In this document: piece after piece, positions 1 through 64,000 of the stretch
Position numbering within the stretch: the stretch's first letter is position 1
Layout: every line of letters begins with the position of its first letter
Program-made: the position numbers and the translations under genes
The notes under the pieces: model-generated
The model's input: only the letters and a program-made list of their open reading frames with translations
The model's database searches: none
Told to the model about the DNA's origin: nothing
Assembly (NCBI GenBank): GCA_031291445.1
Contig: JARLJA010000031.1
Location: 27,634 to 91,633, forward strand
Direction: 5' to 3'
From: Xanthobacteraceae bacterium
Lineage (GTDB): Bacteria > Pseudomonadota > Alphaproteobacteria > Rhizobiales > Xanthobacteraceae
DNA: 64,000 bases

Positions 1-192
1 TCACCCCTGCTGTTTGGGTGGCTCATCGGAACCGGTCAAAGCATCAATGTCAGCATCGGATACGCGATCGCGGCGGCACTGCTCATCGCGGCGGCCGGGA
101 CGGAATGGCGGTTCGGCATTGACGCCGAAGGCGCCTCGCTGGAAAGCATCGCACCGCCGCTGTCGCGGACACCCGCCGCCGGGCGCACCTGA
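1..192 (+). CDS. MFS transporter, C-terminal part (truncated at window edge)
   Basis: Frame 1 reads SPLLFGWLIGTGQSINVSIGYAIAAALLIAAAGTEWRFGIDAEGASLE...GRT*, a typical last TM helix plus tail of an MFS protein. Absent from the ORF track because no start codon lies in the window. Confidence 0.7.
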   Translation, partial: SPLLFGWLIGTGQSINVSIGYAIAAALLIAAAGTEWRFGIDAEGASLESIAPPLSRTPAAGRT

Positions 193-223
193 AGGATCCC
201 CGCGGGAGATCGATGCAGCCATC

Positions 224-1666
224 TCAGGGCAGATCGCGGGCCACCTCTTCGAGGTCGCTCACAAAGCGGTCGATGGTCCCGCGCGTGGTGCGGTGGTTGA
301 CGATGGCGCAGCGGATCACCGCCTTGCCGTCCAGCAGCGTGATCGAGGGAGCGGCGCGGCCGCTGACATGCAGGCGCTCGACGATCCGGCGATTGCGCGC
401 GTCGGCATCCGCTCCCGTCGCCGAGAAGCAGACGATGTTGAGCGCGACCGGCGCGCTCAATGCGAAGTCCGGATGGGCCTGCAGGCGGCCTTCCAGGTAT
501 TTGGCGAGGTCGCAGGTCTGCGCCATGCAATTGCCGAGATGTTCGGTGCCGAACACCTGCAGCGTGAACCAGGTCTTCAGGGCCCGAAAACCACGCGACA
601 GGTCCGGGCCGAGGTCGCAGGGCCAGGTCTCTCCCGCCGCCAGCCCGACATCCGATCGCGTGAGATAGCCGTTGGCGCTGGCGAAGGTGCGCCGCTGGGC
701 CGCCCCGTCGCGGACCAGCACGAAGCCCGCGTCGTAGGGGACATGGGCCCATTTGTGGAAGTCGAAGGCGATCGAATCGGCGAGCTCGATTCCGGCGATC
801 CGGGGCCGCATCGTGGGCGAGAATGCCAGCAAGGCGCCGAACGCTCCGTCGACGTGAAACCACAGGTCGCTCTGCCGGCAGAACCCGGCGAGCTGCGCCA
901 GCGGATCGATCGCCCCGATGTCGACCGATCCAGCGGTGCCGACGACCAGAAACGGCTTCAGCCCGCGGCGACGATCGGCAGCGACCGCGGCTTCGAGATC
1001 CGCAAGCCGCATCGCCCCGTCGGCGCCGCAGGCAACGAGCCGCAGATGATCCGAACCAAGCCCGGAGAGCTGCATGGCTTGGGCAATGCAACCGTGCGCG
1101 GCCTTCGACGCGTAGGCGACGAGCTGCGGCCCTCCGACGATTCCCCTGCTGCGTACGTCGTCGCCGAGCGCGTGATTTCGCGCCACCAGCAAGGCGAGGA
1201 AATTCGCCATCGAGGTCCCGGTGACGAACACGCCCGCCGCGGTGTCGGGAAACCGGAACGCGCGCTGCATCCACCGCGTGACCTGGCGCTCGACCTCGAT
1301 CCCGATATGGTTGCGGCCGCCGCAATTGGCGTTCAGCCCCGCCGCGAGCATCTCGGCAATCATTCCGACCGGCGTGCCGGCGCCGTGCACCCAACCCATG
1401 AAGGCAGGATGGGTGTTTCCGGTGGCGTAAGGTTTGATCAGCCTGTCGAAGTCTCCCAGGACATCCGCGAAGTCACGGCCTGCGACGGGAAGGTCCGCGT
1501 CGAACTGCCGGCGAACGTCGTCGGGGGCCTCGACCCAGACGGCGCGATCCCGCACCGTCCGCAGGAATCCCACCATGTCGTCGAGCGCGCGATGGCCGAG
1601 GCCGGCGAACGCATCCCAGTCGCGCGGATCGAGATCGAGCGCGCGATCCTCTTCGCCACGCGGCAT
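224..1666 (-). CDS. PLP-dependent (aromatic amino acid-type) decarboxylase
   Basis: Contains NTHPAFMGWVHGAGTP, HVDGAFGA and DFHKW (PLP Lys). Start set to MPRGEED rather than the longer ORF start. Confidence 0.85.
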   Translation of the reverse strand: MPRGEEDRALDLDPRDWDAFAGLGHRALDDMVGFLRTVRDRAVWVEAPDDVRRQFDADLPVAGRDFADVLGDFDRLIKPYATGNTHPAFMGWVHGAGTPVGMIAEMLAAGLNANCGGRNHIGIEVERQVTRWMQRAFRFPDTAAGVFVTGTSMANFLALLVARNHALGDDVRSRGIVGGPQLVAYASKAAHGCIAQAMQLSGLGSDHLRLVACGADGAMRLADLEAAVAADRRRGLKPFLVVGTAGSVDIGAIDPLAQLAGFCRQSDLWFHVDGAFGALLAFSPTMRPRIAGIELADSIAFDFHKWAHVPYDAGFVLVRDGAAQRRTFASANGYLTRSDVGLAAGETWPCDLGPDLSRGFRALKTWFTLQVFGTEHLGNCMAQTCDLAKYLEGRLQAHPDFALSAPVALNIVCFSATGADADARNRRIVERLHVSGRAAPSITLLDGKAVIRCAIVNHRTTRGTIDRFVSDLEEVARDLP

Positions 1667-1677
1667 CGGCAGATCCC

Positions 1678-3267
1678 TCAAGCGGTCAGAAGCGCGTCGG
1701 ACGCCCGGTCGTGACGGCTGTTGACATAGAGCCACTTCAGAAAGAGCGCATTGAGGTCGGCGGCCAGCGGCGCGAAGGCCTCGTCGAAATCCCGTCCCTC
1801 GCCCACTCTCTCGCCGACTGCGATGACGTGGGGCGCGCTCAGGCACACACGGAGCGCGCTGCGCTGCCCGACCACGACCGGCTGGCCGACATGATAGGCG
1901 CGACCACGCAGGTCAGCGAGGTCGGAGTGCAACGGGCTCCTCAGCGCGCGATGCAGGACCTCCGCCGGAACGGCCGTTCCCGACGCCGGCAGCGTGACGA
2001 TCGGAAAGATCGTCTGACGTCCCGTTTCATCGAGCAGATCCTCGTCGAGCAGATCGAAACTGGTGCAGGAGCCGACAACCTGGCGAATGAGCGTCGCAAA
2101 GCGCACGGCGACGTGCTCGCGCAGCCCGCGATCGAGCGCAAACAGTGCCTCCAACTCGGCCAGGGCGGCCTCCCAGCGCAACCCCAGCCCGATATTGGCG
2201 GGCATCCCGAACCGGACGTTCAACGCGCCCCGCAGCACCGCAGGCCAATCGGCGGCGGCGGAATAGGCGAAAATGCCCGGCGGCAGGGCGAGCAGGCGCA
2301 GTCTGTCGACGATCGCGGGCGGCAGCAGGACGGCGCCCGCGAACGGCGGTCCGCCGGCGAACTTCGAACCGGTGACCATGACGATGAAGCCGGAATCGAG
2401 GTCGCTTCGGATCTGTTCGGGCGAGCACCGCAACTGGCAGCTGTCGACCGCTACGAGAACGCGGTCCCCGTATTTTGCCTGCAACGCCAGGGCGGTCTCG
2501 CGGCGCGGGCCGAAGCGATTGGTCTTCGAACAGCCGAGCACGTGAACCAGCACGCTGCGATCCCGCGACCTGGCGGCCTCGACGCCGGCCACCACCTCAT
2601 CATCGATCGCGTCGATTGAAAGCGCCTCGCCCGCCGGACCACGAATGGCAACCGCCACCACTTCGGTATCGACCGCCGACAGTCCATCCAGCAACTGACC
2701 GCGCGGGACCTGGTCGGCAAACGGTGCCGTGCCGAGAAAGTGCCGTCCTTCCGCCGCCAGCGGCACCCCGCTGCCGGTCTCGGTCGGTGCGACCACCACG
2801 CTGGTCAGCGGCGCGGCAAGCAGATTCCCGGCGATGACGCGGACAATCAGCTCCGCCTCGGTCCCCGACGCGCAAAGGATGGCGCCGGCGCCCGGCACGC
2901 CGAACAAGGCCAGCAGCCGGTCGCGGATTCGATCGAACCAGGCCGACACCGCCGAATCGGTGTCGCCCGCGGTGAGGCCTTGAAATGCGAGAAGCGCCGC
3001 GTCATAGCCCCGCGGCGAGATCGCGGTAGCGGTCGACGACGAGAACCACACCTCATCGGACGCGCGTCCGGAGGGAATACCGTAGCGGTTGCGCCCGGTG
3101 GCCGGATCGGTGGCGATCCTCTCGTCACCGCCGCTGGTCAGGACGGCTTCGAACAGGCGAAGATCGACGCCGGCCCCATCGAGATCTGCGCGGCCTCGGA
3201 CGACATCGGACCTGAATCCGGAAAAGCCCTTCAAACGGGCCAAGGCGCGCGAGAAACTGTCATCCAT
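1678..3267 (-). CDS. PLP-dependent aminotransferase/decarboxylase-fold protein
   Basis: Contains SGTEAELIVR, VDSCQLR and VTGSKFAGGPPFAG (candidate PLP Lys). Start at MDDSFSRAL. Confidence 0.65.
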   Translation of the reverse strand: MDDSFSRALARLKGFSGFRSDVVRGRADLDGAGVDLRLFEAVLTSGGDERIATDPATGRNRYGIPSGRASDEVWFSSSTATAISPRGYDAALLAFQGLTAGDTDSAVSAWFDRIRDRLLALFGVPGAGAILCASGTEAELIVRVIAGNLLAAPLTSVVVAPTETGSGVPLAAEGRHFLGTAPFADQVPRGQLLDGLSAVDTEVVAVAIRGPAGEALSIDAIDDEVVAGVEAARSRDRSVLVHVLGCSKTNRFGPRRETALALQAKYGDRVLVAVDSCQLRCSPEQIRSDLDSGFIVMVTGSKFAGGPPFAGAVLLPPAIVDRLRLLALPPGIFAYSAAADWPAVLRGALNVRFGMPANIGLGLRWEAALAELEALFALDRGLREHVAVRFATLIRQVVGSCTSFDLLDEDLLDETGRQTIFPIVTLPASGTAVPAEVLHRALRSPLHSDLADLRGRAYHVGQPVVVGQRSALRVCLSAPHVIAVGERVGEGRDFDEAFAPLAADLNALFLKWLYVNSRHDRASDALLTA

Positions 3268-3465
3268 GGCTTTGGTTTCTCGGGCACTTTGCGCGCGACA
3301 CCGACCATGGCAGCATAGGCATACCGCGCGAGCCTTACCTCGTGGTCCGCAGATTCCTGTGGACAACGTTTAAACCAACTGATTCGGCAAGGTTTTGCAA
3401 CCGCAAACCATTGACGTGGTGTGCGGATCGTAACTCTCCCGGCAGCTGTCGCCGGGTGGGGGGCG

Positions 3466-3618
3466 CTACCCCCCGGCGGGCAGGAAGTGGTTCAGCACTG
3501 CGAGCAGAACCAGCAAGGTCACGCCGATGCCGAGGCTCCAGCCGATCAGCTTCTTCTCGACCGGCAACAGCGGCTCGGGCACGTTCTGCGGAGGGGGCGG
3601 CACGGGGGATCCGGTCAT
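3466..3618 (-). CDS. 50-aa single-TM protein
   Basis: MTGSPVPPPPQNVPEPLLPVEKKLIGWSLGIGVTLLVLLAVLNHFLPAGG*, with start 9 bp downstream of the exporter gene. Below the ORF-track length cutoff. Confidence 0.6.
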   Translation of the reverse strand: MTGSPVPPPPQNVPEPLLPVEKKLIGWSLGIGVTLLVLLAVLNHFLPAGG

Positions 3619-3627
3619 GGTGTCGAC

Positions 3628-5103
3628 TCAGCTTGCCAGCGGCGGCTTGATGCCGCTGAAGAACAGCCAGGAAATCAGCAACCCGACCCAGATCACGAAG
3701 CCGAACAGGCTGACGAAATAGACCGCGGCAAGCTTGCCGAAACCCTGCTGCCACAGCTTGCGGAAATCCGACAGCACGCCGATCGAGAAGAAGGTCAGGA
3801 TGAAGAAGATCACGCGGAAGACGTTGGCCTCGCCGGCCGCCGCGGGGAGCGCCTTGGCGACGGCGGGCGGGCCACCCAGTGCGAGCCACAGCGCCGCGGC
3901 GAACACCACCAGGAAGCCGAGGATGAACTTGGGGAAACGCTGCCAGATCTCGGCGGGCCTGGCCCGGTCAGGCCCCCTGTCGATGTGATTGGTCCAGATG
4001 TAGCCGAGTATGAAGGCCCAGACGCCGATGAAGATGTCGATGAACACCTTGACGGTAGCGGTGGTCGCCAGGATCCAGCCCGGCTGGTAGTGCACGCCTT
4101 CGGCAGCGGCCTTGGCCGTGATCAGCGCCTCGGTGATCCCGCCGCCCGCCACGGCGGCGCCGTCGGTCTTCACGGCGAGCCCGATCCAGGCCCCGGCCAC
4201 CAGCGGCTCCTGCCACAGGAAGGTCTGGGCCAGGACCGGAAGGATCAGGACCTCGACCACCGCGAAGACGACCACCAGCGACGACACCAGAATGGCACCC
4301 TGGGGGCGGGGGCGGATGGCGCCGCCGGTGGCGATCGCGGCCGCGACACCGCAGATGGAGATCCCGGATGCCAGCGGCACGGACCATTCGCGGCTGAAGC
4401 CGAACCATTTGCGCGCCACGTAATAGACCACTGCCCAGTAGATCAGATAGGCCTCGATGATCGCGGCAACTCCGCGCAACAGGATCGACGACGCGAGGTT
4501 GAGGCGGCCCGCGGCGGTCACGGCGACGGTCGCGCCCAGGATGACGATGGCGATCTTGATGTAGAATTCCGGGCGGATCGCCTCCTTCAACCATTCGGCG
4601 AAGCGCGGGAAGAAGTTGGCGATCACGAGCCCGGCCAGCAGCGCCACGATGAAGCCGCCCTCGTTGGTGAGCTTCAACGACCAGGTGACGCCGAATTTCT
4701 GCTGTTCGGCCGGGGTCACCGCCGCGAGGTGCGCGTAGCTGCCGACAATCCAGCTCGCATAGGCGATCGCGAACACCACGGTGAAGGCGGCGGCGAATTT
4801 TCTGACGTTGGCGCCCAGCGCGTAAATCGAAGCACTCAGGACCGCGACGAGCGCCACGTAGGTCGCCAGCAACGCCCCCGCGCCACCGAGCCAGCCGTAA
4901 CCCTTGGCGACGGGACTCAAGGCCTGGGACAGATCCGAATAGACCGCGGTGGTGACCGCCCAGCCGAGCAGGTCGACGCCGCCGACGCTGCCGAGCGCCA
5001 GCGCAAAGACCAGCAGGCCGATCACCACCGCCAGCCAGTCCTCGGTCAACGTGGTCGTCTTGATCGCGATCGGTTGCGATGCGTTGATGGTCAGGTCTGA
5101 CAT
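3628..5103 (-). CDS. putative sulfate exporter family (YeiH-like) transporter
   Basis: Polytopic protein with the characteristic GISICGVAAAIATGGAI segment. Confidence 0.8.
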   Translation of the reverse strand: MSDLTINASQPIAIKTTTLTEDWLAVVIGLLVFALALGSVGGVDLLGWAVTTAVYSDLSQALSPVAKGYGWLGGAGALLATYVALVAVLSASIYALGANVRKFAAAFTVVFAIAYASWIVGSYAHLAAVTPAEQQKFGVTWSLKLTNEGGFIVALLAGLVIANFFPRFAEWLKEAIRPEFYIKIAIVILGATVAVTAAGRLNLASSILLRGVAAIIEAYLIYWAVVYYVARKWFGFSREWSVPLASGISICGVAAAIATGGAIRPRPQGAILVSSLVVVFAVVEVLILPVLAQTFLWQEPLVAGAWIGLAVKTDGAAVAGGGITEALITAKAAAEGVHYQPGWILATTATVKVFIDIFIGVWAFILGYIWTNHIDRGPDRARPAEIWQRFPKFILGFLVVFAAALWLALGGPPAVAKALPAAAGEANVFRVIFFILTFFSIGVLSDFRKLWQQGFGKLAAVYFVSLFGFVIWVGLLISWLFFSGIKPPLAS

Positions 5104-5352
5104 TTTCGGAATCCCTGCGCCCCGCGCGCGAATCCTCTCCCGCGCGCCGGCGCGGCCAAGGGGCTGACACCCGGACTATGGCGACGGTTCGAAAGCCTTT
5201 GCAAACAAACAGTATTTCTAAATTCGCGTGATTCTTGAAATGGATCTGTCGCCAAAGGCATATTTCGGGAAAAAGATCTCGGCGGCTGCGCGCGGGCAAT
5301 CCGGATGGTGTCCTGCGGCAGGTCCCGGGTTCGTTGCGGGAGAGAGACGGCC

Positions 5353-6072
5353 ATGACGTCATTCAAGAAAATCCGCGCCCGCGCCGAGAAGCGCAAGGGC
5401 GGCGCCGACGCCCTGGCGCGATTGCTGCCGCCGGCGCCAGACCCCAAGGCGCTCGCCCGGCTGGCGGACGATCGCGTGCTGTCGGAAATGGCCAAGCGGG
5501 TCTTTTCGGCGGGCTTCGCCTGGAGTGTCATCGAGGCGAAGTGGCCCGGTTTCGAGGAGGCCTTTCTCGCTTTTGAGCCCGGCCGGCTGACGCTCATGCC
5601 GGACGACTATTGGGACGCGCTTCTGAAGGACACGCGCATCGTCCGCAACGGCGCCAAGATCATGTCGGTGCGCGCCAATGCCGGTTTCGTGTGCGACATC
5701 GCGCGGGAGCACGGCAGCTTCGGCAAGCTGCTCGCGAATTGGCCGTCGTCGGACGAAATCGGGCTGCTCGACCTGCTGGCTGTGCGCGGCAGCCGACTGG
5801 GCGGCAACACCGGCCAGATGCTGCTGCGCTTCATCGGCTGGGACTGCTTCGTCACCTCGAAGGACGTCGTCGCCTGCCTGCGCGACGCCGGCGTCGACGT
5901 CGCCGAAGAGATCAAGTCGAAGCGCGATCTCGCCAGGGTGCAGGCGCAGTTCAACGCCTGGGCCGAGGAGACCGGCCTGCCCAACCGCCATCTCTCGCGC
6001 ATCTGCGCGATGTCGATCGGGGAGAACCAGGCGATGGAGAAGCTCGCCGGTCTCGCGGGCGGCGAGGCGTGA
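5353..6072 (+). CDS. DNA-3-methyladenine glycosylase I-like protein
   Basis: MTSFKKIRARAEKRKGG... VFSAGFAWSVIEAKWPGFEEAF... RNGAKIMSVRANA resembles the Tag family. Confidence 0.7.
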   Translation: MTSFKKIRARAEKRKGGADALARLLPPAPDPKALARLADDRVLSEMAKRVFSAGFAWSVIEAKWPGFEEAFLAFEPGRLTLMPDDYWDALLKDTRIVRNGAKIMSVRANAGFVCDIAREHGSFGKLLANWPSSDEIGLLDLLAVRGSRLGGNTGQMLLRFIGWDCFVTSKDVVACLRDAGVDVAEEIKSKRDLARVQAQFNAWAEETGLPNRHLSRICAMSIGENQAMEKLAGLAGGEA

Positions 6073-6118
6073 CATCGGCGGCCGCCGGCGCCGAAGGCGC
6101 ACGGAGCGGATGAGGCGA

Positions 6119-7349
6119 TCACTCGAGCTCCTCGACATGACGCAGCGCGGGAAACAAACGCATCCACAACAAGGCGATCGCGATGGTGCCCAGACCGCCC
6201 AGTACCGCCGACGGCACCGCGCCGATCAACGCCGCGACCATGCCGCTCTCGAATTCTCCGAGCTGGTTCGACGCATTGATGAACAGGAAATTGACGGCGC
6301 CGACACGGCCGCGCATCGCATCGGGGGGTAGCGAGTTGCACCAGCGAGAGCCGGATCACCACGCTGACCGTGTCGGCGGCGCCCATGACCGCGAGGCCGA
6401 TCAGCGACAGCCACAGCGAGCTCGACAGCGCGAACACCACGGTCGCCACGCCGAACGCGATCACCGCCTGGAACATGCGCATGCCCACCCGACGGCGGAT
6501 GGTGTGACGCGCGAGCACCAACGTCATCGCCAGCGCCCCGACCGCCGGAGCGCCGCGCAGCACGCCGAGCCCCCAGGGACCGGTGTGAAGAATGTCGCGG
6601 GCGTAGATCGGCAGCAGCGCTGTGGCGCCGCCCAGCAGCACCGCGAACAGGTCCAGCGAAATGGTGCCCAGGATGGTCGGGTTGCTGCGGACGAAGCGCA
6701 CGCCCTCGAACAGCGCGCCGACGCTCGGCGGCTCCCTGGCCTCGACCGCGTGGTCGAGACGCATCGCACCGACCAGCAGCGCCGCCACCAGCCAGAGCAC
6801 CGCCATCGCGGCGTAGGGCGCGCCCGGCGACAGCGCGTAGGCGATACCACCCAGCGCGGGACCGGTGATGGTCGCGACCTGGGCGCCGGCGGTGAACACC
6901 GAGGTAGCCTGCTGCACCCGGCCACCGGGCGCAGCCGCCGGCAGCAGCGCCGCGCCGGCGGGGCTTTCGAAGGCGGTCGCGGTGCCGAAGGCGAGCAGCG
7001 CGACGAAGATCATCGGCACGGTCAACCACCCGCCGAGGCTGCTCCACGTCAACACGGCTGCCGTCAGCCCCTCGGCGATCTGGCAGGCCTGCATGACGCG
7101 CTTGCGGTCGTAGCGATCGGCGGCGTGGCCCGCCACGAACACGAGGACCGCCGTCGGCAGGAACTGAATGAGCCCGGCCAGCCCAAGATAAAACGCACTG
7201 CCGGTGAGGTCGTAGATCAGCCAGCCGTTGGCCACCGTGGCGATCTGTGCGGCAAACCGCGACAGGCTGCGGCCGGCGAAGAAGACCAGAAAAGGCTGAT
7301 GGCGCAGCAGGGACCCGATCCCCGGAGCCGGCGGCGGTGAGCTGGACAA
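6119..7349 (-). pseudogene. MFS transporter with apparent -1/+1 frameshift at a C6/G6 run (6323-6328)
   Basis: Frame from 7349 reads MSSSPPPAPGIGSLLRHQPFLVFFAGR... VIRLSLVQLATP, then leaves frame. [25 protein letters not shown]...HVEELE continues in another frame. Removing one C gives ...[18 protein letters not shown].... Confidence 0.75.
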
Positions 7350-7623
7350 CGGACGGGGCCCGGAGGTTGACGACGACGGTGGACGGGACCGGACCCCACG
7401 AGGGATCCGCGGCCCCTTTTACCGGATCGACAATCGGGGCCAAGGGCCCGGTTCAATCTTTGGCTCGCCGGAGGATCCGGCCGGGCGGCTGTCACCACCC
7501 GGCTCCCATGGTGACAACCGCGATGGCGCCGACATCGCAGGCCGCGGCATCGGCCACGACCGATGATGTCGTGGTACGCTATCCACGTTGGCCCAATGAT
7601 CGGCTTGCCGAGACGGAGACCCC

Positions 7624-7848
7624 ATGAAAGCGCCCAAGACCGCAGACGAACTCGCTGGCCTGGTCGAGGCCGAACTCGCCCAGCACCACGCCATTCCGGC
7701 CGGCTTCCGCCTGCACGTTGTCCGTGATGGAACTTCCTGGAGGGTCCACGCGCCGCTCGATCCGGAGGCCCCGGAACGCGGCGAACTGGTCGCCCACGCG
7801 GTCGAACTCGGCGACGAGCTGGCGCGGCATTACGATCTGGCGGAGTGA
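7624..7848 (+). CDS. conserved-looking 74-aa hypothetical protein
   Basis: Complete short ORF with plausible upstream RBS-like sequence (gagacggagacccc-ATG). Confidence 0.55.
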   Translation: MKAPKTADELAGLVEAELAQHHAIPAGFRLHVVRDGTSWRVHAPLDPEAPERGELVAHAVELGDELARHYDLAE

Positions 7849-7919
7849 GCCGGCGGTCCGGGGCAACGGCAGCAAACCCGGCACCGGGCGGCTGTCGTCG
7901 ATCAATCCCGACGAAAGAA

Positions 7920-7947
7920 AATCCCGCGAACTTGCGTTCGCGGGATT
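7920..7947. terminator. bidirectional hairpin terminator
   Basis: Perfect 12-bp stem AATCCCGCGAAC-TTGC-GTTCGCGGGATT between convergent genes. Confidence 0.75.
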
Positions 7948-7986
7948 GTTCGTCTGGACGGCGATTAAGTCGCCGCGGTCGCGCAC

Positions 7987-9585
7987 TCAGAAGGAGTAGC
8001 GCGCGCCGGCCGTCGGGGACACGTTCCAGGAGTTCAGGTAGCCGTTGACGAGGCCGCCCGCACCCGTGGTGTACATCACGCCGGCATACATATCGAAGTG
8101 CTTGGTGAAGACGTAATCGAGCACCAGCGAGGCCGAGTCGATATAGCCGCTGCAGGTGGGACTGTAGTTGGAGCTGCAGCCCGCGACACCGAAGCTCGTC
8201 TTCGTCGTGCTGGCGGCAGCGCCGGCCGGAGCCGAGGTCGTCACGGCGTTGATGGCGCCATTGCCATAGGAGTTCTGCCAGTAGTGGTAGTAGGCACCCT
8301 GGACCACGAGGTGGTCAGTTGCCTGCCACTTGGCGCCGATCCAGGCCATCTGCAGGATCTTGTCGTTCGGATAAGCGGCGTTGTTCACGAAGCTGAACGT
8401 CGTTCCGTAGTTGCTGACGAAGCCCGAATTGGCCGGGTTCGACGGATTGGCGAACTGCATCCACTCGTAGCCGGCCATCACCTCGAGCTTGACCGGACCG
8501 GTGAACTTGTACTTCGCCGTGACCATGGCGTCGGTGTTGTCGGAGAGCGTCGCGGCCAGCGAGTTCGGGCCGAACGCCGGAAGGGCGCCCGCCTGCTGTG
8601 TTGCGCTGAGCGGCGACGAAATACCGTTGATCATGCCCCGAATGCGAGCGCCCGTGGCATCGACGCTCAGACCCTGGTAGCTGAACCCAGCTGTACCCTG
8701 CAGGTCGTCGTGCACCCAGCTGGAGTTGCCGCTGTTGCCGTAATTGCCGACCTGGTACAGCACGCCGGCGTGCACCGGGCCGTAATTCCAGGTCCACTTG
8801 ATCGACTGGTCGAGACGGGCGACTTCGGTCGAACCACCGCCGCCGAAGGTGCCGGAGAAGCCGATCGGCGAGAACGCGTAGGAGGCGCCGTTCGGATCGT
8901 AGGCAATGATCTCGTCGAGCAGGAACGAGTTGTTGCGGCCGATGGTCACGGTGCCGTAGAGCGGCGACGACAGACCGACATAGGCCTGACCATTGAATGC
9001 TTGGCCGTTGCGGCTGGAGTCGCCGTTCGCGGTCCACGCCGACTGCGTCAGGCCGTTGTTCTGGTAGATCGATGCCTCACCATTGGGCAGCGTGCCCGAC
9101 ATCGGGTTGAAACCGGTTTCAATCTTGAAGATGCCGTTCAGGCCCGGCAGCAGTTCGGTCGACCCCTTCAGGCCGATGGTCGACTGCGACAGGCCGTTGG
9201 GGGTCGCCGCGAAGGTCGCGCGGTTGTTGCCCTTGGTGAGCCATTCGTTCACGCCCGACGGATCCAGGGCGTTGTAGGGCATGCCATGGGCCTGCCAGCC
9301 GTAGCCGACGTCGATGACGCCGTAGGCGCAAATGCCCTTCCAGCATAGCGAATCATCGACCGGCACGATCGGCGCAGCCTTCACAGGCATCGACAGGTCG
9401 GCGGCGCGCGCGTCGAGCAGCTTCTGGCGCTTCTCGATCGCGGCCAAGCGCTTGTTCAGCTCTTCGTTCTGCCTCTGGAGCGCCTTGGCTTCCGTCTTGA
9501 GGTCGGAGACCTCGTCCGCGTACGCAGCGCCGGCAAAACCGGCCAGGCTGAGCGCCGCTGCCGCGCAAAGTAGTTGCTTCTTCAT
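7987..9585 (-). CDS. outer membrane porin (alphaproteobacterial porin family)
   Basis: Signal peptide, short coiled-coil, then SLCWKGICAYGVIDVGYGWQAHG beta-barrel sequence ending in ...GARYSF. Confidence 0.85.
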   Translation of the reverse strand: MKKQLLCAAAALSLAGFAGAAYADEVSDLKTEAKALQRQNEELNKRLAAIEKRQKLLDARAADLSMPVKAAPIVPVDDSLCWKGICAYGVIDVGYGWQAHGMPYNALDPSGVNEWLTKGNNRATFAATPNGLSQSTIGLKGSTELLPGLNGIFKIETGFNPMSGTLPNGEASIYQNNGLTQSAWTANGDSSRNGQAFNGQAYVGLSSPLYGTVTIGRNNSFLLDEIIAYDPNGASYAFSPIGFSGTFGGGGSTEVARLDQSIKWTWNYGPVHAGVLYQVGNYGNSGNSSWVHDDLQGTAGFSYQGLSVDATGARIRGMINGISSPLSATQQAGALPAFGPNSLAATLSDNTDAMVTAKYKFTGPVKLEVMAGYEWMQFANPSNPANSGFVSNYGTTFSFVNNAAYPNDKILQMAWIGAKWQATDHLVVQGAYYHYWQNSYGNGAINAVTTSAPAGAAASTTKTSFGVAGCSSNYSPTCSGYIDSASLVLDYVFTKHFDMYAGVMYTTGAGGLVNGYLNSWNVSPTAGARYSF

Positions 9586-10478
9586 TTCCCCACACCCCTG
9601 GTTGGAACTTCAGCGCCGACCCATCGGCCGTCGCTCCTGGCTTCGTTCGACCTACCCCGCCGATCAAAACCATCGGAATTTCAGGCACATACCCAAAATC
9701 CAAGTGCAAAGTACAAAATCACGGCGCAGTCACGCCTAGACTTGTTCCCGTCACCTAGAAGTGAAGATATAGCCGACTCCCAGCAATTAAAAAAGATTTT
9801 AGTTTTGGCACTCCCTTCCCGCGAAATGCTGATTTGACCGTGCTTTTCAGGCAACATCGATTTGTATTTTGCATACCACGTTCCGGCCAAAGCTGGCAGA
9901 TTCGGAACGATACAGTCATATTCTAATAATACTATGGTCAAGTTATCGATATCAAAATATACATGATGTAAATGAAACTATAGATGTGTATATAAAATTG
10001 TCATAATTCACTATTTGCTTTATAATACTTTCAGGATCTCTTGCCACGTCATCGACCGCCCCATCTCGGCACGCCATTCCGGGTTCCGGGTGTCGATACA
10101 TCGAGCGTCCGGAAGGTGATTGCCCTGCTGTCATATTGATCACCCGGCACGCCGCCCCTCCAGGCCCACTCATCACCGCACCATCTGAGGTATATTGGTA
10201 ACGAGCCGGGGCTGATTCGCCCCTCCGCCGGGGTCTCAAGAACCACCGCCGGCGCCCCGGCCGACAGCCCTTGGTTTGCGAAACCAACCAGTTTACCGAC
10301 CGGGCGAAGGTCACCGGGGGAGCCGAAACTTGATTATGTTGCAGGGTGTTGCCGCAGGGGCACAGCATCGTCCCAAGGCTGGACACGAGTGGACAGATGG
10401 AAGATGAGTGGCGCAGAGCATCCCGGAACGCACCTCCGCCGACCGGGGTGAACTTTCGAGTGCCAATGGAGGAACGGG

Positions 10479-10736
10479 ATGAAAGCTCTTCTATTCATCA
10501 GCACGGCGCTGCTCGCCGGCACCGGCGCCGCGCGGGCTCAGTCCAATGAGCCGACCCATTTCGGCATTCGATGGAGCCAGCCGGCCCGAGGGGTGGTGGT
10601 CGTTGTGCCGAACGACTTCCTCACCCCCTACACGCCCACCTTCATCCAGGACCGAAGCAGCCCGGTCTATCACCCGCGCAGCGCCGGCAATGGTCTCAGG
10701 CCCGACGACTGGCGCGACAGCATGAACGGCAACTGA
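10479..10736 (+). CDS. small exported hypothetical protein
   Basis: 85 aa with signal peptide MKALLFISTALLAGTGAARAQ. Confidence 0.55.
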   Translation: MKALLFISTALLAGTGAARAQSNEPTHFGIRWSQPARGVVVVVPNDFLTPYTPTFIQDRSSPVYHPRSAGNGLRPDDWRDSMNGN

Positions 10737-10767
10737 GCCGGTTCGAACACGGCAATCGCATCACGCG

Positions 10768-11688
10768 CTACCGCGCGCCGGCCGGAGAGTCGTCCAGCAC
10801 GCGAAATGCGTCCTCGAGTTGCGGCGACAGCTGGACACCGAGCTTTTCGCCGGTCGGCAAACGCCCCAGGAACCATTTCCTGTAGAGCGGCAGCAGGTCC
10901 TGATTGGTGGCGAGCTTCCGCATGGCGTGCTCGACGACGGCGGCGAGCTGCGGGTCGCCTTTCCGGAACATGATCCCGTAGGGATCGTAAGAGAGGAAAT
11001 CACCGACCACCTGGAACCTGGCCTCGGCCTTGTGGGTCGCGATCAGGCCGTAAAGCAGGATGTCGTCGGTCGCGAAGGCATCGGCCTTGCCTTGCTCGAG
11101 CATCTGATAGGATTGCTCGTGATCATCGGCGGTCAGGATCGTCAGTCCAAGCGTCTCCTTTCGATCAAGTGCACGGACCGCCTGTTCGTTGGTCGTGCCC
11201 CTGGTGACGACGATGCTCTTGTGGGCGAGGTCCTGGACCGACTGGACCTGCGAGGTCCGGGAGACCATCAGCTTCGTCCCCGCGATGTAGATCACCGGCG
11301 AGAAGGCCACACGCGCGGCCCGCTCCACATTGGCCGTTGTCGAGCCGCATTCGAGGTCGACGTCTCCGTTGACGACGGCATCGATGCGGCTGCCCGACGT
11401 GACCTTGATGTAGCTGATCGAGAGCGCGGGCTCGTCGACCCGCTGGCCGATCTCGTCGACGATCGCCTCGCAGATCCCGATACTGTAGCCCACCGGCCGT
11501 CCTGCACGATCCAGAAACGAGAAGGGCGGCGAACTCTCGCGATAGCCGACGCGCACGACGTGGGTCCGCTTGATCCGGTCGAGTGCCTGCGACAGTTCGC
11601 CACCGTCCGCGGCCCGCGCGGCGCCAGCCGGCAAAGCCGCCAGAGCAGCGAACACGGCGGCGCCGATGCGCCCGAAACCCTTGCGCAT
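10768..11688 (-). CDS. amino-acid ABC transporter substrate-binding protein (GltI-like)
   Basis: Signal peptide, then IKRTHVVRVGYRESSPPFSFLD..GRPVGYSIGICEAIVDEI. Start at MRKGFGR. Confidence 0.8.
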   Translation of the reverse strand: MRKGFGRIGAAVFAALAALPAGAARAADGGELSQALDRIKRTHVVRVGYRESSPPFSFLDRAGRPVGYSIGICEAIVDEIGQRVDEPALSISYIKVTSGSRIDAVVNGDVDLECGSTTANVERAARVAFSPVIYIAGTKLMVSRTSQVQSVQDLAHKSIVVTRGTTNEQAVRALDRKETLGLTILTADDHEQSYQMLEQGKADAFATDDILLYGLIATHKAEARFQVVGDFLSYDPYGIMFRKGDPQLAAVVEHAMRKLATNQDLLPLYRKWFLGRLPTGEKLGVQLSPQLEDAFRVLDDSPAGAR

Positions 11689-11690
11689 CT

Positions 11691-12977
11691 CTAGGCCGGC
11701 ACCGGATCGCCCGGCACCGTATCCGGCGGCACCACGTCGTCGGGCCTGAGTCCGTGCTCGGCCGCCAGTTCGTTCTCCCATTTCGCCACCACCGCCGTCG
11801 CCAGCGTGTTGCCGATGACGTTGGTCGCGCTGCGCCCCATGTCCAGGAAGGTGTCGATGCCCATGATCATCAACAGCCCCGCTTCGGGAATGTCGAACTG
11901 CGCCAGCGTCGAGGCGATCACCACCAGCGAGGCGCGAGGCACCCCCGCCACGCCCTTCGATGTGATCATCAGCGTCGCCAGCATCGCGAACTGGGTGCCG
12001 AGCGACATTTCAATGCGATAGCTCTGGGCGATGAAGATGCTCGCGAAGGTGCAATACATCATCGTGCCGTCGAGATTGAAGGAATATCCGAGCGGCAGCA
12101 CGAAGGACGAGATCCTGTGCGACGCCCCGAACCGGTTGAGGCCCTCCAGCGTCTTCGGATAGGCCGCCTCCGAGCTTGCGGTCGAAAACGCGATCATCAG
12201 CGGCTCGCGGATGAGCTTCAGCAGGTGGGCATAGCGTGGGCCGATGACGAGGAAGCCGACGACGACAAGGAGGGCCCAGAGGATCAACAGCGAGGCGTAG
12301 AAGCCGCCCATGAAGACGACCAGCTTCCAGAGCACCCCAAGGCCGTTCTTTGCCACCGTCGCGGTCACCGCGGCCCACACCGCGACCGGCGCGAACAGCA
12401 TCACGTAGGAGGTGACCTTGAGCATCACGTGGGCGAGGTCCTCGATCATGCTCAACATCGGCTTGGAACGCTCGGGCATCGCTCCCAGCGCCACCGAGAA
12501 GAACACGGCAAACACCACGATCTGGAGGATCTCGTTCTGCGCCATGGCGTCGGCAATCGACGTCGGGACCAGATGGGTGAGGAATTTCTCGAGCGAAAAA
12601 GCCGACACCGGAAGCCCGGTCGACTGCGTCGCCGCCGGAAGCGTCCCGGGGAAGTTGGCGCCCGGCTGCAGAAGGTTGACCATCAAGAGGCCGAGCAGCA
12701 GCGAAACGAACGAGGCCGTCAGGAACCAGCCCATGGTCTTGGCGAAGATGCGCCCGAGCCGGGCACCACTTCCCATATGGGCAATGCCGCCGACCAGTGT
12801 CGCGAACACCAGTGGGGCAATGATCATCTTGATCAGGCGCAGGAACAGCATCGCGACGAGATTGACGCTGTAGGCGAGATCGGCGCGGTTGTCCGGGAGA
12901 TATTGATAGATCAGGGCTCCCATCACGACGCCGACCAGCATCGCGCCGAGAATCTGGCCCGTAAATTTGTTGGACAT
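11691..12977 (-). CDS. dicarboxylate/amino acid:cation (DAACS) symporter
   Basis: LPLGYSFNLDGTMMYCTFASIFIAQ and IMGIDTFLDMGRSATNVIGN motifs. Confidence 0.9.
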   Translation of the reverse strand: MSNKFTGQILGAMLVGVVMGALIYQYLPDNRADLAYSVNLVAMLFLRLIKMIIAPLVFATLVGGIAHMGSGARLGRIFAKTMGWFLTASFVSLLLGLLMVNLLQPGANFPGTLPAATQSTGLPVSAFSLEKFLTHLVPTSIADAMAQNEILQIVVFAVFFSVALGAMPERSKPMLSMIEDLAHVMLKVTSYVMLFAPVAVWAAVTATVAKNGLGVLWKLVVFMGGFYASLLILWALLVVVGFLVIGPRYAHLLKLIREPLMIAFSTASSEAAYPKTLEGLNRFGASHRISSFVLPLGYSFNLDGTMMYCTFASIFIAQSYRIEMSLGTQFAMLATLMITSKGVAGVPRASLVVIASTLAQFDIPEAGLLMIMGIDTFLDMGRSATNVIGNTLATAVVAKWENELAAEHGLRPDDVVPPDTVPGDPVPA

Positions 12978-13143
12978 CAGAGATCACCTCATCCCGTGCC
13001 CCGGCCACCTCAGTATGAGGCAAATTCGCGTTTGGGCAACCGTCCCGATGGCGGCATGCGCGTGCCCGCATTCCGCGGCCCGGCCTCGATCGGCCGTGAC
13101 CGGGGCTCCGGGCAGGCCAGGTCGCCCGGCGGCGCGTTGGACT

Positions 13144-15036
13144 CTAGATCTCGATCTGGCCGCCGAGTTCGATCACCCGGCCAGGCGGGATGCTGAAGAA
13201 CTCGGTGGCGGCCAGCGCGTTGCGGTGCATCGCCTCGAACAGCTTGCTCCTGATCCGGCCGATCCCGTGCGCTTGCGCCGGCACGATCGTGACCCTGCCG
13301 ACGAAGAAGGAGGTATCCATCAGGTTGAATTGCATGTCCTCGTGCTCGGCGCCGCATTGTTCGAGCACCTTGGGAATGTTCGGCTGCTGCATGAACCCGC
13401 AGCGCACCACCATCGCATGAAAATTGTCGGCAAAATGCGTCAGTTCGAAGCGCCGGGCGTGCGGCACGCGCGGGTAGTTCTCGGTCACGACATGGAGCAG
13501 AACGATGCGCTGGTGCAGCACCTTGTTGTGCTTGAGGTTGTGCAGCAGCGGCACGGGAACGACGTCGGTCCGGCTCGTCATGTAGACCGCCGTTCCCGGG
13601 ACCCGCGCCTTGGTGTGGACCTGGCCGATGAAATCGGTGAGCGGCAGCGTGTCGCGCTCGAGCTTGAGCAGCATGGTGGCGCGGCCTCGCCGCCATGTCA
13701 TCATCAGGCTGAAGATCACGAATGCGACGACCAGCGGAAACCATCCCCCTTCCAGCACCTTCATCATGTTGGCGGTCACGAAGGAGAGGTCGACCAGGAC
13801 GAAGATCCCGGCAACCGCGACGCTCGACGCCAGGTTCCAGCCCCAGATTTCGCGCATTGCGAGGAACATCAGCCCCGAAGTCAGCAACATGGTGAGCGAA
13901 ACCGCGATGCCGAAGGCCGCGGCGAGATTGTCGGACGAGCGGAACGCCAGCGTCAACCCCAGCGTCAAAATCATCAGTGTCCAATTGACGAAGCCGACAT
14001 AGATCTGGCCGTAGCCCTCGGCCGAGGTCTGGGTGATATGCAGCCGGGGACACAGGCCGAGCTGGATCGCCTGCCGGGTCATCGAAAACGCGCCGCTGAT
14101 GATCGACTGGCTGGCGATGATGGTGGCGACGGTGGCCAGCGCCACCAGCGGCACCTGCAGGGCCTCCGGGCAGAGCGCGAAGAACGGATTGGCGCCGGCC
14201 GCAACCTCGCCATCGGCGACCACCGCGGCCTGGCCGGCATAGTTCAGCAGCAGCATGGGCAGGACCAGGCCGTACCACGCGGTGCGGATCGGCCGGGGCC
14301 CGAAGTGCCCCATGTCGGCATACAGCGCTTCGGCACCGGTCGCGCAGAGAAAGACCGCGCCGAGCACCAGGAAACCGGTGAATCCGTGGGTGAACAGATA
14401 GGTCAGCCCGTAGCGTGGATCGAGCGCCACCAGAACGCCGGGATGCCGCACCAACCCCGACAGCCCAAGCAGGCCGATGGTGATGAACCAGAACACCATG
14501 ATCGGACCGAACAGCTTGCCGATCCGCGCGCTGCCCTGGGACTGCAGCGCGAACAGCGCGACGAGGATGACGGCCGAAAACGGCACCACATAGGGCTCGA
14601 TCGCCGGAATCGGCGCCTTCAATCCCTCCAGCGCGCTCAGCACCGAGATCGCGGGCGTGATCGCGCCATCGCCGTAAAGCAGCGCCGCGCCGAGCACGCC
14701 CATGGCGATCACGCCGACGCGGGTGCCGTGCTTGATGCCGAGCAGCGACATCAGCGCCAGAATACCACCCTCGCCATCGTTGTCCGCGCGCATCACCACC
14801 GCGACGTATTTGATCGACGTGGTGATCACGAGCGTCCACACGATCAGCGACAGCATCCCGATCGCGACTTCGGCGGTCGCACCGCCGCCGGCCCACTCGA
14901 TCGCGGTCTTCATGGTGTAGAGCGGACTGGTGCCGATATCGCCGTAGACGACGCCGAGCGCACCCATTGCCAGGACTCCGAGGCTGCCGCGCGGCGCCTC
15001 ATGCTCGGACTCGGCGGCTACGGCCATGGTGGTCAT
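13144..15036 (-). CDS. kup: Kup potassium uptake protein
   Basis: GVVYGDIGTSPLYT, GDGAITPAISVLSALEGL. Start at MTTMAVAAE. Confidence 0.9.
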   Translation of the reverse strand: MTTMAVAAESEHEAPRGSLGVLAMGALGVVYGDIGTSPLYTMKTAIEWAGGGATAEVAIGMLSLIVWTLVITTSIKYVAVVMRADNDGEGGILALMSLLGIKHGTRVGVIAMGVLGAALLYGDGAITPAISVLSALEGLKAPIPAIEPYVVPFSAVILVALFALQSQGSARIGKLFGPIMVFWFITIGLLGLSGLVRHPGVLVALDPRYGLTYLFTHGFTGFLVLGAVFLCATGAEALYADMGHFGPRPIRTAWYGLVLPMLLLNYAGQAAVVADGEVAAGANPFFALCPEALQVPLVALATVATIIASQSIISGAFSMTRQAIQLGLCPRLHITQTSAEGYGQIYVGFVNWTLMILTLGLTLAFRSSDNLAAAFGIAVSLTMLLTSGLMFLAMREIWGWNLASSVAVAGIFVLVDLSFVTANMMKVLEGGWFPLVVAFVIFSLMMTWRRGRATMLLKLERDTLPLTDFIGQVHTKARVPGTAVYMTSRTDVVPVPLLHNLKHNKVLHQRIVLLHVVTENYPRVPHARRFELTHFADNFHAMVVRCGFMQQPNIPKVLEQCGAEHEDMQFNLMDTSFFVGRVTIVPAQAHGIGRIRSKLFEAMHRNALAATEFFSIPPGRVIELGGQIEI

Positions 15037-15166
15037 CGGAGGTCCCCGCGGGCAGGAGTTGCCAATCGAACGATTGGATTGAGCCAAACTGTGCCAGCGC
15101 AGCCGGCATCCGACAATACGAACCGCAGCGATTGGTCCCCCGCCCCCGGGTGAAGAATTGCACGGC

Positions 15167-16513
15167 CTAACGCGAAACGCGCCAGATGGTGCCGTTGCCG
15201 TCATCCGACACCAGGAGCGCGCCGTCATGCGCGACCGCCACGCCGACCGGACGCCCCCAGACCGCTCCCTCATCGATGACGAAGCCGGTCACAAAATCCT
15301 GGTATTCGCCGGTCGGAACGCCGTCCTTGATGCGAATGCGAACGATCTTGTAACCGGTTCGCCTCGACCGATTCCAAGAGCCGTGCAGGGCCAGGAAGGC
15401 ATCGCCGCGAAACTCGGGCGGAAAGGCGTCGCCGCGATAGAACGCCAGTTCGAGGGGCGCCGAATGAGGCTGCAGCAGGACATCCGGTACTGTAACACTG
15501 TCGCTGAGGTCGGGACGCTCGCCCTTATGCCGTGGATCCTCGTTGCTTCCGATGAAGTACCATGGCCAGCCATAGAACGCGCCCTCGCGAACGCGGGTCA
15601 CGTAGTCCGGAACGAGGTCGTCGCCGAGGCCATCGCGCTCGTTGGTCGCGCACCACACCGCACCGTTCATCGGCTGGACTGCCAGCCCGGAGCAGTTGCG
15701 AATACCGGTCGCGAACACCCGGCGGTTCTTGCCGTCGGGATCGAAGGCCAGAACGTCGGCCCGGTCGGTCTCCAGGCCCCAGCTCGCGCCGAGCGGGTGC
15801 CGGCTCGACCATGCCGCCAGCCCACCAGAAGGCGGCGCCATGCCCTCCGCGGCATTGCTGGCTGAGCCCACCGAAACCAGCATCCGCTTGCCGTCGGACG
15901 TAAAGGCGATGTCCCGCGTCGAATGTCCCGAGTGGTCCGGAAGATCCGCGACGACGGTTTCCGGCAGGCCTGCGGCCTCGAGGTCGCCGCTGCGATAGGG
16001 AAAGCGCACGACGCTGTCTGTATTGGCGACGTAAACCCACTTCGGATCGTCGCCGTCGGGAAAGAAGGCGATGCCGAACGGCTGCTTGAGGCCGCTCGCA
16101 TAGACCGCGTTCCTCACCGGCTGCGTGGCGCCAGCGGGCGCGCGCAGCACGCGGATGCGGCCGGCGCCTGTTTCGGCGACAAAGATGTCGCCGTTCGGCG
16201 CGACCCGCAGGATGCGAGGACCGCTCAGACCCTCGGCGAACAGGTCGATCCGGAAGCCCGCGGGAACCTGCGGCACGGCCGCTCGCGGCCGGGACACCAC
16301 GCGCGGCCCGTTCGCCACCGAGGGGGTGGCGCCGGGTTTCGGCAGGTCCTGGGGTCTGAGCAATCGGCTGGTCCCGGGACTGTCGAGACGCCAATCCCCG
16401 AACGCGCGCTGGCCGACCAGCGTCGGCGACTGCGCCGTCGCCGGCGCAATCGTGCAGGCGACAACGGACGAAAAAGCCACCGCAGTCAGGCCAAGGCTGT
16501 GCAATGTTGCCAC
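15167..16513 (-). CDS. PQQ/sorbosone dehydrogenase-like exported oxidoreductase
   Basis: Signal peptide; FVAETGAGRIRVL, GLKQPFGIAFFPDG..WVYVANTDSVVRFPY beta-propeller repeats. Confidence 0.75.
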   Translation of the reverse strand: MATLHSLGLTAVAFSSVVACTIAPATAQSPTLVGQRAFGDWRLDSPGTSRLLRPQDLPKPGATPSVANGPRVVSRPRAAVPQVPAGFRIDLFAEGLSGPRILRVAPNGDIFVAETGAGRIRVLRAPAGATQPVRNAVYASGLKQPFGIAFFPDGDDPKWVYVANTDSVVRFPYRSGDLEAAGLPETVVADLPDHSGHSTRDIAFTSDGKRMLVSVGSASNAAEGMAPPSGGLAAWSSRHPLGASWGLETDRADVLAFDPDGKNRRVFATGIRNCSGLAVQPMNGAVWCATNERDGLGDDLVPDYVTRVREGAFYGWPWYFIGSNEDPRHKGERPDLSDSVTVPDVLLQPHSAPLELAFYRGDAFPPEFRGDAFLALHGSWNRSRRTGYKIVRIRIKDGVPTGEYQDFVTGFVIDEGAVWGRPVGVAVAHDGALLVSDDGNGTIWRVSR

Positions 16514-16628
16514 GCTTGCTCCACCACTGTCAGGTCATGCGGGGCGGTCACGCGCCACATGGCCCCGTCGCCGCATTTCGGGAACGCGTCCAGAGCACGA
16601 TCGTTTCAGACAGCCGGCCTCGGGTCCG

Positions 16629-16664
16629 GATCATGCTTCAGAGAATGATCATGTTTCAGAGAAC
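16629..16664. repeat. 18-bp imperfect tandem direct repeat
   Basis: GATCATGCTTCAGAGAAT followed directly by GATCATGTTTCAGAGAAC (2 mismatches). Confidence 0.8.
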
Positions 16665-17402
16665 AAGGCCGCCGTCGACGATCAGCGTCTGCCCGACGAT
16701 GTAGGAGGCCAGCGGCGACGCGAGAAACAGCGCGGCGCCGGCCATGTCGGCCGGGGTACCGAGGCGCCCGAGCGGAATCTGCTCCAATGCAGCCGCAAGC
16801 CGCTTGGGGTTGGCGGTCGTGACCCTGGTCAGCTTGCTCTCGACGAGACCGGGCGCGATGCCGTTGACGCGAATGCCGTCCGCGGCCCAGGCCTCGCCCA
16901 GCGTCCGGGTCAGGCCGACGGCCCCCGTCTTCGAGGCGTTGTAGGCCGGATTGCCCTTGGTCGAGTGAAAGGCCGCGGTCGAACTGACGATGATCAGAGC
17001 GCCCCTCGCGTGCATCAGCATCTCCTGGAACTTGATGGCGCAGGCCATCAGGCTCATCAGATTGACCTCGACCACCTTGCGGAAGCCCGCGAGCTCGAAC
17101 TCGCCGCGCTTGTAGAGTACCGTGCCCTGCGCCAGCACGAGAACGTCGAGACGATCGAACGGCACCGACCAGGTCTCGATCGCGCGCGAGTCGCTGACAT
17201 CGAGCTGGGCGTAACGCAGTCCGCTCAGGTCGGAGCCGTCCTCGCCGCGGTAGTCATCGGCGCTCGCGCGGGTGCCGACGACGTGAACGGTCGCGCCCCT
17301 GGTGCGGAAGGCGTGGGCAATGCCGTTGCCGATGCCGCTGGATCCCCCAACCACGAGCACCGTCTTGCCGCCGAAATCCAGGTCGTTTCCCACAGCAGTC
17401 AC
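16656..17402 (-). CDS. SDR family oxidoreductase
   Basis: VLVVGGSSGIGNGIA, YNASKTGAVGLTRTLG, VDGGLVL. Confidence 0.85.
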   Translation of the reverse strand: MTAVGNDLDFGGKTVLVVGGSSGIGNGIAHAFRTRGATVHVVGTRASADDYRGEDGSDLSGLRYAQLDVSDSRAIETWSVPFDRLDVLVLAQGTVLYKRGEFELAGFRKVVEVNLMSLMACAIKFQEMLMHARGALIIVSSTAAFHSTKGNPAYNASKTGAVGLTRTLGEAWAADGIRVNGIAPGLVESKLTRVTTANPKRLAAALEQIPLGRLGTPADMAGAALFLASPLASYIVGQTLIVDGGLVL

Positions 17403-17513
17403 CTTTTTTGTTGGCCGCTCTTCTTCCCCGCGCCGGCCGCAGGCCCCTCGGGGTTCGAATCAGTCTAGCGAAAAGCAGGCCGCGCGCGAGGGGGACAAAC
17501 CGGAACCCGCGCC

Positions 17514-18836
17514 TCACCGGCCCGCGGGCTGGTTCGCGGCCGCGCCGCGACGCGACGGCACCGACTCGTGCATCATCGCCATGGCGGCAAGGCCGGCGGC
17601 CGTGGCAAACAGCATGTACCACGCCGGCGCGAGCGCATCGCCGGTCGCATGGATGAGCCAGGTGACGACCAGCTGGGCCGTGCCGCCGAAACTCGCGATC
17701 GCGACCGCATAGATGGTCGCGAAGGCGCCACCGCGGATGTTCTTCGGCAACCCCTCGGCGAGCGCGACATATGCGGCGCTGTAGGGAACGACGTTGATCA
17801 GGCTCAGAACCCCGAGGCCACCGAGCAGCGCCAGGCTGCTGCGGGCGTCCACGATCCACAGAAATACCGGATAGGTCAGCACCAGCGCGACGAGTTGCGG
17901 CCACACCATGACCGGACGCCGCCCGGCGCGGTCGGACAGCCAGCCCCCCAACAGCGCCCCGACGATGCCGAGGCCGTTGCTGATGACCGTCGTGGCGAAG
18001 GCCAGCTCGGGCGCCACCCGCAGCGTGGCCTCGGCATAAGTCGTCATATATTGGGTGACGTAGGTGATGATCGTTCCACTGGCCAGGATCACCAGGCCAA
18101 GCCCGAGAATGCGCGCGTTGGCGCGGACCGGGCCGACCGCGGACCGAACGGGCGTCTGGTCGCTTTCCCGCAGGTGAAGGGTCTCGGGCAGATTGCTGCG
18201 CAACCAGAGGCCAAACGGCAGGCAGATCGCGCCGAGCAGGAAGGCGATGCGCCAGCCATAGGCCTCGAGGTCGGCGGCGGGCAGGCTGCGCGACAGCAGC
18301 AGCCCGACCAGCGCGCCCGCCGTGGCGGCGATCTGCTGGCTCGCGGGCTGCCAGGACACGGCGAAGCCGCGCCGCTCCGGCGACGCCGCTTCCATCAGAT
18401 AGGCCGTGGTCGGCCCGACCTCGCCGCCGAGCGAAAAACCCTGCACCATGCGGGCGACGATGGCGATGATCGGCGCCGCGACACCGATCGAATCATAGGA
18501 CGGCGTCAGCGCCAGCACGATGAGGGCGCTCCCCATCATCGCAAAGCTGAGCACCATCGCCGGGCGGCGCCCTGCCCGGTCCGAATAGAAGCCGAGAACG
18601 AGGCCGCCGATCGGCCGGGTGACGAAACCGACACCGAAGGTGGCCAGCGACAGCATCAGGCTGGCGTATTGGCTGTCCACCGGGAAGAAGGTCCGTCCGA
18701 TCTGGATCGCGAAAAAGCTGTAGGTGATGAAATCGTAGAATTCGAGCATGTTGCCGATGCCGACGCCGAGAAGCGCGCGGCGACCCAGACCCGAGCTCCC
18801 GCGCCCTTCTTCAAGCTGTGCCGCGATCCGGTTCAT
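17514..18836 (-). CDS. MHS-type MFS transporter
   Basis: GVGIGNMLEFYDFITYSFFAIQIG, TRPIGGLVLGFYSDRAGRRP. Confidence 0.85.
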   Translation of the reverse strand: MNRIAAQLEEGRGSSGLGRRALLGVGIGNMLEFYDFITYSFFAIQIGRTFFPVDSQYASLMLSLATFGVGFVTRPIGGLVLGFYSDRAGRRPAMVLSFAMMGSALIVLALTPSYDSIGVAAPIIAIVARMVQGFSLGGEVGPTTAYLMEAASPERRGFAVSWQPASQQIAATAGALVGLLLSRSLPAADLEAYGWRIAFLLGAICLPFGLWLRSNLPETLHLRESDQTPVRSAVGPVRANARILGLGLVILASGTIITYVTQYMTTYAEATLRVAPELAFATTVISNGLGIVGALLGGWLSDRAGRRPVMVWPQLVALVLTYPVFLWIVDARSSLALLGGLGVLSLINVVPYSAAYVALAEGLPKNIRGGAFATIYAVAIASFGGTAQLVVTWLIHATGDALAPAWYMLFATAAGLAAMAMMHESVPSRRGAAANQPAGR

Positions 18837-18991
18837 GCGTCATTCCGATCTTTCGACGACAATCGACGGCTGCGAGGCGCGGTCGACTCATCCACGCTAC
18901 CCTGCGTGGCAAGACGCAACGAGTTCGCCGCCTGCGTCAAGCGTCGCCAGCGCATGAGCCCCTGCGCGGCCCGGAAGGTCGGCTGGGTCGC

Positions 18992-19114
18992 CTAGGAGCC
19001 CTGATCGTCGCGCAGGTAGCGGTGGGTCCGCGAGGCCGCCATCGCCACCGCGGAGATGAAGGCGATCGCGCACATTCCGGCCACGTACCAGTAGAAGCTG
19101 GACTCACTGCCCGC
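18992..19114 (-). pseudogene. C-terminal remnant of an MFS/MHS-type transporter
   Basis: Minus frame reads ...AGSESSFYWYVAGMCAIAFISAVAMAASRTHRYLRDDQGS*, a last-TM-plus-tail with no upstream gene body. Confidence 0.5.
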
Positions 19115-19371
19115 CTCTGGGACCGAGGGCTCCCTTCACCCACCCCACCTGCTCGGCCGGACCTGCGGCACAATGACGCCATCCACGGCAATAGGATCGC
19201 TTCGAGGTATGTCGTAGATCACATCTGGCTAGGTTCCTACCAATTAGATGCTGGGTCCACCGCTCTGCGCGGGGTCAGGCCTCCTGTCCGACCCCCACTC
19301 TTGATCTTGGCTTGGCGCGCACCGCGCTGAGCGCACCCGGATGGAGGCGAGAGCCGTCGATTGGCAGGTAG

Positions 19372-20577
19372 GTGTTTTTTCGTGCTGGTCTCAGGATGCC
19401 ATCGCTAGAACTCTCCGATAGCGCTGCGGAAGCGGCGCCCGCCACATCGATCGCCCCGAGCAAGGCGTGGCTACCCGCGGCATGGCGGATCATGTTCGTC
19501 GCCAACGTGGGCCTGATGGCAGCGCTGTTCGTCTACAAGATCAAATTCAGCTCGCCCGACCTGCAATACACGCTGCTGCTCGCCGACTATCACTTCGGGT
19601 TCATGAAGCGCGCCCTGATCGGGGCGCTGGTCGGCCTGGTGTTTCCAGAGCTGCCGACCTGGGCGCCCTACGCGCTCGGCACCGCCGTCTGGTTTGCCAA
19701 TCTCGGGGTCTTCGCCCTGCTGTTCGACAAGGTCTTCGGCCTGCGCCGGCAGATGCCGCTGCTCGTCTTCATCATCGCGTCGCCGCTGTTCCTGAAGAAC
19801 TTCATCCAGACGCTCGGCTACTACGACATCTACGGATGCCTGGTGGCGACCATCTTCCTGTTGGTGCCGGCCCGTTCGGTGGTCTACGTGCTCTCGGCCA
19901 CCGCCGCAGCGGTCGTCCTCCTGGTGATTCATCACCTGCACATGCTGCTGTACATACCGACGCTGATCGTCATCGTGGGCTTTCGCTACTATCTGGTCAG
20001 ACCGATCGGCCGGACCGGCCTGCTTGTTGCGGGCGCCAGCCTGGTTCTGGTCGCCGCCGTTTTCCTCTTCCTGCAGTTCGCCGGATCGCCCGCGGTCCCG
20101 ATCGAGCAGCTCGAAGCCTACATGAACTCCCGAATGACCGGACCGCCGCTGCGCGGGACCATCTGGGTCGCCATCTTCTATCGCACGGTCGGCGACGAGC
20201 TTCATGATACATGGAACTTCATGTCGACCAACCTTCTGCGCTTTCCGGTCTATATCGGCCTGGTGGCACTGCATTGGCCGTTGATCAGGCTGTTCGGGAG
20301 CATCATCGAAGATCTCGCCTCGCCGCTTCATCGCCGCCTGGTCGTCGCCGCCCTTGTCGCCGTGAGCCTCGGCTACGTGATCATCTTTGCCGTCATTTTC
20401 GACTATTCGCGCTGGGTCGCGAGCTGGGCAACCTGCATGATCTTGCTGCTTCTCGCCACCAAGCAGCTTGCGGCCGCACTCGGGACGTCGACAGCGTCGT
20501 TTGACGAGCGGCGCGCGCGCGGGTTCGCCTGGATCCTGACGTTCGTGCCCCGGCTCGGAACTGTCACTCCGTTCTGA
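19372..20577 (+). CDS. polytopic membrane protein of unknown function
   Basis: Many hydrophobic segments, about 9 predicted by eye. Start could also be at 19396 (MPSLEL). Confidence 0.65.
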   Translation: MFFRAGLRMPSLELSDSAAEAAPATSIAPSKAWLPAAWRIMFVANVGLMAALFVYKIKFSSPDLQYTLLLADYHFGFMKRALIGALVGLVFPELPTWAPYALGTAVWFANLGVFALLFDKVFGLRRQMPLLVFIIASPLFLKNFIQTLGYYDIYGCLVATIFLLVPARSVVYVLSATAAAVVLLVIHHLHMLLYIPTLIVIVGFRYYLVRPIGRTGLLVAGASLVLVAAVFLFLQFAGSPAVPIEQLEAYMNSRMTGPPLRGTIWVAIFYRTVGDELHDTWNFMSTNLLRFPVYIGLVALHWPLIRLFGSIIEDLASPLHRRLVVAALVAVSLGYVIIFAVIFDYSRWVASWATCMILLLLATKQLAAALGTSTASFDERRARGFAWILTFVPRLGTVTPF

Positions 20578-20602
20578 AGCTGCGCGGCCTGGTGCCGCTT
20601 TT

Positions 20603-20645
20603 CGAAGTTCGTGCGGGGAGCGTGCAACACGACCCACGAACTTCG
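20603..20645. terminator. hairpin terminator between convergent genes
   Basis: Perfect 11-bp stem CGAAGTTCGTG/CACGAACTTCG. Confidence 0.65.
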
Positions 20646-20656
20646 GAAACAGGGTA

Positions 20657-21820
20657 CTAGTTGTCGTTCTGGAGCAGCGAACGGTTCGGGCGCGGCGTTA
20701 CGCCCGGGGAGCTCGGTCGCGGCTGGATCGGGAGGGGCCTGGGCGCGGCGGTCGGGTCCGCGGGCGCCGCCACCGACATCTCGTGGGGAGCCGATTTCCG
20801 AAGCCGAATTTCGATGCGGCGCCGCTGCGGAATATCCGCGGCCGTGGCGCTCAAGTCCAGCGTCTCATCGATATTGACCAGTTGCGCCCCCGACAGCGGA
20901 ATGATCTTGTACCCCGCGAGCAAGGGGCTCTGGCGCAGAACGCTCACCACGGAGACCGCTCTGGCGAGCCCCAATCCGGCATTGTCCGCCGGCACCAGGT
21001 GGGCGACGGCGGCCGTGTTCTGAAGCACCGACGACATCTCGCTGTCGAGGTTGGAGACACGTACGCCCGACAACGGCTGCTCGTCGGTATGGCCGACGAC
21101 CTCGATCACGTCGACGTCATACTGCTTGATGAAGTCGAGGATCGTCCTCGGCGTCTCGGTGGTCAGGGCCGCGCGGAAGCCCGGCGACAATTCCGCGCTG
21201 CCGGTGCCGAAGAAGAAGCCGCCCGCCTCGCTCAGCGTGATGATCGGCGGCCACCGATGGCCGGATGCGACCGGCCCCGCCACGCCGCGCTGCACCGCCT
21301 CGATGATCGACTGCGGCGATTTCGCCGCGTCGGCCGCCGGCATGACGCGCTCGATGCTTCGGATGATGTCGGCATTGCGAAGTGCGGTCTTGAGGTCGAC
21401 GCCGTTGTCGCGAAGGGTCGCGGCGTCGGCCACCCGCTCGCTCAGCTCCGCCGACGACATGCCGCCCTGCTCCGCCTGCACCACGAGCGCCCTGCCGTCG
21501 ATAAGCTCCCGCCAGAACTCGTCCACCGCGTGGGCGTTGCCTGAATGGATCGCGGCCTGGAGGCGCTCCACAAGGTCCGGGTTGCGGCGCAGAGCCTCCA
21601 CGAGGGGCTGATCGCGCTCGCTCCGCTCCCGCTGCTCCTTGAGGACGTGCTCGAGAATCCCCCGCTTGCCCTGTTCGGAATGAAGCACCGTCGCCATGGC
21701 GATCAGAAGACAGAAGATCAGGAGGATCATGATCTCCGCCATGGTCAAGCCCAGCACCAGCCCCTGCCGGTAGGCGGCACCCTGGCGCGTGATCTGACCG
21801 TCGATGCCGTGACCGCTCAT
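20657..21820 (-). CDS. MotB/ZorB-like OmpA-domain protein
   Basis: N-terminal TM GLTMAEIMILLIFCLLIAMATV, long linker, C-terminal OmpA-like VVGHTDEQPL... LARAVSVVSVL...RRRIEIRL. Confidence 0.75.
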   Translation of the reverse strand: MSGHGIDGQITRQGAAYRQGLVLGLTMAEIMILLIFCLLIAMATVLHSEQGKRGILEHVLKEQRERSERDQPLVEALRRNPDLVERLQAAIHSGNAHAVDEFWRELIDGRALVVQAEQGGMSSAELSERVADAATLRDNGVDLKTALRNADIIRSIERVMPAADAAKSPQSIIEAVQRGVAGPVASGHRWPPIITLSEAGGFFFGTGSAELSPGFRAALTTETPRTILDFIKQYDVDVIEVVGHTDEQPLSGVRVSNLDSEMSSVLQNTAAVAHLVPADNAGLGLARAVSVVSVLRQSPLLAGYKIIPLSGAQLVNIDETLDLSATAADIPQRRRIEIRLRKSAPHEMSVAAPADPTAAPRPLPIQPRPSSPGVTPRPNRSLLQNDN

Positions 21821-21846
21821 GCGATGAACCTCCCAGATCCTCAGGC

Positions 21847-22902
21847 TCAGGTAACCTCGTCATCCCGCGACGGCGCGCCGGGCACGGCGGCTTCGCGCTC
21901 CGGTGCCGGAGGCTCGCGAGGCGCGGTCCGCTCGCTCGCGGAGCGGATTTCCGTCGCCAGACTGGCGATGGCCGCGGCGATCTTCCGGGTCTCCGCAAGG
22001 TTCAGGCTGGCCGCTTCGGCCTGTCTGGCGACGGCCCCGTCGAACGCGGTGACGGCTCGCGACAGGTCCTGGATCAGCGGCTGCAGCTTGACCTCGATGA
22101 TGTTGTCGGGCACCCGCACCGCCGCAAGCTTGGACACGAAATCGTCAACCTCGGCAACGATCGACTGGGTGCTGCGTGACAGCCGATTGGCCTCCTCCGC
22201 CAGTTGCTGCGAGGCGCTCTCGATGGTCTCCGCGGTACGGTCGGTCAGCCTGGCCATGGCTTCGCCGGAGGCGCGCGACGCCTCCTCCAGCGGCTTGCTC
22301 GTCGACCTCGCGAGGTCGGCCATCTGGGCAGCCAGATGCTCCTTCGTGCTCGCGAAAAGTTCCTCGAGCTCGACGAGTGCGTCCATCATCGACTGCTGGC
22401 TCATGCGGCGAAAGTAGCCGAACTCGAGCACCGAGCTGTCGAGTTCCCGCTTGACCCTCCGCGACGCGTCCGCCAGTTCCAGCCGCGCCGTCGCCTCGAC
22501 CTCGACCGGGTCGCGCCGCATCTGGTTGAACAGGATCCGCAGGGCGATCCCCGAGATCGTGGAGGCAATCGCTATACCGAAATTCTGGACGATCTGTTCG
22601 GACGAGCCGGCGGCCGAAAACTGAAACAGCGACACCGCGAGGCTGGTGAGCGTAAACAGGAACCCCATGTAGTAGAGGTTGTCTCCGGACTGATCGTCGC
22701 GAAGGCGAAACAGCCGCGCCACTCCGAGCAGCACCGCATAAACCAGCATGATCAGGACCGGCACCGCCGTGACCAGGATGGCTGGAAACTCCCCGATCTT
22801 CGACACCACGATATAGCTGCAGCCGACCAGCACCACGGCAAAGAACAGCAGCCCGCCGAGCAGCCCGGGATACAGCACTGGCTGCGTGGTGGTCCGCGTC
22901 AT
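21847..22902 (-). CDS. MotA/ExbB-like membrane protein with long coiled-coil tail
   Basis: Four hydrophobic segments including NLYYMGFLFTLTSLAVSLFQF and VQNFGIAIASTISGIALRILFNQMRRDP, then an alpha-helical tail. Confidence 0.6.
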   Translation of the reverse strand: MTRTTTQPVLYPGLLGGLLFFAVVLVGCSYIVVSKIGEFPAILVTAVPVLIMLVYAVLLGVARLFRLRDDQSGDNLYYMGFLFTLTSLAVSLFQFSAAGSSEQIVQNFGIAIASTISGIALRILFNQMRRDPVEVEATARLELADASRRVKRELDSSVLEFGYFRRMSQQSMMDALVELEELFASTKEHLAAQMADLARSTSKPLEEASRASGEAMARLTDRTAETIESASQQLAEEANRLSRSTQSIVAEVDDFVSKLAAVRVPDNIIEVKLQPLIQDLSRAVTAFDGAVARQAEAASLNLAETRKIAAAIASLATEIRSASERTAPREPPAPEREAAVPGAPSRDDEVT

Positions 22903-22906
22903 GTCT

Positions 22907-23734
22907 TCACATTCCCTGCAAGCGCTGCACCGAACCGAAGGTCCCCCTGTTGTCGAGGATCCACTCCCGCCAGAATTCCGCGTGCTTCAGCGTATCGATC
23001 CTGACGCCGCCGCGCTGGACGTAACGGATGTCCACGTGGGCACCGTGGAGATCGGTCCGGAATTTCAGATAGGCCGGCGACTGCCTGAAGCGCTGATAGG
23101 ACAGATCACCCGCCGCCGGATACTGGCTGTAGTCTCGCGTATATTCCAGCATGTCGGAAATGACGATCAGGTTCTTGGCAATGCCCTGGGCCTGATCCGA
23201 CGAAAACTGGTCGATGGCGATGTCCTGGATCGCCGCCATGATCGGCGAACTGGTGGCCTTGGCGGCGGCCAGGCTGCTGGCGACCGCCTCCCTGGCCGGC
23301 CGACGGAAGCTCTCGATCCACTGCATGCGGGCGATGCGCGGGTTTGCGGTCCACTCGCTCAGGCCCGCGCCGTCGCCCGGATTGCATTTCGAGAACAGCG
23401 ACCGGCTCCGCGCTGCAGGAATGTCGAGCACGCGGATGTCGAGCTTGTGATAGTCCGGCAAACCCGTGATCAGGTCGTCGAGCATGCCGAGCACTTGTCG
23501 CTTGGTGGTGTCGGGGAGATCGTCGGACGTATCCACCAGCACCACCGTGATCCCGGCCGGGCCTTTGACCGGGCAAAGAGTCCCGGCATCGAGCTGCGGC
23601 GGCTGGGGAACCGCGATATAAAAATAGGCCAGAGCGCCGAAAGCCGCCACCGCGAGCACCAGCAATGCGGCTCCGGCGACGGCGGCAGCGCTCAATCCGC
23701 CGTTCCGCCGGGGTCTGCCGCGGCGCCTAGCCAC
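22907..23734 (-). CDS. membrane-anchored vWA-like protein
   Basis: N-terminal TM followed by GITVVLVDTSDDLPDTTKRQ and KNLIVISDMLEYT, a vWA-like pair with an imperfect MIDAS. Confidence 0.5.
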   Translation of the reverse strand: MARRRGRPRRNGGLSAAAVAGAALLVLAVAAFGALAYFYIAVPQPPQLDAGTLCPVKGPAGITVVLVDTSDDLPDTTKRQVLGMLDDLITGLPDYHKLDIRVLDIPAARSRSLFSKCNPGDGAGLSEWTANPRIARMQWIESFRRPAREAVASSLAAAKATSSPIMAAIQDIAIDQFSSDQAQGIAKNLIVISDMLEYTRDYSQYPAAGDLSYQRFRQSPAYLKFRTDLHGAHVDIRYVQRGGVRIDTLKHAEFWREWILDNRGTFGSVQRLQGM

Positions 23735-25196
23735 CCCTGCGCTCCGGACTCTTGCGCTCCGGAATCATGTCGTCGATTTCGCGATAGGAGCGCACTGCGT
23801 TCTCGAAGGTTTCGTGGATCGCTCGGATCTCGCCCTGCAGCAGCTTGCGCGTCTCTTCGATCGCGGCGACGAGCTCGGCGCGATCGGCGGTTTCCGTGTC
23901 CGAAACCGCGGGATCGATGCGGGCCATGACATACGGCCTGGCGAAGTGTTCCGGCGCGGGCGTGCTCCGGCTCTTCTGGTTCGCCTCGCGATAGATCGCG
24001 AGCAGCGCACGGGAGGACCTCTCGATGTGGTTCTGGTGTTCGACGAAGCGCTGCGACAGCCGGCCACGCGCGGCCAGCAAGGCGTCGAGCTCGTTGCGCC
24101 GCGTCGCCAAGTCCCTGGCGGCCTCGTTCATGACCTCGGTCGCATCGTCCCTGATCTCCCGCAGATCCTCGATCAAGGCCGCCTTCTGCTCGGTGTACTG
24201 CCTGCTGGCATCGATCCACCGGCGCTCCAGACCGGCATAGCCGATATAGGGATCGAAGAACATCAGGCCGTCCGCGACGGCAATGAGCGAGAACACGAAG
24301 CCGACGCCGAAGAACACCCACGAATTGACGTCATGCAGGACATGAGGGGTCGTGAGCATCTGGACCAGGACCTCATGACCGACATTGCCGCCGAGCGTCG
24401 GCGGAATCTCGCGCAAATGCGACAGCGTCAGGTTCAGGACCACCGCAAATGCGAAATAGGCCAGCAGCGAGATCAGGCCCAGGAACTTGACCAGGACGTT
24501 GCGGCGATTGATCAGCCGGATCGGGAACAGGCCCCACAGAAAGCTGGCAACGATGTTGAGGGCCGCGAAGCTCACCGCCTGGACCGCGCCGCCCAACAGC
24601 CCGCCCAGGTTCGATGCCGCCAGGAAACTGCCGTTGATCGTGACCTCGACGACGAACAGGATGGCCAGCAGGCCAACCTTGAGCAGCATCTTTCCAGGCG
24701 TTGCCAGGCGCGCCGGACGCGCAATCCTGTGCCTCGCGCGAAAGTGATCCCGTTCGAGCTCGGATTCGTACAGCCGCCGGCGCAGGGCGAACAACTGGTC
24801 GCGGCCGAGCGCCGCCTCGGCCACGAAGTCTCCGACCGCTTCGGGCGCGGCCTGCTGAATGACGGCGAAGCGCTCCTCGAAATTCAGCGCGATCAATCGA
24901 TCGCCATAGGTGTGAAGATGCTCCAGATAGATCGCGTGCGCATCCTGCTTGTGCGCCTCGATGCGCTCCACGATCAGGTGCTCGACGTCGTCGAGAGTCT
25001 GCGACTCGGCGGGAGGGCGGTCCATCGCGCCGCGCTCGGTCCCGCGCTGGACGATCTGCAATTCGTCCGCAATCCGGTCGGTGCTCAAATCGACGAAGAT
25101 CTGGGTCGAAGGGCGGTAGTCGTGCCGGGGCTGGCCCAAAAGGGACATCAGTCGCCTGAGGGCGGACTTTCTCGTGACAGTACCAGGCTCCCGCAT
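23727..25196 (-). CDS. multi-TM protein with C-terminal coiled coil, unknown function
   Basis: Start at MREPGTVTR (alternative 25148). Four hydrophobic segments followed by a long helical region. 8-nt overlap with the next gene. Confidence 0.6.
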   Translation of the reverse strand: MREPGTVTRKSALRRLMSLLGQPRHDYRPSTQIFVDLSTDRIADELQIVQRGTERGAMDRPPAESQTLDDVEHLIVERIEAHKQDAHAIYLEHLHTYGDRLIALNFEERFAVIQQAAPEAVGDFVAEAALGRDQLFALRRRLYESELERDHFRARHRIARPARLATPGKMLLKVGLLAILFVVEVTINGSFLAASNLGGLLGGAVQAVSFAALNIVASFLWGLFPIRLINRRNVLVKFLGLISLLAYFAFAVVLNLTLSHLREIPPTLGGNVGHEVLVQMLTTPHVLHDVNSWVFFGVGFVFSLIAVADGLMFFDPYIGYAGLERRWIDASRQYTEQKAALIEDLREIRDDATEVMNEAARDLATRRNELDALLAARGRLSQRFVEHQNHIERSSRALLAIYREANQKSRSTPAPEHFARPYVMARIDPAVSDTETADRAELVAAIEETRKLLQGEIRAIHETFENAVRSYREIDDMIPERKSPERRGG

Positions 25197-25584
25197 AGGG
25201 TGTCGTTCCGAACGAAATTTCAAACCTGCGGCGCCTGCCGCTCGCGACCGCGCTTCAGCCCCGGCGCCGTCGGACTGTCGAATGATAGTCCGAATCGCGG
25301 CAGCGCCGACCACTGTGGGATATTGGTCAATTGCGACGCAAATTGCAGCCTCACGCCGCAGGCGTTTTGCAGAACCCGAAGGATATATCGCGCTGCCGCA
25401 GGTCGGGAAACGGCAATACTCTTGCTTTTTGGGCGATGAGTGTTTACGTTAGGGACGTTCGATTAGCCGCTGTGCCTTGTTGAATGCGCCCGCGGGCTCT
25501 TTTCTCAAAGACATCGTCGGATTGAATTTTGATCGCGCGATCGTTCGCGCGAGTTGCGCGCGCGTGCGCCGTGGAGAAGAGAAT

Positions 25585-25794
25585 ATGACGACAGGTACGG
25601 TTAAATGGTTCAATGGCCAGAAGGGCTTCGGGTTCATCCAGCCGAGCGACGGCGGTAACGACGTGTTCGTGCACATCAGTGCAGTCGAGCGCGCGGGCCT
25701 TTCCGGTTTGGCGGAGGGCCAGAAGGTCTCCTACGAAGTCAAGACCGACAAGATGCGGGGCAAGGTGAGCGCAGAAAATCTGTCGCTCGCCTAA
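25585..25794 (+). CDS. csp: cold shock protein
   Basis: [38 protein letters not shown]. Confidence 0.97.
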
Positions 25795-25893
25795 GGTTCC
25801 TCGCGCCGTCCACGGATGTACTGGATTGGCGTTTGTGCCCGCTCGATCGTTCCGATTGGGCGGGTTTTCTTCGCTCTCGAATGGAGCAGGCAG

Positions 25894-26139
25894 ATGGTGA
25901 GACGGAAACCGACCGAACCATCGCCCGAAAGCGTCGCGAGGGTCAATCGCAAGCGCACCGCCGTCGAAGACGGGCTGCAGGCGATGGCTCATTTCGAACG
26001 CGAGGCGGTCGCAGTCCGCAAGAACATGGATCGATTGCGCGCCCTGCGGGAAGCCCGGGAAGCGGAAGCGGCCGCACACGAAACGGCCGCCGTCAGCGCG
26101 CCGGCAAAGGCCAAGCGCAAGGCGCGTGTTCCAGCCTAG
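25894..26139 (+). CDS. small hypothetical protein downstream of csp
   Basis: MVRRKPTEPSPESVARVNRKRTAVEDGLQAM..., charged and helical. Confidence 0.55.
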   Translation: MVRRKPTEPSPESVARVNRKRTAVEDGLQAMAHFEREAVAVRKNMDRLRALREAREAEAAAHETAAVSAPAKAKRKARVPA

Positions 26140-26261
26140 GCCGCGACGTCAGTGGGCACGCTGAGATCCCCGCGATCGCGGCCCAATCCCATCTGGTTAC
26201 GGCGGCCGAAGAAGCCCTCGATGTTCCTGCAGCAACTCGCTGTCGCGTGTGGCATAGGCCG

Positions 26262-26300
26262 ATGCCGGGAGCACGATCGTCGAAATCACGCTCCCGGCAT
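26262..26300. terminator. hairpin between convergent small genes
   Basis: Perfect 11-bp stem ATGCCGGGAGC/GCTCCCGGCAT. Confidence 0.6.
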
Positions 26301-26362
26301 GGCTTTCCCCGGACGGCAAGCGCCGTCCTGCTGGAGCGCCCCGCCCCCCTCCCCAGGCGCGA

Positions 26363-26554
26363 TCAGGCCCTGCCCGTCCGCGGCGACAGCCAGCCCATCA
26401 CGATGGCATACGGCGAGCGCCTGCGACGCGGCAGTTCGTGGCGCTGTGCCGCGCTCCGTGCGAAGGCAGAGGCCTGCTCCATCGTCTGCCGATTGTCACG
26501 CGCAAGCCCCATCCACTCGCGAATGATGCTGCGGCGCACGCCCGCTTTGGCCAT
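26363..26554 (-). CDS. small basic hypothetical protein
   Basis: 63-aa ORF MAKAGVRRSIIREWMGLARDNRQTMEQASAFA.... Confidence 0.45.
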   Translation of the reverse strand: MAKAGVRRSIIREWMGLARDNRQTMEQASAFARSAAQRHELPRRRRSPYAIVMGWLSPRTGRA

Positions 26555-26577
26555 TGGCTTTACTCCTGATCAGCACC

Positions 26578-26680
26578 AGATCATGATGCGATCAAAGTGA
26601 ATCGCATCATGATCTCATCTCTTTGTTTGAGCATGATCTTTTCGGAAAACCGGCTTCCACTTTTCCGGATCATGCTCTAG
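26578..26680. repeat. composite palindromic intergenic repeat element
   Basis: Perfect 15-bp inverted repeat AGATCATGATGCGAT-N8-ATCGCATCATGATCT, next to GAGCATGATCTTTTCGGAAAACCGGCTTCCACTTTTCCGGATCATGCTCTA, itself an imperfect palindrome. Confidence 0.8.
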
Positions 26681-27339
26681 GCGGCCTGCCGGAACGGAGC
26701 GGTCTCGCGGCGGCGCGCCGAAACCGCGCAGCCACAGTCGTGAACCGTTCCGCCCTCGATGACGAAGCCGCGCCGCTCCAGCGCTGCGCGCAGGTTCTGG
26801 CTGGCCGCCGGCTTCTGCGGATCGACCCAGACCACCAGCATGGCGCCGGGGCTGAGAAAGTCCACCAGCCAGTCGAGCGTCGTCTCCAGAGCCTTGAACG
26901 TGCGCCGCCGCCAGTCGACCAGGGCGACGTCGTATTGGCCGGCCGGGTGGCCGCAATTCGCCGTCGCCGCGGCGCGCTGGTAACCACGGCGGTGCAACTC
27001 GAGCGTCTGCTCAATGCTTCTGGAGCCGGCCACCATGATGCGGTGCTGCGCTCGGCAGCCGGCAAGCGCGATCATCGGTTCAATAACCCGGTCGCCCGTG
27101 GGCGCCGGTCGGAGAGTGGTCATCGTGTCACCATTCAAATGCGTGCCCGCGAACATCGCGCCGGTTGTGGTCGCGATCGCGGACACCCAGGACAGTGTCT
27201 GCAACATGGGCAGGATCGCATAGGGAAGCGAGAGGGGTCCGAACACGACGACATAGGGATTTCGTATAGGGCGAGGAGCGTCGTCGAATCGATCGATGCT
27301 GCGAAGCTGAGAGAAGTCGAACACCGGAAGCTCATGCAT
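26677..27339 (-). CDS. hypothetical protein with Rossmann/SAM-methyltransferase-like segment
   Basis: YDVALVDWRRRTFKALETTLDWLVDFLSPGAMLVVWVDPQK. Confidence 0.5.
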   Translation of the reverse strand: MHELPVFDFSQLRSIDRFDDAPRPIRNPYVVVFGPLSLPYAILPMLQTLSWVSAIATTTGAMFAGTHLNGDTMTTLRPAPTGDRVIEPMIALAGCRAQHRIMVAGSRSIEQTLELHRRGYQRAAATANCGHPAGQYDVALVDWRRRTFKALETTLDWLVDFLSPGAMLVVWVDPQKPAASQNLRAALERRGFVIEGGTVHDCGCAVSARRRETAPFRQAA

Positions 27340-27441
27340 GACGGGATCTCATGGGACCGAACTTGTCACGCTGCCATGATCTGCTCATAGTTGGGGCCTC
27401 AGACGACGCTCTCGGCACTCTCCAATACAAAGGTACAGCCC

Positions 27442-28446
27442 ATGAAGGTCGCCGCCGTAAGAGCCCCTGGCGGGCTTGACAAGATGGTCGTCGAAAGCCG
27501 GCCGGAACCAACCGTCGGGCTCGGGCAGATCCTGGTCAGAGTGCATGCCAGTTCGTTGAACTTTCACGATCTCGCCGTCGTCACCGGGATGATCAAGGCG
27601 GCCGACGGCCGCATCCCGATGTCGGACGGCGCCGGCGAAATTGTCGGCGTCGGCGACGGCGTCAGCACCTTCAAGACCGGGGATCACGTGCTGTCCACGT
27701 TCTTCCCGAACTGGACATGCGGCGGCCCGAAACGGGAGCGGCTTGCGGGCGTACCGGGAGACGGCGTGGACGGCTTCGCCGCGGAATACGTCGCCATGTC
27801 CGCCGACGGCTTCACCCGCCTGCCCAAGGGGTGGAGCTTCGCCCAGGCGGCGACGCTGCCCTGTGCCGCGCTCACGGCGTGGCGCGCCTTGATGGTGGAG
27901 GCGCGGATCAAGCCGGGCGACGTCGTGCTGACCCAGGGGACCGGCGGCGTCTCCATCTTCGCGGTGCAGTTCGCCAAGGCTGCCGGTGCGACCGTGATCG
28001 CCACCTCGTCGTCCGACGAAAAGCTGGCACGACTGAAGCAACTCGGCGCCGACCACCTGATCAACTACAAGAGCGAGCCTCAATGGGGGCGGGCCGCAGC
28101 GGCCCTCACCGACGGCCGCGGGGTCGATGCCGTGGTCGAGGTCGGCGGCCCGGGAACGCTGTCCCAGTCGATTCACGCCTGCGGCATCGGCGGCCACATC
28201 TCCTTGATCGGCGTACTGACCGGGGTTGCAGGAGAAGTCCCGACGGCCCTGGCCATGTCCAAGAACGTAACCATCAAAGGCGTGACCGTCGGCTCCCGCG
28301 AGCAACAGCAGGACATGATCGCTGCGATCGACGCCAACGGCATCCTGCCGATCGTCGACTCGAGCTTCCCGCTGGACCAGATCGCCGCCGCCTTCAGGCA
28401 CCAGGTGTCGCAAAAGCACTTCGGGAAGATCTGCCTTGCGCTGTAG
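27442..28446 (+). CDS. zinc-type/MDR alcohol dehydrogenase-like oxidoreductase
   Basis: MKVAAVRAPGGLDKMVVESRPEPTVGLGQILVRVHASSLNFHDLAVVTG; AATLPCAALTAWRAL; QGTGGVSIFAVQFAKAAGA. Confidence 0.85.
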   Translation: MKVAAVRAPGGLDKMVVESRPEPTVGLGQILVRVHASSLNFHDLAVVTGMIKAADGRIPMSDGAGEIVGVGDGVSTFKTGDHVLSTFFPNWTCGGPKRERLAGVPGDGVDGFAAEYVAMSADGFTRLPKGWSFAQAATLPCAALTAWRALMVEARIKPGDVVLTQGTGGVSIFAVQFAKAAGATVIATSSSDEKLARLKQLGADHLINYKSEPQWGRAAAALTDGRGVDAVVEVGGPGTLSQSIHACGIGGHISLIGVLTGVAGEVPTALAMSKNVTIKGVTVGSREQQQDMIAAIDANGILPIVDSSFPLDQIAAAFRHQVSQKHFGKICLAL

Positions 28447-28555
28447 CCGGTGATCGGCGGAACCGTCGGCACGACCGCAGTCCCGGCCTCGCGAAAACCA
28501 CGACACGTGACGTCCCGCGACGGGGAACCTCGCCGCCGCGCAACACCGCTTGCAA

Positions 28556-28583
28556 TGTTTAGTAAATCGTGATGCACTAAACA
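28556..28583. promoter_or_regulatory. candidate operator (inverted repeat) upstream of the ABC/Dha operon
   Basis: TGTTTAGT-N12-ACTAAACA, a perfect 8+8 inverted repeat about 160 bp upstream of the SBP start. Confidence 0.4.
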
Positions 28584-28743
28584 AATCGGGCTCTGCCGGA
28601 TCCTGAGAATCCGGGCGAGCGCGAGGAAACGTCAGTTCAGGTTTTTTAGCCCGTCAAGGAATCTGTCGCTCTGCTCGAAGCATTCGAGCGGACAGGAAAG
28701 CCGCGCCACATCGATGGCCGGTTCCATTCGGAGGGAACGCGCA

Positions 28744-30084
28744 ATGAAAACTAGCTTAAAGGCGCTTGTTGCTGCTGGAGGGGCTCTCGCCGCTCTGGGC
28801 ATGGCCATGACCACGACGCCTGCGCAAGCGCAGGGCAAGACCATCACGCTGTGCTGGGCGGCGTGGGATCCGGCCAACGCGCTGGTCGAACTGTCGAAGG
28901 ATTTCACCGCCAAGACCGGCATCGGCATGAAGTACGAGTTCGTGCCGTGGACCAACTATGCCGACCGCTTCCTCAACGAGCTCAACTCGCACGGCGCGCT
29001 GTGCGACCTCATCATCGGCGATTCGCAATGGATCGGCGGTGCCGCCGAAAACGGCCAGTACGTGAAGCTGAATGACTTCTTCAAGAAGGAAGGAATCAGC
29101 ATGGACGACTACATGCCGGCCACGGTCGTCGGATATTCCGAGTGGCCGAAGAACACGCCGAACTACTGGGCGCTGCCGGCCATGGGCGACGCCGTGGGCT
29201 GGACCTATCGCAAGGACTGGTTCGCCCGCCCCGAGATCCAGAAGGACTTCAAGGCCCAGTACGGCCGTGATCTCGCGGTGCCGAAGACGCTCGACGAACT
29301 CCACGACATCGCCAAGTTCTTCCAGGGCCGCGAGATCGACGGCAAGAAGGTCTATGGCGCGTCGATCTACACCGAGCGCGGCTCGGAAGGCATCACCATG
29401 GGTGTCTCGAACTATCTGTATGACTACGGCTTCAAATACGAGGACCCGAAGAAGCCCTATGCGATGGAGGGCTTCGTCAACTCGCCGGGCGCCGTCAAGG
29501 GGCTCGAAGCCTACAAGGAACTCTACAAGTGCTGCACGCCTCCCGGCGCGTCGAACTCCTACATGTCGGAGGGCCTCGACGCCTTCAAGTCGGGCCAGGT
29601 GGCGCTGCAGATGAACTTCTTCGCCTTCTTCCCCGGCCTCTACAAGGACCCCAACGTCGGCGGCGACAAGATCGGATTCTTCTCCAATCCCGCCGCCACG
29701 ACCCAGGCGACGCAGCTCGGCGGACAGGGCATCTCCGTCGTCTCCTACTCCAAGAACCAGAACGAAGCGCTACAGTACATCAAGTGGTTTTCGGGCGGCG
29801 ACGTGCAGAAGAAGTGGTGGGCGCTGGGCGGCTATTCCTGCGCCAAGTCGGTGCTCAACGATCCGGGCTTCCCGAACAGCGCGCCGTTCGCCGGCGAGTT
29901 CCTGAAGTCCATGGGCATGGTCGTCGACTTCTGGGCCGAACCTTCCTACGCGCAGCTCCTGCAGGCCGAACAGAAGCGGGTACATGACTACGTCGTGGCC
30001 GACAAGGGCACGGCGAAGGACGCGCTCGACGGCCTGGTGAAGGACTGGCAGGCGATCTTCAAGGAAGAAGGCAAGAAATTCTAA
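28744..30084 (+). CDS. ABC transporter extracellular solute-binding protein (family 1)
   Basis: Signal peptide MKTSLKALVAAGGALAALGMAMTTTPAQAQ and a family-1 SBP fold. Confidence 0.85.
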   Translation: MKTSLKALVAAGGALAALGMAMTTTPAQAQGKTITLCWAAWDPANALVELSKDFTAKTGIGMKYEFVPWTNYADRFLNELNSHGALCDLIIGDSQWIGGAAENGQYVKLNDFFKKEGISMDDYMPATVVGYSEWPKNTPNYWALPAMGDAVGWTYRKDWFARPEIQKDFKAQYGRDLAVPKTLDELHDIAKFFQGREIDGKKVYGASIYTERGSEGITMGVSNYLYDYGFKYEDPKKPYAMEGFVNSPGAVKGLEAYKELYKCCTPPGASNSYMSEGLDAFKSGQVALQMNFFAFFPGLYKDPNVGGDKIGFFSNPAATTQATQLGGQGISVVSYSKNQNEALQYIKWFSGGDVQKKWWALGGYSCAKSVLNDPGFPNSAPFAGEFLKSMGMVVDFWAEPSYAQLLQAEQKRVHDYVVADKGTAKDALDGLVKDWQAIFKEEGKKF

Positions 30085-30092
30085 ACAGACGA

Positions 30093-30126
30093 TCGCCCGG
30101 GGCGCGCCGACCCGCGCCCCGGGCGA
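30093..30126 (+). terminator. intercistronic GC-rich hairpin after the SBP gene
   Basis: Perfect 14-bp stem TCGCCCGGGGCGCG-CCGACC-CGCGCCCCGGGCGA. Confidence 0.6.
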
Positions 30127-30203
30127 CTTCTTACCGGTACGGAAACGCGTCACTTATCCCGGCACCAGCCGATCGCGTCGGGACCCAAGGATCAACCAGC
30201 GTC

Positions 30204-31163
30204 ATGAACGAATTGAGCGCCTCATCGCGGATCGCCTACCCGGCTGCGGCCGCGCAGCCCCGGGTGACGCATCGCCTGCGCGGGCTGTCGGATCGCGCGC
30301 TGGCGTGGCTCTTCATCACGCCGACGATCCTGCTGCTGCTGGCGATCAACATCTTTCCGCTGATCTGGACGATCTACCTGTCGTTCACCAACTATCGGGC
30401 CAATCGCGCCAATGTTCCGACCCGATGGCTGGGACTGGACTGGTACCAGTCGATCCTGACCGATCCGGACATCTGGGCAGCGATGCAGGTGACGGCGCAT
30501 TTCGTCATCTGGACGGTCATCATCGAGACCGTCCTCGGCTTCGGCCTCGCGTTCCTGATCGACAAGAAATTCCGCGGCCACGGCGCATGGACCACGATCA
30601 TCCTGCTGCCGATGATGCTGTCGCCGGCGGTGGTCGGCAATTTCTGGACCTTCCTGTACCAGCCCCAGATCGGCCTGTTCAACTACGTGATCGGCTTCGT
30701 CTTCGGCCGCGCCCCGTCGTCGTTCCAGATGCTGGGCGACGTGACGCTGAGCCCCTGGGCCATCGTGATCGTCGACGCCTGGATGTGGACGCCCTACGTG
30801 ATGCTGATCTGCCTGGCCGGCCTGCGCTCGATCCCGGACTACATCTACGAGGCCGCCGAGGTCGACCGCGCCTCGAAGTTGCGGCAGTTCTGGTCGATCA
30901 CGCTGCCGATGGCGCTGCCCTTCATCATGCTGGCGGTGCTGTTCCGCGGCATCGAGAACTTCAAGATGTTCGACATGGTCAACCTGCTGACCGGCGGCGG
31001 CCCGGGCTCCACCACGGAAGTCGCCTCGATCACGCTCAAGCGCGCCGCCTTCGAAAGCTGGCGCACCGGCTATTCCTCGGCCTTCGCGATCATCCTGTTC
31101 GTGACCGTGTTCGGCCTCGCCAACATCTATGTCAAAGCGCTGAACCGGGTGAAGAGCCGATGA
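30204..31163 (+). CDS. ABC transporter permease
   Basis: Carbohydrate-type permease; EAAEVDRASKLRQFWSITLPMALPFI. Confidence 0.9.
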   Translation: MNELSASSRIAYPAAAAQPRVTHRLRGLSDRALAWLFITPTILLLLAINIFPLIWTIYLSFTNYRANRANVPTRWLGLDWYQSILTDPDIWAAMQVTAHFVIWTVIIETVLGFGLAFLIDKKFRGHGAWTTIILLPMMLSPAVVGNFWTFLYQPQIGLFNYVIGFVFGRAPSSFQMLGDVTLSPWAIVIVDAWMWTPYVMLICLAGLRSIPDYIYEAAEVDRASKLRQFWSITLPMALPFIMLAVLFRGIENFKMFDMVNLLTGGGPGSTTEVASITLKRAAFESWRTGYSSAFAIILFVTVFGLANIYVKALNRVKSR

Positions 31164-32107
31164 CCGTCGCCGCCCATTCCGTCGTCGACCCGACGCCCCG
31201 CACGCGACGCTTCGCCGGCGCGCTGGTGATCGTCTACGCCGTCATCACCATGATCCCGCTCGCCTGGATCTTCCTCACCTCGTTCAAGTCACCGGACGAC
31301 GCGATTTCCTATCCGCCGAAGATCATCTTCCAGCCCTCCCTCGAGGGATACTGCAATCTCTTCACCACCCGCTCGCGCCAGACGCCGGACTTCATCCAGA
31401 CGCTGGGCCCACCGCAGGGAATGTGCGACGACATCGCCCGCAGCCGCAACATGGTCATCGCCGGCCCGTCGAACTACCTGCCGCGCTTCGTCAATTCGCT
31501 GATCATCGCGTTCGGCTCGACGGTGCTGGCGGTGGCGCTGGGCACGCTGTCGGCCTACGGCTTCTCGCGCTTCCGCGTCCCCTTGAAGGAAGACCTCCTG
31601 TTCTTCATCCTGTCCACCAGGATGATGCCGCCGATCGCAGTCGCGATCCCGATCTACCTGATGTACCGCGCCGTCGGGCTCTCGGACACGCGGCTCGGAA
31701 TGATCCTGCTCTATACCTCGGTCAACGTCTCGCTCGCGGTGTGGCTGCTGAAGGGCTTCATCGACGAGATTCCCCGCGAGTACGAGGAGGCGGCGATGAT
31801 CGACGGTTACACCCGTTTCCAGGCCTTCGTGCGGGTGGTGCTGCCGCAGGCCACCACCGGCATCGCCGCCACCGCGATCTTCTGCCTGATCTTCGCCTGG
31901 AACGAGTATGCCTTCGCGGTGCTGCTGACGTCGGGCAACGCGCAGACGTCGCCGCCGTTCATCCCGATCATCATCGGCGAAGGCGGCCAGGACTGGCCGG
32001 CGGTCGCCGCCGGCACCACGTTGTTCCTGGTTCCCATCGTGGTATTCACGGTACTTCTCCGCAAGCATCTGCTGCGCGGCATCACCTTCGGAGCGGTGCG
32101 CAAATGA
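31160..32107 (+). CDS. ABC transporter permease
   Basis: EYEEAAMIDGYTRFQAFVRVVLPQATTGIAA (EAA loop). ATG overlaps the previous gene's stop by 4 nt. Confidence 0.9.
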   Translation: MTVAAHSVVDPTPRTRRFAGALVIVYAVITMIPLAWIFLTSFKSPDDAISYPPKIIFQPSLEGYCNLFTTRSRQTPDFIQTLGPPQGMCDDIARSRNMVIAGPSNYLPRFVNSLIIAFGSTVLAVALGTLSAYGFSRFRVPLKEDLLFFILSTRMMPPIAVAIPIYLMYRAVGLSDTRLGMILLYTSVNVSLAVWLLKGFIDEIPREYEEAAMIDGYTRFQAFVRVVLPQATTGIAATAIFCLIFAWNEYAFAVLLTSGNAQTSPPFIPIIIGEGGQDWPAVAAGTTLFLVPIVVFTVLLRKHLLRGITFGAVRK

Positions 32108-32316
32108 GCCTGGATGCCAGCCGGACCGCCGCGCGCCGCGGCATCATCGACAGGATTCTGCGCCGCGGCCCGCTGGAAGCCGCCGCCACCGCCATCATCG
32201 CCGCTGGCGTGGTGATGCTGATGCAGCCGCTGTCTCTGACGCTCTATTCATGGTCGTTCACCACGACGCTGTTCGGCACGGTGATGTTCATCATCGTCTC
32301 GAAGGTCAGGGATTGA
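32104..32316 (+). CDS. 70-aa two-TM protein
   Basis: MSLDASRTAARRGIIDRILRRGPLEAAATAIIAAGVVMLMQPLSLTLYSWSFTTTLFGTVMFIIVSKVRD; 4-nt overlap with the permease. Confidence 0.75.
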   Translation: MSLDASRTAARRGIIDRILRRGPLEAAATAIIAAGVVMLMQPLSLTLYSWSFTTTLFGTVMFIIVSKVRD

Positions 32317-32321
32317 CGGCC

Positions 32322-33419
32322 ATGGCGCAGATCAGGGTCGAAGCGCTCGACAAGTCCTTCGGGACCTTTCATGCGGTCAAGTCCGCCAACTTCACGGTGG
32401 AGGACGGCCAGTTCCTGTGCCTGCTCGGCCCCTCCGGCTGCGGCAAGACCACGACGCTGCGCATGATCGCGGGACTGGAATTGCCCACCTCCGGCACCAT
32501 CCGGCTCGGCGGCGAAGACGTCACCATGAACCGGGCCTCGGCGCGGGACATCGCCTTCGTGTTCCAGCTGTTCGCGCTGTACCCCCACATGAACGTGCGC
32601 AAGAACATCGGCTTTCCTCTCAAGTGCGAGGGTGTCGGCCAGGCCGAAATCGAGCGCCGCGTGGTCGAGGCGGCGCGGATCCTGCGCATCACCGAGTTGC
32701 TCGACAGCCCGGTCTCGGGCCTCGCCGGCGGCGACCGCCAGCGCGTCGCGCTCGGGCGCGCGATCGTGCGCAAGCCGAAGTGCTTTCTGATGGACGAGCC
32801 ACTGGGCGCGCTCGACACCGAAATGCGGGACGCCATGATCCGCGAATTGCGGGCGCTGCACGACCGGCTCGGTGCGACCACGGTCTACGTCACCCACGAC
32901 CAGCTCGAGGCCATGGCGATGGCCGACACCATCGCGGTGATGAACCACGGCGTGGTCGAGCAGGTCGCCAGTCCGCGCGACATCTACGACCGGCCGGCGT
33001 CGCTGTTCGTCGCCGACTTCATCGGCTCGCCGCCGATGAATTTCCTGCCGTTCCGCGGCGGCCTGGCCACAGGCGCGCAAGTCATCCGGCTCGGCGAACG
33101 CGAGGTCGCCATTCCCACTGCCCGCGAGGCCCTGCCGGACAGCGATCTTGTCCTCGGGGTCAGGCCCGAGCACGTGCGTTTCACCGATCGCGGCATGGTG
33201 CGGGGCGAGGTCTACGGGGCGGAGTACCTCGGCACGACCCAGATCGTCACCGTGACGACGCGCTACGGCGCGCTGAAGGCCCGGACCCCCGCGCACCTGA
33301 CTTTCCGGACCGGCGAAACCGTCGGATTGGACTTCCGGCCCGACACGCTGTCGATTTTCGACAAGGCATCCGGCCGGGCGATTCGCACCGCGCTGCACGA
33401 GGGAGGCGCTCATGGCTGA
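32322..33419 (+). CDS. ABC transporter ATP-binding protein
   Basis: Walker A GPSGCGKTT, VSGLAGGDRQRVALGRA, Walker B CFLMDEPLGALD. Confidence 0.92.
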   Translation: MAQIRVEALDKSFGTFHAVKSANFTVEDGQFLCLLGPSGCGKTTTLRMIAGLELPTSGTIRLGGEDVTMNRASARDIAFVFQLFALYPHMNVRKNIGFPLKCEGVGQAEIERRVVEAARILRITELLDSPVSGLAGGDRQRVALGRAIVRKPKCFLMDEPLGALDTEMRDAMIRELRALHDRLGATTVYVTHDQLEAMAMADTIAVMNHGVVEQVASPRDIYDRPASLFVADFIGSPPMNFLPFRGGLATGAQVIRLGEREVAIPTAREALPDSDLVLGVRPEHVRFTDRGMVRGEVYGAEYLGTTQIVTVTTRYGALKARTPAHLTFRTGETVGLDFRPDTLSIFDKASGRAIRTALHEGGAHG

Positions 33420-34431
33420 GGTCGAGATCCGGGCGGTGTCAAAGGCCTTCAAGTCGCGAACCGGAACCACGCAGGCCGTCAGCGGGCTGTCGCTGACCAT
33501 CGGCCACGGCGAATTCGTCGCGCTGCTGGGACCGACCGGCGCCGGCAAGACCACGACGCTGCGCCTCGTCGCCGGGCTGGAGGCGCCGGACAACGGCTCG
33601 ATCCGGATCGACGGCCGCGACGTCACCGGAGAGGCTCCGGCCGATCGCGACGTCGCCTTCGTCTTCCAGCAATATTCGCTCTATCCCCACCTCACCGTGT
33701 TCGAGAACATGGCCTTCGCGCTGCGCGCGCCGACCCGCCGCGTGCCGGAGGCCGAGATCCGCGCCAAGGTGGAGCAGGTCGCGCGCCTGCTCCACATCGA
33801 AGCCAAGCTGAACAACAAGGCCACGCAACTGTCGGGCGGCCAGATGCAGCGGGTGGCGATCGGGCGAGCCCTGGTGCGCTCGCCCGCGATCTACCTGATG
33901 GATGAGCCGCTCTCCTCGCTGGACGCCAAGCTGCGGGGCGAGATGCGCCTCGAGCTGAAGCGCATCCAGACCGACCTCGGCGCGACCATCCTCTATGTCA
34001 CCCACGACCAGACCGAGGCCATGACCATGGCTTCCCGCATCGGCGTGATCGAGGCCGGGCGGCTGATGCAGATCGGGACGCCGCGCGAGATCTACGAGAA
34101 CCCGGTCAACGCCTATGTCGCGGCGCGGCTCGGCCAGCCCGCCATCAACCTGCTGCCGGCCGACATCTTCGCTGGTGTACCGCACGGCGCCCGAACCATC
34201 GGCGCCCGGACCGAGCACCTGACCATCGCCCGCGGCGGCGGCGCGGTATGCGCCACCGTCACGCGGATCGAGCATCTCGGCGACCAGAGCTATCTCCACC
34301 TCGATCTCGGCGGCCAGCCGGTGGTAACGCTGTCGGATCCCGAGGCGGAGCTTCGTGCGGGAGACGCGGTATCGCTCGGGCTCAGAAATCCGCTGTTCTT
34401 CGATGCGGCTGGCAGGAGGCTCGCGGCATGA
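33412..34431 (+). CDS. ABC transporter ATP-binding protein
   Basis: GPTGAGKTT, LSGGQMQRVAIGRA, IYLMDEPLSSLD. Confidence 0.92.
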   Translation: MAEVEIRAVSKAFKSRTGTTQAVSGLSLTIGHGEFVALLGPTGAGKTTTLRLVAGLEAPDNGSIRIDGRDVTGEAPADRDVAFVFQQYSLYPHLTVFENMAFALRAPTRRVPEAEIRAKVEQVARLLHIEAKLNNKATQLSGGQMQRVAIGRALVRSPAIYLMDEPLSSLDAKLRGEMRLELKRIQTDLGATILYVTHDQTEAMTMASRIGVIEAGRLMQIGTPREIYENPVNAYVAARLGQPAINLLPADIFAGVPHGARTIGARTEHLTIARGGGAVCATVTRIEHLGDQSYLHLDLGGQPVVTLSDPEAELRAGDAVSLGLRNPLFFDAAGRRLAA

Positions 34432-35042
34432 CGTTCGACCGGGCCGCCAAAGAACGACTGGTGCAGGCGCTTGCGGCGCCGATGATCGCGCACGCCGACG
34501 AACTGACCAGCCTCGACCAGGCGATCGGCGACGGCGACCACGGACTGAACATGAAGCGGGGCTTCGAGGCGGTGCTCGCCATGCTGCCCGGCGTTGCCGA
34601 CAAGTCGGCGCCGGAGATGTTCAAGGCGATCGGCATGACGCTGGTGATGAAGGTCGGCGGCGCTTCCGGGCCCCTGGTCGGCACCTTCTTCATGGAGTTC
34701 GGCAAGTCGCTTCCGGACGCGCCGTCGCGCGCCGACCTGGTTGCGGCGGCGGACAAGGCCATCGTCGCGGTCAAGGCCCGCGGGCGCTCGGACGCGGGGC
34801 AGAAGACCCTGCTCGACGTCCTCGTGCCGGTGCACGAGGTCCTTGCGGGAGGCGGCGACGGCGCGGCGATCGCGGCCGCGGCCGCGGACGCCGCCGAACG
34901 CACCATCCCGATGCTCGCCATCCGCGGCCGGGCATCGTTTCTCGGCGAACGTTCCATCGGTCACATGGATCCGGGCTCGCGCTCGACCTCCCTGCTGATC
35001 GTCGCGGCTGTCAAGGCACTGGAATTCGAGGCAGGTTCATGA
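34428..35042 (+). CDS. dhaL: dihydroxyacetone kinase subunit DhaL
   Basis: LDQAIGDGDHGLNMKRGFEAV, GGASGPLVGTFFMEFG. Confidence 0.9.
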   Translation: MTFDRAAKERLVQALAAPMIAHADELTSLDQAIGDGDHGLNMKRGFEAVLAMLPGVADKSAPEMFKAIGMTLVMKVGGASGPLVGTFFMEFGKSLPDAPSRADLVAAADKAIVAVKARGRSDAGQKTLLDVLVPVHEVLAGGGDGAAIAAAAADAAERTIPMLAIRGRASFLGERSIGHMDPGSRSTSLLIVAAVKALEFEAGS

Positions 35043-35440
35043 GCAGTTCAAACTCCGCCAACGTCGGAATCGTGATCGTTTCACATTCCATCAAGATCGC
35101 CGAGGGCGCGGCGGATATGGTGCGTCAGATGGTCGGCAACGCGGTTCCGCTCGGCTGGACCGGCGGCGACGTCGACGGGGGATTGGGGACGAACGTCGCC
35201 GGGATTTTGGCGGCGATCGACGCCGCCTGGTCGCCGGCCGGCGTGGCGATCCTGGTCGATCTGGGTGGAGCGGAGACCAATTCGGAAATGGCTGTGGAGA
35301 TGCTGCCCGACGACCGGCGCGCCCGCGTCGTGGTCTGCAATGCCCCTGTCGTCGAAGGGGCGGTGATCGCGGCGACGGAGGCCTCCGGCGGCTCGTCGCT
35401 GTCTGCAGTCAAGCGCAGCGCGGAGGAACTCTATGCATGA
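35039..35440 (+). CDS. dhaM: phosphotransfer subunit DhaM (EIIA-Man type)
   Basis: VGIVIVSHSIKIAEGAADMVRQM (active His), GTNVAGILAAID, ILVDLGGAETNSEMA. Confidence 0.9.
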   Translation: MSSSNSANVGIVIVSHSIKIAEGAADMVRQMVGNAVPLGWTGGDVDGGLGTNVAGILAAIDAAWSPAGVAILVDLGGAETNSEMAVEMLPDDRRARVVVCNAPVVEGAVIAATEASGGSSLSAVKRSAEELYA

Positions 35441-35747
35441 TGCCAACGCCAGCCGAGCGGCGGAAACGTTCATGCCGCTGACGGCCTCGGCGGTTCTCGT
35501 CAATCCGGTCGGTCTTCACGCGCGGCCTTCGGTCAAGCTCACGCAATGTGCGAAAAGCTTCGCATCGAAGATCGAGATCGCGCTGGCGGCCGATGGGCCA
35601 TGGACCGACGCCAAGAGCCCCGTGAAGGTCATGCGGGTGAAGGCGCCGCAGGGTGCGACCTTGCACTTCCGCGTCACCGGCGCCGACGGCGAGACCGCCC
35701 TCGCCGCCCTGCTGGCGCTGGTGCACGACGGATTCGGCGAGGGCTGA
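35433..35747 (+). CDS. HPr family phosphocarrier
   Basis: VNPVGLHARPSVKL (His-15 motif). Confidence 0.9.
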   Translation: MHDANASRAAETFMPLTASAVLVNPVGLHARPSVKLTQCAKSFASKIEIALAADGPWTDAKSPVKVMRVKAPQGATLHFRVTGADGETALAALLALVHDGFGEG

Positions 35748-35750
35748 CCG

Positions 35751-37349
35751 GTGGCCGAGATCCGCCTCACCGGCCGCACCGCTTCACCGGGCCTTGCGCT
35801 GGGTCCGTTCACGGTGCTGGCAACCGCGGTTGCGGCCCGGACCGAGACCGGCGATCCCGCACAGGAGACGGCGGCGTTGCTGGCGGCGATCGAAGCGGCC
35901 ACCGCGGAGCTTGCCGACCTCGTCGCGACGGTTGAGGGCGACGCCGCGGACATCCTCGAATTCCAGGTCGCGATGCTGGGAGACGACGCGCTGGCGGAAG
36001 GCGCCTTCGACGCGATCACCGCCGGCATTCCCGCCGATCACGCCTGGCGCGCGGCGCTCGACGCCGAGATCGCGGACTATGGCGCGGCGGACGACGAGCA
36101 TTTCCGGGCCCGCACCGCCGACCTCGTCGACATCCGCGACCGCGTGCTGGCGCAGCTGAACGGCGTGGACCGGGCCGCGGCGATCCCCGCGGGCGCGATC
36201 GTCGCCTGCGACGACATTTCGCCCTCTGCCTTTCTCGCCGCCGACTGGAGCGGCGGCGGCGCGCTGGCACTGGCGTCGGGCTCGCCGTCCTCGCACGTCG
36301 CGATGCTGGCGCGTGCGCGGGGCGCGCCCATGGTGGTCGGGCTCGGCCCGCTGTCGTGGGAGGGGCGGATACCGGCCACGGCCCTGGTCGACGGCGATGC
36401 CGGGACCGTCATCCTCGACCCCGAGCCGGAGACACGCCGCCATTTCGAACAGCGCATGGCCGCGGCGGCAGCCGCGCGGGCCGCCGCCGAGGCCGACAGC
36501 ACCAAACCCGCCATCACGGCGGACGGCCGGCGCATCGCGGTGCTGCTCAACGTCGCCGCTCCCGAGGAGCTTGCCGGCCTCGATCCCGCGATCTGCGACG
36601 GCATCGGGCTGGTACGCACCGAATTCCTGTTCGAGGCCTCGCGCGGCCTGCCCGACGAGGACACTCAATACGCCGTCTACCGCCGGATCCTGGACTGGGC
36701 TGCCGGGCGGCCGGTGACGATCCGCACCCTCGACGCCGGCGGCGACAAGCCGATCCCCGGCCTGACGGTCGATCGCGAGAGCAACCCGTTTCTCGGAGTG
36801 CGCGGCATCCGCCTGTCGCTGGCGCGACCGGACGTGTTCCGCGTCCAGCTGCGCGCGCTGGCGCGGGCGGCGGCGCACGGAGTTCTCAAGGTGATGCTGC
36901 CGATGGTCGCGGTGCCTGCGGAATTGGCCGCCGCCGCGGCGCTCCTCGATGCCGAGATCGGAGCACTAGAGGCGAGCGGCATCGCCTGCGCCCGGCCGCC
37001 GCTCGGCATCATGGTCGAGGTCCCGGCGGCCGCGCTTCGCGCCGAGGATTTCGCCGCCGCGTTCTATTCGATCGGCTCGAACGACCTGACCCAGTACACC
37101 ATGGCGGCGGCACGCGACATCGGCGCGGTCGCCGACCTCAACGACACCGGAAATCCCGCGGTGCTGGCGTTGATCGCCCGCACCGTCGAGGTCGGCCGCG
37201 CCCGCGGCGTCGAGGTCTCGCTCTGCGGCGACGCCGGCGCCGACACGCGCCTGACCACCGCGCTGTTGGCGACTGGACTCACGACTTTTTCGGTGGCACC
37301 GGTTGCGGTTGCGCAGCTCAAGGCAGCCATTGCAACGGTGAACCGATGA
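35751..37349 (+). CDS. ptsI: PEP-protein phosphotransferase (Enzyme I)
   Basis: GSPSSHVAMLARARGAPMVVGLG (active His), DGIGLVRTEFLF, GSNDLTQYTMAAARD. GTG start. Confidence 0.9.
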   Translation: MAEIRLTGRTASPGLALGPFTVLATAVAARTETGDPAQETAALLAAIEAATAELADLVATVEGDAADILEFQVAMLGDDALAEGAFDAITAGIPADHAWRAALDAEIADYGAADDEHFRARTADLVDIRDRVLAQLNGVDRAAAIPAGAIVACDDISPSAFLAADWSGGGALALASGSPSSHVAMLARARGAPMVVGLGPLSWEGRIPATALVDGDAGTVILDPEPETRRHFEQRMAAAAAARAAAEADSTKPAITADGRRIAVLLNVAAPEELAGLDPAICDGIGLVRTEFLFEASRGLPDEDTQYAVYRRILDWAAGRPVTIRTLDAGGDKPIPGLTVDRESNPFLGVRGIRLSLARPDVFRVQLRALARAAAHGVLKVMLPMVAVPAELAAAAALLDAEIGALEASGIACARPPLGIMVEVPAAALRAEDFAAAFYSIGSNDLTQYTMAAARDIGAVADLNDTGNPAVLALIARTVEVGRARGVEVSLCGDAGADTRLTTALLATGLTTFSVAPVAVAQLKAAIATVNR

Positions 37350-37777
37350 AAGACGATGCGAAGCTGGATTCGCACGGCCGCGTCGACAAGAACGTCGCGG
37401 ACTACAAGACCATCCTGCGGCAGGTGCTCGACAACCGGCCATCCGGCACCCGGCTCAAGCTCGCCGCGGCGCTGGGCAAGAACCGCTCCTTCGTCACCCA
37501 GATCACCAACCCGGCCTACCTGGTGCCGATACCGGCCAAGCACGTGGCGATCATTTTCGAGGTTTGCCACCTGTCCGCCAGCGAGCGGGCGGCGTTCCTC
37601 GACGCCTACGGCCGCGCGCATCCCGGGCGGCTGCGCGCGCCCCACCGCGAGGCGCACACCCGCAGTATCACCGTGACCGTGCCGGATCTCGGCGACGACA
37701 AGAAGAACCAGGCGCTCGAGCAGCTCGTGGTCGATTTCGCCGCGAGGCTGGCACGTTTCGCGGAGAGCATCGGGTAG
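37346..37777 (+). CDS. HTH-like small protein in PTS operon
   Basis: LKLAAALGKNRSFVTQITNPAYLVPIPAKHVAIIFEVC is HTH-like. Start overlaps the EI stop. Confidence 0.55.
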   Translation: MKDDAKLDSHGRVDKNVADYKTILRQVLDNRPSGTRLKLAAALGKNRSFVTQITNPAYLVPIPAKHVAIIFEVCHLSASERAAFLDAYGRAHPGRLRAPHREAHTRSITVTVPDLGDDKKNQALEQLVVDFAARLARFAESIG

Positions 37778-37820
37778 GAAGCCTGACAGCCCAACACCAC
37801 CAAAGATCGGGAGGAATCTC

Positions 37821-38810
37821 ATGAAAAAGCTGATCAACAGCGCCGAAACGGTCCTCGAGGAATCGCTCGACGGTCTGGCGGCCGCCCATGCCGATATCCT
37901 GCAGCTCGGCGCCGAGCGGAAATTCGTTCGCCGCCGCACCCTGAAGCCGGGCAAGGTCGCCCTGATCTCGGGCGGCGGTTCGGGACACGAGCCGCTGCAT
38001 GCGGGTTTCGTCGGCCTGGGGATGCTTGATGCCGCCTGCCCCGGCCATGTCTTCACGTCGCCGACGCCGGACCAGATGATCGAGGCGGCGGAGGCCGTCG
38101 ACACCGGCGCCGGCGTGCTCTTCATCGTCAAGAACTACGAAGGCGACGTGATGAATTTCACCATGGCCGCCGAGATGGCCGGCCGCGAGGTCGCCACCGT
38201 GGTCACCGACGACGACGTCGCGGTGGAGACCTCGACCTATTCCACCGGCCGGCGCGGTGTCGCCGGCACCCTGATCGTGGAAAAGATGGTCGGGGCCGCG
38301 GCCGAGACCGGAACGCGCCTCGCCGCCCTCAAGGACCTCGGCGACGAGGTCAACCGGCGCACCCGCTCGATGGGCGTGGCGCTGACGCCGTGCACCGTCC
38401 CGGCGGCCGGGCGGCCGAATTTCACGCTCGCCGATGACGAAATGGAAATGGGGGTGGGAATTCACGGCGAGCCCGGCCGGCGCCGCGTCGCGCTGGCGTC
38501 CGCGGACGCGATCGCCGGCGAACTGCTCGGCGCCATCCTCAAGGATCTGGCGCCAAAGCGCGGCAGCGAGGTCCTGCTGCTGGTCAATGGCTTCGGCGCG
38601 ACCCCGCTGATCGAGCTCTATCTGATGGTCAACAGCGCCAGGCGCATCCTCGACGATGCAGGCCTGACGCCGATCCGCTTCCTGACCGGCTCCTACGTCA
38701 CGTCGCTGGACATGGCCGGCGCTTCGCTCACGGTCTCGGTGCTCGACGACCGGGCGAAGGCTCTGTGGGATGCCCCGGTGCACACCGCGGCGCTACGCTG
38801 GGGCGCGTGA
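37821..38810 (+). CDS. dhaK: dihydroxyacetone kinase subunit DhaK
   Basis: ISGGGSGHEPLHAGFVG, VKNYEGDVMNF, EMGVGIHGEPG. Confidence 0.92.
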   Translation: MKKLINSAETVLEESLDGLAAAHADILQLGAERKFVRRRTLKPGKVALISGGGSGHEPLHAGFVGLGMLDAACPGHVFTSPTPDQMIEAAEAVDTGAGVLFIVKNYEGDVMNFTMAAEMAGREVATVVTDDDVAVETSTYSTGRRGVAGTLIVEKMVGAAAETGTRLAALKDLGDEVNRRTRSMGVALTPCTVPAAGRPNFTLADDEMEMGVGIHGEPGRRRVALASADAIAGELLGAILKDLAPKRGSEVLLLVNGFGATPLIELYLMVNSARRILDDAGLTPIRFLTGSYVTSLDMAGASLTVSVLDDRAKALWDAPVHTAALRWGA

Positions 38811-38864
38811 CCGGCCAAGCGCTCGCCGGTTGCGTCGGGCCGTGCAACGCCGGCCTCGTGCGTT

Positions 38865-40235
38865 CTATGTCTTCGCCGGCAGCGCGAACGAGAATTTCGC
38901 CCCGCCTTCCGGGCGGTTTTCCGCGTGCAGCTCGCCCCCGTGCTCCCGCACGATGCCGTAGCTGATCCACAACCCCAGCCCGGTCCCTTCCCCAACCCGC
39001 TTGGTCGTGAAGAACGGCTCGAAGATCCGGTCCATGTTCTCGGCAGGTATGCCGGGACCGTTGTCCGAGATCTCGATCCGGATTTCGCTGCCGTCACGGA
39101 ATGCGGCGACCAACAGCTCCGGCTTGGCAACGCCGCCCATGGCATCGACGGCATTGTCGACCAGATTCACGATGACCTGGTGCACCTGCCCCTCGTTTCC
39201 CGATACGACGAGATCCTGCTCGATGTCGACCTTGACCTCCGTCCGGATCTTCTTCGGCCGGGTCGCCCACCGCACGGCGGTTTCGAGCACACGATCGATC
39301 CGGACCTGCTGCGCCTCGCTGGTCTTGCTGAACGAGAGGCGGCGTAGGTTCTTGACGATGTCCGACACCCGCACCGCCCCCTCGAGCGTCCCGTCCATCA
39401 ACGGCCCGATGTCGTCAAGGATGGCCTCGATCTTCAGCTTCCGGCGAAGCTCCGTCAGCCCTGGACTCATCGGCTCGCGATGAACCGCATCGATGTATTC
39501 GACCAGACGCTTGCGGTAGCGTTCGAGGGTGTGAATGTTGCCGTAGACGAAGCTGATCGGGTTGTTCAGCTCATGGGCAACGCCGGCAACCAGCCGGCCG
39601 AGGCTCGCCATCTTCTCCTGTTCGACAAGCTGGCGCTGGGCGCGCTGCAATTCGCCGTGCGCCAGGTGCAGCGCCTCGTAGGCGCGCCGCAATTCACCGA
39701 CCGGCCGCCCCGTCAGCACGACGCCGACATAGCGCCCGTCGTGATCGTAGCGCCCCGCGCTGTTGAGCGAGAACAGGTCGGACGGCCCCGCCGCGGTCGA
39801 GAACCTCAACTCACCACCCACCACCTCGGTCGGTGGTCTCGGCTTCAGGAACTGCTCGATCCTGGGCGCGTCCTCGGCGTGGATGAAGCGCGACAGCTCC
39901 CGGCCGACGATATCCGTGTCCGGCTGGCCGATGATGCGCACGAATGCCGAATTGACCTGCTGAACAACGCCGTGCGAATCGGCAACGATCAGGACATCGG
40001 AAACCGACTCGATGACGCTCGAGATGAAAGCCTGAGCCTCCTCGAGAGCCGCGTTCTTGCTCTCGAGGTCGGCCTCATAGCGCAGCAGGTCCGCATAAAC
40101 CTCGTCCATCTTGCGGATGACCTCGATCCAGGCGCCTTCGCGCTCGCCATCGAGCTGCAGTGCACCGGGACTGCCGATCTTTCCGGACAGGCTTCCCGTC
40201 GCGTCAATGGTGGAGGGTCTCTCCGTCGTCATCAT
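38865..40235 (-). CDS. hupT: hydrogenase-associated sensor histidine kinase HupT/HoxJ
   Basis: PAS domain, LGRLVAGVAHELNNPISFVYGN H-box, HATPase NGPGIPAENMDRIFEPFFTTK. Adjacent to hoxA. Confidence 0.9.
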   Translation of the reverse strand: MMTTERPSTIDATGSLSGKIGSPGALQLDGEREGAWIEVIRKMDEVYADLLRYEADLESKNAALEEAQAFISSVIESVSDVLIVADSHGVVQQVNSAFVRIIGQPDTDIVGRELSRFIHAEDAPRIEQFLKPRPPTEVVGGELRFSTAAGPSDLFSLNSAGRYDHDGRYVGVVLTGRPVGELRRAYEALHLAHGELQRAQRQLVEQEKMASLGRLVAGVAHELNNPISFVYGNIHTLERYRKRLVEYIDAVHREPMSPGLTELRRKLKIEAILDDIGPLMDGTLEGAVRVSDIVKNLRRLSFSKTSEAQQVRIDRVLETAVRWATRPKKIRTEVKVDIEQDLVVSGNEGQVHQVIVNLVDNAVDAMGGVAKPELLVAAFRDGSEIRIEISDNGPGIPAENMDRIFEPFFTTKRVGEGTGLGLWISYGIVREHGGELHAENRPEGGAKFSFALPAKT

Positions 40236-41676
40236 CGTCCTTCCTCAGGTCGTAACGCGCCAGCTTGTTGCGCAGGCCGACGCGCGACAGGCCAAGTTCA
40301 CTGGCCGCGCGGCTGATATTGCCGCCGCACCTGGCTAGGCACTCGATGATCGCAGCCTTCTCCAGCGCCTCCACCTTGTCCTTCAGGGTGGATGATCCGT
40401 TCATCTTCAGCGCCGACGCCACCGGATCCCGGCGGTCACGCAGCCGGCCGGACAGCGCCGATGCCTCCAGCTGGTCACCGTTGGCCAGAACCACCATGCG
40501 CTGGATCTCGTTCTGCAATTCCCGGACGTTGCCCGGCCACGCATATTTTCTGAATTCGTCGAGGATGGAAGGGCTCAACCTCGACATCGCGCGATTGTAC
40601 GCGCTCTTGACCTCGTCGAGAATCCGCTCCGCGATTAGCGGAATGTCCATCGGACGGTCGCGCAACGCCGGCATGTGAATCGGAAACGCCGCCAGGCGAT
40701 AGTAGAGGTCGCGCCTGAACCGCCCGGCCTCGACCTCGGCCTCGAGATCGCGATTGGTGGCCGCGACCACGCGCACGTCGACCTTGCGGATGCGCTGGGC
40801 GCCGAGCGGCCGGATCTCGCTCTCCTGGAGCACCCGGAGCAGTTTGACCTGGAAGGCCGGCGAGGTCTCGCCGATTTCGTCGAGGAAGATCGTGCCGCCG
40901 TTGGCGACCTCGAACAGCCCGATGCGGTCCTGGTAAGCGCCGGTGAAGGCACCCTTCTTGCACCCGAACAGCTCGCTTTCCAGCAGTTCGTCGGGCAGCG
41001 CTCCGCAGTTTTCGACCACGAAGGCCTTGTTCGACCGCGCCGAGCGGTAATGAATGGCGCGCGCGAGCAATTCCTTTCCGGTGCCGGACTCGCCGGTGAT
41101 CAGCACCGAAATGTCGTATTCCGACGCGCGTCGGGCCAATTCGATGACGCCGTGCATGGGGCTTGCGGGCGAATGAACGATCCGGTCGAAGTCGTAGAGT
41201 CGGCGCGCGGCGCCCCGCTTCTGCGAAATGACCTGCTTGACCCGGCTTGGATGCAGCTTGACATCGACGCCCGCGGTCTCGGTTTCCTTCTGCAGGCGGA
41301 ACAGCTGTGCCGCGCCCCGCACCACTTCCAGCAGTTCGTCGGGATGCCATGGCTTGGTGATGTACTGGTAGATGCCCGCCTCGTTGACCCCGGCAATGAT
41401 TTCCTCGGAGTCCGAATATCCCGAAATGATGATGCGGACCGCGTCGGGCCACTGTTCCCGCACGCGCTTCAGGAATGCGACGCCGCTCTGGCCCGGCATG
41501 CGCTGATCGCACAGAATGACATGCACCATGTCGACCTCGAGCAGCCTCTCCGCTTCCTCGGCGTCCTTGGCGCACAGCACCTCGAATTCGTCGGCCAGAA
41601 CCCTGCGCAACGCTTCCAGCGAGCGGATCTCGTCGTCGACGATGAGAACGGTTTCCGGAGTGCTCATTGGCGTCAT
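40204..41676 (-). CDS. hoxA: NtrC-family response regulator HoxA/HupR
   Basis: Receiver domain with [31 protein letters not shown] sigma-54 contact loop, Fis-type HTH. Confidence 0.92.
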
Positions 41677-43379
41677 CCAGTGACTGCGCTGCGGGGGCGC
41701 GGACCGCGCCGCGCGCGATGCGGGGCAATGGTCAGCGGCGTTCGCGACTTCGGTACCTTGTGAATGAAATTGTACCGGGCGACGTGGTAGCTCGGATCGA
41801 AGCCGTAGAAGTTGGACCGCATGCGCGCGAGTTCCTCGGCGCGATAGGCTTCGAGAGGTTTTTCCCGCTCGTCGCGGTCGCGTTCCCGCTTCTTGATTTC
41901 GATCCGCGTGGCGAAGCCGTCATCCGCGGCGACCGATCCCGCCATCTGCGAAATCAGGCCGGTGAGGTCGTTCGACCGCGGAATGATCCGGTCCACCAGG
42001 CCGAGACGCCGCGCTTCCTCGGCGCCCATCGGCAACCGCGCCTGCGCGACCCGTTCCGCGCGCTCGCGCCCGGCGCGGCGCGGGAGCAAGTAGGTCCAGT
42101 ATTCCGAACCGTAGAGGTTTCCCATGTCCTTGTAGTGCGGATTGAGCACGACGTCGTCGCAGGCCCAGACCTCGTCCGCCGCGAGCGCCAGGAACACGCC
42201 GCCCGCGCCCGCATTCATCCGCAGCATCGACACGATGATCCGATCGGTGGTGAGGATGATGTCCCGCACCAGATCGTCGATCGCGTTGATGTTGTGCCAG
42301 GACTCGTCGGCCGGACTCGATGCGCCCTCGATCTGGCCGAGGTGGATGCCGTTCGACCAGGTGTCGGCACCGCCCATCAGCACCAGGAGCCGCGTCGGAC
42401 GCGTTACTGCGGCCCGATAGGCCTCCCGCAGCGCCTCGCATTGCCGCGTGCTCATCGCGCCATTGTAGAAGTCGAAATGAAGATAGCCGACCGCACCGCT
42501 CTCCTCGTAGCGGATCGGCTGATAGCCGTTGTTGGTTGCCGGCGGCAGCCTGTCCGCCTGCTCCGGGAACACGTCGGCGGCCGGGAGCTTCAGCGAGAGA
42601 GGAGCAAGCTTCCTGACGTGTCCGATCCAGACCGCGCCGTCGATGGTGGCCCTGGCGATCGCGCCGTCGCACCGGGCGATGGCCGTCCCCGGTTCGCCGT
42701 GCAAGCCATACGCCGGATGGGCGTCATACAGCCGCACCGCCTCGCCAAACACCTCGTCGACCAGACCAGGCGTCCCATCGGCGCTGCGGATCTTGCGCAC
42801 GGCCGCTTCCGTCGTGTCGCGCGACCAGTCGATCGCCCGGAATCTCTGGGCACAGGGCCCGCGCACGCGAATTCGCGGATCGCCCTCGGTCATTCGCGGC
42901 TGGGGCGGCTCGTTTCGCGCCTTCCGCGTCAGCGCGTCGAGGACCGCGGCCACGGCGGCATTGGCGACTTCGCGCCGGTACAGGCTCGATTTCGATGCCT
43001 CGCGCATCGGAAATTCCGACGCTGCCCACACTGGCCCGGCGTCCATTTCAGCATCGGCTTCGAGCACGGTCACGCCCCAGCACCGCGGCTGTTCGAGGAT
43101 CGCCCAATCCAGCGCAGCCGGGCCCCGGTCGCCTGGAATTCCCGGATGGACCACGAGACAGCAGACCGAACGCCAGATGTCTTCGGGAATCGCGCGCCTC
43201 AGAAAGGTCGCGATCACCACGTCGGGCTTGAACAGCTCCACCGCCTGGCGCGACAGGTCATCGTGGACGTCGAACTCCACCGCGACCTCGTGGCCGCGCG
43301 CGGTGAGCTCGACGAAAATTCGCTGCGTCAGGCTGTTAAACGAATGGGTCAGCAGCAGAATGCGCACGACGTCCCTCAA
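41673..43379 (-). CDS. hypX: hydrogenase maturation factor HypX/HoxX
   Basis: N-terminal formyltransferase-like region (LLLTHSFNSLTQRIFVELTARGHEV) plus C-terminal enoyl-CoA hydratase-like region (NAGAGGVFLALAADEVWACDDVVLNPHYKDMG). Confidence 0.93.
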   Translation of the reverse strand: MRDVVRILLLTHSFNSLTQRIFVELTARGHEVAVEFDVHDDLSRQAVELFKPDVVIATFLRRAIPEDIWRSVCCLVVHPGIPGDRGPAALDWAILEQPRCWGVTVLEADAEMDAGPVWAASEFPMREASKSSLYRREVANAAVAAVLDALTRKARNEPPQPRMTEGDPRIRVRGPCAQRFRAIDWSRDTTEAAVRKIRSADGTPGLVDEVFGEAVRLYDAHPAYGLHGEPGTAIARCDGAIARATIDGAVWIGHVRKLAPLSLKLPAADVFPEQADRLPPATNNGYQPIRYEESGAVGYLHFDFYNGAMSTRQCEALREAYRAAVTRPTRLLVLMGGADTWSNGIHLGQIEGASSPADESWHNINAIDDLVRDIILTTDRIIVSMLRMNAGAGGVFLALAADEVWACDDVVLNPHYKDMGNLYGSEYWTYLLPRRAGRERAERVAQARLPMGAEEARRLGLVDRIIPRSNDLTGLISQMAGSVAADDGFATRIEIKKRERDRDEREKPLEAYRAEELARMRSNFYGFDPSYHVARYNFIHKVPKSRTPLTIAPHRARRGPRPRSAVTG

Positions 43380-44422
43380 CAGATCCGCGGCAGCTGTTCG
43401 CCGGACAGCCAGTCGACGATCCGGCCGCCGCCGAAGCTCGTCGTCATCTGCACGAAGCGATGGTCGTCCTCGACGACGCGCCCGATATCCACCGCGCCTC
43501 GCCCGAGCGGATGCGCCCGCATTGCGGCCAGCACCGTGGCGGCGGCCTCCGGTGCCACCACCGCCACCAGCTTGCCCTCGTTGGCGACGTAGAGCGGATC
43601 GAGGCCGAGCAGCTCGCAGGCCGCGGCTACCGCCGGTCGCACCGGAATGGCGTCCTCGTCGATGCGAAATCCCACCTTCGACTGCTGCGCCAGTTCGTTC
43701 AGGGTCGCCGCCAGCCCGCCCCGCGTCGGATCGCGCATGACGCGGATGTCGGGACCGGCCGCGGCCACCATCGCCGCGACCAGGTCGTGCAGCGCCGCCG
43801 AATCCGAAACCACGTCGGTCTCGAAGGTCATGTTCTGGCGCGACGACATCACGGCGATGCCGTGATCGCCGAGCGTCCCGGACACCAGCACGCGGTCGCC
43901 GACCCCGGCCTTCTCGGCCGACAGATCGAGGCCGTCGGGAACGACGCCGATCCCCGTGGTCGAGATGAAGACGCCGTCGGCCTTGCCGCGCTCCACCACC
44001 TTGGTGTCGCCGGTCACGATGGAGACGCCTGCTTCGCGCGCCGCGGCCCCCATGGCATCGGCGATTCTCTTCAGATCCGCGAGGGCAAATCCCTCCTCGA
44101 TGATGAAGCTCGCCGAAAGGTAGAGCGGCCGCGCGCCGGCCATCGCCACGTCGTTGATGGTGCCATGGACCGCGAGAGAGCCGATGTTGCCACCGGGAAA
44201 GAACAACGGGGAGATCACGTATCCGTCGGTCGTCATCACCATGCGGCCGGCGCCGACGTCAAACGCCGCCTGATCGTTGCCCCGATCGAGCCACTGATTC
44301 CGGAACGAGTCGTGGAAGACCTCCGAGATCAGGTGCGCCATGGCCCGGCCACCGGAGCCGTGCGACATGTCGATGCAACCGCTCCTGATGTCGAGCTTGC
44401 GCTTGTAGGCCTTGCTGCTCAT
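43376..44422 (-). CDS. hypE: hydrogenase maturation protein HypE
   Basis: HGSGGRAMAHLISEVF, terminal GGGRIVDWLSGEQLPRIC (C-terminal Cys). Confidence 0.95.
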   Translation of the reverse strand: MSSKAYKRKLDIRSGCIDMSHGSGGRAMAHLISEVFHDSFRNQWLDRGNDQAAFDVGAGRMVMTTDGYVISPLFFPGGNIGSLAVHGTINDVAMAGARPLYLSASFIIEEGFALADLKRIADAMGAAAREAGVSIVTGDTKVVERGKADGVFISTTGIGVVPDGLDLSAEKAGVGDRVLVSGTLGDHGIAVMSSRQNMTFETDVVSDSAALHDLVAAMVAAAGPDIRVMRDPTRGGLAATLNELAQQSKVGFRIDEDAIPVRPAVAAACELLGLDPLYVANEGKLVAVVAPEAAATVLAAMRAHPLGRGAVDIGRVVEDDHRFVQMTTSFGGGRIVDWLSGEQLPRIC

Positions 44423-45561
44423 GACGCCTGCTTCCGTTGGAGATCGCGAAACCGGCCGTAGGTCCAGTGCGCGGCGCAGGCGCCTTCCGACGACACCATG
44501 CACGAGCCCATCGGGGTTTCGGGCGTGCACACGGTGCCGAACAGCTTGCAGTCGGCCGGTTTCTTCGCCCCGCGCAGGATCGAACCGCATTCACAGGCCG
44601 GATTGTCCGGCGCGGTAATGTCCGTCATGGCGAAGCGGCGTTCGGCGTCGTAGTCGGCATAGGCCGCCTTCAGCCGTAAGCCGCTGTAGGGAACAGGGCC
44701 GAGACCGCGCCACTCGAACTGATCGCGCAGCTCGAAGATATCGGCCACCTCGGCCTTGGCGCGCACATTTCCTCCGCGCGTGACGGCGCGGATATACTGG
44801 TTCTCGATCTCGTGACGTCCGTCATTGACCTGGCGCACCAGCATGAGAATCGCCTGCATGACATCGACCGGCTCGAAGCCCGCGATCACGACCGGCTGGC
44901 CGAACTCCTCGGCGAAGAATTCGTAGGGTTGGGTGCCGATCACGGTGCTGACATGGGCCGGGCCGATGAATCCGTCGATCTCGACCCGGCCGATGTCACG
45001 GATCTCCGGACTTTCCAGGATGGTCTGGATCGCCGACGGCGTCAGCACGTGGTTGCAGAACACCGTGAAGTTGCCGAGCTTCTTCCGGGCGGCGAGCCGA
45101 ATCGCCACCGCCGTCGGCGGCGTGGTGGTCTCGAATCCGATCGCGAAGAACACGACCTCGCGGTCGGGCTCCTGCTCCGCGATCGCAATCGCATCGAGTG
45201 TCGAATAGACCATGCGGACGTCAGCCCCCCTGGCCTTGGCGCGCATCAGCGACGCGCCCTGCGATCCCGGCACGCGCATCAGGTCGCCGTAGACGCAAAG
45301 CGTCACCTCCGGCCGCTCCGCCAGCTGGATCGCCATGTCGATGCGGCCCGCCGGCAGGACGCAGACCGGACATCCCGGCCCGTGGATCATCTGGACGTTC
45401 GTCGGCAGCATGTCCTCGAGGCCATAGCGCGAGATCGCGTGGGTATGGCCGCCGCAGAATTCCATGAAGCGGTAGGACTGCGCCGGATCCACCGCCGACG
45501 CGATCTCGGTCGCCAGCGTCCGTGCCAGCTTGCCGTCCCTGAACTCGTCGACGTATTTCAT
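44419..45561 (-). CDS. hypD: hydrogenase maturation protein HypD
   Basis: MEFCGGHTHAISRYG, HGPGCPVCVLP, FAIGFETTTP. Confidence 0.95.
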   Translation of the reverse strand: MKYVDEFRDGKLARTLATEIASAVDPAQSYRFMEFCGGHTHAISRYGLEDMLPTNVQMIHGPGCPVCVLPAGRIDMAIQLAERPEVTLCVYGDLMRVPGSQGASLMRAKARGADVRMVYSTLDAIAIAEQEPDREVVFFAIGFETTTPPTAVAIRLAARKKLGNFTVFCNHVLTPSAIQTILESPEIRDIGRVEIDGFIGPAHVSTVIGTQPYEFFAEEFGQPVVIAGFEPVDVMQAILMLVRQVNDGRHEIENQYIRAVTRGGNVRAKAEVADIFELRDQFEWRGLGPVPYSGLRLKAAYADYDAERRFAMTDITAPDNPACECGSILRGAKKPADCKLFGTVCTPETPMGSCMVSSEGACAAHWTYGRFRDLQRKQAS

Positions 45562-45794
45562 GATGCGGCCTCCGGCTGGGCAACACCCAGCTCCCGCAGG
45601 ATGGCGAGCGTTCGCTCGGCCTCTTCGGGATCGATCTTGGTCAGCGCGTAGCCGACATGAATGACGACGAAGTCGCCGACCTTGAGATCCTCGATCAGCG
45701 CCACCGAGACGACCTTGCCGACGCCATCGAGCATGACCCGCGCCATGTCTTCGGGTAACAGCTCGGTGACCTCGGCTGGAATGGCTAGGCACAT
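45558..45794 (-). CDS. hypC: hydrogenase maturation chaperone HypC
   Basis: MCLAIPAEVTEL..., 78 aa. Confidence 0.95.
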   Translation of the reverse strand: MCLAIPAEVTELLPEDMARVMLDGVGKVVSVALIEDLKVGDFVVIHVGYALTKIDPEEAERTLAILRELGVAQPEAAS

Positions 45795-48085
45795 CGGATC
45801 GGCTCCCCAGAGGCAATGGATGTGGTCCGCGTCTCCCGCGCGCCCAGGCCGGTCGCGGCGATCCAAGCCTGGCCGAGGCTGAGGCCGCCGTCGTTGGTCG
45901 GCACCGCGCGCGGGATCAGAGGTTCGATGCCGGCGGCCACCAACCCGGCGCAAACCTGTTCGGTCAGGATGCGGTTGAGGAAGCATCCGCCGCAAAGCGC
46001 GACCTTGCGGACGCCGCGCTCGCGCGCAGCGCGGGTCACCAGGTCGACCAGGCCGGCCGCGAACGTGCCATGAAACAATCCGGCGCCGAACACCGGGTCG
46101 AGGCCGGGCACGGCCAGCCGTTCGAGCAGCGGCGCGAAATCGATGACGCCGGCCTCGATCGTCCACCCCGCGCGGTCGACGAGGACGTCGCGAACCTTCG
46201 CCTCGAGCTCCATCGCGGCCTGTCCCTCGTAGCGCTGGGTCGCCGCCGTCCCCAGCAGGCCAGCGACTGCATCGAACAGTCGCCCGGCGCTGGTCGTGAT
46301 CGGCGGATTCGCCTGACCGAGCAGACGTGCCAGGCGAACCGCATGGGCCTGTGCGGCGAACCGCTCGGCGATCTCCGGTCCACGGCCGAGGCCGTGCAGC
46401 ACGGCGGCCGCCATGCGCCAGGGCTCGCGGGACGCGATGTCGCCGCCCGGCATGACGAGCGGCGCGAGATGGCCGAGCCGGACGAAGCGCGACGTCTCGC
46501 ACCACAACAATTCACCACCCCAATTGCCGCCGTCGGCCCCGTATCCGTAACCGTCGAGGGCGAGGCCGAGCAGTGGGCCCTCGACGCCATATTCGGCGGC
46601 GACCGCACCGACATGCGCATGATGATGCTGGACGCCGACCGCCGGCCACGCGCAGGCCTCGGCAAAGCGGGTCGAGGCGAAGTCGGGATGAAGATCGTGG
46701 GCAACGGCGACAGGCTCGACGTCGAGCATCGCCAGCATATGAGCGACCGTCTCCTCGAAATAGCCGATGCTTTCGGCGCTCGCGAGATCGCCGACATGCT
46801 GCGAGACGAAGGCCTCGCGGCCGCGTGTCACGGTGATCGTCGACTTCAGATGTCCGCCCACGGCGAGCACGCAGGGCACCTCGCGTGCCAGTCGCACCGG
46901 CTGCGGCACGTAGCCTCGCGCGCGCCGGATCAGGGCGGGCGCGCCGGCCATCACGGTCGCGACCGAGTCGTCGGCGCGGGCTGCGATCGCGCGGTCATGG
47001 GTGACGACGAGATCGGCAATGGCACCGAGTTCCGACCGCGCGGCATCGTTGTCGCGGATCAGCGGCTGGCCGCCGGGGTTGGCGCTGGTCGCGACCAGGA
47101 CCAGGTCGCAGCCCGCGTCCTGCCCACCCCGCCCGGAGGACTCGCCGCCGGCGGCGTGGAACAGGAGATGATGGATCGGAGTGTAGGGCAGCATGACGCC
47201 GATATGCGACAGGTTCGGGGCGACCGACGGCGCGAGCGCATGACGCGACTTGACCAGCACGATCGGCCGTTCGATCGACCCGATGAGCTCGCGTTCCGCG
47301 GCATCGACCACGGCAATCGCGTCAATCGAGGCCAGCGACGCGGCCATGACCGCCAGCGGCTTGGCGTCGCGTCCCTTGCGCGCGCGCAGGCGGGCGACGG
47401 ACTGCTCGTTGCGGGCATCGCACAACAGTTGAAAGCCGCCCAGGCTCTTGATCGCCACGACCAGACCGGCGCGCAACGCGGCGACGATGTCGTTGATGCC
47501 GTGACTCAGTCTTGGACCGCAGCGCGGACAGGCAATCGGCTCAGCGTGAAACCGGCGATTGGAGGGATTGGCATAGTCGGCGGCGCAGTCGGCACACATC
47601 GCAAACGTCGCCATCGACGTGTTGGCGCGATCGTAGGGCAGCCGCTCCGCGAGCGTGAAGCGGGGACCGCAATGGGTGCAATTGACGAAGGGATAACGAT
47701 GGAAACGGCTCGTCGGATCGAACAGATCGTCGAGACACTGGTCGCAGGTCGCGCTATCGGCGCCGATTCGCGTCGTCATCCTGCCGCCGGTGCTGGCCGC
47801 GATGGTGAAGTCGCGCTCGCCCGTGGGTAAGGCGGCTTCCGACTCCACCGCGTCGATGCGCGCCCGCGGCGGCGCCTGCCGTGGCAGCGCGTGGAGGAAT
47901 TCCGGCGCCCGCGGCCCCTCGATCTCGATCAGCACGCCTTCGGCGTCATTGCTGACGAAGCCCCCGAGGTCGAGCGTGCGCGCCAGGCCGTAGACATAGG
48001 GCCGGAAGCCGACGCCCTGCACCGTTCCGCGGACGCGGATCCGCAGGCGCTGCGCCGGCTCCAGGCTGGGTTGCGCCACACCCAT
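45785..48085 (-). CDS. hypF: carbamoyltransferase HypF
   Basis: Acylphosphatase VRGTVQGVGFRPYVYGLA, zinc fingers CDQCLDD and CADCAADYANP, VGVQHHHAHVGA. Confidence 0.95.
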   Translation of the reverse strand: MGVAQPSLEPAQRLRIRVRGTVQGVGFRPYVYGLARTLDLGGFVSNDAEGVLIEIEGPRAPEFLHALPRQAPPRARIDAVESEAALPTGERDFTIAASTGGRMTTRIGADSATCDQCLDDLFDPTSRFHRYPFVNCTHCGPRFTLAERLPYDRANTSMATFAMCADCAADYANPSNRRFHAEPIACPRCGPRLSHGINDIVAALRAGLVVAIKSLGGFQLLCDARNEQSVARLRARKGRDAKPLAVMAASLASIDAIAVVDAAERELIGSIERPIVLVKSRHALAPSVAPNLSHIGVMLPYTPIHHLLFHAAGGESSGRGGQDAGCDLVLVATSANPGGQPLIRDNDAARSELGAIADLVVTHDRAIAARADDSVATVMAGAPALIRRARGYVPQPVRLAREVPCVLAVGGHLKSTITVTRGREAFVSQHVGDLASAESIGYFEETVAHMLAMLDVEPVAVAHDLHPDFASTRFAEACAWPAVGVQHHHAHVGAVAAEYGVEGPLLGLALDGYGYGADGGNWGGELLWCETSRFVRLGHLAPLVMPGGDIASREPWRMAAAVLHGLGRGPEIAERFAAQAHAVRLARLLGQANPPITTSAGRLFDAVAGLLGTAATQRYEGQAAMELEAKVRDVLVDRAGWTIEAGVIDFAPLLERLAVPGLDPVFGAGLFHGTFAAGLVDLVTRAARERGVRKVALCGGCFLNRILTEQVCAGLVAAGIEPLIPRAVPTNDGGLSLGQAWIAATGLGARETRTTSIASGEPIRCA

Positions 48086-48090
48086 GGCGC

Positions 48091-49098
48091 CTACTCCGCG
48101 GCCGAAGCCGTCGGCTTGCCATCGGCGCGCCTGGCAATCCACGCGTAGAACGCCGGCATGCCTTCCCCGGTCCTGGCCGACACCGTCAGGACCTCGATGC
48201 GGGAATTGACCCGCCGCGCGTATTCGACGGTCCGGGCCAGGTCAAAATCGACGTGCGGCGCCAGGTCCATCTTGTTGATCAGCATCAGGCTCGCCGCGGC
48301 GAACATGTCGGGGTATTTCAGCGGCTTGTCTTCGCCCTCGGTGGTCGAAAACACCACCACCTTGTGCGCCTCGCCGAGATCGAACGCCGCCGGGCACACC
48401 AGATTGCCGACGTTCTCGATGAACAGGAGACCGCCTTCCAGGGGTGGCAGGCGGTCGAACGCATCGCCCACCATCGACGCATCGAGATGGCAGCCCTTGC
48501 CGGTGTTGATCTGGATCGCCGGCACGCCGGTGGCGCGGATCCGCTCGGCGTCGTTCGACGTCTGCTGGTCGCCCTCGATCACCGCGATCGGCCGGTCGGC
48601 CTTGAGGTCGGAGATCGTCCGGACCAGAAGCGAGGTCTTTCCGGCTCCCGGGCTCGACACGAAGTTCAGCGCGAGAATCCCGGCGGACATGAATCGTCCG
48701 CGATTCTCGCGCGCCTGGCGATCGTTCTTTTCCAGAATTCCCCGTTCGACCTGAACGATCCTGTCCTGGCTCATCCCCGCGACATGAACCCCGGCGAGAC
48801 CGCCGCCATAGTCGATCGCCTGGTGCGGCGCGCCGTGATCGTGATGGTCGTGAGCGTGATCATGATCGTGGTCATGATGATGGTCATGGCCATGGTCGTG
48901 ATCGTGGTGGTGATGCACGGCCTCGCCATGGCCGTGCGAATGGCCACTCCCGTGGTGGTGGTGGGAATGGGCGTGGGCGTGCACACCGCCGTCGCCTTGG
49001 TGGTGGGAATGCTCGTGTTCATGGTCGTGGGAGTGACCATGCCTGGTGCCCGCCTCAATCGAGACCTGCCCGTTCTCGCAACCGCAGACCGTACACAT
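48091..49098 (-). CDS. hypB: histidine-rich hydrogenase nickel incorporation GTPase HypB
   Basis: [11 protein letters not shown], His-rich stretch, [29 protein letters not shown]. Confidence 0.95.
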
Positions 49099-49439
49099 CA
49101 AGCCACCTCCAGTTCCTTGACACGCATTTCGTCGCCGGCCGTGACCTGCAACTGGTAGCCGCCGCAGCACGGACACGGATCGTAGCGCCGCTCGATCGGA
49201 ACCGATTTGACACAGCTCATGCACCAGCCGACGCCCGGCGAAACGACGATCTCGAGCCTGGCCTCGGCGGCCACCGACCCGGCGGCAACGACCTCGAAGC
49301 AGAACCGCATGGCCTCGGGCTCGACCTGGCTGAGAGCACCGATCTCCAGCCAAACGGTCTTGACCCTGGCGAAAGACTGCTTCCGAGCCTCGGTCTCGAT
49401 GATCTCAATCACGCCCTCGCACAGCGCCATTTCATGCAT
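49098..49439 (-). CDS. hypA: hydrogenase maturation protein HypA
   Basis: [14 protein letters not shown], zinc site CMSC...CPCC. Confidence 0.95.
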
Positions 49440-50508
49440 GGGCGGCCTCGCGATAGGTCACTCTGTGGTCGACGCAGGGGTCGAACGCCGCGATCAGCCG
49501 CTCGACCGCCGCACGGCCGGCGGGGTCGGAGCCCACGCTCTGGCCCTGCAACTCCCGCACCAGCGGTCCGCGCGGATGAAAGTTCCACTCGGTGGGCGCC
49601 AGAAACTCGAAACGCACCACGCGACCGTCGGCGCCGATCTGGACGCAGTGATAGAGCCGTCCGCGCGCGGTTTCCACCGCGGATGCGCCCCAGCCGTCAC
49701 CAAGACTGTAGCCGATCAGGTCGCCAACCGGCGGCTCCACATCGTGGCTGCCGGCGACGAGACCGCGCAACCGATCCGGCAGGCCGGCAACCTCGTCGAT
49801 CCGCGCCTTGAGCCTGACGGCGGCGCCGCCACACAGCCTCGCCGCCGGCGCATCACACGACGACGCAACACATCGGCGGGCCCAGGCTCCGGTTTCCGGT
49901 ACACCATCCGCCAGCGTCGGGACCCTGGCGAATGTCTGCCCTCCCGCCATCAGCCGCGCAATGACCTCCCGGTCATGCCGGCTCGACAGGTAGCCGCATT
50001 CATCGGACGGATCACCATCCGGCACGTCATCGAAATCCACGTCACGGGCGGAGAGACCGATCCGCTCCAGCGCATGCTCGATCTGCTCGATTGCACGCAG
50101 CAGCTCTGACGCCGGCACGCCGGCCGCTGGAGCAAACGTCGCCGACGCCCGGATGATCTCCCGAAGGCCGCCGACAACCGAATGACGGTCGAGCAGATGT
50201 AGGTGCATGACGATCCCCCGCAGCTGTTCGGCAAGATGTTCCGCAATCACCGCCGCGCGCCGGCGGCGATCAAGCTCGGGCGCGACCTTGCTCGCCTGGG
50301 CCGCATCGACGGCGGTCTGCGCCGCGATCCTGTGTGCCGTTCCGCACATTGAAAACAGCAGCGGAACGACCGCGATCAGTTCCGCGGCCGGCCTGCCGAC
50401 GACGAGCGCCGCAACCGGCGGCAATCGCCGCGGCACAATTCCAACGGCGGCCGCGACCCCGTCGACCAGGTCGAGCGCGATCTCAATATGGCCGCCGGCC
50501 TCGGTCAC
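49432..50508 (-). CDS. hupK: HupK (hydrogenase large-subunit-like assembly protein)
   Basis: GTG start VTEAGGHIEIALDLVDG; APTEWNFHPRGPLVREL and a degenerate FDPCVDHRV end. Located between hupJ and hypA. Confidence 0.85.
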   Translation of the reverse strand: MTEAGGHIEIALDLVDGVAAAVGIVPRRLPPVAALVVGRPAAELIAVVPLLFSMCGTAHRIAAQTAVDAAQASKVAPELDRRRRAAVIAEHLAEQLRGIVMHLHLLDRHSVVGGLREIIRASATFAPAAGVPASELLRAIEQIEHALERIGLSARDVDFDDVPDGDPSDECGYLSSRHDREVIARLMAGGQTFARVPTLADGVPETGAWARRCVASSCDAPAARLCGGAAVRLKARIDEVAGLPDRLRGLVAGSHDVEPPVGDLIGYSLGDGWGASAVETARGRLYHCVQIGADGRVVRFEFLAPTEWNFHPRGPLVRELQGQSVGSDPAGRAAVERLIAAFDPCVDHRVTYREAAHA

Positions 50509-51002
50509 GTCCGCGCCCCGGTGAGGCTGCCCCGTAACAGGCTGCGGCGATCGACTGCGGACGCCGGACGCCCGTTTGCTGCCGCTGGATCGACCCGCGG
50601 CGACACGATCTCCGCGAGCGCAGCCGTGGCCGTGGCGCGCGCAGTATCGATGTCGCCAAAATCGAACATCGGCGAGAACAGCGAACAGGTCCCGATCCGC
50701 CCGACGGCGTCGATGTCGGCGACCGTGAAGTCGAGCGTTCCGACCGGAAAACCGTGAGCGAACGACGCGCCGGGCCGTTGTGACGCCAGCCGGTCGTCGA
50801 GCGGCAGCAGCACGACGTTCATGAACCACGGCGTGATCAGAATCCCCGCGATCACTTCGCCATGAAGCTCGAATCCGACCGCCTCGACCGAGAGTGAATC
50901 GTTGTAGACTGGCAGGTCGCGCATCGATCGCTCGCCGATGAGGCGATAGTGCTCCGCGAGCAACGCGCCGAATTCGGTTGGATCCGTGACCTTCATGCTC
51001 AT
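50505..51002 (-). CDS. hupJ: HupJ ([NiFe]-hydrogenase assembly chaperone, HybE family)
   Basis: MRDLPVYNDSLSVEAVGFELHGEVIAGILITPWFMNVVLLP. Confidence 0.9.
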   Translation of the reverse strand: MSMKVTDPTEFGALLAEHYRLIGERSMRDLPVYNDSLSVEAVGFELHGEVIAGILITPWFMNVVLLPLDDRLASQRPGASFAHGFPVGTLDFTVADIDAVGRIGTCSLFSPMFDFGDIDTARATATAALAEIVSPRVDPAAANGRPASAVDRRSLLRGSLTGART

Positions 51003-51017
51003 TGCTCTCGGGCGCGC

Positions 51018-51233
51018 TCAGCTCTCGGTCTCGACCTGCATGAATTTCGACGCCGGCGCATCACAGGTCGGACACCTCCAGTCCGCCGGCAGCGCGACGA
51101 AGGGCGTTCCCGGCGCAATCTGCGCCACCTGGTCGCCCACCGCCGGGTCGTAGACCGTCCAGCAGATTCCGCACTCCATGCGGGCCTCCGGGTCGACGTC
51201 CTGACGGACGCCGAAATTCTCGAACCCGCTCAT
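51018..51233 (-). CDS. hupI: rubredoxin HupI
   Basis: [16 protein letters not shown]...[17 protein letters not shown]. Confidence 0.95.
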
Positions 51234-52102
51234 GAGAAATAGGCCTGTCTGATCTCCACCAGCCGTTCGTGGGAATCCTCGAAATCCTCGTCGGCGGCGA
51301 CGGCGACCACGGGCGGGCCGCCGACCTCCAGGGTGTCCAGAATGATGGTGTCCATCGCATTGAAGAACTGCACCGACCAGACGTTGCGCGTTCCTGTCGA
51401 CAGGATGCGGCAGCTCCCATAGCCGCGCGAGATCAGCTGGACCGGGCCGTTGCGCAGCGTCTCCTGCATGAACGCCATGTCCACCGGGCTCATCGGCAGC
51501 AGGGTGAAGTTGATGATCTGCGATCGATCGCCGGGTTGATAGGCCAATGCGCGCTCGCGGATCTCGGCAAGCACCGGCATCACGTTCATCGCGCCCTCGG
51601 GCGGCGAGCCGAAGGCGATGTCCGGCGCGGTGAGGTCGGCAGCAGCGCGGGCGACCAGTTCGGGGATCGCGGCGACCTCGATATACTCCAGCGGCTCCCG
51701 GCCGTCGCCCTGGTCGAGCTGGATTCGCCAGACGCCGGCCAGAACGGATTCCTGGATCTGCGCGATCGACCCGCCCGGCAGTGCGACGACGCCGCTGACC
51801 TCGCCTTCCCCGAACACGTCCGCAACCAGCTTCCGCTCCAGCTCGTTGAAGCCGTCAAGACGGAACACCTGGGACGGAAGATCTGCTTTCTGGCCGGCGA
51901 GCGCGACCGTGATCTGTTCGAGCAGCGCCATGGCGCGGGGACACTGCGCCGCCAGTTCGGCGCCATCAAGCGACGCCAGCGCCGTGATCGCGCCATAGCC
52001 GGTCACACCGGCGCGCCGTGTGTCCAGGCTCTCGTCGCCGATCGGAAAGACGTTGATCGGCTCTTCGGCCCCCTCCGGCGCGACCCAATACCCCATCTTC
52101 AT
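51230..52102 (-). CDS. hupH: HupH (HyaF-like)
   Basis: [57 protein letters not shown]. Confidence 0.9.
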
Positions 52103-52548
52103 GACGTTCCCCCGTTGCGATCCAGCGTTGAAATGGTCTTGACGACGCGCGCGGGGCTCGCGGCCCTGGCGGAGCCGTCGAGCTGCCGCGAGATCCGGTC
52201 GACATAGACCGACCAATCCCTGATCTTGGGAATGACCTCGAGAATCTGACCGCCCCGGCACAGCACCAGGCTTGGGTAGACCTTGACGTCGAACCTCGAG
52301 GCGAGCGCGACTTCGGCGTCTGGCGTGACCCGCGCACCCTGGATCCGTCCCTGAAATGCGTCGACCAGTTCGGGCAGGACAACCGCGACGTCGCTGGCTT
52401 CCGGCCAGCGAACCGGATCACCGGCGAGCAGCAGCACCGCAACCGCCCCGGCGGTATCGGCGGCAGCCAGAAAGCCCTCGACGCTGGAGGCATCGACCGT
52501 CTGCAGTCCACGCTGCCGGACGGTTGATGATGCTTCTCGCGAAGCCAT
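52099..52548 (-). CDS. hupG: HupG (HyaE-like thioredoxin-fold)
   Basis: [33 protein letters not shown]. Confidence 0.88.
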
Positions 52549-52685
52549 GCGGATCCTCCCCTTTTTTGAGCTGTCCATTCGGGCTTTGGCCCTCTTGAGA
52601 ATTCACAGCAAAGCGCATGCCACGGCATGGCAACCCATTATCCATCCACAATCATCTGTTTTTGCTGGATAAACTGAATTTACCG

Positions 52686-52700
52686 GCAAGCTTGCCGCCA
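52686..52700 (-). promoter_or_regulatory. candidate sigma-54 -24/-12 element upstream of hupG
   Basis: Minus strand TGGC-GGCAAGC-TTGC (7-nt spacer). Lies in a GGCAAGCTTGCC palindrome, so could be chance. Confidence 0.35.
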
Positions 52701-52747
52701 GAGACAGCAACAATCCGGATATCTTGCTTCCATGCTCGATGGATACC

Positions 52748-52761
52748 TTGATTCCAATCAA
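52748..52761 (-). promoter_or_regulatory. FixK/FNR-type anaerobox upstream of hupG
   Basis: Perfect TTGAT-TCCA-ATCAA palindrome in the 260-bp hupF-hupG gap. Confidence 0.75.
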
Positions 52762-52808
52762 TCTCGAGCCCGTGGACGTCAGCTCGGCCACCAGCCACCC
52801 GCCGGAAT

Positions 52809-53105
52809 TCAGGACTGCCGGAGGTGCTCGGGCAGCTCCGGCTCGCGGTTGATCAGATCCGCGAACAGGTGATCAAAATCCTCGCCGTTGCAGGCCGCCG
52901 CCAGCCCGTCGAGGGCATCGTCGATCAGCCGGGCTTCGTCGGCGTCGAGCAACCGGACCGCATTGTCGATGAAGACCAGGACGCGGGCGCCGACAGGCGG
53001 CTGGTCGAGCAGCAGCACCGACACCCGCCGCTGCTCGCCACGCCGCTCGCACAGCGCTGTCACGCCGTCGGTCTCGATGATCGTCATGGGAAGCCCGAGA
53101 CACAT
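52809..53105 (-). CDS. hupF: HupF (HypC-family chaperone)
   Basis: MCLGLPMTIIETDGVTALCERRGEQRRVSVLLLDQPPVGARVLVFIDNAVRLLDADEA. Confidence 0.92.
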   Translation of the reverse strand: MCLGLPMTIIETDGVTALCERRGEQRRVSVLLLDQPPVGARVLVFIDNAVRLLDADEARLIDDALDGLAAACNGEDFDHLFADLINREPELPEHLRQS

Positions 53106-53111
53106 CCGCCG

Positions 53112-53714
53112 TCACCTCAGCCCATCGACCGCATCGGCCGGTTCACGCCGCTCGTAGCGCGCGAGGTCGATATCGTTGCCGAGAAGGGCGTCGGTCTCCG
53201 CCAGCGGAGCCGAGCGCGCGGTGGCCGGCGCGCCCCACCCGGCCAGGATGGCGCAGGCGGCCTCGATCGCCGGGCCGATCTGGCCTCTGACCGGCTCGGT
53301 GAGCGGACCGCCCCAGTCTTCCAGATCCTTCGGCTGACAGCCGACCAGCGCCAGACGCTCGGGATACTGCCCAAGCAGGTCGGCCGCGCTGAGCACCTCC
53401 TGGAAGCCGGTCTGGTGCAGGCTCATCTTCTTGATGCCGGTGAATTTCGGCACCTCCTCGTCGAACACCAGCTTGAGCGTTCCGGGCTCCAGGCCGTAGT
53501 CGATCGCATCGAACACCACCAGATAGTCCGCCTCCTGGATGAAGTTGACGAGGTAGAGCCCCTGGGTGCCACCGTCGAGCAAAGTGACGTTGTCCGGCAC
53601 GGCGTAGCGTCGGTGGAACTCCTCCACCACGCGCACGCCGAAGCCCTCGTCGGCCCACAGGATGTTGCCGATGCCGAGCACCAGGATGCGCGGAGGTGTG
53701 GTCGATCGTGTCAT
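53112..53714 (-). CDS. hupD: hydrogenase maturation endopeptidase HupD
   Basis: ILVLGIGNILWADEGFGVRVVEEF. Confidence 0.95.
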   Translation of the reverse strand: MTRSTTPPRILVLGIGNILWADEGFGVRVVEEFHRRYAVPDNVTLLDGGTQGLYLVNFIQEADYLVVFDAIDYGLEPGTLKLVFDEEVPKFTGIKKMSLHQTGFQEVLSAADLLGQYPERLALVGCQPKDLEDWGGPLTEPVRGQIGPAIEAACAILAGWGAPATARSAPLAETDALLGNDIDLARYERREPADAVDGLR

Positions 53715-53719
53715 CGCGG

Positions 53720-54457
53720 TCAGACCTCGTCGCGGAACTGGCGTTCCCCGGAGATCATCGACGAGATGATGCTTTGCCGCGACATGATGTCCTCGCGAAT
53801 CGCCGCGTAGACATGAACGGTGACGAACGTGACCAGCGCCCACATCCCGACATGATGCCAGGTGTGCACGTCCTGGCTGTTGGGCCAGATCGAAAACACC
53901 CACCCGAACAGCGCGTGCTGCCAGCTGTCGATCCCCTCACCTTCCGAATAGAGCGCGAATCCGGTGCAGATCATGAAGGTCACGAACAGCGTGAAGCCCG
54001 TGAACATCGCGGTCTGGGCCAGCGGATTGTGCCCGACATACATCTTCGGCTCGCGCTCGAGAAACGCGTACCAGCGGATCTCGTGCAGCACTTCCGACCA
54101 GAACTGCTTGCGGTGAACGGGAATATAGAAGATCTGACGCGAATGGTGGTTTCCGACGAAGGCCCACAGGATGCGCGCCAGGAAGAACACCGCCAGCACC
54201 TGCCCCGCGGCAAAATGCGCGAATCGGATGTAGCCCATGCCGAAGTGCTCGGACGCCTCGCCCGCCACGCTCGGCAGCGGCGAGCCGATCAGATAGCCGG
54301 TGATCATCAGGACGATGATCGCCAGCGCGTTGACCCAATGGCAGATGCGCACCGGGGCTTCGTAGACGTAGACGGTCGGCCGGCCGACCGCCCGTTCGCC
54401 ATGAGAGTCGGCGGCGATGGCGCCCAGATCGGGCGCAGCCAGATCACCTTCAGCCAT
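53720..54457 (-). CDS. hupC: Ni/Fe-hydrogenase b-type cytochrome HupC
   Basis: VYVYEAPVRICHWVNALAIIVLMITGYLIGSP, HHVGMWALVTFVTVHVYAA. Confidence 0.95.
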   Translation of the reverse strand: MAEGDLAAPDLGAIAADSHGERAVGRPTVYVYEAPVRICHWVNALAIIVLMITGYLIGSPLPSVAGEASEHFGMGYIRFAHFAAGQVLAVFFLARILWAFVGNHHSRQIFYIPVHRKQFWSEVLHEIRWYAFLEREPKMYVGHNPLAQTAMFTGFTLFVTFMICTGFALYSEGEGIDSWQHALFGWVFSIWPNSQDVHTWHHVGMWALVTFVTVHVYAAIREDIMSRQSIISSMISGERQFRDEV

Positions 54458-54468
54458 GATCACCTCCC

Positions 54469-56259
54469 TCAGCGAACTTTGACATTGGCCAGCTCCTGGC
54501 CATCCGGGCTCATCACGTGGGTCGAGCAGGCCAGGCACGGATCGAAGGAATGGATCGTGCGCAGGATCTCCAGCGGCTGCTCCGGATTTTCCATGGGCGT
54601 ATTCATCAGCGAGGCTTCAAAGGCCCCGATGTTGCCCTTGGGATCGCGCGGCGAGCCGTTCCACGTGGTCGGCACCACGCACTGGTAGTTCTCGATCTTG
54701 GTATCCTTGATCCTGATCCAGTGGGCGAGCGCGCCGCGCGGCGCCTCGGTGAAGCCTACGCCCTTGGTTTCGGTCGGCCAGGTTTCGGGCTTCCACTTGT
54801 CCACGAACGCGGTGTTGGAATCGCCCGCCTTGATGGTGGCAATGAGCTTGTTCTGGAAGTGACGCATCTGATAGGCGGCCCACTGGGCCTCCAGCGCCCG
54901 CGCCGCGGTGCGGCCCAGCGTGGAAAACAGCGCGGTCAACGGCAGGCCGAGATCCTTCAGGAACTTGTCGACCGGATCCTTGAAATCGGCCTTGCCCTGG
55001 GCGTAGCCGATCACCCAGCGGGCCAGCGGCCCGACCTCCATCGCATTGCCCTTCCAGCGCGGCGCCTTGATCCAGGAGTATTTGCCGTCTTCGTCGAGTT
55101 CCTGGATGTTGGTCCTGGTGCCCTTGGCCTTCGGCCCCAGTACGTAGTTGGGCTCGGTAACGCCGTCCCAGGGATGCAGCCCCTTGGTCTCGTCGGGATA
55201 CTTGTACCAGGAGTGGGCGACGAATTCCTGGATCTCGTTGGGATCGCGATGATTGACCGGAAAGACTTCGTTCAGATTGCCGTTGATGATGGCGCCGCGC
55301 GGCAGCAGCAGGCTCTTGTCGGAGTAGTCGTTGGCGTGTTCCGGGACATCGCCGTAGGACAGCACGCTCTTGCCGGAGAGGCCGCCGCCATAGAGCCAGT
55401 CCTTGTAGAATGACCCGATGGCCGCCACGTCCGGGAGATAGACGAGGTCGGTGAACTCGATGAGTCGATCGATGATCGACGTCACATAGTTCAACCGCTC
55501 CATGTTGATGGCGCCGACGGCGCCGGTGCCGTCGACGTTGATGGGGCACGGGACGCCGCCCACCAGCCAGTTCGGGTGCGGATTCTTGCCGCCGAAGATG
55601 GTGTGGACCTTGACGATGTCCTTCTGGAAATCGAGCGCTTCGAGATAGTGCGCCACCGCCATCAGGTTGGCTTCGGGCGGCAGCCGGTAGGCCTTGCTGC
55701 CCCAGTAGCCGTTCTTGAACGGGCCGAGCTGGCCGGACTCGACGAATTTCTTCAGGCGCGTCTGAAGGTCCCGGAAATAGCCCGGCGACGACAGCGGCCA
55801 CGCCGAAATCGACTGCGCCAGCGTCGATGTCGCCTTGGGATCGGCGCTGAGCGCCGAGACCACGTCGACCCAGTCCAGCGCGTGCAGGTGGTAGAAGTGC
55901 ACGATGTGGTCATGGACCTGCAGGCACAGCTGCATCAGGTTGCGGATCGAGTTGGCATTCTCCGGAATCTTGATGCCGAGTGCATCCTCGACCGCGCGGA
56001 CCGAGGTCAGCGCATGGGTGCCGGTGCAGACGCCGCAGATCCGCTCGGTGAAGGCCCAGGCGTCGCGCGGATCGCGGCCCCGGAGGATGGGCTCGATGCC
56101 GCGCCACATGGTGCCGGTCGATACCGCGTTGCGAATGACGTTGCCGGAGTCGACGTTGACCTCGACGCGGAGGTGGCCCTCGATGCGCGTCACCGGATCG
56201 ACGACGATGCGCTTGCCCGAGGTGTCGAGATTGAAGCCGTTGGGGGTCTGGACGCCCAT
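54469..56259 (-). CDS. hupL: uptake [NiFe]-hydrogenase large subunit HupL
   Basis: [34 protein letters not shown] followed by a cleavable tail [15 protein letters not shown]. Confidence 0.98.
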
Positions 56260-56277
56260 GATGGTGTTTCCTCGGAG

Positions 56278-57369
56278 TTACTTGGTGTGATCGGCGTCGT
56301 CGCGCTTGGTCGCGAGGCGCTTGGCGGCGGTAACCGCCGCATGGGCGACGACGGCGGCGCCAACCACCCCGGCCGCGGCCATTCCAACCTGATCGGCGTT
56401 CTTCTCGATGCCGAACTGCTTGATGTTGGTGAGCCGGTCGTAGAAGCCGCCCTTGTCCCAGAAGCCCTCCTCCGAGCAGCCGATGCAGCCGTGACCCGAC
56501 TGGATCGGGAAGGACACGCCGCCGTTCCAGCGCACCGTCGAACAGGCGTTGTAGGTGGTGGGACCCTTGCAGCCCATCTTGTAGAGGCAAAATCCCTTGC
56601 GGGCGGCTTCGTCGTCCCATTCCTCGACGAACTGCCCGGCATCGAAATGTGGACGGCGATAGCACTTGTCGTGGATGCGCTGCGAATAGAACATCTTCGG
56701 CCGGCCCTGCCGGTCGAGCTCCGGCAGCCTGCCGAAGGTGGTGATGAAGGTCACGACGCCGGTCATCACCTCGGCGATCGGCGGACAGCCCGGAACCTTG
56801 ATGATCGGTTTGTTGGTGATCACCTTGTCGATCGGCGTCGCCTGGGTCGGGTTGGGCTTGGCGGCCTGCACGCAGCCCCACGAGGCGCAGGCGCCCCAGG
56901 CGATGATCGCCTGGGCGTCCTCGGCCATCAGCTTGAGCTTCTCGACGAACGGCCGGCCGCCGTCGATGCAGAACATCCCGTCCTCGTTCAGCGGCGGGTT
57001 GCCTTCCACCGCCAGGATGTACTGGCCTTTGTACTTGGCCCGGGTTTCCTCGAGGATGGCTTCCGCCTGGTGGCCCGCGGCGGCCATGATGGTGTCGTCA
57101 TAGTCGAGCGAGATCATCGACAGGATGGCATCCTTGGCCAGCGGATGGGCGGAGCGGATGAAGCTCTCGGAGCAGCAGGTGCATTCGAGGCCGTGCATCC
57201 AGATCACCGGCACGCGCGGCTTGGTCTCCAGCGCGTTGGCGATGCGGGTTGCGGCCAGCGGGCCGAGGCCGAGACTGGTCGCCGTCAGGCTGCAGAACTT
57301 GTGAAAGCTGCGGCGGGTGATTCCCTGCCGGCGTATCACGTCGTAAAAAGTTTCCGTCCCGGCGCCCAT
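56278..57369 (-). CDS. hupS: uptake [NiFe]-hydrogenase small subunit HupS
   Basis: Tat signal [46 protein letters not shown]-terminal TM. Confidence 0.98.
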
Positions 57370-57439
57370 AGCCCCTCCCCTTCGTTTCCCCTGATCGTCG
57401 CTAGCGTGTCGACCTGCGACGCGATGATCTGACGTGACA

Positions 57440-57454
57440 GCAAGAAGCAGGCCA
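57440..57454 (-). promoter_or_regulatory. sigma-54 -24/-12 promoter of hupSL
   Basis: Minus strand TGGC-CTGCTTC-TTGC about 70 bp upstream of the hupS ATG. HoxA (NtrC-type) is encoded in the same cluster. Confidence 0.75.
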
Positions 57455-57611
57455 ACGCCTCAAGTCTCCGGTGTCGGCGACAAAGGACTTGTGATTTCAA
57501 CGTCTGGATCGACAGTGCGGCGCTTGGCGCCGATGCCCCAGCCGGGATTGGAGCCCATCAGACGGAAAACATGCTTTGCAGAATGGTAAGCGTCTATCCG
57601 CCGCGCGCGGC

Positions 57612-59051
57612 TCAGTGTGCGGTGCAAACCATGCACGGATCGAACGAGCGCACCACGTGCTGGACCGCGACCGAGCCGGCGCCGTCCGCTCCGACGTTCG
57701 TTCCGACGAGCGCCTGCTCCAGCGGCCCCGGCGTCCCCGCGGCATCGCGCGGCGAGAAATTCCAGGTCGTCGGCGCAATGATCTGGTAGCGGGAAATCCT
57801 GCCGTGGCTGACCTCGATCCAGTGCCCGAGGCTGCCGCGCGCCGCTTCGACCAGCCCGGCTGCGGCGCCCTCGCCGGCCGTCACGTCGCTGCTGCAGAAC
57901 GGTTCGGCGAGGCGCAACGCGCGGATCCACTGCTCCATCGACACCGCCAGTCTCGCCGTCTCGATCAGGCGGGCGATGACGCGATTGCGAACGTTGCTGC
58001 CGGAGGCAGCGACGAGGTCCTGCAGCAATGGCTGTCCGCAGATCGTCTGCCGCGCCAGCGCCCCGACCTCCACGGGCCGGCCGTTCAGTCGCGGGGCCTT
58101 GGACCAGCTATAGGCGGCCGGCTTGTCCGGATCCGGAATGGTCACGCCGTGCGCAGGGTCGGCGGGGCCCTCCCGCATCCATGCATGGGCGACATCCTCG
58201 GCGATCCCCGCGACCGCCAGCGGCACCACGCCCCGGCCAGAATCGAACACGCCGCCCTCGAACAGCGAGCCCTGATCGCCGTGATAGGCGCCGAAGCTCA
58301 TCAATACGCCTGGCCCCTGGCCGAGCCGATCGAGGTGAAGTTCGTCGGCGATGGCGAGAAAGCGACAGAAATCACCATCGCGCCCATCACGCCAGCAATC
58401 GAGTTGCTGCCCGGTCTCGATCGCGAGCACGTTATCGAGCGCGTCGCCGAACACCGTGGTCTCCAGAAACGAGCGGAATCCGGCGACGATGGCGAGCAGC
58501 CGGATCCGCTCGCCGAGGTCGATGGCCCGGGTCGTGCCGCCGGGCTGAAACGCGAGACTGTGCGGCCACTTGCCGGCGATGATGCCCATCACTTCCAGAA
58601 GGCGCGCGCGTGCCGGCAGAATCTCCCGCCCGGCACTGCCGCTGGTCGCGGCAAACCGGTCGCGCGCCGCATCGTGCCACCGGAAGCCGCTGTAGGCGCC
58701 GCGCGCGAAATCCGGCATGAAGAAGACGTAAAAGTGGGTCAGGTGATCGGCCGCGTTCTCCGCGGCGTGGGCAATGTTGGCCGCCAATACGCCATTGGGC
58801 GCGGCCTGAACTCCCATGGTGCCGCGCAGCGCCGCGGCCGCGGCGATCGACTGCGACACCGAGCAGATCCCGCAGATCCGCGGCGCCAGCGCCAGCGCGT
58901 CGAGCGGCGGCCGTCCTTCGAGGATCTGTTCGAAACCGCGGTACAGCGGCACCGTGACCTCCGCCGCTTCGACGACGCCGTCTTCGATGTCCAGCCTGAC
59001 CTCGAGATCGCCCTCAACCCGATTGAAGGGACCGATGGTAATTCTGGTCAT
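57612..59051 (-). CDS. hupV: regulatory H2-sensing hydrogenase large subunit HupV
   Basis: RICGICSVSQSIAAAAAL. Protein ends right at DPCMVCTAH* with no maturation-cleaved extension. Confidence 0.95.
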   Translation of the reverse strand: MTRITIGPFNRVEGDLEVRLDIEDGVVEAAEVTVPLYRGFEQILEGRPPLDALALAPRICGICSVSQSIAAAAALRGTMGVQAAPNGVLAANIAHAAENAADHLTHFYVFFMPDFARGAYSGFRWHDAARDRFAATSGSAGREILPARARLLEVMGIIAGKWPHSLAFQPGGTTRAIDLGERIRLLAIVAGFRSFLETTVFGDALDNVLAIETGQQLDCWRDGRDGDFCRFLAIADELHLDRLGQGPGVLMSFGAYHGDQGSLFEGGVFDSGRGVVPLAVAGIAEDVAHAWMREGPADPAHGVTIPDPDKPAAYSWSKAPRLNGRPVEVGALARQTICGQPLLQDLVAASGSNVRNRVIARLIETARLAVSMEQWIRALRLAEPFCSSDVTAGEGAAAGLVEAARGSLGHWIEVSHGRISRYQIIAPTTWNFSPRDAAGTPGPLEQALVGTNVGADGAGSVAVQHVVRSFDPCMVCTAH

Positions 59052-60070
59052 GGCTTCTTGCGGCTCCCGTCGCGGCTCGGCGGGACAACGATGTGATCGG
59101 AGGTGGCGTTGGAGCGCACGCGCCGCGGCGTGGCGGACTTGGACAGCGCCGACAGCGCAACGAACCACGCCTTCGGCATGTCGAGCGGCAGCCCGACCGG
59201 TATGCCCGCCACCTTGCTGGTCTCGAGAAAGTTGCGCGACGACTCGAATCCGGGAGAGGTGCATGAAATGCAGGCGTAGCCTCCCTTGGTGCAGGATCCG
59301 CCGCCGTTCCAGGAGCGCTGGTTGCAATCGCCGACCGCCTGCGTAGCCTTGCAGCCGAGATGCTCCATGAGGCAGCCGCGTTCCGACATCTTCTCGGCGC
59401 TGGCCTTGAACTCATAGAATTCGTTGCGCGAGCACCCATGATGAGCCAGATGGTTGGCGATGAATTTGGGGCGCCCGTAGCCGTCGAGATCGCTTGCGGC
59501 GAGATCGCCGGTGGTCAGCGCAGCCAGCGTCTCCATGATCCAGTCCGGATGCGGCGCGCAGCCGGCGACGTTGATGACCGGCAGCCCCGCCTTCGAGCGG
59601 AAAGCCGCGCCCAGCGCGCCGCCATGATCGTCGCCGTCGAACTGCAGTCCGGTCGCGTCGGTGGGATTGATTCCGGCGGCGGGAATGCCGCCGAAGGCGG
59701 CGCAGGTTCCGACCGACACGACATAGTCCGCCATCGCCGAAAGCTCGGTCACCCACTGATGGACGGAGCGTCCGGTTCCGGCCAGCATGTTGAAACGGCC
59801 GGTTCCGTTCGGACCGCGCGCGACCGACCCTTCGAGGATCAAGGCATCGAGCGGGACGCGCGCCTGGCGAACCTCGTCGAGGATGGCGAGCGCCTCCGTC
59901 CCCGTCTCTTCGCTGGTCGACGGATGCCAGAGCAGCCTGATACCAAACCTCCTGAGCTCCTCGAACCAGCCGGAGCGGCCGGCTTCGAGCACCGCCATGG
60001 TGCAGCCGCCGCAGCTTGCGCCCTGCAGCCAGAGAACGTTGAACGTCCGTGAAGGACTGATTTGGTTCAT
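59048..60070 (-). CDS. hupU: regulatory H2-sensing hydrogenase small subunit HupU
   Basis: No Tat signal; LQGASCGGCTMAVLEA; CISCTSPGFESSRNF. Confidence 0.95.
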   Translation of the reverse strand: MNQISPSRTFNVLWLQGASCGGCTMAVLEAGRSGWFEELRRFGIRLLWHPSTSEETGTEALAILDEVRQARVPLDALILEGSVARGPNGTGRFNMLAGTGRSVHQWVTELSAMADYVVSVGTCAAFGGIPAAGINPTDATGLQFDGDDHGGALGAAFRSKAGLPVINVAGCAPHPDWIMETLAALTTGDLAASDLDGYGRPKFIANHLAHHGCSRNEFYEFKASAEKMSERGCLMEHLGCKATQAVGDCNQRSWNGGGSCTKGGYACISCTSPGFESSRNFLETSKVAGIPVGLPLDMPKAWFVALSALSKSATPRRVRSNATSDHIVVPPSRDGSRKKP

Positions 60071-60319
60071 TGAGCGCTCGTCAAGACGGTGACCGGTCGC
60101 GGGCAGGATGACGTGGAGGGTCAGACCGGTCAATGCATTGTTGTCAGCGCGCAATTGCCGGTGCAGCGCTGCGGGACGCCACTCTCTTAATCTTGTGCGG
60201 CGGATTGCGCACCGATTGCGACAACGCACGGCACCATCGCGCGGCGCCAACAATCGATTGACCACCAATATGCTTTCTCCATATATTTGTCATACCGAGG
60301 TTTCGGCGGGCCCGACCAT

Positions 60320-61366
60320 ATGACTTCCGGTTCATCTCGTTCGACGTTCGCATGGTCCGCCTCCGCCGTGAGCCTGTTCGCGGCGCTGATCGCCTGCAAT
60401 GTCGGCGCCTGGATCATCGCGCTGGTGGTTTGCAACGGTCGCCCCGCGCTGATGGGCGCGGCCGCGCTGGCCTGGGTGTTCGGGCTGCGTCACGCCGTCG
60501 ATGCCGACCACATCGCCGCGATCGACAACGCGGTGCGCAAGCTGATGCAACAGCGCAAGCGCGCGGTCACGACGGGCCTGTATTTCTCTCTGGGCCACTC
60601 GAGCGTCGTCTTCGTCGCCGTCCTTGCCCTCGCAGCGACCGCCGCGTCGCTGGAAAGCCAGGGCGCGATCAGGAATTATGTCGGCGGCATCGGAGCCACG
60701 GTGTCCGCGGTGTTCCTGCTGCTGATCGCCGTGATCAACCTCTTCATTCTGCGCGCCGCCTGGCGCTCGTTCCGCGACGCCCGCGGCGGTGCCGGCGACC
60801 GGCCGATCGCCGACGAAGCCTTCATCTCGGGAGGACTGATCGGCAGGATCGTCCGTCCGCTGTTTCGCGTCGTCAACAAGAGCTGGCACATGTACCCGGT
60901 CGGCGTCCTGTTCGGGCTCGGCTTCGACACCGCGACCGAAATCGGATTGTTGAGCATCACGGCCTCGGAAGCCGCCAACGGCCTGTCGCTTTGGCACGCC
61001 CTGGTGTTTCCCGCCCTGTTCACCGCGAGCATGGTGCTGGTCGACACCGCCGACAGCGCGCTGATGGTCGGCGCCTATGGCTGGGCCTTCGTCAATCCGG
61101 TCCGCAAGTCCTGGTACAACCTGACCATCACCGCGGTCTCCGTCGTCATCGCGCTGTTCATCGGCGGCATCGAGGCGACGGCCCTGATCGCCGACAAGTG
61201 GGGGCTCGACGGCGGAGTATGGAGCCGGATCGGCGCGATCAACGGCGACCTCGCCAATTTCGGCTTTCTCATCGTCGGCGTTTTCGTGGTGGCGTGGATC
61301 GCTTCGGCGGCGATCTACTGGCTCAACGACTACGATCGGATCGCCGCACAAGCGCCCGCCGAGTAG
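60320..61366 (+). CDS. hupN: high-affinity nickel permease HupN/HoxN (NiCoT)
   Basis: GLRHAVDADHIAAIDNAVRK (HX4DH), LGHSSVVF, GLGFDTATEIGLL. Confidence 0.93.
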   Translation: MTSGSSRSTFAWSASAVSLFAALIACNVGAWIIALVVCNGRPALMGAAALAWVFGLRHAVDADHIAAIDNAVRKLMQQRKRAVTTGLYFSLGHSSVVFVAVLALAATAASLESQGAIRNYVGGIGATVSAVFLLLIAVINLFILRAAWRSFRDARGGAGDRPIADEAFISGGLIGRIVRPLFRVVNKSWHMYPVGVLFGLGFDTATEIGLLSITASEAANGLSLWHALVFPALFTASMVLVDTADSALMVGAYGWAFVNPVRKSWYNLTITAVSVVIALFIGGIEATALIADKWGLDGGVWSRIGAINGDLANFGFLIVGVFVVAWIASAAIYWLNDYDRIAAQAPAE

Positions 61367-61371
61367 CACGG

Positions 61372-62052
61372 TCAGCGCCGCCGCCCCGCCTCGGCCGCAG
61401 CTTTGATGGCTGCGATGTTGTCCCGATAAGCCTCCGGCGTCGCCCCGCGAAACACGGACGACCCTGCGACGATCGTGTCCGCCCCGGCGGCGACCACCGC
61501 GGCCGCGGTCTCGACATTGACGCCGCCATCGACCTCGAGACGGATCGGCCGGTCGCCGATCATCGCGCGGACGCGCCGGATCTTCTCCAGCTGCGATCGA
61601 ATGAAGGATTGTCCGCCGAACCCGGGATTCACCGACATCACCAGGATGAGGTCGAGCCGATCCAGCACGTGGGCGAGAGCCTGCTCCGAGGTCGCGGGAC
61701 AGATGGCGACCCCCGCCCGCTTGCCGAACGCCCGGATCGCCTGCAGCGAGCGATCGAGATGGGGGCCAGCCTCCGCATGGACGGTGATGACGTCGGCGCC
61801 GGCCTTGGCGAACGCCTCCAGATACGGGTCGGCCGGTGCGATCATGAGGTGGACATCAAACGCCTTGGCGGAGAGGGGCCGAATCGCCTTGATGACGTCG
61901 AGACCGAAACTGATGTTCGGAACGAAATGTCCGTCCATGACGTCGCAGTGGATCCAGTCGGCGCCAGCGGCGTCGATGGCCTCGATTTCGTCTCCGAGAC
62001 GGGCGAAATCCGCCGACAGGATCGACGGCGCGATGATGATCGGCTCCGGCAT
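61372..62052 (-). CDS. rpe: ribulose-phosphate 3-epimerase
   Basis: [46 protein letters not shown]-like region. Confidence 0.95.
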
Positions 62053-62076
62053 GGGCTCGGCACTTCCTTTCGGGTT

Positions 62077-62970
62077 TCAGGCGCGGGCGGCAATCGGCTC
62101 CGCCACCGCGAACACCCGGCTGGCCAGCACGTCGGGGGCCTCGATGGACTGGATGCGATCCGCGGTGATGACGCGGTCGAGATCGGCGACCAGGCGGTTG
62201 GCCTGGCGCAGCCGGATGCGATCGAGCGCGTTGCGGATCGACCGCGCGTTGGAGAACAGCGGCTGGGTCTTGCGCAGGCCGATGTAGCGGACGAAGGCCG
62301 CCCGCGCCTCGGCGCTGAACCGGTAAGCCATGTCGCGAAGCATCAGCTCGGCGATCTCCAGCAGCTCGCCGTCGCTGTAGTCCGGAAAATCGATGTGATG
62401 GGCGATGCGCGAGCGAAAGCCGGGATTGCTGGCGAAGAACCTGTCCATGCGCTCGCCATAGCCGGCGAGGATCACCACGAGGTCCTCGCGCTGCGATTCC
62501 ATGACCTGCAGCAGGATCTCGATCGCCTCCTGTCCGTAATCGCGCTCATTGTCGGGCCGGTGGAGATAGTAGGCCTCGTCGATGAACAGCACGCCGCCCA
62601 TCGCCCGCTTGAGCACCTCCTTGGTCTTGGGCGCGGTGTGCCCGATGTACTGGCCGACCAGTTCGTCGCGCGTTACCGACACCACCTGCCCGCGCCGCAC
62701 GAAGCCGAGCTTGTGAAGAATGCCGGCGATCCGCAGCGCAACCGTGGTCTTGCCGGTGCCCGGATTTCCGGTGAACGACATGTGCAGCGTCGGCGCCTCC
62801 GATCCCAGCCCCATCCTCTTGCGGATGCGCTCGATCAGCAGCAGCGACGAGATCTCCCGAATGCGCGTCTTGACGGGCTGCAGGCCGATCAGGTCGCGAT
62901 CGAGCTGCGCGAGGATGTCGTCGATACCGACGGCCTCGAGTTCCTCGCGGAGGTTGACGCTCTCTGTCAT
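62077..62970 (-). CDS. cbbX: red-type RuBisCO activase CbbX
   Basis: [58 protein letters not shown]. Confidence 0.96.
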
Positions 62971-63132
62971 GGGCAATCGATCCGGTGGCTGACGAAGGGT
63001 GCGGAACGCGCCGCGCTGCGGCCGGTTTCGGCTGGAAAAGGCTCCGTCACCGCTTTCGCGGTGACGGAGCAGGACGTCCGGGGGCAAGAGGGGCGACCCG
63101 GGAGATCGATCGCCCGCACCGGCCGGACGGCA

Positions 63133-63558
63133 TCACGAACCGTAGCGCCGTCCCTCGGGGCGATCGACCGCGTAGGACGTCGTGGTGTAGCGGATGTTGC
63201 GGCCGTCCACCTCGTGGCGTTCGAGGCGAAATCCGGGCTCGTCCTTCGGCCGGTTGACGATGAACGACAGCCGCAGCGACTCCCAGCCGTGGCCGGAATC
63301 GAACGCGGACATCCGGATGTAGCGATCGCCATAGGTCTTGCGGCAGGCGGCCAGCTCCATCATCACGCCGGCGGCGTCGTGGAGGTCGAACATCGGCAGT
63401 CCCCACATCTCCCAGAAGTTGTTGCGAGGATGGGGATCGTCGGTGAACTCGATGTTCACCGCCCAGCCCTTGCCGAGGCAGTACTGGACCTGTCGGGAAA
63501 TCTGCTCGTCGGTGAGATCGGGCAGGAACGAAAAACAGCCTTGGGTGACGCGCATCAT
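63133..63558 (-). CDS. cbbS: RuBisCO small subunit CbbS
   Basis: MRVTQGCFSFLPDLTDEQISRQVQYCLGKGWAVNIEFTDDPHPRNNFWEMWGLPMFDL. Confidence 0.97.
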   Translation of the reverse strand: MMRVTQGCFSFLPDLTDEQISRQVQYCLGKGWAVNIEFTDDPHPRNNFWEMWGLPMFDLHDAAGVMMELAACRKTYGDRYIRMSAFDSGHGWESLRLSFIVNRPKDEPGFRLERHEVDGRNIRYTTTSYAVDRPEGRRYGS

Positions 63559-63565
63559 CCTGCTC

Positions 63566-64000
<435 letters not shown>

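Follow-up and report, generated by a model that had tools for sequence, protein, structure and literature searches.

A nuclease-associated, Zorya-like four-gene envelope module of Alphaproteobacteria and its possible role in immunity

Introduction

Four consecutive genes on one strand of the 64 kb stretch of DNA analysed here (the window) raise the question of what kind of machine is obtained when a stator-like protein pair is joined by two further membrane proteins, and of what such a machine would do in the cell envelope. The initial annotation, made from the sequence alone, had interpreted the genes as an undescribed ion-motive, non-flagellar envelope system, leaving open whether it served mechanics, transport or defence. 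This proposal would have been refuted by homologues scattered without conserved linkage, by lack of kinship between the putative motor subunit (P2) and MotA, TolQ or ExbB, or by a match of the cluster to a system already named. The analysis reported below supports an undescribed four-gene machine of this kind, ion flow itself being inferred, and favours defence among the roles left open, an assignment that is still an inference.

Gene organisation, conservation and distribution

The four open reading frames were found exactly where they had been annotated, with exact operon boundaries (Table 1). They are transcribed in the order P4-P3-P2-P1, with spacings of -8, +4 and +26 nt between successive genes, and the claimed operon of four same-strand genes held. 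The same is true of the transmembrane (TM) helix counts, which were obtained by hydropathy for P1 (one), P3 (one) and P4 (about four) and from an AF2 model for P2. No family of the Pfam, NCBIfam or PADLOC libraries names P3 or P4, and P2 and P1 gave only weak ZorA, ZorB and OmpA signals against these curated collections.

Table 1. Coordinates of the module genes and of the vacant nuclease site in the window
Feature	Position	Strand	Description
P4	23727..25196	minus	489 aa; transcribed first; serves as signature gene for the module
P3	22907..23734	minus	275 aa; GTG start
P2	21847..22902	minus	351 aa; MotA/ZorA-like (likely, model-based)
P1	20657..21820	minus	387 aa; MotB/ZorB-like
Site of the SNase gene in relatives	25197..25476		Filled in the closest relatives by an SNase gene that lies upstream of P4 at a distance of about 0-20 nt; no SNase in the window

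Profile searches of the neighbourhoods of relatives showed the complete gene set, with order and strand unchanged, in every one of the 41 intact loci, meaning that the operon-like arrangement is more than chance and that the refutation by scattered homologues failed. Outside this count fall one locus truncated where its contig stops and a set of eight distant loci with P4 and P3 only.

Homologues of P4 were detected on alphaproteobacterial plasmids, in Bradyrhizobium genomes and in further genomes, all of them of Alphaproteobacteria. The module was present in 13 of 385 genomes sampled for the class, 26 of 398 for the order and 3 of 150 for the family, in addition to 10 of 399 in a phylum-wide sample, where all ten belonged to the same class; it was absent from three genomes of the same genus. 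The replicons carrying it include chromosomes, plasmids (11 of 24 plasmid records being typed as conjugative) and two contigs classed as viral. This patchy distribution, together with the carriage by plasmids, indicates an accessory and mobile module. When viral_contigs was searched, the patterns specific to P4 and P3 retrieved no relatives, and P2 retrieved two complete modules, each accompanied by an SNase gene and lying beside a serine recombinase. No module match was obtained among named phages.

The motor-like pair, P1 and P2

P1 consists of a single TM helix with an invariant glutamate (E29), an OmpA-like peptidoglycan-binding domain (residues ~195-345) and a Pro-rich C-terminal end. The best structure match of the P1 family profile was ZorB of Zorya II (8vvi_A, E 1.8e-9), with further matches to PA0833 (a Pal-type domain), MotS and PomB. 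The A-E motif of the TM helix is invariant in all 39 relatives that could be read and, in our own reading of the alignment, E29 falls on the ion-carrying Asp of ZorB (D24/D21 in PMC11890865), the carboxylate being Glu in P1 whereas Asp is reported for ZorB (PMC11890865).

The OmpA domain that had been annotated in P1 held, although weakly for the window copy, where the Pfam model remained sub-threshold (E 0.028). Support is stronger in the relatives, three of which (L010, L054 and L055) exceed the Pfam cut-off, and in the family profile with its matches to PA0833, PomB, MotS and ZorB; the criterion of an OmpA fold with a peptidoglycan-binding motif is fulfilled. The P1 proteins of L043, L044 and L046 lack the OmpA domain and carry a different C-terminal domain instead. 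Curated family models do not qualify P1 as a ZorB, the PADLOC ZorB1 model reaching E 0.0014 (16 bits) over the OmpA portion only. Pairwise BLAST of P1 and P2 against the ZorB and ZorA proteins of the same genome likewise returned nothing beyond coiled-coil and short OmpA matches.

In the AF2 model of P2 (residues 1-186 for the TM part, pLDDT 76) four TM-length helices are present, and they are followed in the protein by a long coiled-coil tail whose length varies among relatives from ~200 to 500 aa. Foldseek placed ZorA II first (8vvi_C, probability 0.99, rmsd 2.3 over 87 columns), but with an E value of 0.61, which is not significant; PomA, MotA, ExbB and TolQ were matched more weakly. Ser/Thr residues are conserved at the sites where the motor fold predicts them, with conserved threonines in TM3 (T84) and TM4 (T115). 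The P1 profile and the predicted P2 fold thus lead to the two subunits of one solved complex, ZorAB II (8vvi).

Sequence profiles, on the other hand, were negative for P2. Profile-profile comparison with hhalign gave a probability of 1.9% against the ZorA and 0.3% against the ExbB/TolQ proteins of its own genome, kinship thus going undetected; a PDB profile search with the TM part alone found nothing, and when full-length P2 was used, coiled-coil matches overwhelmed the result. Pfam PF01618 did not match P2 and recognises eight loci elsewhere in the same genome. NF033914 (ZorA_1) scored 24.4 bits against a cut-off of 190, over the coiled-coil region only, PADLOC ZorA1 gave E 0.005, and by curated family models P2 does not qualify as a ZorA. 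The kinship to MotA/TolQ/ExbB claimed for P2, to which profile-profile comparison alone would have been blind, rests accordingly on a predicted fold that is nearest to ZorA II; on this model-based evidence a MotA/ZorA-like identity is likely.

The two additional membrane proteins, P3 and P4

P3 has an Arg-rich N-terminus, one TM helix and, by predicted fold, a vWA-type domain. Fold comparison supported the earlier vWA-like call, since the Foldseek list obtained with the AF2 model (pLDDT 79.6) consisted mostly of integrin I and VWF A domains (E 2e-5, probability 1.0). The TM-scores were modest, at ~0.4 by query and 0.5 by isolated domains, and Pfam gave no match for any of nine family members. 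Residues D68/D71, S163-P164 and S193-D194 occupy the positions of vWA metal-site residues, the site being altered to D-x-[ST]-D in place of DxSxS. From two invariant cysteines (C54 and C117) and the Arg-rich N-terminus, the vWA domain is inferred to be periplasmic.

P4, which was present in all loci, is composed of a soluble N-terminal part of ~165 aa, about four TM helices and a helical C-terminal part of ~170 aa, with N214, H260, R262 and D315 invariant. As no Pfam, NCBIfam or PADLOC family accommodates it, P4 represents a new protein family. Its pairing with P3 persists even where the motor is missing: in the eight distant loci the two genes occur without motor genes, and two genomes hold such a pair in the same chromosomal context.

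Linked and fused nucleases

A nuclease is attached to the module in 23 of the 41 loci, while no recognisable nuclease lies near 17 of the 41 modules, the window's included. The closest relatives carry a gene for an SNase (thermonuclease) with an apparent signal peptide that ends 0-20 nt before P4; such an upstream gene is found in L014, L015, L016, L052 and L057. Elsewhere the SNase gene is located downstream of P1, or adjoins the module on the opposite strand. In three loci (L040, L047 and L054) the SNase domain is fused to the periplasmic end of P1, following the OmpA domain, and once, in L055, this end of P1 carries a GmrSD_C (HNH-type) nuclease domain instead. Pfam calls both domains in each of these fusions. 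A signal peptide, a TM anchor or the fusion to P1 assigns the nuclease to the periplasmic side.

The linked nucleases belong to PF00565, with Pfam scores above the cut-off, and their active-site residues are intact: the equivalents of SNase residues D19, D21, T22, R35, D40, E43 and R87 are conserved without exception in all 13 sequences compared, fusions included. The linkage is also shown statistically. The 27 module-bearing genomes (145 Mb) contain 64 SNase loci, and in 10 genomes an SNase locus lies at the module, where only 0.12 would be expected (P about 2e-16). In the P4 tree the three SNase-P1 fusions are independent events, and the nuclease arrangement changes at least 16 times. That nucleases have been recruited to one position several times over is the best indication of a machine working together with a periplasmic-side nuclease. 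SNase and GmrSD_C domains are also found in secreted nucleases that have no role in defence.

Genomic neighbourhoods and the window copy

Individual module copies have known defence genes as neighbours, namely SNIPE/PD-Lambda-1 (L013), AbiEii (L041), OLD/GajA-like (L043), Cas10 (L046), a type II R-M pair (L057) and GmrSD (L129), besides a DUF4011/MTES_1575 helicase. Near modules 113 PADLOC families were matched, compared with 22 in matched controls from distant regions of the same genomes. This enrichment is only suggestive and not proof, with few loci and few proteins dominating it. Clustering of the neighbours revealed no conserved cytoplasmic effector gene, and genes for competence or conjugation are not among the conserved neighbours. 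Several copies sit among ordinary metabolic genes.

In the window, the immediate neighbours of the module are neither defence nor mobile genes. Among nine neighbours the only PADLOC match was to a cold-shock-domain model, with none to the Zorya effectors ZorC/ZorD, ZorE or ZorF/ZorG, and the annotated absence of Zorya effectors nearby thus held within the window. The possibility that the operon is the Zorya system of this genome was rejected, since a genuine ZorA of Zorya I (526 bits), with ZorB next after it, is encoded elsewhere, on contig C59.

The window copy is nested, in the P4 tree, within the clade of upstream-SNase bearers (supports 100/100 and 99/88), and for this reason it has most likely lost its linked SNase. 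Profile searching in all six frames across the 64 kb found no SNase, which also excluded a hidden or decayed gene. The same genome encodes, on another contig, a paralogous SNase that is ~38-43% identical to the linked SNases of its family and whose catalytic motif is replaced. It is possible that the window copy is reduced, or that it relies on another or unidentified effector in trans. Comparison with the empty site in the same genus was uninformative, because the flank is non-syntenic and contains a dispersed repeat.

Comparison with known systems

The closest resemblance is to Zorya I (ZorA-ZorB-ZorC-ZorD) and II (ZorA-ZorB-ZorE), which share with the module a MotA-like protein with a long cytoplasmic coiled-coil tail, a peptidoglycan-binding MotB-like protein and a link to a nuclease. 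The module differs in having two additional conserved membrane proteins (the vWA protein P3 and the multi-TM P4) and in its nuclease, a periplasmic-side SNase or GmrSD_C domain in place of the ZorE nickase or ZorC/D. By family models it is not Zorya, as it fails those of ZorA and ZorB as well as the effector criterion. With MotAB, ExbBD and TolQR it shares the presumed 5:2 ion-driven stator architecture, whereas it has no flagellar, TonB or Tol partner and its P2 is missed by PF01618.

SNIPE (PD-Lambda-1), a DUF4041 membrane nuclease that cleaves phage DNA as it is being injected (PMC13190303), is similar in being located in the membrane at the site of DNA entry, but lacks a motor, peptidoglycan-binding or vWA part and has a GIY-YIG-type nuclease. 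A TM-anchored domain of vWA type, which in P3 is assigned by predicted fold, is likewise encoded beside an ion-motor gene in the vWA-TolQ systems, in which the vWA proteins were proposed to be force transducers (PMC12204202). Those systems either have no MotB/TolR gene or present an SHLS motif or a transpore Asp in the TM helix, whereas the module has a separate MotB-like P1 and the P3 helix has neither feature; the identification of P3 as a known vWA-TolQ transducer was rejected on the latter ground. No such system is named in Pfam, PADLOC 2023, NCBIfam 2026 or the open-licence literature searched, so that the proposal was not refuted by a match within these sources; prior naming elsewhere is not excluded.

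Proposed function and alternatives

Defence is favoured by the linked and fused nucleases, by the occurrence of copies on plasmids, in prophage-like surroundings and near defence genes, and by the resemblance to ZorAB. The reading preferred here is that of a Zorya-like ion-motive envelope machine, most likely providing immunity against invading DNA; in the absence of phage or conjugation assays defence is inferred, and the case for this reading as a whole is finely balanced. Both of its elements have precedents, Zorya for an ion motor in immunity (PMC11890865) and SNIPE for cutting at the place of entry (PMC13190303). In the putative mechanism, two P1 TM helices would be ringed by five P2 subunits, a stoichiometry that is inferred, as is the flow of ions past P1 Glu29 and the Ser/Thr residues of P2 by which the complex would be turned or strained while P1 holds it to the peptidoglycan. 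The presumably periplasmic vWA domain of P3 and its multi-TM partner P4 may sense or dock a breach and relay the signal, sensing being equally inferred. The effector would be a periplasmic-side nuclease, which may be free, anchored in the membrane or joined to P1 at its end, and which is inferred to cut the DNA of phages or conjugative elements on its way through the envelope. A bolder version, against which the balance tips slightly, sees a separate class of immunity, where a ZorAB-like rotary motor would position or activate a nuclease at the periplasmic face, with interchangeable nucleases docked on the peptidoglycan-bound stator arm and DNA being cut before it reaches the cytoplasm.

It remains possible that the module instead performs a housekeeping or niche task as an accessory machine of the envelope, in outer-membrane or peptidoglycan mechanics or in transport, driven in the manner of Tol-Pal or of the proposed vWA force transducers, and that the nuclease is incidental or clears periplasmic DNA. 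Force transfer would suit the peptidoglycan-binding and vWA domains, as would the role proposed for vWA genes beside TolQ-like motors (PMC12204202), and the copies amid metabolic genes and the motor-less P4-P3 pairs, which share one chromosomal context in two genomes, are in line with it. However, patchiness, carriage by plasmids and viral-class contigs, repeated nuclease recruitment and fusion, and exchange of SNase for HNH would be unexpected for a mechanical device. Less probable is a general barrier to, or processor of, extracellular DNA in conjugation, transformation or scavenging, not directed at phages, with the motor pulling or locating periplasmic DNA. The periplasmic placement of the nuclease by signal peptide, TM anchor or P1 fusion would agree with this, and so would the many plasmid copies with their share of conjugative records, but competence and conjugation genes are not conserved beside the module, which is found on viral-class contigs as well.

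Hardest to sustain is a diverged subtype of Zorya proper, in which the cytoplasmic tail would recruit an unrecognised cytoplasmic effector and the periplasmic nuclease would be an add-on. In its favour, P2 retains a long coiled-coil tail in the style of ZorA, the nearest structures are ZorA II and ZorB II, and the periplasmic nuclease is missing in 17 modules. Against it stand the score of P2 with ZorA_1 (24 bits for a cut-off of 190, compared with 526 bits for the true ZorA of the genome), the lack of a conserved cytoplasmic effector gene in the neighbour clustering and a tail length ranging from ~200 to 500 aa.

Zorya has shown that ion motors can drive immunity, its effectors being cytoplasmic and the way in which the motor activates them remaining open. 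If the immunity reading is correct, the nuclease-fused stator arm would connect motor and effector physically and directly, with DNA cutting in the envelope, and, in line with the proposal for SNIPE, location would serve to tell self from non-self. Several families of conserved hypothetical proteins in Alphaproteobacteria would be accounted for as well, among them those on rhizobial plasmids such as pRL11.

Variants of the module in relatives

In three homologues of the MotB/ZorB-like protein P1 the TM motif is retained, with the OmpA domain replaced by another C-terminal domain carrying a PxCW motif, meaning that the P1 anchor domain is also exchangeable. Distant pairs of the multi-TM protein P4 and the vWA-domain protein P3 lack the motor genes P2 and P1 (L048, L049, L050, L056 and L124-L127), and two genomes present the pair in the same chromosomal context (L049, L056). 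These motor-less pairs and their shared context suggest that P4 and P3 form an older unit and have a role of their own.

In L043, a frame-broken staphylococcal nuclease (SNase) gene remnant lies immediately upstream of P4. The HNH-fused module of L055 is directly preceded, on the same strand, by the gene of a 746-aa protein weakly matching the TOP6A/Spo11 Toprim.

Related features in the window's genome

An SNase paralogue that also has a C-terminal domain shares 38-43% identity with module-linked SNases from the same bacterial family. Its catalytic Asp/Arg/Glu motif is replaced, and it is therefore likely, judging from sequence alone, a pseudoenzyme. Outside the window, on contig C59, lies a true Zorya I ZorA that scores 526 bits, with ZorB coming after it, so that together with the module the strain would have two ZorAB-like machines. 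The window also holds a dispersed repeat of ~110 bp, with many copies in its genome and in other genomes of the genus (68-96% identity).

Coordinates of the features described
Feature	Locus	Position	Strand
P1 homologue, PxCW-motif domain	L043	12563-13573	
P1 homologue, PxCW-motif domain	L044	12507-13400	
P1 homologue, PxCW-motif domain	L046	12458-13615	
SNase remnant	L043	8684-8920 and 8700-8816	
746-aa protein	L055	10787-13027	
SNase paralogue	L059 (contig C88)	1207-2007	minus
Zorya I ZorA, then ZorB	L069, L008 (contig C59)	L069 1297-3288, L008 958-1857	
Dispersed repeat	window	about 26574-26684
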